Positions 1 to 32,065 of a stretch of DNA of 32,065 nucleotides are shown here, in pieces. The first letter of the stretch is position 1. Each line of letters begins with the position of its first letter. The stretch covers positions 1-32,065 of IMG/VR virus record IMGVR_UViG_3300047666_000651; one strand, written 5' to 3'. The translations under genes and the position numbers were made by a program. This DNA is from a virus. Below the pieces are notes generated by a model. It was given only the letters and a program-made list of their open reading frames with translations, searched no databases and was not told where the DNA came from.

Positions 1-76
1 TTTGAAACTATACGACTGTGAAAGCGATGCAAGAAATTTTATCAAATGGTTAGCTAATCAAAAATTAAATGACTAA
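1..76 (+). CDS. C-terminal end of a truncated upstream gene
   Basis: A reading frame is open from base 2 to a TAA at 74-76. It encodes 24 residues ending in IKWLANQKLND. The next gene's ATG at 69 lies inside this frame, an 8-base overlap of the kind common in this window, which supports it being a real gene end. The start lies outside the window and the family is not recognisable. Confidence 0.55.
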   Translation, partial: LKLYDCESDARNFIKWLANQKLND

Positions 77-311
77 CAAAGAAATACAAGAAAAAGTCCT
101 AGAACGCCTCCAAAGCGTTTTAGGCATTACGGCAAGCGAATACTACAACAAGCCGCACGACAAGATATTTCCAGTCTCCAAACGTGCTGCCTATGAGATT
201 GCAAAAGGCAACTTTAAAAACCGATGGGTTGGCGAACTGGGGCTGATGAAATTAGAAAAGCATTTTAGAGAACTTGAAAACGACAAAGAAAATGGAACAA
301 TTAATGGATAA
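69..311 (+). CDS. hypothetical small protein (80 aa)
   Basis: This 80-residue charged, probably all-helical protein is not recognised. It overlaps the end of the preceding frame by 8 bases, and the next gene's ATG (292) lies inside its last codons, so the three look translationally coupled. It has no signal peptide, membrane segment or cysteines. The C-terminal third is rich in Lys, Glu and Asn. It opens a run of very short genes, typical of phage early or accessory regions. Coding is likely because of the packing; function is unknown. Confidence 0.6.
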   Translation: MTNKEIQEKVLERLQSVLGITASEYYNKPHDKIFPVSKRAAYEIAKGNFKNRWVGELGLMKLEKHFRELENDKENGTING

Positions 312-483
312 ATTAAGAAGGGTTGACGGCTTAATAGAAAATCAAAGCCTATCGTATGACGAAAAGCAAAATCTAAAACGTAACTACATTGAATCTTACG
401 TAAAAGAGAAGCAGCAAATAGCATACAAAAAAGGCTTAATGAGAAGCCGAAACGCAATAAGCGACTTGATGAGCGAAATTTAA
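292..483 (+). CDS. hypothetical small helical protein (63 aa)
   Basis: The ATG at 292 was chosen because an upstream TTG at 274 would need a rarer start and a longer overlap. The product is a short basic helical protein with heptad-like leucine and isoleucine spacing (MEQLMDKLRRVDGLIEN...), perhaps a small coiled coil. It overlaps the preceding gene by 20 bases and is followed 18 bases later by another tiny gene. No family is recognised. Confidence 0.5.
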   Translation: MEQLMDKLRRVDGLIENQSLSYDEKQNLKRNYIESYVKEKQQIAYKKGLMRSRNAISDLMSEI

Positions 484-501
484 ACGCAAAAACAGATAAC
501 A

Positions 502-678
502 ATGGACGATCCACGAAGCATAGAAGACCGCCTAAAAGAAGTGAATGTAATTGTTACCGACAAATACAGCTCTGGCAGAAATAACAGGCTCTTAACTCGC
601 AATAACAAAGAACTAGGCTACTTCACACCCTTAAAAGCTTTAGATAAGTTTTGCGGAACCGATTTAGCACTTAAATAA
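502..678 (+). CDS. hypothetical small protein (58 aa)
   Basis: An ATG at 502 opens a frame of 58 codons ending at TAA 676-678, filling what would otherwise be a gap between neighbours. The protein starts MDDPRSIEDRLKEVNVIV and contains a polar central stretch (SSGRNNRLLTRNNKELGYF). The final part, FTPLKALDKFCGTDLALK, looks like an ordered helix. There is no known domain. Support is its position in a collinear string of small genes and a coding-like amino acid mix. Confidence 0.5.
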   Translation: MDDPRSIEDRLKEVNVIVTDKYSSGRNNRLLTRNNKELGYFTPLKALDKFCGTDLALK

Positions 679-719
679 ACCGAATAAAAACGCTCTTAGG
701 GGCATAAAAACTTGACAAG

Positions 720-902
720 ATGGAAACTATAATTGATAAATGGGAAAGTCGCTTAGAAAGCTATAAGAAAATGCGAGACCATGCCACAGAGAGATTTAAA
801 GAGGCAGAAGTTCAGAGCGTTCGGCAGGAATGGAAAATAAAGGCATCAAAATACGAAACTGCTATCTTTCTTTGTAGTCAAGTTTTAATAGATTTTAGAT
901 AA
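720..902 (+). CDS. small coiled-coil protein (60 aa)
   Basis: Sixty residues, almost entirely predicted helix, with charged heptads (METIIDKWESRLESYKKMRDHATERF) ending in a hydrophobic patch (IFLCSQVLIDF). The same pattern, a charged coiled coil and then a hydrophobic C-terminal helix, occurs in the products at 6478 and 7836, so they may be distantly related. Its TAA overlaps the next ATG by one base (TAATG), suggesting coupled translation. Function unknown. Confidence 0.55.
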   Translation: METIIDKWESRLESYKKMRDHATERFKEAEVQSVRQEWKIKASKYETAIFLCSQVLIDFR

Positions 903-1162
903 TGATTAATCCAACATGGCTTTGGTCCTGCTACAGGCAACCACCAACACGCCTACAGCTCAACTCTAACTACGTTCGTATGCACCAAAGCAACCCAACA
1001 GCCGAAGAGATGCAAGCTTGGAAAGAGTTATTTATTGAGCGTGTGCCGATCCTAGCCGAAGATGTAGAGTATTTCACATCATTAACTTACGAAGCCTTAG
1101 AGGTGCAATGGAAAGAGAAGAAGCCAGAAAATCATTATTCAACTAGAACTAAAAGAAAATAG
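902..1162 (+). CDS. hypothetical protein (86 aa)
   Basis: It starts at the ATG that overlaps the previous stop by one base. The N-terminus is unusually rich in Trp, Pro and Tyr (NPTWLWSCYRQPP), followed by an acidic helix and a basic Lys/Arg tail. It is not recognised. The coupled start and tight spacing (4 bases) to the next gene argue that it is translated. Confidence 0.55.
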   Translation: MINPTWLWSCYRQPPTRLQLNSNYVRMHQSNPTAEEMQAWKELFIERVPILAEDVEYFTSLTYEALEVQWKEKKPENHYSTRTKRK

Positions 1163-1166
1163 CAAA

Positions 1167-1442
1167 ATGGATAAGCAGCAATTTAAAGACTTTATAAGTA
1201 GACATAAATTAGAATCTCATTGGTTATTAACCTTTAGTAAGCACATTAATCTAATAGTACCAAGCTATTTAATACTAGAATTTCAAAAAATACTCTGCCT
1301 TAGCGCAATGAATGAGAAAGCTTTAGAATGCGTAATGTGTGACGATTACTTTGTTTTTGAGATTTACAATTTCCTACAGTACGAAGGATTAGAATACGAC
1401 GAAATTAAAAGCATTTTTCCAAACCTTGATAATAATATTTAG
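1167..1442 (+). CDS. hypothetical protein (91 aa)
   Basis: A 91-residue protein with a basic N-terminus, a hydrophobic middle around residues 25-48 (INLIVPSYLILEFQKILCL) too broken by charge to be a clear membrane span, and an acidic C-terminus. Three cysteines do not form a zinc motif. It lies 4 bases after one gene and 2 bases before the next, so it is part of one transcription unit. No family recognised. Confidence 0.55.
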   Translation: MDKQQFKDFISRHKLESHWLLTFSKHINLIVPSYLILEFQKILCLSAMNEKALECVMCDDYFVFEIYNFLQYEGLEYDEIKSIFPNLDNNI

Positions 1443-1444
1443 CG

Positions 1445-1687
1445 ATGCAAACAATAATAGAAAAAATCGACCAAGCAATAAAAGACGGTGCAAAAACCAT
1501 AATAATAACGCCCGTAGACTTTACAAAATGGGCTGTAAAGGAATTTAATGTCTATCCTGACGAACACACCAAAACGCTTCATTGCGCATGGTTTAAAGGC
1601 TTTGAGGGCGATATTGAATTTGTAAGAACCGTAGACATTCCAGAGGGTTCTATCTACACTTGTAACGCTGTTTTGAAGCGTATTTAA
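1445..1687 (+). CDS. hypothetical small protein (80 aa)
   Basis: An 80-residue globular-looking protein with alternating helix and strand character, including a strand-like IIITPVDF and an aromatic WAVKEFNVYPDEH segment. It begins 2 bases after the preceding stop and is followed by a 148-base non-coding stretch with a large imperfect hairpin (1703-1790), so it is probably the last gene of this block. Function unknown. Confidence 0.55.
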   Translation: MQTIIEKIDQAIKDGAKTIIITPVDFTKWAVKEFNVYPDEHTKTLHCAWFKGFEGDIEFVRTVDIPEGSIYTCNAVLKRI

Positions 1688-1702
1688 TTTAGACCAAACC
1701 AA

Positions 1703-1790
1703 AACCAGTTAGACGAAATCAAATAACCGTCAAATAAGCAAGCCGCTAAAACTGAACGAGTTACGTTATTTTCGGCTCGTCTAGCTGGTT
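1703..1790 (+). repeat. large imperfect inverted repeat in the gap 1688-1835
   Basis: Left arm 1703-1716 (aaccagttagacga) pairs with right arm 1777-1790 (tcgtctagctggtt) over 14 positions with one G-T wobble. An inner stem pairs 1721-1727 (aaataac) with 1765-1771 (gttattt). The motif tcaaataa recurs three times, around 1719, 1730 and 1795. No T-run follows, so it is not a standard terminator. It could be a structured RNA leader for the gene at 1836 or a protein-binding DNA site. Confidence 0.5.
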
Positions 1791-1835
1791 ACTTATCAAA
1801 TAAGATTAGACAAAAACTTAGCAAAAAAATTACAA

Positions 1836-2147
1836 ATGACAGACTTAGGAATTAAAAAACTAGAAGCAGAAAACAAAAAACTAAAAGCACAGAACAACCA
1901 TTATGCAATAAGAATCTGCCAGCAGGAAGATAAAATAAGCGAACAACAAACGGCAATAGAACATCTGATCGCATCCGAAAACGAGCTACTAGGCGACCTT
2001 GCCGCTTTTATGTCCTTAACGTCGGGGCTTGACAAAGAAGTAGATCAACTATTGAAGATTGTTGCACCAGAGCATTTTTTAAACTTTGTTGACGAAAAGG
2101 AATTAAGTACTATTGAGGACAAAAGCCCGACTACTGGATCAAATTAA
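1836..2147 (+). CDS. coiled-coil protein (103 aa)
   Basis: The first 60 residues are a strong coiled coil with repeated Lys/Glu/Asn heptads (LEAENKKLKAQNNHY). The second half is acidic with a hydrophobic helix around VDQLLKIVAPEHFLNFV. It is not recognised. It is preceded by the large inverted repeat and followed by a promoter, so it ends the first block. Oligomerisation is the only inference the sequence allows. Confidence 0.6.
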   Translation: MTDLGIKKLEAENKKLKAQNNHYAIRICQQEDKISEQQTAIEHLIASENELLGDLAAFMSLTSGLDKEVDQLLKIVAPEHFLNFVDEKELSTIEDKSPTTGSN

Positions 2148-2159
2148 CGCAACCAAAGC

Positions 2160-2190
2160 TTGATGTTTTGCTCAAAGTTTCGTATCTTGT
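2160..2190 (+). promoter_or_regulatory. Bacteroidota-type promoter P1
   Basis: TTG (2160-2162), 20 bases, then TATCTTGT (2183-2190). This fits the Bacteroidota housekeeping pattern (TTTG/TTG, 19-21 bases, TAnnTTTG). The predicted transcription start is near 2195. The 18 bases ctcaaagtttcgtatctt (2171-2188) recur exactly at 9390-9407 in a second promoter with the same spacing, suggesting shared recognition. Confidence 0.6.
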
Positions 2191-2194
2191 GATT

Positions 2195-2342
2195 CAATAG
2201 CGGTGTAGGATTCGCCATTGAAAAAGTTTTTAAGGATGATTATATTTATTATAGAGAGCGAAAGCCTCCATAGGTCTAATAGTATTCAGTGCTGCATCCT
2301 TGCACTATCCTACACTATTGTACTTATGGAGGCTTTTTCAAT
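2195..2342 (+). promoter_or_regulatory. structured 5' leader with competing hairpins
   Basis: Beginning at the predicted transcription start, several stems compete. (i) A local hairpin pairs 2195-2202 with 2213-2220. (ii) gtgtaggat 2203-2211 pairs with atcctacac 2307-2315, extended by caata/tattg. (iii) attgaaaaag 2217-2226 pairs with ctttttcaat 2333-2342. (iv) aaagcctccata 2261-2272 pairs with tatggaggcttt 2325-2336. Stem (ii) excludes (i) and crosses (iv); (iii) shares bases with (iv). Such mutually exclusive pairing is typical of an attenuator or riboswitch-like leader. The ligand or trigger is unknown. Confidence 0.55.
2261..2338 (+). terminator. possible intrinsic terminator/attenuator before the start at 2352
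   Basis: A perfect 12-bp stem (2261-2272 with 2325-2336) closes a 52-base loop that holds a small hairpin (agtgc 2288-2292 with gcact 2302-2306). The 3' arm runs into five T residues (2334-2338), 13 bases before the ATG. The long loop makes it atypical, so an attenuator is more likely than a simple terminator. Confidence 0.4.
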
Positions 2343-2351
2343 TTATATACT

Positions 2352-2759
2352 ATGGAAACCAAAAGAGTAACCAGATACATAGCCGATTGTGGCAAGGGGT
2401 TTTGGAAGAAAAGTAAATGCGAAGCCCACGAAGAAAACTGTAAATGTTGGACAAACCCAGCGTTTAGGACTTGTAAAACGTGCGAATTTGCAAACGAATT
2501 TCACGACTCAAACGGAATGGAGCATGAGCCCCAATTTCTTCAAACGTGGCGTGAAATAGAATGCCGCAATCCAAGTTTTGATTACGACGAACACTTTAAC
2601 GAAGCTCACGAAAACGCCCCTACTTTATGCGTAAACTGTACGCAATGGAAATACAAAAAAGGCGACTGGAACGGGGGCATTAAGATTTGGAAAATAAACG
2701 CAATTAAAGAAGCTGTTGAGATTGATACTACTTTAATGGAAAACGGATTACCATTTTAA
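2352..2759 (+). CDS. Cys-rich putative zinc-binding protein (135 aa)
   Basis: The ATG at 2352 was chosen over an in-frame GTG at 2289 because the GTG lies inside the leader hairpin. The product has nine cysteines in 135 residues: C13, C23, C30, C32, C41, C44, C71, C93 and C96. The clusters CxxHExxCxCW, TCxTC and LCVNCTQW suggest two structural zinc sites. The C-terminus ends in NGLPF, reminiscent of the acidic LPF/IPF tips by which ssDNA-binding proteins recruit partners; the product at 6711 ends DDLPF. It sits alone behind its own promoter and leader. Function unknown; DNA or RNA contact is only an inference. Confidence 0.7.
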   Translation: METKRVTRYIADCGKGFWKKSKCEAHEENCKCWTNPAFRTCKTCEFANEFHDSNGMEHEPQFLQTWREIECRNPSFDYDEHFNEAHENAPTLCVNCTQWKYKKGDWNGGIKIWKINAIKEAVEIDTTLMENGLPF

Positions 2760-2781
2760 CCCACCCACAAAAAACATAATT

Positions 2782-3315
2782 ATGACAATATTAGAAAGCG
2801 AATTAGAAGATTTAATTTTCGGAAAAATAGAAGAAGGTGCTTTTGATGACCTAATAGACAGAGGCTTGCATTTAAGCACAAACGCTAAGTATTTTAGACA
2901 GTACAATTTTGGATCTTACGGTATTGCAGATATAGTAAGCTTATCTATAGTGAAGCAGCCAGACTATTGGGAGTTTAATTTATCTATCTACGAGCTTAAA
3001 AAAGATGCAATAGGCGCAAAAACACTATGTCAAGCTGCTAGGTATGCCAAAGGGGCGCAAAGAATGGTTGACGACTGGAATTATAAGCACAAAAAGAAAA
3101 GACGTATAGTATTAAATGCTGAAATCCATTTAATTGGTCAATCAATAGACGGAGGCGGTTTTCTATATCTTCCAGACTTATTTAGACAGGTGCACATTTA
3201 CCAATATAGACTAGAGTTTGATGGAATATATTTTGATTGCAAATCTGGCTATCACTTGTCTGAAGAGAAACCCTTTAAGATGCCTAATATAAAAAATGCA
3301 ATAATAAGCCTTTAA
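2782..3315 (+). CDS. PD-(D/E)XK-like nuclease (177 aa)
   Basis: Residues 43-91 show the pattern of the PD-(D/E)XK nuclease fold: FGSYGIADIV with D50, then a strand ending IYELKK with E71 and K73, then QAARYAKG with Q84 on a helix, as in RecB/Cas4-type enzymes. These would be the metal-binding and catalytic residues. The preceding helix (residues 4-28) could carry the first acidic residue of the fold. It is followed 13 bases later by the replication initiator gene, so a role in phage DNA replication, recombination or host DNA breakdown is plausible. Family-level assignment rests on motif reading only. Confidence 0.6.
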   Translation: MTILESELEDLIFGKIEEGAFDDLIDRGLHLSTNAKYFRQYNFGSYGIADIVSLSIVKQPDYWEFNLSIYELKKDAIGAKTLCQAARYAKGAQRMVDDWNYKHKKKRRIVLNAEIHLIGQSIDGGGFLYLPDLFRQVHIYQYRLEFDGIYFDCKSGYHLSEEKPFKMPNIKNAIISL

Positions 3316-3328
3316 ACCTAGCAATAAA

Positions 3329-4396
3329 ATGAGTGATAAATTAAAAGGGGTTTGGGTAGAGGGGCGTTTGTGGGAAAATAAAGATTTCCTTTTAGTTGAA
3401 AAGCACCTTTTACAGAAGATCCACGACCTAGATAATGAACACGGATGCACCGCAATGAACGCTTGGTTTGCTGAGTTTTTAGGCATTTCTAAGTCAAGAG
3501 TTAGCCAACTAATAAGCAAGTTTAAGAAAGATAAATTAGTCTCTGTAAAGCTGAAATTTGAAGGTAAACAAGTAGTTGGAAGGGTCGTTAATGTACTAAA
3601 GGGGGGTGTGTTGCTCATTAAAGGGGGTGTGTTGTCAGCTAATCGACCCCTTTCGTACACTAAACACCCCCCTTTAGCTGGCAGTGAAGAGAGTAATATA
3701 ATTCTTCTTAATAATACAATTAGTAATTTAAGAGAGAGTAAAAAGGCACTCACCCAAGAAAATAAAAATTTGCTGGATCAAATCAAAAACTTAACAGCGG
3801 CAAATCTTGAACTTAAAAACAAAAGCGAAGCGCAAAAAGAAGAGCCAAAAAGTTCCGCAAAAAAGGTAAAAACAAAGCACGAGTTTCCGAGCAACGAACC
3901 TCAAAAAGCATACAAGGCAAATTCAAATAATTTTCCAAGTATGAGTGAGTTTGAAGAAATGCCAATTCACGAGGACCAAATAAAAAAGAAATACCAGTTG
4001 GAGCTATCGAAATTTACTTACCCGTCTAGCTGGACGGAATACTTAATTAATCAATTTTTAGAATGGTGTGCTGGGAAAGACGAAAAGTTATTAGGCAAAT
4101 TTGGAAGCACACAAGTAAAAGCTTTGATTCGTAAGATAAATGGATATTTAAAAGATTACGACGCAAAAACAATCGGAGATAGTATAGAATTGTCTTTATC
4201 TACTCCTTATAATAATTTTAATCCAAAATGGATTATTGACCGCCAAGAAAAAGAAAAACAAGATGAAGCAAAACAAACAGCTAACAACGGAAAAGGATTG
4301 TATGAGTCATGGACTGACATCGTTAACCAAAATTTCGAGCCAGACAGCAACGACAAAGGACCAGATACAGTTGATACTTCTTGGGCAGAAGCATAG
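3329..4396 (+). CDS. replication initiation protein with N-terminal winged helix
   Basis: A 355-residue protein. The N-terminus (about residues 1-90) reads as a winged helix-turn-helix (HLLQKIHDLD...AMNAWFAEFLGISKSRVSQLISKFKKDKLV), the type found in phage replication initiators. A coiled-coil and Lys/Glu-rich linker follows (about 130-185), then a C-terminal helical domain (about 215-330) that would contact helicase-loading factors. The gene itself carries iteron-like G-tract repeats at 3596-3677 followed by AT-rich DNA, the arrangement seen in the lambda O gene origin. It is followed by a gene of the same module. Initiator role is likely; exact family uncertain. Confidence 0.7.
   Translation: MSDKLKGVWVEGRLWENKDFLLVEKHLLQKIHDLDNEHGCTAMNAWFAEFLGISKSRVSQLISKFKKDKLVSVKLKFEGKQVVGRVVNVLKGGVLLIKGGVLSANRPLSYTKHPPLAGSEESNIILLNNTISNLRESKKALTQENKNLLDQIKNLTAANLELKNKSEAQKEEPKSSAKKVKTKHEFPSNEPQKAYKANSNNFPSMSEFEEMPIHEDQIKKKYQLELSKFTYPSSWTEYLINQFLEWCAGKDEKLLGKFGSTQVKALIRKINGYLKDYDAKTIGDSIELSLSTPYNNFNPKWIIDRQEKEKQDEAKQTANNGKGLYESWTDIVNQNFEPDSNDKGPDTVDTSWAEA
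3596..3677 (+). repeat. iteron-like repeats, candidate replication origin inside the initiator gene
   Basis: Copy 1 is taaaggggggtgtgttg at 3597-3613 and copy 2 is taaagggggtgtgttg at 3619-3634, both direct. Copy 3 is inverted at 3661-3677. Copies 1 and 3 form a perfect 14-bp inverted repeat (3596-3609 with 3664-3677). A partial inverted copy (gacccctttcg) lies at 3645-3655. In the protein this gives a repeated LKGGVL/IKGGVL. Long G-tracts are rare in this AT-rich DNA, so the signal stands out. Confidence 0.65.
3687..3745 (+). other. AT-rich stretch next to the iterons, candidate DNA unwinding element
   Basis: Directly after the repeats, the coding sequence becomes very AT-rich (for example aatataattcttcttaata and caattagtaattta), ending in GA-repeats. 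Iterons next to easily melted DNA are the usual layout of an initiator-dependent origin. This is an inference from composition and position. Confidence 0.45.
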
Positions 4397-4439
4397 TATA
4401 AGAAATTCCATCAAAGACGGAGGAGAAGAGGTTCGTTTA

Positions 4440-5165
4440 ATGATTTTAAAAGATTTAAACTTAACGATCCTACCAATAGCAAACACTTATACGGGCGCAA
4501 ACTTTACTACACCACCAACAGCCGAGCAAATTCTAACTATACAAGCTTGTTCTCAATTTATAGTTGATATGTTCCCAATGATTGGATTAAGAGAGTTGCG
4601 GCTTGCTTTCTCAATGGCAGCGGCAAATAAGTTTCCTAAGCTTAATTTAGAAACGTATTATGGTAAATTTAGCGTTCAATTCTTAGGGAAAATATTAAAC
4701 GCCTATTTAGAAAAAAGAAAGAGCGTGCTTGCCGAACATGATAAACAATTGTCAATTGAAGCAGCGAAACCAAAAGAAGAAGTTACGAAGGAAAGAAACG
4801 AAATAGCCAAGTATGCCATAATTAAAGAATACAACCAGCTAAAAGAAGCTTTTGAGCTAGAGGGTGACCTTGGTGTACTAAATGAAAAGATAATGCCCTA
4901 TTGGGGTAAAATACTAGTTCAAGCAAATGTAATAAAATTTACACACGAAGAAAAATTGGAAATTGTCGCAGAAGCAAAAACGCAAGCAAAAAGAGAGCTT
5001 TCAAAAGAAATCACTTTTGGGTCAGACCAAAGCCCCTCTAAAAGGCGAACATTAAAATCTGTTTTAGATGATGTTTTGAAAATGAAGAAAAACGCATCTT
5101 TTGATGATAAGTGGCAGGCGGTTTACTCTAAGTTAATAGTTATTAAATCAATACTAAAAGCATAA
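4440..5165 (+). CDS. replication-module protein of unknown function (241 aa)
   Basis: The frame is open from 4236, but its first part overlaps the initiator gene out of frame. The first ATG after the initiator's stop is at 4440, preceded by a purine-rich ggaggagaagagg about 10 bases upstream, so the start is placed there. The product is mostly helical: residues around 25-95 contain AEQILTIQACSQFIVDMFP and a conserved-looking LNLETYYGKFSVQFLGKILNAYLEKR segment, followed by a charged helical tail. Position suggests a helicase loader or initiator partner, but no Walker A or other catalytic motif is visible. Confidence 0.65.
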   Translation: MILKDLNLTILPIANTYTGANFTTPPTAEQILTIQACSQFIVDMFPMIGLRELRLAFSMAAANKFPKLNLETYYGKFSVQFLGKILNAYLEKRKSVLAEHDKQLSIEAAKPKEEVTKERNEIAKYAIIKEYNQLKEAFELEGDLGVLNEKIMPYWGKILVQANVIKFTHEEKLEIVAEAKTQAKRELSKEITFGSDQSPSKRRTLKSVLDDVLKMKKNASFDDKWQAVYSKLIVIKSILKA

Positions 5166-5167
5166 AA

Positions 5168-6094
5168 ATGAACAATACAACACAAAGACAAAGACCGTTA
5201 CATTTTTCCTTAGATACTCAGGACCAAGATGGAGAAATGTTTGTAAATATTCCAAAAAACAAAAATTATCAAGTCTCAAATTTTGGGCGAGTTAAGAGCA
5301 TGAAAACCGCAACTGGTAAAGTCATGCTACCTTATCAAGTTTCTGCGTTAGGGGCTTTCTGGGTAAGATTGCAGGGAAAACAAATAAAAGTTAGAGATTT
5401 AGTTTACCTTTCGTTTTTTGGTGAAATTAAGAAAGGTTTAAATATTAGATGTATTGACGAAAATCAAGCAAACTTGAATGTTAAGAATCTAATATCTTTC
5501 GATCCATTAGAATTGAAGAGAGAGCCAAAAGCACCGTTGATGCTAAAAGGGACAAAGCCTTACCTTTTCAGTAAATCCCAAAAAACCCAATACAAAGAAG
5601 TTTTTAAGCCTATAACGGGTTTAGTTGGACGTTACGAAGTTTCAAACATGGGACGGGTCAGGAGAACGAAGCACGTTCATAACGGCATAAATTACGCTGT
5701 TGTTGTTCTTTCGCCAAGCCTAAGCGGCACAAACAGAAAGTTTAGGATTAAGATTCAAAACGAATGGTATGTGGTTCAAGATTTAATGTTAGACGCATTT
5801 TTCGGACTTGAAAACAATCAGCGTGCTTTTGTGATTGATGGAGATCCTAGAAATTTGCATATTGACAACTTGGATTCACAAAAGGGCTGTCCTAGAACCA
5901 GGAGTGCCAAGCCGTCGGAAAGGAGCGTTAAAATAACTGTTTCGTCTGTTGTGCAGAAATTTAAAGAGGTAACAGTTGATTTGACAACGGGCAACAAAGC
6001 CGAAAAGCTTCTGGAGCTAAAAGGATTAAAAAAGGATTATTACATCGCATCGAGCGATAACGGAAAATATTTATTGAAACTTAAAAAAGCGTAG
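5168..6094 (+). CDS. degenerate double NUMOD4/HNH-like protein (308 aa)
   Basis: Two copies of a NUMOD4-like motif are visible: YQVSNFGRV at residues 34-42 and YEVSNMGRV at 156-164. NUMOD4 normally precedes an HNH nuclease domain in phage and homing endonucleases. Each copy here is followed by a remnant of that domain (RDLVYLSFFG...NVKNL near 77-108, and QDLMLDAFFG...VIDGDPRNLHIDNL near 204-235). The expected catalytic His in VHRLV and NHIDG is missing: Q204 and V222 stand there in repeat 2. The protein is thus probably not a nuclease and may only bind DNA. A basic C-terminus follows (about 240-308). Confidence 0.7.
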   Translation: MNNTTQRQRPLHFSLDTQDQDGEMFVNIPKNKNYQVSNFGRVKSMKTATGKVMLPYQVSALGAFWVRLQGKQIKVRDLVYLSFFGEIKKGLNIRCIDENQANLNVKNLISFDPLELKREPKAPLMLKGTKPYLFSKSQKTQYKEVFKPITGLVGRYEVSNMGRVRRTKHVHNGINYAVVVLSPSLSGTNRKFRIKIQNEWYVVQDLMLDAFFGLENNQRAFVIDGDPRNLHIDNLDSQKGCPRTRSAKPSERSVKITVSSVVQKFKEVTVDLTTGNKAEKLLELKGLKKDYYIASSDNGKYLLKLKKA

Positions 6095-6104
6095 GATTAT
6101 GGAA
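6082..6104 (+). repeat. repeated translation start region, copy 1
   Basis: Twenty-three bases running from taaaaaagcg through the ATG and its second codon are identical here and at 6461-6483, ahead of two different genes (6099 and 6478). Identity includes aggatt just before the ATG, a possible ribosome contact, and stops once the coding sequences diverge. Confidence 0.7.
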
Positions 6105-6455
6105 TACAGAATGTCATTTAAAATACCTAAAGCTATTGTTTTTTCATTAGAAAATTACGGACACGACGAAAATAAGCTATGGGAAGATCTTACAGCGACC
6201 GAACAAGAGTTGATAAAAAACACAATTCAAGAGAGCGTCTTAGCAGAAGTTAATTACACGACTAGGGTTTTTCAAGGTGCTAAATCGAAAGATTTTGAAG
6301 TGTATTACAAGGTTTGTACTAAATGCGGCTACGACACAGCAAAGTCTTCGGAAGCGTCAAAACCTAATTGTTGGAGATGTGGAAATGCAATAAGTAGAGA
6401 TTATAGTGAACGGGCTTTAAAAAAGGATTTTATAATTAAGCATAAAAACAAATAA
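6099..6455 (+). CDS. small zinc-ribbon protein (118 aa)
   Basis: The C-terminal half contains two CxxC pairs, C73-x2-C76 (CTKC) and C91-x2-C94 (CWRC), 14 residues apart, a classic zinc-ribbon arrangement. The N-terminal half is helical and acidic. An alternative in-frame ATG lies four codons downstream (6111), but the duplicated start region at 6082-6104 points to 6099. Zinc ribbons of this size in phage replication regions usually bind nucleic acid or RNA polymerase; which applies here cannot be told. Confidence 0.65.
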   Translation: MEYRMSFKIPKAIVFSLENYGHDENKLWEDLTATEQELIKNTIQESVLAEVNYTTRVFQGAKSKDFEVYYKVCTKCGYDTAKSSEASKPNCWRCGNAISRDYSERALKKDFIIKHKNK

Positions 6456-6460
6456 CAAAA

Positions 6461-6483
6461 TAAAAAAGCGTAGGATTATGGAA
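6461..6483 (+). repeat. repeated translation start region, copy 2
   Basis: Exact 23-base match to 6082-6104, covering the region before and into the ATG at 6478. Together the two copies suggest duplication of a start region, or of a gene whose body was later replaced. Confidence 0.7.
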
Positions 6484-6708
6484 GAAGAAGAAATGAATTA
6501 TTCGAGTGAGAAGATTGCGACAATTATGGAAGAAGAAATGAATTATTTGAGTGAGAAGATTGCGACAATTAATGAAAAGATTGGATTATTAGAATATAGG
6601 GGGCGTGGGAAAGATTCTCCAATAATGAAAAACCTAAAAAGGCAAGAAAGGATTTATAGTAACATTTTATCAGCATTAACAATTTCAGAACTTAATAAAA
6701 ACAAATAG
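6478..6708 (+). CDS. small coiled-coil protein with an internal tandem duplication (76 aa)
   Basis: The first 31 residues are two near-identical repeats, MEEEEMNYSSEKIATI and MEEEMNYLSEKIATI, encoded by 6478-6525 and 6526-6570. The second repeat starts with its own ATG (6526), so the first may be a recent duplication. The rest (NEKIGLLEYRGRGKDSPIMKNLKRQERIYSNILSAL) resembles the N-terminal half of the product at 7836, indicating paralogy. Two bases separate it from the ssDNA-binding protein gene. Function unknown. Confidence 0.6.
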   Translation: MEEEEMNYSSEKIATIMEEEMNYLSEKIATINEKIGLLEYRGRGKDSPIMKNLKRQERIYSNILSALTISELNKNK

Positions 6709-6710
6709 CA

Positions 6711-7064
6711 ATGAGTGAATTAAAATTAACGGGCAAAGTGATTGCCATAATGGAAAAGCAGCAAGTAACAGATACTTTTGCGAAACGTGAGTTTGTGATT
6801 GAAACGGACGAGCAGTATCCGCAAATGGTTAAATTTGAATTAGCACAGGCAGCGTGTGATCTTATCGACAAGCATAAGATAGGGGATGATATTAATGTTT
6901 TCTTTAATTGTCGTGGTAGAAAATGGACGAACAAAGAGAATAAAGACGTTTACTTTGTTTCGGTCAACGCTTGGAGGTTGGAAGCTGTGAAGGGTGCGAG
7001 TAATGAGCCGCCAGAGCAGTATACAATCCCACCAACGGGAGATGTTGACGATTTACCATTTTAA
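6711..7064 (+). CDS. ssDNA-binding protein, DUF3127-like (117 aa)
   Basis: Residues 1-90 have an OB-fold-like pattern typical of DUF3127 proteins of Bacteroidota: ELKLTGKVIAIME near the N-terminus, then TFAKREFVIETDEQYPQMVKFELAQ, and FNCRGRKWTNKE...YFVSVNAWRLE. A flexible Pro-rich linker leads to the acidic tip GDVDDLPF, like the DDIPF tail with which bacterial SSB recruits replication and repair enzymes. It closes the replication module and would coat single-stranded phage DNA. Assignment rests on motif recall and the tail. Confidence 0.75.
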   Translation: MSELKLTGKVIAIMEKQQVTDTFAKREFVIETDEQYPQMVKFELAQAACDLIDKHKIGDDINVFFNCRGRKWTNKENKDVYFVSVNAWRLEAVKGASNEPPEQYTIPPTGDVDDLPF

Positions 7065-7091
7065 AATACTTTCAATAAATAGGTAAAAGTA

Positions 7092-7123
7092 TTTGTATGT
7101 ACGCATAGTTTTACCTATCTTTG
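7092..7123 (+). promoter_or_regulatory. Bacteroidota-type promoter P2 (near consensus)
   Basis: TTTG (7092-7095), 20 bases, then TATCTTTG (7116-7123), a full match to TAnnTTTG. Predicted transcription start is about 7128. This is the best promoter in the window and it lies in the 389-base gap between 7064 and 7454, ahead of a structured RNA region. Confidence 0.75.
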
Positions 7124-7127
7124 AATT

Positions 7128-7330
7128 GTGGCAATTATAATGATTGTTGCCTTGTGAGTTTTGGGCGGTGAAGATGCCGCCCCTGCTCCTTGTCAAAAAA
7201 AAAGAGTGCGTGGGACCTTATTGGGACAGCGGCGTTAGTCATTTGTTTACAAGTGCGAAAAAGATCATCTTAGGATGGCGTTAACGGTACTCTAAAAAAG
7301 CGTTGTGGCGAAATATACACAACGCTTTTA
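7128..7330 (+). ncRNA. candidate structured non-coding RNA or leader
   Basis: Between promoter P2 and a terminator there is no open frame of note, but several hairpins. ggcaa 7130-7134 pairs with ttgcc 7147-7151. gggcgg 7163-7168 pairs with ccgccc 7177-7182. agagtgc 7203-7209 pairs with gtactct 7287-7293, closing a 77-base domain. A nine-A run (7195-7203) separates the two halves. Promoter, compact folded body and terminator together make an independent RNA of about 200 nt plausible. It could instead be an antitermination-type leader for the gene at 7454. Confidence 0.45.
7296..7330 (+). terminator. intrinsic terminator, possibly bidirectional
   Basis: A perfect 12-bp stem pairs aaaagcgttgtg (7296-7307) with cacaacgctttt (7318-7329) around a 10-base loop. 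It has A-rich sequence on the left and a T-run on the right, so it could act from either side. It would end the RNA started at promoter P2. Confidence 0.65.
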
Positions 7331-7379
7331 AAAAGAACAAAAATCAGTAGTGGTATGCTGAGGAAGATTATAAAAATAA

Positions 7380-7436
7380 AAAAACGCTTCTTTGAGCCGT
7401 AACATACCACGTTATACGGCACGAAGGGGCGTTTTT
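7380..7436 (+). terminator. second terminator-like hairpin, 17 bases before the start at 7454
   Basis: Bases 7380-7393 pair with 7423-7436 (14 pairs, three of them G-T), ending in five T residues. An inner stem pairs gccgta 7396-7401 with tacggc 7415-7420. The loop sequence cataccac (7403-7410) is complementary to gtggtatg upstream (7350-7357), giving an alternative pairing that would compete with the inner stem. This layout is attenuator-like. Confidence 0.5.
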
Positions 7437-7453
7437 AGTTTAAAAATGTTATT

Positions 7454-7786
7454 ATGAATTTCGAAGAACAGATTCAAAAAAAAGTGCAGGAAACTATTTT
7501 AAAGCAAATTTCAGACTGTAGATACATTGACTATCATCATTCAGATAAACGGTCAATTCCTGCTGAGGTTTTAGAAAATGCTTGGAATAATATTAACTGG
7601 AAAGAAGTGACCGACTTTGTGAGTAAAGAGTTGCAAAGTAAAGTTTGCCAAACAATTGTCCAGAATATGCTTACAGAAACTAAGACAGATGTAAAAGCAA
7701 TCTTGTCGGTTCAAGGAGTGAGAGAGAAGTTGAGAATGGAAGCTTACCCCTCTATAATGAAAGCTTTAGGTATAGAAAAGAAATAA
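7454..7786 (+). CDS. hypothetical protein (110 aa)
   Basis: A 110-residue helical protein with a charged N-terminus and no recognisable domain. It contains YIDYHHSDKRS, with adjacent His and Asp residues that could bind metal, but no known motif. It is the first gene after promoter P2, the candidate ncRNA and the second hairpin, so its expression probably depends on readthrough of those structures. Two other genes (2352, 8325) sit in the same position relative to a hairpin with a T-run. Confidence 0.6.
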   Translation: MNFEEQIQKKVQETILKQISDCRYIDYHHSDKRSIPAEVLENAWNNINWKEVTDFVSKELQSKVCQTIVQNMLTETKTDVKAILSVQGVREKLRMEAYPSIMKALGIEKK

Positions 7787-7835
7787 CAAAAACCAAATCG
7801 GAGTAAAGCCGAGTTTAATAATATTAAAATTAGCC

Positions 7836-8222
7836 ATGAAAGAAGAAATAAATTACTTGCTCAAAAAGGTAGATACAGTAAAAGAAGAGTTGATACGTCT
7901 TCGGATGCGCAAAAACGCTTCTGTTAAATTAGAATCAAAAGATCATTACCAAAAGAGCATAAGGGAACAGCAAAAAGAACTAGAATTGCTTAGTAATATC
8001 CTTTTGTCGCTTTATAGCTGGGAACCGATAAAAAGCGCACCTAAGGACGGCACAAAGGTACTGGTTTGCAATGTCAACCATTACGAGCCAATAACAGCAA
8101 GCTATAGAACATACCACTCGAACGCACAAGGTAAAAAGACTTGGCGAGCTGGGCAAATGGGAAACAAGATAAATCCTACTCATTGGATGTGGCAATTAGA
8201 AGCTCCAATTGAAGCCGAATAA
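7836..8222 (+). CDS. coiled coil fused to a DUF551-like domain (128 aa)
   Basis: Residues 1-60 form a coiled coil resembling the product at 6478 (EEINYLLKKVDTVKEELIRL...LLSNILLSL). Residues 61-128 match the DUF551 pattern: WEPIKSAPKDGTKVLV, then a GKKTWRAG segment, and the hallmark PTHWMWQLEAPIE at the end. DUF551 is a small domain common in phages and prophages, function unknown. The combination suggests a modular protein assembled from the neighbouring small coiled-coil gene and a DUF551 unit. Not essential-looking; a role in host takeover is only a guess. Confidence 0.7.
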   Translation: MKEEINYLLKKVDTVKEELIRLRMRKNASVKLESKDHYQKSIREQQKELELLSNILLSLYSWEPIKSAPKDGTKVLVCNVNHYEPITASYRTYHSNAQGKKTWRAGQMGNKINPTHWMWQLEAPIEAE

Positions 8223-8229
8223 AAACAAC

Positions 8230-8305
8230 AAACGCCCCGTTCAAAAACCATTCTTAAACTAGTGGATAAGTCCGAAGGAAGGAAGGAAGAAAGGACGGGG
8301 TTTTT
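8230..8305 (+). terminator. terminator-like hairpin before the start at 8325
   Basis: ccccgttc (8235-8242) pairs with ggacgggg (8293-8300), with A-T pairs outside, followed by five T residues (8301-8305). The loop is about 50 bases and includes a (gaag)-type purine repeat (8276-8292). The ATG follows 19 bases later, as at 2352 and 7454. A GTG at 8262 lies inside the loop and is rejected as a start. Confidence 0.45.
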
Positions 8306-8324
8306 AAAAATAAATAAATTAGTT

Positions 8325-9377
8325 ATGAAAAAGGAATTAAAAAACCAGTTAAAGGCGTACGGATTTCAGAAAGAAGTGAATCATTATTATAAAATAATAG
8401 GTGATTATCGTTTTTCTTTAGGGTGTGAGCTTGTAGATTTAGAAGCCACAGAAATTATTTCAGGTAAAGTACACCCTTTTGGCTTTATTAAGACATTCGC
8501 CCAAATAGCCGAAGAAATACGGGGACTTACGGGCGCAACACCAACGCCAAGGCAGACCAAGCGGCAAGAAATAGACACGCTGAGAGAGAGCGTCAAGATG
8601 CTTGATAAAGAAAATCACGAGATGGGTGTTTATATTGCTAAGAACGAAAAGGAGAACCAGGAGTTAGGTAAGCGCATAGATGTGTTAGAAAAAGATAAAA
8701 CATTTCGAGCGATTGGGGGAATTAAGGATTTAATGGACCAAGCGGTTTCGATGGCGTTTCCTAAAGGTGGTGTATCTTCTGCGACAGTTCACGAGGGAGA
8801 AACGATTCTAGGTAAAAACATCGCTAACACAACGAAAGCCGAACCCAAAAGCGAACCAGAAAAAACCGAGGGCGGTTTTAAGGTGGGCGATTCGGTTGTT
8901 TTGGTAAAAGATCCTGAGTTTAATTGGAGCGATTGGTTCAGGCAGTTAGCCGAAGATGAAGTGGTTCAAAGAATCGAGAGTTTAGACAATACAAGGGCAT
9001 TGTTAAGAAGTCCAGAGGGTAATGTTTATGACGACACATTTCTTTTAAGCGAACTCCAGCACGCCCCCAAAGCTTTTAAGGTGGGCGATCCTGTTGAAAC
9101 GTTTTATTCGGTAGGTAAAGCTGGTCAACGGGTTTTAATTGTGTCCCAATCAGATCTAGATAACGAACCGCTATGCACTACCAAAGCCCCCAAAGAAGCG
9201 GCAAAGGTTTTGGAGTTTGGCGATCCAGTCGAGGTTATCCTTAATTCTCCAGAATTAATAGAGGGGCATAAATTAATGTTTTTGAAGTTTCTTGATGACG
9301 AAAATTTAGAGTGTGAATGCATAGATATAAATACGGATCATTACGAAGTGGAAGTTTCTCATTTAAAAGCCCTATAA
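8325..9377 (+). CDS. coiled-coil protein with three FxVGD repeats (350 aa)
   Basis: The ATG at 8325 is used rather than an in-frame GTG at 8262 inside the hairpin loop. Residues 1-65 form a small domain (QLKAYGFQKEVNHYYKIIGDYRF). Residues 79-129 are a coiled coil. The C-terminal half has three units of about 45-65 residues, each opening with the same motif: GFKVGDSV (184), AFKVGDPV (250) and LEFGDPV (297). These look like small SH3/KOW-type beta barrels. No catalytic motif is visible. Such repeats usually mediate binding. Function unknown. Confidence 0.7.
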   Translation: MKKELKNQLKAYGFQKEVNHYYKIIGDYRFSLGCELVDLEATEIISGKVHPFGFIKTFAQIAEEIRGLTGATPTPRQTKRQEIDTLRESVKMLDKENHEMGVYIAKNEKENQELGKRIDVLEKDKTFRAIGGIKDLMDQAVSMAFPKGGVSSATVHEGETILGKNIANTTKAEPKSEPEKTEGGFKVGDSVVLVKDPEFNWSDWFRQLAEDEVVQRIESLDNTRALLRSPEGNVYDDTFLLSELQHAPKAFKVGDPVETFYSVGKAGQRVLIVSQSDLDNEPLCTTKAPKEAAKVLEFGDPVEVILNSPELIEGHKLMFLKFLDDENLECECIDINTDHYEVEVSHLKAL

Positions 9378-9409
9378 TTTGCGTATGTTCTCAAAGTTTC
9401 GTATCTTCA
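9378..9409 (+). promoter_or_regulatory. Bacteroidota-type promoter P3, probably giving a leaderless mRNA
   Basis: TTTG (9378-9381), 20 bases, then TATCTTCA (9402-9409). The core ctcaaagtttcgtatctt (9390-9407) is identical to that of P1. The predicted transcription start is at or within 2 bases of the ATG at 9414, so the message would have no leader. Confidence 0.6.
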
Positions 9410-9413
9410 ATAC

Positions 9414-9608
9414 ATGGCATACAAGAAAGTAAAAGAGGACGGAAGGACTAGGAGTGGACCACCGAAAAACCCACTCCTAGAAGCGCACCCTTGGTATAAT
9501 TACAAACTGAAAATACCAATAGAGGTGCGAGTGAGAGCGAAAGATTTAGGCATGAGTGTGCAGGATTTTGTTTTTGAATTGATTTTAAAGGACTTGGAAA
9601 ATATATAA
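9414..9608 (+). CDS. small basic protein, possible ribbon-helix-helix-like (64 aa)
   Basis: Sixty-four residues with a basic, Pro-rich N-terminus (MAYKKVKEDGRTRSGPPK) and a C-terminal part reading as a strand (YKLKIPIEVRVRAKDLGMSVQDFVFELILKDLENI) followed by two helices. That resembles the ribbon-helix-helix pattern of small DNA-binding regulators, but the match is weak. It is the first gene after P3 and probably translated from a leaderless mRNA. If it is a DNA-binding protein, the shared 18-base core of P1 and P3 would be a natural target. Confidence 0.6.
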   Translation: MAYKKVKEDGRTRSGPPKNPLLEAHPWYNYKLKIPIEVRVRAKDLGMSVQDFVFELILKDLENI

Positions 9609-9609
9609 A

Positions 9610-9891
9610 ATGGTAAATAGTAAAAGACTTAGGGAACTAAAAAAATACAATCACTATACTTTAGCTTTGCAGGCACTAGAGTTTGAGCAGAAGGCGTTAA
9701 AGCTGGAAAAGAAGGCATCAAGCTTGGAAGTAAAGCTAAAAGACTTAGAAGTTGCTCAATTGGCGTTTCAAGTGGAGTTGTCAGAAGCGATTGAAGAAAT
9801 AGAAAAGCGAAAGTTTTGGAAGAAGTGGTTTGGTTATAGAAAGCTAGTAAATCAGCTAATCCGTACAATTAAAAAGGGGTTTAAAAAGTAA
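9610..9891 (+). CDS. basic coiled-coil protein (93 aa)
   Basis: This protein is almost entirely helical with a clear coiled coil (LEFEQKALKLEKKASSLEVK) and a strongly basic, Trp-containing C-terminus (KRKFWKKWFGYRKLVNQLIRTIKKGFKK). The tail could bind nucleic acid or membranes. It begins one base after the preceding stop and is followed by a strong terminator at 9906, so the pair forms a short operon under P3. Not recognised. Confidence 0.6.
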   Translation: MVNSKRLRELKKYNHYTLALQALEFEQKALKLEKKASSLEVKLKDLEVAQLAFQVELSEAIEEIEKRKFWKKWFGYRKLVNQLIRTIKKGFKK

Positions 9892-9896
9892 AGGGG

Positions 9897-9929
9897 TTTG
9901 GGTAGCGTGCGGCTTCGGTCGTACGTTTT
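9897..9929 (+). promoter_or_regulatory. possible promoter overlapping the terminator, for the tRNA-like elements
   Basis: TTTG (9897-9900), 21 bases, then TACGTTTT (9922-9929). The spacing from the -7 element to G9933, where the first tRNA-like element begins, is the same as in P1-P3, so a transcript could start directly on the acceptor stem. It overlaps the terminator hairpin, so the signal may be coincidental. Confidence 0.3.
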
Positions 9930-9931
9930 TT
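9906..9931 (+). terminator. strong intrinsic terminator with a UUCG tetraloop
   Basis: cgtgcggc (9906-9913) pairs with gtcgtacg (9918-9925) around a ttcg tetraloop closed by C-G, with two G-T pairs, followed by six T residues (9926-9931). The cUUCGg loop is a very stable and common bacterial terminator loop. It ends the P3 operon. Confidence 0.85.
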
Positions 9932-9932
9932 A

Positions 9933-10031
9933 GGGGGTGCAGCAAAAAGGCATAACCAGTTGAGCGGTTCGATTCCGTGAATTGCAAAAGGGGCAACTGG
10001 GTTTAAGTAGGTTCGAATCCTACCACCTCCA
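9933..10031 (+). tRNA. tRNA-like element 1 (D-stem not recognisable, enlarged anticodon-arm region)
   Basis: Acceptor stem gggggtg (9933-9939) pairs with cacctcc (10024-10030), with discriminator A10031. The T arm is gtagg-ttcgaat-cctac (10007-10023). GGCATAA at 9949-9955 resembles a D-loop with G18-G19, but no D-stem is seen. Where the anticodon arm should be there is a stem ccagttg/caactgg (9956-9962 with 9994-10000) enclosing a 31-base loop, which itself holds a T-loop-like cggttcgattccg. No credible anticodon was found. No CCA is encoded. It could be a decayed tRNA or a functional tRNA mimic. Confidence 0.45.
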
Positions 10032-10037
10032 CGATAT

Positions 10038-10192
10038 AAGACTAGAATGGCATAAAGGGTATATTGTCAGTAAAACGAGTATTCGACTTAGGTCGTAGTT
10101 TAGGTGCGAGACCTATTGGAAGTTAGGTTATCAATTAATCCCATATCGGGCGTTTTACTCCTAACAAACAGGTTCGATTCCTGCTAGTCCCA
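10038..10192 (+). tRNA. tRNA-like element 2 (long insert in place of the anticodon arm)
   Basis: Six bases after element 1, a second tRNA-like 3' half appears: T arm acagg-ttcgatt-cctgc (10168-10184, four pairs) and acceptor strand tagtccc (10185-10191) with discriminator A10192. It pairs with aagacta (10038-10044) at five of seven positions. The same GGCATAA D-loop-like motif is at 10049-10055. The anticodon-arm position holds stem gtaaaacg/cgttttac (10070-10077 with 10151-10158), enclosing 73 bases with a further stem taggtc/gaccta (10089-10094 with 10110-10115). Too long for a normal tRNA. Confidence 0.4.
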
Positions 10193-10215
10193 CGAAGTTT
10201 AAAATTAGTTAGTTA

Positions 10216-10249
10216 GGGGTTGAGTTTTTAAGTTCTCAGCCCCGTTTTT
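10216..10249 (+). terminator. intrinsic terminator after the tRNA-like elements
   Basis: ggggttgag (10216-10224) pairs with ctcagcccc (10235-10243), nine pairs with one G-T, loop of 10 bases, then g and five T residues (10245-10249). A textbook rho-independent terminator that would end transcription of the tRNA-like pair. Confidence 0.8.
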
Positions 10250-10256
10250 AAATCAG

Positions 10257-10287
10257 TTGTTCGATATTCTCGAATGACTTAAATTAT
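10257..10287 (+). promoter_or_regulatory. possible promoter P4 with operator-like palindrome
   Basis: TTG (10257-10259), 20 bases, then TAAATTAT (10280-10287), a partial match to TAnnTTTG. The ATG at 10293 lies 13 bases after its TA, as in P3 (12), so the mRNA may be leaderless. Between the two elements sits the palindrome ttcga-tattc-tcgaa (10260-10274), placed where a repressor could block polymerase. Confidence 0.4.
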
Positions 10288-10292
10288 TGAAA

Positions 10293-10538
10293 ATGAACGT
10301 GAAAGAAATTGTTATTGGTATTTCCCTTGATGTAATGAGAGAGCAGTTGTGCTCTATTGAGTTTTTTAACACAAACGACTCGAATTATAAAAAGAGATTA
10401 AAACCAAGCTTAGATGCAAAAGCAAAAGCTTTAGAGCGTGCAATACTTACACTTGGTCACTTTGGAGGTACGCACAAAATGACTGACCAAGAACAACAAG
10501 ATTTTTTTGAGTTTGAAGATCCATATAAAAAACAATAA
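10293..10538 (+). CDS. hypothetical small protein (81 aa)
   Basis: The ATG at 10293 was chosen over a TTG six bases upstream. The product begins MNVKEIVIGISLDVMREQL, a strand and helix, and ends in an acidic, Phe-rich tail (TDQEQQDFFEFEDPYKKQ). No family recognised. It is the first gene after the tRNA-like region and begins the block that leads into terminase. The next ATG follows one base after its stop. Confidence 0.6.
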   Translation: MNVKEIVIGISLDVMREQLCSIEFFNTNDSNYKKRLKPSLDAKAKALERAILTLGHFGGTHKMTDQEQQDFFEFEDPYKKQ

Positions 10539-10539
10539 A

Positions 10540-10881
10540 ATGAAATACTATACAGAAGAGCAAGTGAGCCGAATGCTAGTTAGTGCAATAGATAGAACCG
10601 CAAGCCTAATGCAGGACGACGAATCATTGCCAAGTGAAGAAGCGATTGACAACATTATACATATCGCTAAAGTTCATCCCAGCACCTTTGAAATGCAAAA
10701 GCAGATTGAAGCGGTTGGGGGCTTGGCAGTAGTTCAGTCCTTAATGGGCTTAAGTGTCGATGACTTACAAGGAGCGGCAGGAAGTGAACTAAGGTTACAG
10801 CATAAGAATCTAACCAAACACTTACGCACCCTTACCGAAACGCTAAAGCCGTACTTAGGTGATGATAAACTGGAGGTGTAA
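10540..10881 (+). CDS. hypothetical helical protein (113 aa)
   Basis: The ATG at 10540 was chosen rather than an in-frame TTG at 10507, which would overlap the preceding gene. The protein is helical and acidic, with HPSTFEMQKQIEAVGGLAVVQSLMGL in the middle and a final helix KHLRTLTETLKPYLGDDKLEV. A ggaggtg just before the next gene's start (within the last codons here) is one of the few Shine-Dalgarno-like sequences in the window. Function unknown. Confidence 0.6.
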   Translation: MKYYTEEQVSRMLVSAIDRTASLMQDDESLPSEEAIDNIIHIAKVHPSTFEMQKQIEAVGGLAVVQSLMGLSVDDLQGAAGSELRLQHKNLTKHLRTLTETLKPYLGDDKLEV

Positions 10882-11072
10882 TGAACGGACTAAATACGCC
10901 ACGAGAGAGAACGCCAGTAGAACACGTCAATCGTGTTATTAAGTGCTTTAATTTAAGTAAGGATGAAACTAAAGAAAAAGACCTATTGGCAGGGTGCTTA
11001 ATTTTAAAATACATTGGTACGTCACATTGGGGTGATATTAAGCCTATTTTAGATGAATTTTTAAAAGATTAA
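10881..11072 (+). CDS. hypothetical small protein upstream of terminase (63 aa)
   Basis: Start ATG overlaps the preceding TAA by one base and is preceded by ggaggtg, so translation is coupled and well supported. The product contains PVEHVNRVIKCFNLSKDE and DLLAGCLILKYIG, suggesting two helices, with no known domain. It sits 7 bases before the small terminase gene. It could take part in packaging, but only its location suggests that. Confidence 0.6.
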   Translation: MNGLNTPRERTPVEHVNRVIKCFNLSKDETKEKDLLAGCLILKYIGTSHWGDIKPILDEFLKD

Positions 11073-11079
11073 AAATACT

Positions 11080-11469
11080 ATGGCACGACCGAGGAAGTTT
11101 GACACAGTGGAGAAAATGCAAAAGGCTATAGATGCTTATTACAAGAAGCAAAAGCGCAATGATAGACCGTTAACTGTACAGGGTTTAGCGTTGGCATTAG
11201 ACTTTAATAGTCGTATGTCTTTGCTGAATTACGAAGGGTATACAGACGATGAAGACAAAGGGTTTTTGGACACTATAAAAAAGGCGAAGCTTTTTATCGA
11301 AAATAATAAGGTGGAAGGTATGCTCACAGGAGACTATACAGCAGCTGGAGTTATTTTTGATTTAAAGAATAACCACGGACATAAAGACAAGCAAGTTCGA
11401 GAAGTTGTAAAAGCTGATGATTTAGAAGACGATGAACTAGACGATAAAATTAAGAAATTCCAAGGGTAA
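11080..11469 (+). CDS. terminase small subunit (129 aa)
   Basis: It recognises phage DNA and directs the large subunit to cut and package it. The N-terminus MARPRKF and the sequence PLTVQGLALALDFNSRMSLLNYE (a helix-turn-helix-like DNA-binding region, about residues 31-53), followed by TIKKAK and a central GVIFDLKNNHGHKDK, fit the family of small terminases related to P22 gp3-type DNA-packaging proteins of Bacteroidota phages. The C-terminus is acidic. It lies directly upstream (3 bases) of the large terminase gene, the classical pairing. Confidence 0.8.
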   Translation: MARPRKFDTVEKMQKAIDAYYKKQKRNDRPLTVQGLALALDFNSRMSLLNYEGYTDDEDKGFLDTIKKAKLFIENNKVEGMLTGDYTAAGVIFDLKNNHGHKDKQVREVVKADDLEDDELDDKIKKFQG

Positions 11470-11472
11470 ATA

Positions 11473-12951
11473 ATGGCGTTAACGAAAGCGGAGAAAATAG
11501 AGTATTACAAATTACTCTTAGAGAGAGAAAGGAGGCGGTCAAGGACAAGTTTCTTCACTTTCTTACGTCATCTATCACCCGACGAGTTTACATGGAATTG
11601 GCACCACAAATATTGTTGCGACGTGCTGCAAGATTGGGTACTTACGGACAAGCACCCTTTTTTAATGATCTTCATGCCGCCACAACATCAAAAAAGTACA
11701 ATGCTTACCGAGTTCCTTCCTGCGTGGGCTTTTGGTCAAAGTATTGATTATCAAGCTTTATTGATAATGTACAATAGCACGATGGCAAAAAAGTATAATA
11801 GGAAGATTCAGCGTATTATGGATAGTCCAGAATATGCAGCTATTTTTCCAGCGACAAAGCTAAACGAAAAGAGGGTTGTATCTAGCGCAGAAGGAAGTTA
11901 TATTAAAAATAGTGAAGAGTTTGAGATTGTTGGAGGGCGTGGCTTTTTGAAGTCTGTTGGCGTTGGTGGTGGTATTGCTGGAAATCCTGCAAAATTGGCG
12001 TTCCTTGACGATTTGATTAAGAACGCACAGGAGGCAAATAGCTTGACCTATAGAAACAGGACGCACGAATGGTATACGGATGAATTAGAAGCCCGTTTGC
12101 ACAATGATTCAAAGGTTGCGTTTACGATAACCAGGAGACACGAAGATGATCAAGCAGGGCGTTTGTTAAAGAGGGACGGATTGCTTGAAGATGGCGGCAG
12201 ATGGAAAGTGATTAAGATACCAGCGATTAAGGTAGATGATACGGACCCGAACGATCCACGAGAAATGGGAGACGCACTATTCCCGAACTTGCACAGCTTG
12301 GAAAGGTTAAATTATATAAGAAAAACCGAACCTAGGACGTTTGCAGGATTGTATCAACAGGAGCCAAAAGTAAAAGGTGGTGATATGATAAAAGGAGAAT
12401 GGTTTAAGATTATGAAGCCGTCGGAATTGCCTTTTAATATTAATTACGTTAACTTTGATGCGGTGGTTGATGGGGCGTGGACGGAAAAAGTAAAGAACGA
12501 TCCAACGGCTATTGGTTATTGTTACCACGATAAGAGGGATAATATTCTATACATTAGGGGCGTTAAATCGTTCAGAAAGAAGATAAGTAAAGCTATTGGG
12601 TTTATTGGGGACGATGCTCGTTTAAATGGCGTTACGAATCAAAGCTTAATCCATATTGAGTTGAAGTCAAGCGGTGAGGCGTTTAAGGATTTCTTATTCC
12701 AAGAGGGCTTCAATACTGATGGGATAGACGACGCTTTAGTAAGGAAAGGAAAAACAACAAGGGTTAACGAAATTGAAAGCCCGTTAAGAGGTGGACGTGT
12801 TGTTTTGATTGATGAAGGCAATTGGATTAAACCGTTCCTTGCTCAATGTGAACAATTCCCGAACGGCAAGCATGATGACGAGGTAGATGTTTTATGTTAC
12901 ATGGTACTTATTTATTTATTAACAGGGGGTAACCCGTATATATTATTATAA
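11473..12951 (+). CDS. terminase large subunit (492 aa)
   Basis: The packaging motor: an ATPase that pumps DNA into the capsid and a nuclease that cuts it. Residues 68-76, MPPQHQKST, are the Walker A-like P-loop. KLAFLDD (174-180) is the Walker B with its acidic pair, and TITRRHEDD (218-226) is the coupling motif. The C-terminal RNase H-like nuclease shows D329 (VNFDAVVD), E396 (HIELKSSG) and D468/D469 (KHDDEVD). Length is normal for the family. It overlaps the next gene by one base. Portal and capsid genes, usually adjacent, are 15 kb away. Confidence 0.9.
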   Translation: MALTKAEKIEYYKLLLERERRRSRTSFFTFLRHLSPDEFTWNWHHKYCCDVLQDWVLTDKHPFLMIFMPPQHQKSTMLTEFLPAWAFGQSIDYQALLIMYNSTMAKKYNRKIQRIMDSPEYAAIFPATKLNEKRVVSSAEGSYIKNSEEFEIVGGRGFLKSVGVGGGIAGNPAKLAFLDDLIKNAQEANSLTYRNRTHEWYTDELEARLHNDSKVAFTITRRHEDDQAGRLLKRDGLLEDGGRWKVIKIPAIKVDDTDPNDPREMGDALFPNLHSLERLNYIRKTEPRTFAGLYQQEPKVKGGDMIKGEWFKIMKPSELPFNINYVNFDAVVDGAWTEKVKNDPTAIGYCYHDKRDNILYIRGVKSFRKKISKAIGFIGDDARLNGVTNQSLIHIELKSSGEAFKDFLFQEGFNTDGIDDALVRKGKTTRVNEIESPLRGGRVVLIDEGNWIKPFLAQCEQFPNGKHDDEVDVLCYMVLIYLLTGGNPYILL

Positions 12952-13409
12952 TGATTACAGAATATCAAAAAAATGTATTGTTTCCGTTGCAATTGGCATT
13001 GATTAAGCAGCTGGAGGAACTAGTTGAGGGTGCGCCCGTAGACTCATTTCGAGTTACTACCGACCTTTTAAATACAAACAAAACGATCCTATACAAGATT
13101 GGGTATAGAGAGCCAGCAAAGCCAAAGAAAGCACCTTCGCACCCTTTTCCTTTACAGAGAACTAAAGGGGGAATTCCTGCTACAATTAGCGAACAGGAAG
13201 CAGCGGAGCAGCAAGTGAAAGCGACACCTAAACGAATAAGCGCACAATTACTACATGATATTGAATTGCTGGACAAAGAGAAGCTTTCGGTTAGTGCAAT
13301 TAGTGATAAGCTTATGATTACTGAGGAGTCAATTAGTAAGGCAATCGCTAAGTTAAGAAAGAAGAACCAACCGCAAAACGTTATTTTAGCAACTGGAATT
13401 AAAGGATAA
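12951..13409 (+). CDS. hypothetical protein with C-terminal helix-turn-helix-like region (152 aa)
   Basis: The start overlaps the terminase stop by one base, so translation is likely coupled. The N-terminal half is helical (LFPLQLALIKQLEELVEGAP). A Pro/Ala-rich linker follows, and the end (LSVSAISDKLMITEESISKAIAKLRKK) reads as a helix-turn-helix. It may act with terminase or as a regulator of late genes. The evidence is motif-like only. Confidence 0.6.
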   Translation: MITEYQKNVLFPLQLALIKQLEELVEGAPVDSFRVTTDLLNTNKTILYKIGYREPAKPKKAPSHPFPLQRTKGGIPATISEQEAAEQQVKATPKRISAQLLHDIELLDKEKLSVSAISDKLMITEESISKAIAKLRKKNQPQNVILATGIKG

Positions 13410-13412
13410 ATC

Positions 13413-13775
13413 ATGGATAAGTCATCAGTAAAACTAAGAGAAGCAGTAAGGGTTACAAGAGATAAACCTTGGGGTTTACAAGACGAATTGGCAAAAGAAT
13501 TGACAAGGGTTTTGAAGGAAACAGAAGAGCAGAAAATACAAATAATCAAAGAGGCGTTAGAGTTGCACGGGTTATTTGTTGACTTTTTTAGGCACAAGTC
13601 TTTATTATTTGTCACAAACCACCTTGATAAGTCAACTGATGTTTATCATAACGATTACGACTCTTCACAAAGAACCCACTTAGTTACATTCATTCCGTGC
13701 GAAGGTCCTGTTCAATCAATAGACCCAAATAGAGAATGCAGTTACGAGGTTTCGTTTAAGTATAAAATTCATTAA
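13413..13775 (+). CDS. hypothetical protein (120 aa)
   Basis: A 120-residue protein: a charged helical N-terminus (DKPWGLQDELAKELTRVLKETEEQK), followed by a probably beta-rich half with HLVTFIPCEGPVQSIDP and YEVSFKYKIH. It lies three bases after its neighbour. No family recognised; not obviously structural. It precedes a tiny basic ORF and then the frameshift gene. Confidence 0.55.
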   Translation: MDKSSVKLREAVRVTRDKPWGLQDELAKELTRVLKETEEQKIQIIKEALELHGLFVDFFRHKSLLFVTNHLDKSTDVYHNDYDSSQRTHLVTFIPCEGPVQSIDPNRECSYEVSFKYKIH

Positions 13776-13782
13776 TAACTAT

Positions 13783-13881
13783 GTGCACCGAAGAAGAAGA
13801 AAATTTAAACTGAGAGAAAAGGCGGCAAAAGTACGGTCTCAATTGTACGGGAAAACATGTTCGCCAAAAGAGGGTTTTTGA
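13783..13881 (+). CDS. candidate 32-residue basic microprotein
   Basis: From the GTG at 13783 a frame reads MHRRRRKFKLREKAAKVRSQ and ends LYGKTCSPKEGF, stopping at 13879-13881. The N-terminus is five basic residues in a row after His, so it could bind nucleic acid. The same spot also offers an ATG at 13781 in another frame (MCTEEEENLN, 10 aa), less likely. Alone in a 139-base gap, it is the only convincing frame. GTG start and small size keep confidence low. Confidence 0.4.
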   Translation: MHRRRRKFKLREKAAKVRSQLYGKTCSPKEGF

Positions 13882-13914
13882 AATCTATTTGAATTTAAAG
13901 AAAAATTAAGAATT

Positions 13915-14709
13915 ATGATAGACATTTATTTCCACATAGACGACGTAAAACACACCGCCCCTAAGTCATGGCAAGACGTAACGTTTGACCGCTTCCTTAC
14001 GTACTTTGATAAGGTCGCAGCACACGAGCCGCAAATACTAAAGGACTTCATAGTGGCACACGGTAAAGCGATTGGCGAACTAAGCGAAGTTTTAACAGAC
14101 GAACAGCTTAATAAAGAGGCAGAACGTTTATTTATGGAGCGTTGGAATAGGTTATGGGATAAAGAACAAATCGAATGTTACAACTACTTTGCCTTAGATG
14201 TTGCGTACTGGTGCGGTGTAACTCCTGAGCAGATCAAAGAGGGCTTAGGTAAGGATACTTTATTCGCTGCTTATTGGGCTTTACAAGTCCAAATGAACCC
14301 AGACAATGCAGAAGTAAAGGAAGATTACGCAGGGTTTGAATTAAAGGGCGTTGAATATCTTGTACCAACAAAACACATGGTAGGCAGCACAGTTGAAGAG
14401 TTTAGCGATGCGGCACAATTTCAGGAAGACATGAGCCATTTAAAAGCTGGCAATTGGCGTTCGATGCTTGATGTTATGACGGTGCTATGTAGACCAAAGG
14501 GCGAGCTTTACAATGATGATAAGCTATTTAGGGCAACCCGTAAGAATCTATTCAAAGCCTTGCCAATGACAGACGTTGTAAACGTAGCTTTTTTTTTGCT
14601 CAAACTAAACGAACAATTGAAAGCAAATTTAGTGATCTATACAGCACAACAGGAATTAGCACGTATGCAGCACAGGAATTCAGCGACCGCTACGGATGGG
14701 CTACAGTAG
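13915..14709 (+). CDS. putative tail assembly chaperone, zero-frame product (264 aa)
   Basis: A helical, acidic 264-residue protein with no known motif. Its last part crosses a T9 run (14589-14597, codons GCT TTT TTT TTG). From there the -1 frame stays open for another 88 codons to 14861, while the zero frame ends at 14709. In siphophages this arrangement is characteristic of the tail assembly chaperones (G/GT of lambda), made in two forms by slippage ahead of the tape measure gene. Here the gene lies well upstream of the tape measure. The chaperone role is therefore an inference from the frame structure, not from sequence motifs. Confidence 0.55.
   Translation: MIDIYFHIDDVKHTAPKSWQDVTFDRFLTYFDKVAAHEPQILKDFIVAHGKAIGELSEVLTDEQLNKEAERLFMERWNRLWDKEQIECYNYFALDVAYWCGVTPEQIKEGLGKDTLFAAYWALQVQMNPDNAEVKEDYAGFELKGVEYLVPTKHMVGSTVEEFSDAAQFQEDMSHLKAGNWRSMLDVMTVLCRPKGELYNDDKLFRATRKNLFKALPMTDVVNVAFFLLKLNEQLKANLVIYTAQQELARMQHRNSATATDGLQ
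14589..14597 (+). other. slippery T9 run, candidate -1 ribosomal frameshift site
   Basis: Nine T residues in the zero frame as GCT TTT TTT TTG contain two heptamers of the X XXY YYZ type. Slipping back one base moves translation into a frame open to 14861. No clear stimulatory hairpin was found just downstream. A homopolymer length error (T9 instead of T10) would give the same picture. Confidence 0.55.
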
Positions 14710-14861
14710 TTTATGAAATAGCTAAAAGCAAGTTATTTGATGTACAGGGATTGACTAGTATTCAAGCCGCAAACAAGGCAGACCTGTACGAAGCATTTTT
14801 CTTTTTAGCGCACGAGAAAGCGCATCACAGGGTTCAAAACCCTCCTAAATTAGGATTATAA
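14598..14861 (+). CDS. -1 frame extension of the frameshift gene
   Basis: In the -1 frame, codons from 14598 onward encode helical, coding-like sequence: AQTKRTIESKFSDLYSTTGI, then AAQEFSDRYGWATVVYEIAK and finally QNPPKLGL, ending at TAA 14859-14861, one base before the next ATG. The upstream in-frame stop of this frame is at 14529, and there is no start codon with context of its own, so it is best read as an extension. The full frameshift product would be 315 residues. The final positions abut the next gene, as normal genes do. Confidence 0.55.
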   Translation, partial: AQTKRTIESKFSDLYSTTGISTYAAQEFSDRYGWATVVYEIAKSKLFDVQGLTSIQAANKADLYEAFFFLAHEKAHHRVQNPPKLGL

Positions 14862-14862
14862 T

Positions 14863-15081
14863 ATGGAGACTTTAAGGCTATTAATAAACAGTAACTTTGA
14901 AATAATAAGTTGGACCCTTCTATCACAATGTAATAACGCTAGATTTAGGCTTGATTATGATGTTAGGCTAAGAAAAAGGTCTTTCACCAAAGAAACTGAC
15001 GAAGTGATTACGTGGAATATCAAAACTAATGTATCGATTAGCGATAACCTAAAAGCCCTTAAAAGGATTAAACCCTTATAA
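14863..15081 (+). CDS. hypothetical small protein (72 aa)
   Basis: The ATG follows one base after the stop of the -1 frame extension, which itself supports that frame as the real gene end. The product (METLRLLINSNFEIISW...) looks like a mixed strand and helix protein with a basic C-terminus (LKALKRIKPL). No family recognised. It heads a group of very small genes between the frameshift gene and the tail proteins. Confidence 0.55.
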   Translation: METLRLLINSNFEIISWTLLSQCNNARFRLDYDVRLRKRSFTKETDEVITWNIKTNVSISDNLKALKRIKPL

Positions 15082-15095
15082 ATTAGAATTATAAC

Positions 15096-15263
15096 ATGGG
15101 AATAAAACTACCAGAAGGAATGCCGAATATGGGGGACTGGTACCCTAAAGAAGTAAAAGCAAAACTAAGCAAAGGCATTGAGCTCATAAAAAAGGATAGT
15201 GAATTAGTGAAGAAGAAATTAAGATTAACGGACGATTCACATACAAAAAACAAAACAAAATGA
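15096..15263 (+). CDS. hypothetical small basic protein (55 aa)
   Basis: An ATG at 15096 opens a 55-codon frame ending at TGA 15261-15263, which overlaps the next ATG (15260) in an ATGA junction. The product, MGIKLPEGMPNMGDWYPKEV and then a Lys-rich helix, is strongly basic. The junction and the otherwise empty interval argue for translation. No known family. Confidence 0.55.
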   Translation: MGIKLPEGMPNMGDWYPKEVKAKLSKGIELIKKDSELVKKKLRLTDDSHTKNKTK

Positions 15264-15472
15264 TAACATTTATAGCAGTATTTGGATTAGCAATACTTTA
15301 CACACTCTTATTTTTAGTATCTTTATTTCATAAGTCGAACAGTTGGACTATGAAATTTATTCGAGTCTTATCTTTGCCCGTGATTTCCTTATTTATTGCG
15401 CTTATGGTCGTTGCTGTTGGGCTTATTATGATGGTTGATTTTGTTTTATTTGGTACAAAAGCGTTTAAATAA
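15260..15472 (+). CDS. small membrane protein with two transmembrane helices (70 aa)
   Basis: Two strong hydrophobic segments are seen: residues about 2-24 (ITFIAVFGLAILYTLLFLVS) and about 36-62 (VLSLPVISLFIALMVVAVGL). They are joined by a short basic loop (HKSNSWTMKFIR), with a very short C-terminal tail. Size and topology resemble small holins, but many phage membrane proteins look like this and it is far from a recognisable lysin. It overlaps its neighbours at both ends by 4 and 1 bases. Confidence 0.6.
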   Translation: MITFIAVFGLAILYTLLFLVSLFHKSNSWTMKFIRVLSLPVISLFIALMVVAVGLIMMVDFVLFGTKAFK

Positions 15473-15795
15473 TGGAAACACGTAAGGTTTTGACAACGGA
15501 ATTGCTTCAAGTGTACGAAGAGAAATTTAATGGCACAGGGGAATTGGTTATTAAGTACAAGGGTTCTCGCATGAAAATAAATAGCGCTGCTGGTGTAAAT
15601 AAATACCATTTCATTGGCAATGATTACGCTTTTATGTTCAAGGTAAAGCATAGTTCTATAGTTCGTAGTGGGGCGTTAATCGACGGATTTAGAACTTTGA
15701 GAATTATCTCATTAACAAAGTGCGCTTCTATTATTTTAAAAACAATTGAATACGACTTAAAAACGATAGATAATGAAAATAGAAATACTGAATAG
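15472..15795 (+). CDS. hypothetical protein (107 aa)
   Basis: A basic, probably beta-rich 107-residue protein (ELVIKYKGSRMKINSAAG, HFIGNDYAFMFKVKHSSIV) with a helical end (CASIILKTIEYDLKTIDNE). It starts at an ATG overlapping the membrane protein's stop by one base. Similar in size and general build to the product at 16943, but no clear alignment was possible by eye. Function unknown. Confidence 0.55.
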   Translation: METRKVLTTELLQVYEEKFNGTGELVIKYKGSRMKINSAAGVNKYHFIGNDYAFMFKVKHSSIVRSGALIDGFRTLRIISLTKCASIILKTIEYDLKTIDNENRNTE

Positions 15796-15877
15796 CGAAA
15801 AGTCTAAAGACATATTACTCTATATAAAACTTACAGAGGCAGCAAAGAAGAAGAGTATTCACAAAATATTAAGCTAA
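15773..15877 (+). CDS. candidate 34-residue small protein
   Basis: The ATG at 15773 lies in the end of the preceding gene, 23 bases before its stop, and opens a frame to 15877, eight bases before the next gene. The product (MKIEILNSEKSKDILLYIKL and a basic helical tail) is coding-like and fills the gap precisely. The short length makes it uncertain. Confidence 0.45.
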   Translation: MKIEILNSEKSKDILLYIKLTEAAKKKSIHKILS

Positions 15878-15885
15878 TATAGACA

Positions 15886-16452
15886 ATGGCAACACTAGTG
15901 CAGCTAAGTAATATCTTTAACATAATGGTAGAACAAGCTAATAGCGGCTTAGTATACTATCATTGGGGTTATCGTTACGATATAAACAGAGAAGTAAGCA
16001 ACAACTACGATCCTGACAACGAAATAGGGCGAATGTATCCATCTTTACAAATGGACGTACCTAATGTTTTTAACGATCTACAAGAACCTGAATTTAACCA
16101 AGTCCAACAGGATATAGAAATGGTTTTGTATTTTGACAACCTTCAAGACTACGATAATACAGGGGAACAAAAGACCCTCAATACTATTGAACAATTTGAA
16201 GTCGTTAAGAAAATAGCACGTGACTTTATGGCGAATTTGCCGCCCGTGCTAGACAAGTATCAAGCTGGAGTTATCAAGACACCGCCTAGATATATTCCAC
16301 GGTCAAACGTGGGAAATGACAGGCTTATAACTTTGGAATGTACGTTTGTCATAACAACAACTTTAGAGTGCGTAGACGTATCAAAAGAAATGGATTTAGA
16401 CCTATTCCCTGTAACGGTGAGTGAGGTTGATATTGAAAATTGGAAAGCATGA
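15886..16452 (+). CDS. hypothetical protein, probable tail-region structural protein (188 aa)
   Basis: A 188-residue acidic, aromatic-rich protein (GLVYYHWGYRYDINREVSNNYD; MYPSLQMDVPNVFND). It ends with a beta-rich half (RLITLECTFVITTTLECV). The next gene overlaps in ATGA and looks like a tail-completion protein, so this may belong to the head-tail joining or tail terminator group. That is inference from position; no family motif was recognised. Confidence 0.55.
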   Translation: MATLVQLSNIFNIMVEQANSGLVYYHWGYRYDINREVSNNYDPDNEIGRMYPSLQMDVPNVFNDLQEPEFNQVQQDIEMVLYFDNLQDYDNTGEQKTLNTIEQFEVVKKIARDFMANLPPVLDKYQAGVIKTPPRYIPRSNVGNDRLITLECTFVITTTLECVDVSKEMDLDLFPVTVSEVDIENWKA

Positions 16453-16946
16453 CATTAGAAGCCTTAGACTCAAAGCTATTTACATTTATAGCAGGACAAT
16501 TGACCGAAGAGCTAGTACGTCAAGGTCATAAGCTTACAGGCTCTTTAATCCAAAGCTTAGACACTAAATACAAGGAAGGAAAGCGAAAGGATAGGATTGA
16601 TTTCTTAATGCTTAAATATGGCTTGTATTTGAATTATGGAGTTAAGCCCGAAAGAATACCCTATACCGAAGACGGACCACCAAGAGGGGGGAAAAGTAAA
16701 TACATTCAGGGCTTAATTGAATTCGCAATGAAGAAGTTTTCTCTTGACAAGAAAGCCGCTACTAGTGTAGCTTTTGCAATCGCTAAGAAGCAGAAGAAAA
16801 AAGGAAGCCCCCTAAGTGGAAAGATTGGATTTATTGACAACGTTCTGGAGAAAGACGACGACGCAATACTTGAATTAATAAGCGACTATTATGAGGCGGT
16901 GATTGAGCTACTTATAAACGAATACTTAACTTTTGAACAAAGATGA
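16449..16946 (+). CDS. HK97 gp10-like head-tail joining protein (165 aa)
   Basis: The ATG at 16449 overlaps the previous stop (ATGA) and is preferred to a TTG at 16440. The sequence GHKLTGSLIQSLDTKYKEGK, then KYGLYLNYGVKPERIPYTEDGPPRG, follows the pattern of HK97 gp10-like/tail-completion proteins: a helix, a basic loop with TGxL, and a strand ending LNYG. Such proteins seal the head-tail or tail end during assembly. A basic helical stretch (KKFSLDKKAATSVAFAIAKKQKKKG) follows. Confidence 0.5.
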   Translation: MTLEALDSKLFTFIAGQLTEELVRQGHKLTGSLIQSLDTKYKEGKRKDRIDFLMLKYGLYLNYGVKPERIPYTEDGPPRGGKSKYIQGLIEFAMKKFSLDKKAATSVAFAIAKKQKKKGSPLSGKIGFIDNVLEKDDDAILELISDYYEAVIELLINEYLTFEQR

Positions 16947-17272
16947 TAAAAGAACTACTCAACTATGAAAATCTTATTATTGCCAACGAATACAGGCTAA
17001 GAGGCAAGAGTGTAATAAAGCTTTCAGTCTGTACCGAAAATTTAAACGTGTACCCAGAGGGATTGGAAAGTGGGCTTGTAGTCAGGTTTAAATATAAAGG
17101 CGAGTCAATTAAATGGGGAATAAAAGTAAAAGAATCGCCTATTGTCAAGCTCAATGTAACTGAGTTTGTTTTTAAACAAGGCAGTTATGGCTATGAACGA
17201 GTGCAATCGCTTGTGTATAATTTTTATAAACACTCAGAAACAATAATTAACAAAGATGATGGAAATAGATAG
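16943..17272 (+). CDS. hypothetical protein (109 aa)
   Basis: Starts in an ATGA overlap with the preceding gene. The product is mostly beta-like (KSVIKLSVCTENLNVYP; LVVRFKYKGESIKWGIKVKE) with a Tyr-rich end (YGYERVQSLVYNFYKHSE). No family recognised. Its last codons overlap the start of the small membrane protein gene at 17256 by 17 bases. Confidence 0.5.
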   Translation: MIKELLNYENLIIANEYRLRGKSVIKLSVCTENLNVYPEGLESGLVVRFKYKGESIKWGIKVKESPIVKLNVTEFVFKQGSYGYERVQSLVYNFYKHSETIINKDDGNR

Positions 17273-17501
17273 AAATATAAGAATAGCACTTATTGTTGCA
17301 ATAGTAGTAATATTGCTATTAAGGGTTATTGCCGTAAAAGTTAACCCAATAAAAGGCGTTGCTCTTTTTTATAAGCAATACCCAAAAACACCAAAGGGTC
17401 AATATGCGTTCTTAAAATCATACTGGATGCTTTTAAAGATAGCTAAGAAACATTCTCATACAGGTACAATTTTAATAAAACAACGCAATGGCATTCAATA
17501 A
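17256..17501 (+). CDS. small membrane protein with one N-terminal transmembrane helix (81 aa)
   Basis: Two ATGs in a row open the frame. Residues 8-28 (RIALIVAIVVILLLRVIAVK) are a clear membrane segment, followed by a basic cytoplasmic-like domain (YKQYPKTPKGQYAFLKSYW). Its tail overlaps the next gene by 14 bases. Such proteins can be holins, spanin parts or superinfection-exclusion factors; nothing here chooses between them. Confidence 0.55.
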   Translation: MMEIDRNIRIALIVAIVVILLLRVIAVKVNPIKGVALFYKQYPKTPKGQYAFLKSYWMLLKIAKKHSHTGTILIKQRNGIQ

Positions 17502-18786
17502 ACAACCACCCTTACCAATATTACCAGCTTATAGACCCGTTGCCTTTGAATTGTATTTCGATACACTTACGAGCGCATCAAGGGGACAAAACGCAGTAAT
17601 AACAATCTATAAGGACGGGCAAAGTATTACAGACGATCCAATAAGATTTCAGTCAATTAAAAACGAACCAAGTCCGTTAGCTCCAGCGAGTGATACTAGA
17701 TGGTTTTTTGAGGTAGACATACAAAAGTTTTGTCAAGACACCCTAGCACCCTACCCTAATTTAACAAGTGTTTTTGTTGCTCCATTGAGTAAATTCGCAT
17801 ACAATACGGACATGCACGGGGTTTATTACATTACGGCAACTTATGAAATCATTGACCTTGCAACGGGTTTATTAGAAGATAGTGCTATTGATTTAGAAAC
17901 AAGTGACGAATTTACTATCTTTTCGGCAAGTAAAGGAAATTTGGAAAGTATGTTTCTTGATGATTATTACGGTTCGTTTGTAGCTCAAAATGTTAAGTTT
18001 TTAACTAAATCGAGCAGAACGATAGGCGTATGCAAGGAGGATAATGTATACTTGTCATTTATTACGCCTCCAGACACGCCAGCATTTCCCAATAGCATAG
18101 ATACGGCATTAGTCCAATTATACGACAGTAGCGGCAGCTTATTACACGCTGGGCTCACCTCTGTATTGATACTAGGTAGCAAAATGGGTACACTAAATAC
18201 GGGGGTTTTATCTTTGTCTTTTGCTACTTACTATACTGGTTCCGTAGATTTCACAGATGTAGAACTTTCTTATTATACCGTATCTATTGGCGAAGCAGAC
18301 ACAGGAGATCCAATAGGAGACTATACGCAAATAACAGAAGAATTTACCTATAGGTTAAATAAATCTTGCTGCAACGATAAACAATTACGCTTGCAATGGA
18401 TGAACCGCTTAGGGGGTGTTGATTCTTACACCTTTAATGGATCCGTAGACTTTACAGAAGTGACTAAATCATCTAATGGAAAAGTAGCGTTAGGTTGGAA
18501 CATTGGCAGCTTAAGCCCTCACAAATCAAGCTCCGAGGGATTGTATAAATATGACAGTCAGTCCGTGCAACAGTATTCAATAACCACCGACTTACTAAAT
18601 AACACGGAAGCTCTTTGGTTATCGGAATTATTGTCCAGCTCAAAAGTTTACATTGAAGTTGACGGGGTTACGTTGGTAGCCTGTAAGGTTCAGGATGCTA
18701 CGCAAAGCATAAGTAGAAGTAAAGGCAAGTTTAGGTACAACCTTGTTGTCACATTATCTAATAATCCTATAAATCATCGCTTATAA
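17488..18786 (+). CDS. putative tail structural protein (432 aa)
   Basis: A large, beta-rich protein without signal peptide, with many Ser/Thr/Asp turns as in virion tail proteins. It includes CCNDKQLRLQWMNRLGGVDSY near residue 295, and two related segments TGSVDFTDV (about 250) and NGSVDFTEV (about 320), hinting at an internal repeat. It sits just before the 725-residue tail protein, overlapping it by one base. The RLQWMNRLGG pattern recalls tail proteins of other Bacteroidota phages, but this is from memory. A role in the tail tip or baseplate is likely. Confidence 0.6.
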   Translation: MAFNKQPPLPILPAYRPVAFELYFDTLTSASRGQNAVITIYKDGQSITDDPIRFQSIKNEPSPLAPASDTRWFFEVDIQKFCQDTLAPYPNLTSVFVAPLSKFAYNTDMHGVYYITATYEIIDLATGLLEDSAIDLETSDEFTIFSASKGNLESMFLDDYYGSFVAQNVKFLTKSSRTIGVCKEDNVYLSFITPPDTPAFPNSIDTALVQLYDSSGSLLHAGLTSVLILGSKMGTLNTGVLSLSFATYYTGSVDFTDVELSYYTVSIGEADTGDPIGDYTQITEEFTYRLNKSCCNDKQLRLQWMNRLGGVDSYTFNGSVDFTEVTKSSNGKVALGWNIGSLSPHKSSSEGLYKYDSQSVQQYSITTDLLNNTEALWLSELLSSSKVYIEVDGVTLVACKVQDATQSISRSKGKFRYNLVVTLSNNPINHRL

Positions 18787-20963
18787 TGGCAAACCAATAC
18801 ACTAGATTATTCATAGAAAATAAGCCCGTCGATCTATTTGTAGATGAAAGTGGAACGCCTGAATTACCGCTAAGCGTAAACCGATTGGTTAATGATTCAA
18901 AAGGAAGTACTAGGGGTGATTATTCCCGTGCTTCTATTACGATTCCAGCAAGTAAAACCAACGTTGCTATACTTGGCTTATCTAATTCTTTTAAAAGCTT
19001 TAGACTTGAAATAGACGGGCAACCAGTACCGTTTCAAGGCACAGCGCAGACGAGAAGAGTTCAAACTAAATCCAACGGTTACGGGGACATTCAATACAAG
19101 TATGAGTTAAATCTAACAGCGGCAAACGGTTCGTGGTTAATTAAATTAGGTAATACTAAACTTTCTGAGTTAACAAATGAGGTTATAGAGTGGGATATTA
19201 CAAATGTTACATTGGGTTTCTTTTCGTTCCCTAATGTTAGGAATTGGGCGTTCGGGCTTATTAAATGGAAGGAATGGGAAAATAGTAAAGGTACTGTAGG
19301 TTCAGACTTTCATTATATGCCAAGTGTGGAGGAATCCACGCCACTACTTTACATTAGACCGTTAATTATTGCGGCTTTTAATTCTATTGGCTATACTGTA
19401 ATTAGCGATTATTTAGATACTGATGAAGGTAGTAAGTTAGTAATTGCTACGCCTTTAACTGACAAGATGCCTAAAGGTTATAATGACGAATATCTTAATA
19501 CAAAAGTAGCATTAACTACGCCTTATACGTTTGCTTTGCCAATACCTAATAAGTTTCCTTTTGATGTAATCACAAAAGCGGCACCTAGTACACTAACCGC
19601 TTATGATGTTGCCACTTATAAATACGAGGCTCCGCTAAGTGGCTATTATAGCGTAAGTATAGACGCATTATTTAGTAACACACCGCCTCCAGCTGGAACT
19701 TTTGGTTTTCTTGTTGCTTTACAGGTGAATGGAACGCCCGTAAGTCCTGCCATTGGTTTTGGTTTTTCAAGCATTCTTAGCGTTCCCTATCCTACTGGAG
19801 AAAGATTAAAAGCGGAGGGTGTAGTTTTTGTAAATGAAGGCGATACTATAAGCTGGCTTTTACAGGCTTCTGCAGGAATAATTATAGACGAAGCTAACGG
19901 CTCTTTTGTGGGCGAAGCAACCCGTGAGTTTGGGATGCCTATTAACTTTAAATACCTTTTAGATAATTTGGGTTTTGTTGATATGTTAAGCGGCTTAAAG
20001 GCAATCTATAACCTAAGCTTTGAGACCAACGAAGAAGCCCGAACAGTAACAATTGAGCCTAAAGATGGATACATAAACACGAACAGAGAAGCAGGAACGA
20101 GTCAAGAAAAAGAGGGATTTTACAAAAACTCGCAAAAGGATTATACGCAATTAATTGACAGAGAAAAAACTTCAAATGTTAATTTCCCAGAGTTTGAGAA
20201 TGTTAATATATTTAAATACAAAAGCGATCAAGAAGAAACTACTGAATGGATAGAAGGTAGCAATTTGCAGGGCGTTTATGAAGCAAGATTTAATTTAGAT
20301 AGCGGCTCTATACAATCGAACACAAAAACAATAGAAGTTCCTTTCTTTGCTAAAACTATTCATGTACTAGACATTCAAGCTAAGTATCCAGGCACAAATG
20401 TAGACCCTCAATTTCCTTTAATTTATCCACAAAATTACGTGCTTAACCCAACAGCAACCGAGGCAGACTACAATAAAAGCCCACGCATAATGTACCATGC
20501 AGGGCAACGATTCGGAGGACTTGAAGGTGTTGACGGTTATATAGAATTATTTGGTCAACAAGGGACGCAAACCCGTGTTCCTGCAACGTTCATGGTTAAT
20601 TACAACGACCAAAGCGGACTAGATCCTAACTTAGGTTTTAATTCGGCAATAATTAACGGCATAAAGTCAATGGGACAACTAGAAAAGTGTTATCTTAAGG
20701 AGTTGGCAAGAAAGAAAAAAGCGCAGCTAAAGGACTCTTATGTTAAGTTTAATTCAATAGATAATCAAAACTTTAGCTTTAGGGTTAAGGCTATGATTGG
20801 CAATCAAAGATATGTAGTTCAGGAATTAAAATCCTACAATCCTTTAAGGGACAACCCGACACAGTTCTTTTTCTTCTTAGACGCTTATCCAACGCAAGAA
20901 GATGTAAATAATATTCAAGATAACGGACTAATTCCCGTTGTTTCACTCTTAACAACTGTATAA
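18786..20963 (+). CDS. putative tail tip or baseplate protein (725 aa)
   Basis: The longest protein before the tape measure. It has a beta-rich N-terminus (RLFIENKPVDLFVDESG, then SRASITIPASKTNVAILGL), a large middle part, and a C-terminal region around RFGGLEGVDGYIELFGQQG and YCYLK-like helix (QLEKCYLKELARKKKAQLKD). The last segment, KAQLKDSYVKFNSIDNQNFS, resembles the end of baseplate hub-like proteins. It shares the pattern of the preceding gene and lies immediately before the signal-peptide protein and tape measure. Function as tail tip or hub is inferred from size, composition and location. Confidence 0.55.
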   Translation: MANQYTRLFIENKPVDLFVDESGTPELPLSVNRLVNDSKGSTRGDYSRASITIPASKTNVAILGLSNSFKSFRLEIDGQPVPFQGTAQTRRVQTKSNGYGDIQYKYELNLTAANGSWLIKLGNTKLSELTNEVIEWDITNVTLGFFSFPNVRNWAFGLIKWKEWENSKGTVGSDFHYMPSVEESTPLLYIRPLIIAAFNSIGYTVISDYLDTDEGSKLVIATPLTDKMPKGYNDEYLNTKVALTTPYTFALPIPNKFPFDVITKAAPSTLTAYDVATYKYEAPLSGYYSVSIDALFSNTPPPAGTFGFLVALQVNGTPVSPAIGFGFSSILSVPYPTGERLKAEGVVFVNEGDTISWLLQASAGIIIDEANGSFVGEATREFGMPINFKYLLDNLGFVDMLSGLKAIYNLSFETNEEARTVTIEPKDGYINTNREAGTSQEKEGFYKNSQKDYTQLIDREKTSNVNFPEFENVNIFKYKSDQEETTEWIEGSNLQGVYEARFNLDSGSIQSNTKTIEVPFFAKTIHVLDIQAKYPGTNVDPQFPLIYPQNYVLNPTATEADYNKSPRIMYHAGQRFGGLEGVDGYIELFGQQGTQTRVPATFMVNYNDQSGLDPNLGFNSAIINGIKSMGQLEKCYLKELARKKKAQLKDSYVKFNSIDNQNFSFRVKAMIGNQRYVVQELKSYNPLRDNPTQFFFFLDAYPTQEDVNNIQDNGLIPVVSLLTTV

Positions 20964-21407
20964 ATGAAGTTAATTATATTTTTCCTACTCCTATCCTTTA
21001 GCTTAATAGGTCAAGATAATGCCATTAGGCTAACCGTAGGCATAGAGGTTGCGCCAATGCTGCACACTAAAACAATAAACAACCTAGAACAGGGCTCGTT
21101 AACTCCAAACTTTTTAATGACAATAGGAAGCGATCAATTAAAGATCATTTCATCTATAGGGGTTATTTCTAGGTTCGGGTTTTTGTCTATTGACAAGTGG
21201 ATGTATGCGGCTGGTTATTATACTGTAAATACTGGTAATTTCGAGAAGATAGAACAAGGCGCAGAAATAGAACTAGGTTTTAATTGTAACATAAAAAAAG
21301 ACATAAGATTTCATGTGGGATCTAGTATTGGATTGTTAGCACAAGGCAGAGAATGTAAATTAACATTTAGACCCTTAGTAATTGGTTTTACTTATAAACT
21401 TATATAG
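20964..21407 (+). CDS. exported, outer-membrane-like protein of unknown role (147 aa)
   Basis: The N-terminus MKLIIFFLLLSFSLIGQ is a classical Sec signal peptide with cleavage probably after SLIG or close by. The mature part has alternating amphipathic strands, such as AIRLTVGIEVAPML, GFNCNIKKDIRFHVGSS and RPLVIGFTYKLI, suggesting a small outer-membrane beta barrel. Lodged between tail genes, starting at the base right after the previous stop, it is odd because virion proteins are not exported. It might change the host surface (for example superinfection exclusion) or be assembled into the outer membrane during lysis. Confidence 0.6.
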   Translation: MKLIIFFLLLSFSLIGQDNAIRLTVGIEVAPMLHTKTINNLEQGSLTPNFLMTIGSDQLKIISSIGVISRFGFLSIDKWMYAAGYYTVNTGNFEKIEQGAEIELGFNCNIKKDIRFHVGSSIGLLAQGRECKLTFRPLVIGFTYKLI

Positions 21408-21422
21408 TTTAAATAATAAGAT

Positions 21423-24275
21423 ATGCAAAAGAAGATAGTAGGGTTTACGATAGAGATTGACGGAAAAAAGGAGTTAGTCCAAACTGAAAAAGTGCTAAAG
21501 CTTATAAATAAGCAGCTTGTCGTTTTAAACAAAAACCTTGCAAAGATAGATTCTACAGCAGGGAAAGGATTCGGAAGGCTAAACAATGCGCTTATTAAAA
21601 CTAGTAGCTCCGCTTCGCAGTTGGGCGATGTGGTCAATAGTGCCTTTGTTTCGTTTGAAAAAGGAAGCGACATTGCAAAGGGTTTAGGTTCTGAATTTAA
21701 AGAACTAACAACTCAAATAACTAAGAACGGTAAAGCCGCCACTAAAGCAGCAAAGGAAAAGAAGAAAGAAGTTTCAACGGACAATCAACGGATTACGCAA
21801 CTTAATAAGTTGAACTCTTTGACCAAAGAAGAAGAAGCAGAATTAAATAAGCTGCTAATAGCGCAAGCAAAGCAAAGGAATGTACAAAAAGAACGTTTAG
21901 CAATAGCAAAGCAACAGGCTATTTTAGAGACTGAAAGAGTAGGCACTAGGAAGGCTTTAAAAGCTCAATTGGCACTAACTACCATTGAACTAAATAAGCT
22001 TACAGAAGCAGAGCAGTTGAGTACCAAAAGAGGCAAAGCTTTAACCGCTCAACAACTTAAGTTAAATACAACTCTCTTTAATTTAGAAAAAAGGGGCGGG
22101 ACTTTTACTAGAAGAGTTGCAGAATACGCACGGGGTTTATTCGACGTAGATAAGGCAGCAAAAAAGGTAACGGGAAATATTAAAAGGCTTGCATTGCGCT
22201 TGTCTGTTGGGCGTTCTGTTGTAGAAGGCTTATCTAATGGAATAAGAAATACAGTCAACGGATTGCGCTCTTTAGTAGAAGAAGGGGACGGGACCAATGA
22301 GGTGTTTAATAAATTAGAAGCAAGTGGCGAAGGATTGCAAGCTAATTTAAAAGTGTTAGGAACAAGATTCTTAACTACTTTTGGGGGTGCTATTGCAAAG
22401 TTTATAGATAATGTTTCTTTTGCTATTTCAGTAGTCGGCAATGCCTTTATTAGTGCAACGGAAAGTAGCGGCTTTTTTGGCGATGTGTTGCGCTTTATCG
22501 GCGATATAGTTAGTAATTTTCCTGCCGTGTGGGGTGGTGCTGCCGCTGCTATTGGTGAGTTTATAAGTCGTGCGGTTAACGGATTTAAAGAGCTAAAGCT
22601 AAATGCAGAGCTGGCAGGATCTAGCATTAACAAATTTGCAACGGGAATTGTAGGCGGAGACACGACGCAAATAGAAAAGAATATTGCTAGGATAAATAAA
22701 GAGTTAGAAAAAAATATAGTTTTTGCTGAAAGCTTAGGCGAAGCTTATAATAGAGGGTATAGAGAAACGTTAGAGTCACAAGAAAAGTTTAACGCACAAA
22801 CCGCTATAGAGGTAGAGAGTCAAAAGAAAAGAGCTAAGGCAGTAGCGGCAAGAAATAAGGCGCAAGAAGAAGCAGCTAAAGCGGAAAAGAAACGCATTGA
22901 AGATGCTAAAAAAGCAGCCGAAGAACTGGTAAAAGATAGAAGTCAGTTACTAGAAGATATAAAGTCAGAAGCTCAAGCACGTTTGCAGATTGCTAAGGAT
23001 TTACAAGACGAGCTTTTAGACTTGCAAATACAAGCAATTAAGGACGGAACACAAAGAGCTATTGAAGCGGAAAAGGTTCGTTTTGAAAGACAAAAAGAAG
23101 AGCGTAAGGCTAATTTTAAGGCGTTACAAGACTTAGCGGCAGCGCAAGAAATAGAAGCAACTCGTTTATTTGGTGAAAGATCCAAGCAATTAGAAGCTTT
23201 GCAAAGTCAAAATGATGCACAATTGTTGGAGCTTTCAAAAACGAATGATAAGATAGCAGAAGAAGAAGAACAGGTGCATCAAAACGCCTTGCTACTTATT
23301 AAAAGGGATGCGGCAGAAACACAAAGCGAAGCACTAAGAGAAATAGAAGAGCAGGACCTTAAAAACCTGTTAGCATTTCAGGCAAAAGAGATTGAAGCAG
23401 AGAAGCAAGCTAATGACGAAAAAGCAGCACTAAGGGAGTCGGTAAAAAATGAAACTATAAACTTAGTTCAAACAGCCTTTCAAGCGGTTTCTGATTTAAC
23501 ACAACTTGCTTTTGATGCCGAAAATAGAAGGTTAGAGCAATCTATTGACGCTCGAAAAGCTTCTGTAAGCTCACTAAACGAAGAGCTTCAAAATGCTACT
23601 GGATTGCAAAAGAAGTTCTTAGAGCAGCAAGTAAAAGCAGAGGAACAAGCTCTGGAACAGGAGACTAAAAATAAAGAGAAAGCGCAAAAGAAGCAAGCGA
23701 AAACACAGCAAGCTATTGCATTGGGTCAAGCGGTTGTAGCTGCTGCTTTAGGTATTGCTAATGCTTTTTCTTTGCCGCCTCCAGCTTCATTTATTGCGGC
23801 TGCGGCAACTGGAATCACAACGGCTGTACAGATTGCTACAATTGCCAGTCAAAAATTTGCGGACGGTGGTAAGGTGCAAGCTAACGGAAAAATAACACAA
23901 GGCTCAAACATACCTACGCAATCGAACGGGGACAATGTTTTAGCGCAAACGAATGACGGGCAAATGATTACCGTAAAAACAAACGAAGTAATACTAAACG
24001 AAGAACAACAAAGAATGTTAGGCGGTCCGTCTACGTTTTCTAGTATTGGAGTTCCTGGTTTTGCTAATGGTGGTCGTGTCGCAGGAAGACCAATTGCCGC
24101 CCCTGCGGTTGTATCAACTTCTAACCAGTCAGATAATTTTATAAAAGCAATGAACGAACAAACCAAAGCAACAAACAACAGAATTGATAATATAAAGGTT
24201 GCTTTAGATGTAAATAATTTTCAAGACTTCGAGTCTAACGAGGCTAAAATGATAGCCCTAACAACAATGTCATAA
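21423..24275 (+). CDS. tail tape measure protein (950 aa)
   Basis: The longest gene here, encoding 950 residues with long Ala/Lys/Glu-rich coiled coils (about 450-800, for example AKAVAARNKAQEEAAKAEKK), hydrophobic stretches (about 765-800, QAVVAAALGIANAF and FIAAAATGITTAVQIATIA) and Gly-rich C-terminal repeats (FADGGKV, FANGGRV). This mix is characteristic of siphovirus tape measure proteins, which set tail length and help eject DNA. By the usual rule of about 0.15 nm per residue, the tail would be roughly 140 nm. Its end overlaps the next ATG by one base. Confidence 0.85.
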   Translation: MQKKIVGFTIEIDGKKELVQTEKVLKLINKQLVVLNKNLAKIDSTAGKGFGRLNNALIKTSSSASQLGDVVNSAFVSFEKGSDIAKGLGSEFKELTTQITKNGKAATKAAKEKKKEVSTDNQRITQLNKLNSLTKEEEAELNKLLIAQAKQRNVQKERLAIAKQQAILETERVGTRKALKAQLALTTIELNKLTEAEQLSTKRGKALTAQQLKLNTTLFNLEKRGGTFTRRVAEYARGLFDVDKAAKKVTGNIKRLALRLSVGRSVVEGLSNGIRNTVNGLRSLVEEGDGTNEVFNKLEASGEGLQANLKVLGTRFLTTFGGAIAKFIDNVSFAISVVGNAFISATESSGFFGDVLRFIGDIVSNFPAVWGGAAAAIGEFISRAVNGFKELKLNAELAGSSINKFATGIVGGDTTQIEKNIARINKELEKNIVFAESLGEAYNRGYRETLESQEKFNAQTAIEVESQKKRAKAVAARNKAQEEAAKAEKKRIEDAKKAAEELVKDRSQLLEDIKSEAQARLQIAKDLQDELLDLQIQAIKDGTQRAIEAEKVRFERQKEERKANFKALQDLAAAQEIEATRLFGERSKQLEALQSQNDAQLLELSKTNDKIAEEEEQVHQNALLLIKRDAAETQSEALREIEEQDLKNLLAFQAKEIEAEKQANDEKAALRESVKNETINLVQTAFQAVSDLTQLAFDAENRRLEQSIDARKASVSSLNEELQNATGLQKKFLEQQVKAEEQALEQETKNKEKAQKKQAKTQQAIALGQAVVAAALGIANAFSLPPPASFIAAAATGITTAVQIATIASQKFADGGKVQANGKITQGSNIPTQSNGDNVLAQTNDGQMITVKTNEVILNEEQQRMLGGPSTFSSIGVPGFANGGRVAGRPIAAPAVVSTSNQSDNFIKAMNEQTKATNNRIDNIKVALDVNNFQDFESNEAKMIALTTMS

Positions 24276-24523
24276 TGGATTTATTAAGAAATGTACCAAA
24301 AGAGGATAAGGATCAAATACTAGATGCGGTCGAAAAGATAGATAAAGCAAGGTTTGATTTAAGCCTACCACGTGCCGAAGTCGAGTATTTATTTGACATT
24401 TGGAACACTTATGTACAACCTAGCAGCCCCCAAAAAATGAGCTGCAATAGTTGCGTGAATTACGTATTTAGTAACTTTAAATTTCAAACAAAAGGATGGA
24501 AGAGACAAGAAAAGATTTCATAA
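24275..24523 (+). CDS. hypothetical small protein with a CxxC motif (82 aa)
   Basis: Start overlaps the tape measure stop by one base. The product is helical, with DLSLPRAEVEYLFDIWNTYVQP, then the motif SCNSCVNYVF, containing two cysteines separated by two residues. Similar short proteins with a single CxxC near the C-terminus occur in Bacteroidota phages. Function unknown. It overlaps the next gene by 28 bases. Confidence 0.5.
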   Translation: MDLLRNVPKEDKDQILDAVEKIDKARFDLSLPRAEVEYLFDIWNTYVQPSSPQKMSCNSCVNYVFSNFKFQTKGWKRQEKIS

Positions 24524-24810
24524 ATATACTTCAAGAGGAATACGCTAATTACTGCAAAGCACGAGGCGAAAAGGAGACAATAAGCGGCTATTCTGAATAC
24601 ATGATAAATAGGAATATTATAACAGATAAAACGGTGAATAGATTTGTTATAATTAGTAAATACCCTATTGCTTTATCTACTAATTTAGGTATTAAGAAGA
24701 TGGCTATTTACGCATTGCAGGAGAGTATCAATTTAAGCTTCTACCAGATAAGAGCTATTATAATACACTATAGCGTACATTTTAGGCTCAAAAAACGAGT
24801 AATAACATAA
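24496..24810 (+). CDS. hypothetical protein (104 aa)
   Basis: A helical, basic protein (METTR-like start: MEETRKDFINILQEEYANYC) with a hydrophobic middle (FVIISKYPIALSTNLGIKKM) and a basic end (HFRLKKRVIT). No known domain or obvious membrane span. It overlaps the preceding gene and precedes the gap before the capsid protease gene. Function unknown. Confidence 0.5.
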   Translation: MEETRKDFINILQEEYANYCKARGEKETISGYSEYMINRNIITDKTVNRFVIISKYPIALSTNLGIKKMAIYALQESINLSFYQIRAIIIHYSVHFRLKKRVIT

Positions 24811-24851
24811 AACTACAATTATAGTTATAGTTATTCGCTTATACTTGTACT
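24811..24851 (+). promoter_or_regulatory. possible -7 element and repeats before the head genes
   Basis: TATACTTG (24840-24847) resembles the TAnnTTTG element and its TA lies 12 bases before the ATG at 24852, as in P3. However, no TTG is present 19-21 bases further upstream. The stretch also has the short repeats aactacaattatagtt and tatagttatag. Support is weak. Confidence 0.25.
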
Positions 24852-25955
24852 ATGAGCGAACGTAAGTATATATTTAATAAGTCAGAAGACGGACAAAAGG
24901 CTAACATCTTGATTGATGGAGAAATAGACTCGTGGTGGGGTGTTGGCTTGCAGTCTTTTGCCAAGGACATAGCGAACTCAAACGCTAGTGAAATAATGGT
25001 ACAAATCAATAGCGGTGGCGGCTCGGTTTTCGAGGGTCAAGCTATTGCGGCATTCATCAAGGGAACGCCCTACAACGTCAATACTTCTATACTTGGACTA
25101 TGTGCTTCTATTGCGACTTTTATTGCGATGGCTGGCAAAACTACGTCTATATCTAAGGGTTCTTTATTTATGATTCACAACGCAAGTGGTGGAGCTTATG
25201 GAGAAAGTGACGACCTAAGAAAAACCGCCGATTTGCTGGATACTATAGACGATACGTTGACAAACTTATACGTCGATACAATAGAGAGAAACGGCAAACT
25301 AATCAATGGCAGTAGAGAAGAAACTAAAACAAAAGTTATTGAATGGCAAAATGCGGAAACTTGGTTTACCGCAGAACGAGCCGTAGAAGTTGGCTTTATC
25401 CAAAAAGTAGTAGAAGGTGTTGAATTTGTAAATAAAGCAACAGCTCAAAGAATATTAAATTCATGCAGTAAGTACGATAATGTGCCTACTGATTTTATTA
25501 ATAATTTTAAAAACATTGCGAACATGGCAGAGCCAGAAGTAACCCAAAAATTAACTTTTGGGGAAAGAATGCGCAATTGGGTAACAGGGGACGAAACTAA
25601 AGAAGAGGCGAAAGCTCTTTTGGGTGCATCACTAGAAAGCCAAGAAGCAAAAGACAAAAAAGCACTAGAAGCGGCAACCGCTTTGCTAATTAAAAACGGT
25701 TTAAAGGTTGTTGATTCGACCGAAGCAGAACCAGAGCCCGAAGCAGAACCAGAAGCAAAAGAAGAGTCTGCGGCATTTCAGGCTATGCAAGCAAAGTTAG
25801 CTAAAGCAGAAGCTAAAGCTTTAAAGCTGGAAGAAGAAAAGGCTGGGGCTTCAGCCTCAACGCCTAAAGATCAAGCAGGAAACGAAGCCAGCATTTTCAA
25901 TAAGTCGGAAATGGAAGGATTTAACTCTATTGCAAAGGCATTAAAAAACAAATAA
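24852..25955 (+). CDS. ClpP-type prohead protease fused to a scaffold-like domain (367 aa)
   Basis: Residues 1-200 have the ClpP/SppA-type fold: VQINSGGGSVFEGQAIA (about 50-66), the catalytic Ser in LCASIATFIA (S86) and His in FMIHNASGG (H109), with acidic residues around DTIDDTL (about 130-135) as the third residue. The rest, rich in Glu and Ala (TEAEPEPEAEPEAKEESAAF and coiled coil), is scaffold-like. Together they resemble lambda C/Nu3-type fusions, where protease and scaffold are made from one gene. An internal ATG at 25524 (residue 225, MAEPEV) could start a free scaffold. It lies directly before the capsid gene region. Confidence 0.75.
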   Translation: MSERKYIFNKSEDGQKANILIDGEIDSWWGVGLQSFAKDIANSNASEIMVQINSGGGSVFEGQAIAAFIKGTPYNVNTSILGLCASIATFIAMAGKTTSISKGSLFMIHNASGGAYGESDDLRKTADLLDTIDDTLTNLYVDTIERNGKLINGSREETKTKVIEWQNAETWFTAERAVEVGFIQKVVEGVEFVNKATAQRILNSCSKYDNVPTDFINNFKNIANMAEPEVTQKLTFGERMRNWVTGDETKEEAKALLGASLESQEAKDKKALEAATALLIKNGLKVVDSTEAEPEPEAEPEAKEESAAFQAMQAKLAKAEAKALKLEEEKAGASASTPKDQAGNEASIFNKSEMEGFNSIAKALKNK

Positions 25956-25956
25956 A

Positions 25957-26814
25957 ATGGATAATAACTTTAAAGAAGGGAATAGTTTGCAGGATAATAA
26001 CCTTCCTGCAAATCCTTACGCTCAAGGCGGCATTATACACAACTTGTTCCCACAAATACAACGTTGTGACTTTTACGCATCATTTCAGTACGCTGTTGAT
26101 GCTTCGGGTTCTGCTATTACGATTACACCTTTAACGGGTAATTTAGGCGGAGACCTAAGATACTACCGTGTTGAAGTTAGTGACGGGCAAGGAACAACTG
26201 CCGTTGCAAACTCTTTGGATCTAGCAAATAGAGCAACGCCTTTCGTGATTAACACATCTACTTTGAATCCTAATATTTTATGGAAAGTATTTTTCTATGG
26301 AGAGGACGGGCGAAAAGTTGCAGATGTTGGATGCTCTTTAGATTATGTGATCCACATTGACAATCCGAAAAGCGCAACAGGGAACAGTATACCACCTGTT
26401 GAGAAATGGGATAATGTAAAGTTTTTGTTAAAATTATACTCTACAACGGACGGCGATTTTACCCTATTTCCAACGGAAGGAGTTGAATTGAGCCGTAATG
26501 CTGTTATTAATATGCAGGATTATAGCCTGAATAACGGGCTAAAAGATAGCGAAGGTTACGAGTTCAAGCTATTCGCCTATAAGGTTGGCTTATTGCCTTC
26601 AATGGCTTTGCCTATTGGATCGTCGGACGTTGTGTCTACGGTAAGCAATAATGTAACTTTTCCTTATGCAATATCTGACTCTTTAGTAGATGTGGCGGAT
26701 ATAGTAATTGAAACGGCAACCGCTGGAACTTTTACAGGCACACTATCAAGTGTTTTAACTAATGAGGGCGTGACTCCTTCTATTTCTATAACAATCAACA
26801 CTATAGTAATATAG
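25957..26814 (+). CDS. hypothetical capsid-region protein (285 aa)
   Basis: An acidic, beta-rich protein (about 285 residues) placed between protease/scaffold and major capsid, one base after the former's stop and 18 bases before the latter. Position and composition suggest a virion or capsid-decoration protein. It has many Asp/Ser/Thr turns (DASGSAITITPLTGNLGGDL), and no known motif. Alternative: an assembly factor. Confidence 0.5.
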   Translation: MDNNFKEGNSLQDNNLPANPYAQGGIIHNLFPQIQRCDFYASFQYAVDASGSAITITPLTGNLGGDLRYYRVEVSDGQGTTAVANSLDLANRATPFVINTSTLNPNILWKVFFYGEDGRKVADVGCSLDYVIHIDNPKSATGNSIPPVEKWDNVKFLLKLYSTTDGDFTLFPTEGVELSRNAVINMQDYSLNNGLKDSEGYEFKLFAYKVGLLPSMALPIGSSDVVSTVSNNVTFPYAISDSLVDVADIVIETATAGTFTGTLSSVLTNEGVTPSISITINTIVI

Positions 26815-26832
26815 TATTTAAAATATAAAATT

Positions 26833-27822
26833 ATGGCTACTCAAGAGGGGCAAGTTTTAATAAATTTTGACGGAGACAGAGCCGATGAGGTGTTTTACGA
26901 ACCTCTATTTACAGGGCTGGAGGCGCAAGGTTTATTTCGTGTAATGACTAATGTCAACAGAAAAAAGAATATCGGTTTTATTGGTCACATGGATAAGCTT
27001 TTGCAAAAAGATACGGGGTGTGGCTTTAATCCAAAGGGTGATTTATCTATCTATCAACGAACAATCGAAACGGATAGAGTAAAGGTAGATATGACAATGT
27101 GCGCCGATGTGCTACAGGATACCATTTGGGAGGAAAGCCGTCAAAAAGGCGTTAACCGCAATAATTTAATGGGAACCGTTATAGGTGGAATTATTTTAAA
27201 CAGAGTCAAAAGCGGTGTGTCTTTGGATATTCAGCGTTTGATTTGGTTTGGAAATAAAGCCAGCAATGACGTGAACTATAATATGTTGGATGGTTTTTGG
27301 TCTGTTCACATTCCAGAACTAACAATGGGACCAAAACCTTTGACTCCTTATATAAACTCAAATAGTGGTGCTGCTTTAGCTCCTGGGGCTTCTAAGGATA
27401 TTTTAGAGAAAATGGTTAAGGCGCAGAGTTTAGCCCTTAAAGGAATGCCTAAATCTCAAAAACGATTAATGGTAACTCAAAGTATTTACGAAAACTACGA
27501 GGATTATCTAGAGACTTTAGGAGGCGGAGACGCTGGACGTTCTGCTTTAATTAATGGCGTTGAAATGTTAGCTTATCGTGGCATCCCATTGGTGGAAATG
27601 CCTTATTGGGACCAATACAGCGAAAACGATCTAGGAAAGCCAGATAGTCATTTGGCTCTTTTAACCATACCTTCAAACTTAGTTTTGGCAACGGACTTAA
27701 TGTCTTCATTCAATACGGTAAAGGTTCGTTTTGAAGAGTTTACAGAAACAACAGACTACAAACTAAAAGCAAGTTTAGGTAGTAATTATGTTCACCCGTC
27801 GTTTATGGTAGCGGCATACTAA
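26833..27822 (+). CDS. major capsid protein, HK97-like (329 aa)
   Basis: A 329-residue protein in the position expected of the major capsid protein, next to protease/scaffold. It has an E-loop-like and P-domain-like layout, including SIYENYEDYLETLGG and a C-terminal FNTVKVRFEEFTETTDYKLKASL with FMVAAY at the end. The size matches the HK97 fold family. Cleavage by the protease may remove part of the N-terminus. The C-terminal HPSFMVAAY is typical of capsid protein ends. Identity rests on context and pattern. Confidence 0.7.
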   Translation: MATQEGQVLINFDGDRADEVFYEPLFTGLEAQGLFRVMTNVNRKKNIGFIGHMDKLLQKDTGCGFNPKGDLSIYQRTIETDRVKVDMTMCADVLQDTIWEESRQKGVNRNNLMGTVIGGIILNRVKSGVSLDIQRLIWFGNKASNDVNYNMLDGFWSVHIPELTMGPKPLTPYINSNSGAALAPGASKDILEKMVKAQSLALKGMPKSQKRLMVTQSIYENYEDYLETLGGGDAGRSALINGVEMLAYRGIPLVEMPYWDQYSENDLGKPDSHLALLTIPSNLVLATDLMSSFNTVKVRFEEFTETTDYKLKASLGSNYVHPSFMVAAY

Positions 27823-27833
27823 ACTAATCAACT

Positions 27834-28328
27834 ATGTGCGTAACAAGCGGATTACTAAGAGATTGCAATACAAGAAAAACGGGGGGTTCTAGTGGATTGT
27901 GGGTTGCCAATCGTGAGGACGTTTTGTCTATCACACAAGACCCTACAGGAGAGGTTACAGCCATAACAATGGCAGCGGCAGCGGTGTTTTACAAAGTAGA
28001 ATTTGCCTCTAATCAATCCAATTGGAACGAAGCGTTTGCTTCTGGTGAGGTTTTGCAACAATATACTTTTGTTTCTGAAAGCCGTTACCAAGCTCAAAGA
28101 AACTTCTTGCAGGGGCTTATTGATTGTAATTGTGGACTAGTAGCGATTCACAAGGAAAATACAGGCAAAAGCTGGTTCTGGGGTTTTGAAGAAGGCGAAG
28201 AAGCTAATTTATTGACCGACACGGGCGATAGTGGAACCGCTAAATCTGATGTAAATCAAGAAACGGTAGTCTTACAGGCTTCTGCAACTATTAAAGCAAA
28301 CGAATTTACAGGAGTGATTCCAGTATAA
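27834..28328 (+). CDS. putative major tail tube or virion protein (164 aa)
   Basis: A beta-rich 164-residue protein starting MCVTSGLLRDCNTRKTGGSS and containing TFVSESRYQAQRNFLQGLID. Its size, the lack of charged clusters and its place right after the major capsid gene are typical of structural proteins. It could be the tail tube or a head-tail connector. It is followed by a strong terminator (28352-28385), so it ends a transcription unit. Confidence 0.5.
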   Translation: MCVTSGLLRDCNTRKTGGSSGLWVANREDVLSITQDPTGEVTAITMAAAAVFYKVEFASNQSNWNEAFASGEVLQQYTFVSESRYQAQRNFLQGLIDCNCGLVAIHKENTGKSWFWGFEEGEEANLLTDTGDSGTAKSDVNQETVVLQASATIKANEFTGVIPV

Positions 28329-28351
28329 CAGGAAGCTATATAAATAATAAC

Positions 28352-28385
28352 AAAAGGGGTTAGGGTTTTACCTTAGCCCCTTTTT
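28352..28385 (+). terminator. strong intrinsic terminator after the capsid gene block
   Basis: Bases 28352-28365 pair with 28371-28384 (14 pairs, two G-T), loop tttta, with the T-run within and after the 3' arm. A clear rho-independent terminator. It would reduce transcription of downstream portal genes unless read through. Confidence 0.85.
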
Positions 28386-28397
28386 AAATATAAGAGA

Positions 28398-28631
28398 ATG
28401 GCAAAGTATAAGATTAGAAACGACGTAAAACAAGGATCTAGGATAAAAGGCAAATTAGGCGGCAAAGACATTGACAAGGAATTGCATAAGCTAACCGCTA
28501 AAGAAGTTAAAGCCTATGTAGCTGGAGCTTCGCAGGAAACAATAGAAAGATTATTTGTATTAGTAGAACCAAAAGATAATTTAAAAGATGGCAAAGAGAC
28601 GACCACAACGAGCGAAAACGACGGTATCTAG
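28398..28631 (+). CDS. hypothetical basic small protein (77 aa)
   Basis: A highly charged 77-residue protein (MAKYKIRNDVKQGSRIKGKL then a Lys/Glu-rich helix), ending with a Thr- and Glu-rich tail. It begins 13 bases after the terminator's T-run. Its last 44 bases overlap the start of the portal gene in another frame. It could be a head completion or assembly factor. No family recognised. Confidence 0.5.
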   Translation: MAKYKIRNDVKQGSRIKGKLGGKDIDKELHKLTAKEVKAYVAGASQETIERLFVLVEPKDNLKDGKETTTTSENDGI

Positions 28632-29976
28632 TAAAACGGAAAGTAACTTTTTGGCGAGCACGACTATAACGCATGGCAAAGATACGCCCGTATTACAGGA
28701 GGACCTATTCAAGGACTTTCATGCAGATTCTTATGATAGCGATCAAGGAAGCCTAGTAAATGGAAAGTGGGCTAGATTCTTTGGAACGGACGCTAGTTTC
28801 TTGAAAGGATTAATGGCGTTAAGTATGAACGCACCAACTCACAGAAATGTAATAGACCAAAAAACGACCCTTACGATGGGAGACGGGTTCGTTCCTATTT
28901 CTTCAGATACCGTTCCGATTTTACAAACACTTAGAAAGCTGTTTAAGGTTGGCAATACAACAGAAAGTCAAATTACTGCCGTTAATGATTTAATAGGCAA
29001 TGTAAACCTATATAATGAATCATTAGAAGAGGTTGTGGAAAAGGTTGCTTTTGATCGGTGGGCGTTTGGTAATGCTATTGTAGAGTTAAGGAAAACGACT
29101 AGAAACGGTGAAGAAATTACATACATCTACCATACACCACTAGAAAATACGGCTATTAAAAAAGCAAACTCTAACAATATAATTGAAGCTATTGGAGTAT
29201 GCCAAAATTGGGACATAGAAGGCTTTAGTGATGTAAACGTCACAGAAATACCAATGTACCCAAACTTTAGCGCAGACGGGCGGTCCGCTATTCATATTAA
29301 AAACTACGCTCCTAACTTCTTTTATTGGGGGTTGCCTGAAAATATCGCTGGTCGGTTTTGGGCTGAAATAGAATACAGAATACCGAAATACAATATTACT
29401 AAGTTTAAAAACGGCTTTACTCCTAGTGCTTTAATTCAAGCTTACGGTGCGCTAACTCCAGAAGATGCGCAAAAGATGAAAAAGAGCTTTGAAGATACCT
29501 TTTCTGATACTGGTAATAATAGCAAAATATTACTACAAGTGTTAAGAAGCAAAGAAGATTCGGCAGACGTTCATATATTAGAAGATAAAAGCGAAGGAAA
29601 CTTTTTAGACCTTCAAAAAATGGCAGCACAAGCAGCGGTTACGGCTGGACGTTCTACAATGGCTTTGACTGGAATCGCACAAGGCGGAAAACTTGGATCT
29701 AACCAGCAAATTAGAGACGAATTAGAATTTGTGATTAACACATCTATTAAGCCTTTTAGGCGTAAATTGGTGCAAAAAATAGTAAATCCTTTTATTGCAG
29801 AAAATAGAAAGCAGAATACTAAGTTAGGCAATGTCATGCTTCATATTGCGAATAGCAACCCTATTTCGATGGCTTCTTTAATTGTTCCTAAAGATGCTTT
29901 GGATAGAAACGAATTAAGAGAGGTTTTAGGTTACGAGGCACAAGAAGAAGAGATGCCGCAAAATACAGAAGAATGA
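28588..29976 (+). CDS. portal protein (462 aa)
   Basis: Forms the ring through which DNA enters the head. The 462 residues begin with a basic tail (MAKRRPQRAKT), then regions matching portal proteins of the HK97/SPP1 type: KGLMALSMNAPTHRNVIDQK (about 74-93), GDGFVPI, the long helices around VVEKVAFDRWAFGNAIVELR, and the C-terminal INTSIKPFRRKLVQKIVNPF, typical of portal stem regions. Length is normal. It overlaps the preceding gene by 44 bases and the next by 4 (ATGA). It lies after, rather than between, terminase and capsid genes. Confidence 0.7.
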   Translation: MAKRRPQRAKTTVSSKTESNFLASTTITHGKDTPVLQEDLFKDFHADSYDSDQGSLVNGKWARFFGTDASFLKGLMALSMNAPTHRNVIDQKTTLTMGDGFVPISSDTVPILQTLRKLFKVGNTTESQITAVNDLIGNVNLYNESLEEVVEKVAFDRWAFGNAIVELRKTTRNGEEITYIYHTPLENTAIKKANSNNIIEAIGVCQNWDIEGFSDVNVTEIPMYPNFSADGRSAIHIKNYAPNFFYWGLPENIAGRFWAEIEYRIPKYNITKFKNGFTPSALIQAYGALTPEDAQKMKKSFEDTFSDTGNNSKILLQVLRSKEDSADVHILEDKSEGNFLDLQKMAAQAAVTAGRSTMALTGIAQGGKLGSNQQIRDELEFVINTSIKPFRRKLVQKIVNPFIAENRKQNTKLGNVMLHIANSNPISMASLIVPKDALDRNELREVLGYEAQEEEMPQNTEE

Positions 29977-30542
29977 GCACAGTAAGAACACTAATAAAAG
30001 CAAATGAAATAGTAAATCAAGGAATCTTGAAAGCCGCCCCTTTGTCTAATCGGTTTGATGCTTCGCTTTTAGCCTCTCATTTGGACATGGCAGAGACAAG
30101 ATTTTTGAAGACATTTATTAATGACGCTTTTTTCAAAGATCTACTATTGCAAAGAAACGCCAACCAGATTAATTATAATATCAAAATTGGACCCATTGAG
30201 GTTGGATTTCCTACAAACGCAGATTACGAAGAATTATTTAGTCAGTACTTGTATCCTTATATAGCAAGGTCAACAGTATACGAAGCGTATCCGTTTATAG
30301 CTGTTCAAATTGGCTCTAATGGGCTTTTCTTAAATGATGCTGGCTACGGGCAAAATTCAGGCGTTAAGACTATGAATTTATACAGGGATTCAATGTTGCA
30401 AACACTAAACGGCAGTAAACCTTTAATTATAGATTTTTTGTGCGCCAATAAAGACAAATACCCTCTTTGGGATGATACAAAGTTTTGTAGGGATTGCAAC
30501 AAAAAAGAAGTAGAGGGGCGAAATATTGGATTTGTATTTTAA
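29973..30542 (+). CDS. putative head-tail connector or adaptor (189 aa)
   Basis: Starts in an ATGA overlap with portal. The 189 residues are helical and Phe/Tyr-rich (RFLKTFINDAFFKDLLLQ; YLYPYIARSTVYEAYPF). They resemble adaptor or head-completion proteins that follow portal genes, perhaps DUF6712-type. The C-terminus carries CRDCNKKEVEG, a possible metal site. Identity is inferred from position plus composition. Confidence 0.5.
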   Translation: MSTVRTLIKANEIVNQGILKAAPLSNRFDASLLASHLDMAETRFLKTFINDAFFKDLLLQRNANQINYNIKIGPIEVGFPTNADYEELFSQYLYPYIARSTVYEAYPFIAVQIGSNGLFLNDAGYGQNSGVKTMNLYRDSMLQTLNGSKPLIIDFLCANKDKYPLWDDTKFCRDCNKKEVEGRNIGFVF

Positions 30543-30561
30543 GTAACAATAATAAGAATAG

Positions 30562-31887
30562 ATGGAAGCTTTAATAAAATATTTAGAAGTTTTAGAGGAC
30601 GGGAAAATAAAAGTTACCCTTACTGATAGTCAAATAGACTGGCTGCAACCTATTGTCGTAGTAGACAGTTTTCCCCCTAACGGAAATTTTACATTAAGCG
30701 GCTCGCAAGGTCGTGAATACAGCACAAATTCACAAGCTATTGAAACGATAGACGGTGCGGCTTTTTCTGGCACTTATGCCGAATTAGAGACAGCACTAAG
30801 ATTGACGGCTTTACTTGCAAACGGGCTTTTAGTTGGTGGGGTTGCTGGGGGCGCAGGAAGGAAAGACTTTATATCAAACAATGTACCTACTAATATAAGT
30901 TCAATTTCTAATGTCATTGTTGACGGTATGAGTATCACATTGCAGCAAAAAGGAGCTTATACAGCGCAATTTAATGCTCAATATCACATACCCTACGCAG
31001 CAAGCACAACCGTATTTAATACAGCAACCGCAAAAGCAGACTTAAACCTAATCTATGCGGACATAACTTCACTGGCAGTAACTAATCCTAGTCACGGGCT
31101 CGCTTTTGGTTCGGGCGAAACATTAACCGCTGGGGTTTATAGTGTAGCTGGAGCTATTTCGGTAGCTGGGATTCTTAATCTTGACGGACAAAGCAACCCG
31201 AATGCAGTATTTGTGATACATTCAACAGGTGGAGCGATTACCTCAGCGGCAGGAGTTACGATTAATTTAATTAACGGCACAAAATCAAGCAACGTTTATT
31301 GGGTTGCGCAGGGTGTGATTAGTATTGGCGCAAATAGTACTTTTAATGGTACATTGCTATCTAATACGGCAGCCGTAAGTGTTGGAGCATCTTGTATAAT
31401 GTCAGGCAGACTATTAACCAAAGGGGGCGCACTTGCTTTTGTAGATTTAAGTTCGCTTTCGGTCCCTACCGATACATCGTTTATAGATTTTAGGTCCTTG
31501 TCTGACTTTGTAATGTTTACGGGCTTAGGGGGCGTTTCTAATACAGGAACTTCAACTTATAACGGGGACATATCCACGGACTCAGGAGCTATAACGGGTT
31601 TTAGTACAGCAACAGTTAACGGTACGGTATTTCCTTCTGGTTCTAGCTCAATTATTACACCTGTTTACCATGAAGCTACATTTGGAATATACGCAAACGG
31701 GGTACTAATTCCTAATTCAGAAAGAACGGTTTATTACTCTCAATTCCCTGCAATAGTAAATCTACAAGCGGCAGGAACTTTGCTAACTTTGGGAAGCATT
31801 GACGTAAGATGTAGAGTAGATACGCAAACTTCTGATGTCCCAGCTAGTGTTGATGTTAATAATAGGATAATAATTGTAAATACATAG
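30562..31887 (+). CDS. tail-fibre-like protein with a rearranged DUF3494 (ice-binding-like) domain (441 aa)
   Basis: Residues 1-100 are a helical start and a collar-like part. Residues 100-150 include GAYTAQFNAQYHIPY, as in phage fibre heads. Residues 154-293 match the solenoid half of DUF3494 ice-binding proteins: TAGVYSVAGAIS, LNLDGQSNPNAVFVIH, SSNVYWVAQGVISIG and SGRLLTKGGALAF. The motif that normally opens this domain (VSNTGTSTYNGDIS...GAITGF) instead comes after it, at 314-347, so the order is permuted. The protein is Ser/Thr-rich and is likely a virion adhesin binding the host surface. Ice binding itself is not shown. Confidence 0.65.
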   Translation: MEALIKYLEVLEDGKIKVTLTDSQIDWLQPIVVVDSFPPNGNFTLSGSQGREYSTNSQAIETIDGAAFSGTYAELETALRLTALLANGLLVGGVAGGAGRKDFISNNVPTNISSISNVIVDGMSITLQQKGAYTAQFNAQYHIPYAASTTVFNTATAKADLNLIYADITSLAVTNPSHGLAFGSGETLTAGVYSVAGAISVAGILNLDGQSNPNAVFVIHSTGGAITSAAGVTINLINGTKSSNVYWVAQGVISIGANSTFNGTLLSNTAAVSVGASCIMSGRLLTKGGALAFVDLSSLSVPTDTSFIDFRSLSDFVMFTGLGGVSNTGTSTYNGDISTDSGAITGFSTATVNGTVFPSGSSSIITPVYHEATFGIYANGVLIPNSERTVYYSQFPAIVNLQAAGTLLTLGSIDVRCRVDTQTSDVPASVDVNNRIIIVNT

Positions 31888-31897
31888 AATAAAAGAA

Positions 31898-31937
31898 CTA
31901 TTATTAAAATGGTGCCGCAATAGTTTTTTAATAATAG
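31898..31937 (+). terminator. weak terminator-like hairpin after the fibre gene
   Basis: ctattattaaaa (31898-31909) pairs with ttttaataatag (31926-31937), a 12-bp stem with only A-T pairs apart from its outermost C-G, around a 16-base loop. The T-run is inside the 3' arm. It might act as a terminator in either direction, but the weak stem limits confidence. Confidence 0.4.
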
Positions 31938-31998
31938 CAAAAACCTTTATATTTACAAAGATTAGGTTATAGATTGAAAATGTTTTAAATTTGAGAGT

Positions 31999-32065
31999 AT
32001 GATTGAGGAGATAGGGCTTTTATTGATATTTCTTACTAGTATTAACTTATTGGTTAATATAAGTA
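31999..32065 (+). CDS. start of a membrane protein gene, truncated by the window end
   Basis: The ATG at 31999 opens a frame continuing past the window: MIEEIGLLLIFLTSINLLVN, a hydrophobic N-terminal segment from about residue 5. Its position after the fibre gene makes a holin or another lysis protein plausible, but only 22 residues are visible. The region before it (31938-31998) shows TATATTTA at 31948, a weak -7-like element. Confidence 0.45.
   Translation, partial: MIEEIGLLLIFLTSINLLVNIS

Follow-up and report, generated by a model that had tools for sequence, protein, structure and literature searches.

Tandem tRNA-like elements with a replaced anticodon arm upstream of the terminase genes of a flavobacterial-type phage, and related candidate non-decoding tRNA genes

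Introduction

Bacteriophage T4 encodes two small stable RNAs of unknown function, rnaC and rnaD (species 1 and 2), within its tRNA cluster, and both are expressed late (PMC9697503). The bacterial Y RNA YrlA is a non-decoding tRNA mimic which has been proposed to act as a competitor for an anticodon nuclease (PMC7790460), while tmRNA has a tRNA-like end and, like the elements described here, has its anticodon arm replaced. A search of the open-access literature returned no description of phage tRNAs lacking the anticodon arm as a functional class.

The window analyzed here is the whole of IMG/VR virus record IMGVR_UViG_3300047666_000651, a stretch of 32,065 nt (32 kb). A sequence-only reading of it had pointed to two tandem tRNA-like elements with the anticodon arm replaced by another structure, had likened them to tmRNA and bacterial Y RNAs, and had named decayed tRNAs as the main alternative. 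We describe the anatomy of the elements, the same locus in related viruses and a wider set of candidate genes to which the locus led.

Results

The locus and its terminators

The large terminase of the window is closest, among annotated phages, to those of Flavobacterium phages (38–40% identity), and the virus is probably a flavobacterial-type phage. The tRNA-like elements lie approximately 1 kb upstream of the small terminase gene, in a gap between two intrinsic terminators. The features which frame the locus are as follows.

9905-9931, + strand, upstream intrinsic terminator: GCGTGCGGC-TTCG-GTCGTACGT and a T run, UUCG tetraloop; direct reading
10193-10210, + strand, conserved 3' flank: CGAAGTTTAAAATT, common to contig L003 and element B of contig L011; CGAAAGTT in contig L140
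10216-10249, + strand, downstream intrinsic terminator: GGGGTTGAG..CTCAGCCCC and a T run, 9 bp, 10-nt loop; direct reading
11080-11469, + strand, terminase small subunit (PHROG 606), used as synteny marker
11473-12951, + strand, terminase large subunit (PHROG 38), used as query for relatives

Both flanking terminators, which had been noted before, are real by direct reading. An automated terminator scan listed neither of them, the downstream one because its 10-nt loop exceeds the scan's loop limit of 8. The upstream terminator directly adjoins element 1, and no promoter was found between its T run and the element. Elsewhere in the window, positions 5168–6094 encode an HNH endonuclease-like protein with two matched stretches per PHROG family.

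Structure of the two elements

9933-10034, + strand, tRNA-like element 1: acceptor, T arm, A at 10031, then CGA
9956-10000, + strand, stem replacing the anticodon arm of element 1: CCAGTTG 9956-9962 / CAACTGG 9994-10000, 7 bp, 31-nt loop; RNAfold minimum free energy (MFE) structure
10040-10192, + strand, tRNA-like element 2: acceptor 10040-10045/10184-10189, T arm 10169-10183, D arm 10048-10069; direct reading
10070-10158, + strand, stem replacing the anticodon arm of element 2: GTAAAACG 10070-10077 / CGTTTTAC 10151-10158, 8 bp, 73-nt loop; direct reading and MFE structure

Direct reading of element 1 confirmed the anatomy that had been proposed for it, namely the acceptor, the T arm, the following A and the 7-bp stem with its 31-nt loop. 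The acceptor (GGGGGTG 9933–9939 / CACCTCC 10024–10030) has seven pairs including one G-T, the T arm (GTAGG-TTCGAAT-CCTAC, 10007–10023) has 5 bp, and the A at 10031 stands as discriminator. All 12 of the 12 pairs of the acceptor and T stems are present, the T loop conforms to TTCRANT, and the combined acceptor and T-arm score of 11.5 out of 12 was reached in none of 60 dinucleotide shuffles of the window. RNAfold places an inner 8-bp hairpin (9964–9971/9978–9985) within the 31-nt loop, and the fold as a whole has a z score of −2.73 (3 of 200 shuffles equally good). The D stem has at most 2 bp, in line with the earlier claim that no D stem is present, and U8 is also missing. A nested T arm within element 1 was considered as a second tRNA and rejected; RNAfold prefers an 8-bp hairpin there.

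Element 2 has the 8-bp stem and 73-nt loop that had been described, but it is the weaker case because its overall fold is no better in total energy than shuffled sequence (z = 0.04). Its 6-bp acceptor (GACTAG/CTAGTC) is stacked on a 4-bp T arm (CAGG-TTCGATT-CCTG) to give a helix of 10 bp in total, and U8 is absent. Here the earlier claim does not stand, since a D stem (TGGCA 10048–10052 / TGTCA 10065–10069, with GGG in the loop) had been overlooked; the D hairpin is also found in the MFE structure. The motif GGCATAA does occur in both elements as had been reported, but its two copies are not equivalent: in element 1 it is single-stranded D-loop region, while in element 2 most of it belongs to the D stem, as the 5' strand.

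Neither element was called by the tRNA and Rfam searches that had been suggested as checks. ARAGORN found 0 tRNAs in the window, and neither element matched Rfam at gathering score, RF00005 included. Instead of a 5-bp anticodon stem, a 7-nt loop and U33, the elements have loops of 31 and 73 nt. The proposed kinship with tmRNA and Y RNAs did not extend to membership: the best tmRNA score was 9.3–10 bits against gathering scores of 47–84, with no tag reading frame recognized and elements far too short, and for YrlA there was no Rfam match and no Rsr (Ro60) or Rtc gene recognized among the window proteins scanned. We also rejected a tRNA bearing a group I intron (no Rfam intron family matched, and the loops of 31 and 73 nt compare with a core of the order of at least 200 nt), homology with T4 rnaC/rnaD (no Rfam family in common, different folds) and an antisense payload (neither loop has a complement longer than 10 nt in the window, which is within the range of shuffles). 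Attachment-site remnants are partial tRNA genes (PMC9897764); this identity was ruled out, as both acceptor strands are present and no integrase was recognized among the window proteins examined. A search for phage DNA homologues of the whole region gave only short T-arm matches to phage tRNAs, and the pattern CCACGAAGTTTAAAATT gave, in viral contigs, chance matches besides the identical contig L002.

The same locus in related viruses

Three other contigs have the same flanks as the window, L002 (identical), L003 and L011. In L003 there is a single element with acceptor GCCGCTT/AAGCGGC and perfect D and T arms, scoring 50.5 bits as Rfam tRNA, in which the anticodon stem CCTAA/TTGGG closes a 32-nt loop. 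L011 has two elements. Element A (GGGGGTG/CACCCCT, 38.2 bits), which corresponds in position and acceptor to element 1 of the window, was reported by ARAGORN as tRNA-Ala with a poor anticodon arm, and element B (GCCGCTT/AGGCGGC, 46.2 bits) has perfect D and T arms and a 38-nt insert. A more distant relative, L140 (TerL 68%), has a tRNA-like gene enclosed by two terminators, 1.3 kb upstream of the terminase genes of that contig, the downstream terminator matching that of the window in position and differing in sequence. In the L140 gene the D arm is joined to the T arm by an 8-nt linker and the anticodon arm is absent (49.1 bits). All four of these elements exceed the Rfam tRNA gathering score of 29. 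The design that had been proposed, in which the tRNA body is kept and the anticodon arm changed, thus recurs at the same locus in L003, in both elements of L011 and in L140. The window copies are the most degenerate and least tRNA-like of the set, having lost more of the tRNA core than their relatives.

Comparison across relatives, which had been suggested as a check, revealed compensatory changes in the D and T stems. Between L003 and L011 element B, pair 13-22 of the D stem changes from C-G to T-A and pair 50-64 of the T stem from G-T to T-A; the Levitt pair is A15-U48 in the former and G15-C48 in the latter. Between element 1 of the window and L011 element A, T-stem pairs 51-63 and 52-62 change from A-T to T-A and from G-C to A-T, respectively, while the acceptors remain paired. 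Such compensation preserves the D and T stems and the Levitt pair in relatives, whereas the anticodon arm diverges. Among the window, L003 and L011 the last 60 nt upstream are 95–98% identical and the 55 nt downstream 95–100%, against only 32–53% for the cassette between them, from which it appears that cassettes are exchanged at the element borders.

A normal cloverleaf in homologues had been named as evidence against the proposal, and this was found in part. L007 (TerL 69%) has two terminators at a comparable position, and the gene which they enclose is a tRNA-Thr(UGU) whose anticodon arm is normal, although its acceptor has three mismatches and only 4 of 7 pairs. Decay of tRNA genes therefore stays a live rival. 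In four other relatives (TerL 65–69%) there was no such element in the contig parts examined. One further contig, L004, contains another arm-expanded element elsewhere and on the opposite strand.

tRNA genes lacking the anticodon arm in other phages

Guided by L140, we searched IMG/VR with patterns in which a D arm is joined to a T arm by 4–16 bases plus GG and which fix the 3' strand of the D arm as well as the inner T stem. This gave at least 129 distinct arm-less candidates in viral contigs, at least 93 of them with 6–7 of the 7 acceptor pairs. Among the matches listed, U8-A9 is present in 89 of 93, and the Levitt base at the end of the linker is C in 70 of 93 and T in 16 of 93. The linker CTTGGGTC is frequent in these genes and recurs with six unrelated stem sets. 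L140 has the architecture of this class (D arm, 8–13-nt linker, T arm), and the window elements, with their extra arm, do not.

A set of 23 arm-less genes gave a covariation score of 0.758 against 0.148 when shuffled and 0.09–0.17 when slid, with both-sided changes at 10 pairs (seven acceptor, three T-stem), a result in which acceptor pairing is biased because the rows were picked for at least 6 of 7 acceptor pairs (36 of 129 listed candidates failed), while the outer T-stem pairs are unbiased. Compensation is also seen between the T stems of L171 (GGTGG/CCGCC) and of Polaribacter phage Danklef (GTTGG/CCAAC). Paired stems would also be expected if different tRNAs had each lost the arm independently, but the shared linkers and the compensated changes between similar genes argue against such loss as the whole story.

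The arm-less genes have among their neighbours genes for Q-like antiterminators, the small terminase, the portal and endolysin, so that they lie at late-operon junctions, and several of the genes stand directly 3' of a terminator. An identical acceptor strand, GCGCCAT, was seen in four separate contigs (L153, L164, L169 and L174) with different linkers and flanks; in L164 and L174 the gene is located after that of a Q-like antiterminator. In Danklef (MT732458, 43546–43603) the arm-less gene is annotated 'tRNA-OTHER, Undet (NNN)'; it follows a terminator directly, and TerS is located 1.8 kb downstream of it. Both the gene and the terminator are absent from the related phage Freya (L200 vs L198), and the two sequences are identical from a few bases past the tRNA 3' end, which marks a mosaic border. 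Lactococcus phages proPhi2 (L201, 794–854) and P335 (L202, about 198–260) have an unannotated tRNA-like gene near the record ends, in which only a tiny hairpin is left of the anticodon arm. The arm-less pattern was found in 0 of 395 Bacteroidota genomes, a search which covered far less sequence than IMG/VR, and we therefore claim no enrichment in phages over hosts.

tRNAs with an expanded loop are common in viral contigs. At eleven loci we observed phage tRNA genes with a 39–46-nt insert at 28/29 or 29/30, excision of which gives perfect or near-perfect anticodon stems with 7-nt loops (Asn GUU, Lys UUU, Thr UGU, Arg UCU and others); many of the inserts have a common hairpin followed by ACAGCAA, and they are possibly mini-introns of unknown kind. 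The expanded-loop pattern occurred in 6 of 395 Bacteroidota genomes, partly as ordinary Ser tRNAs or tandem genes, and one of the 395 (L195), perhaps through a prophage, has an expanded-loop tRNA with an insert of the GCAAATAAAGTTCCTG type found in phage contigs. The 'tRNA-Val' of Aeromonas phage Aeh1 (L060 / AY266303, 96384–96505) is conserved in 13 Aeromonas phage records; with an anticodon region of approximately 70 nt, it cannot be what its annotation says, a normal tRNA-Val. Another nine loci contain phage tRNAs with a normal anticodon arm, the loop mostly CTTATAC or TTTATAC (anticodon UAU), and a long variable arm of class II type, which is unusual for an isoleucine tRNA.

Discussion

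The relatives tip the balance, by a small measure, towards RNAs that are maintained and do not decode, and our reading on balance is that the locus probably encodes such a tRNA-like RNA. These RNAs would retain the tRNA acceptor, the T arm and usually the elbow, with no usable anticodon, since a different hairpin stands in for the arm (window, L003, L011) or the arm is lost (L140). A promoter would not fit beside element 1, and transcription would therefore occur by read-through of the upstream terminator; the ends would then be trimmed by host RNase P and RNase Z, and CCA, which is not encoded, would be added by a host enzyme. As the likeliest mechanism, the RNA may act in trans as a tRNA mimic, occupying enzymes that recognize the elbow and acceptor end without entering translation, and tRNA-attacking defence enzymes or toxins are candidate targets. 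Fast exchange of cassettes between near-identical flanks would fit a contest with host factors. The specific job of competitor or decoy is put forward tentatively. The more general idea, that phages encode widespread and overlooked tRNA bodies in which the decoding arm is deleted or replaced and which are selected as trans-acting tRNA mimics, is one we regard as plausible though somewhat short of probable; the window would then be a variant carrying a hairpin payload, and it is best filed as a degenerate, hairpin-bearing example of a tRNA mimic.

The decay of ordinary phage tRNAs, acquired at this place and losing function with the anticodon arm hit by chance, was rightly named as the main alternative. 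We consider it unlikely but in need of serious weight. What keeps it alive is L007, whose near-normal tRNA-Thr(UGU) has 4 of 7 acceptor pairs, together with the window copies, which are in poor condition: they are without several core features, and element 2 folds no better than shuffles. Against decay, 0 of the 6 locus elements (window 1 and 2, L003, L011 A and B, L140) have a normal anticodon arm, while in the same six nearly every position of the acceptor and T stems is paired, with double compensatory changes; the relatives still score 38–50 bits as tRNA, and arm-less genes with shared linkers recur in unrelated phages.

RNase P and RNase Z need no more in a substrate than an acceptor with a T arm, and the tRNA-like ends of MALAT1 and NEAT1 act in this way. 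The elements could thus be cis-acting processing signals which cut or trim late transcripts and for which the anticodon is irrelevant, in agreement with the good state of just the acceptor and T arm in element 1 and with the position of arm-less relatives at late-operon junctions, several directly after a terminator. This seems to us improbable, as a terminator within about 30 nt downstream in the window, L003, L011 and L140 leaves little to be freed, and the D arm and Levitt pair are retained in most copies though RNase P does not need them. Very improbable is a small intron, the extra bases being spliced out to give a normal tRNA. Some of the expanded tRNAs of other phage contigs do regain perfect anticodon stems and loops when 39–46 nt are removed at 28/29 or 29/30, and L003 could yield Thr-AGU, which fits its Thr-like acceptor; however, no single excision tested gives a paired stem and U33 loop in either window element, the outcomes for L003 (p = 0.23) and L011 element B (p = 0.49) do not stand out from shuffles, and L140 has no arm to restore.

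If the reading as maintained non-decoding RNAs is true, phages make tRNA impostors unable to decode, which would give a handle on the roles of tRNA-like RNAs outside translation, such as blocking tRNA-attacking defences, hijacking tRNA-processing enzymes or serving as stable RNA scaffolds. It would also explain 'tRNA-OTHER' or 'undetermined' phage annotations such as that of Danklef, and it bears on the T4 stable RNAs. The larger interest is in the class that was reached by following the locus, beyond the window copies, and the class can be tested in culture, as an isolated Polaribacter strain is the host of Danklef, whose relative Freya is without the gene.

Among known systems, T4 rnaC ends in a T arm (CCGGG-TTCGAAT-CCCGG) as the window elements do, but otherwise has a different long hairpin. 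The Aeh1 'tRNA-Val' resembles them in its enlarged anticodon region, which is joined to a perfect acceptor and perfect D and T arms, and is 78–100% identical across its Aeromonas phage records, while differing in its insert and in the phage lineage to which it belongs. The Danklef gene, like those at our locus, keeps the tRNA body (acceptor, D arm and T arm) with the anticodon arm gone, and it directly follows a terminator upstream of TerS in a flavobacterial phage; at 58 nt, however, it has an 8-nt linker where the window elements bear an additional hairpin of 45–89 nt.
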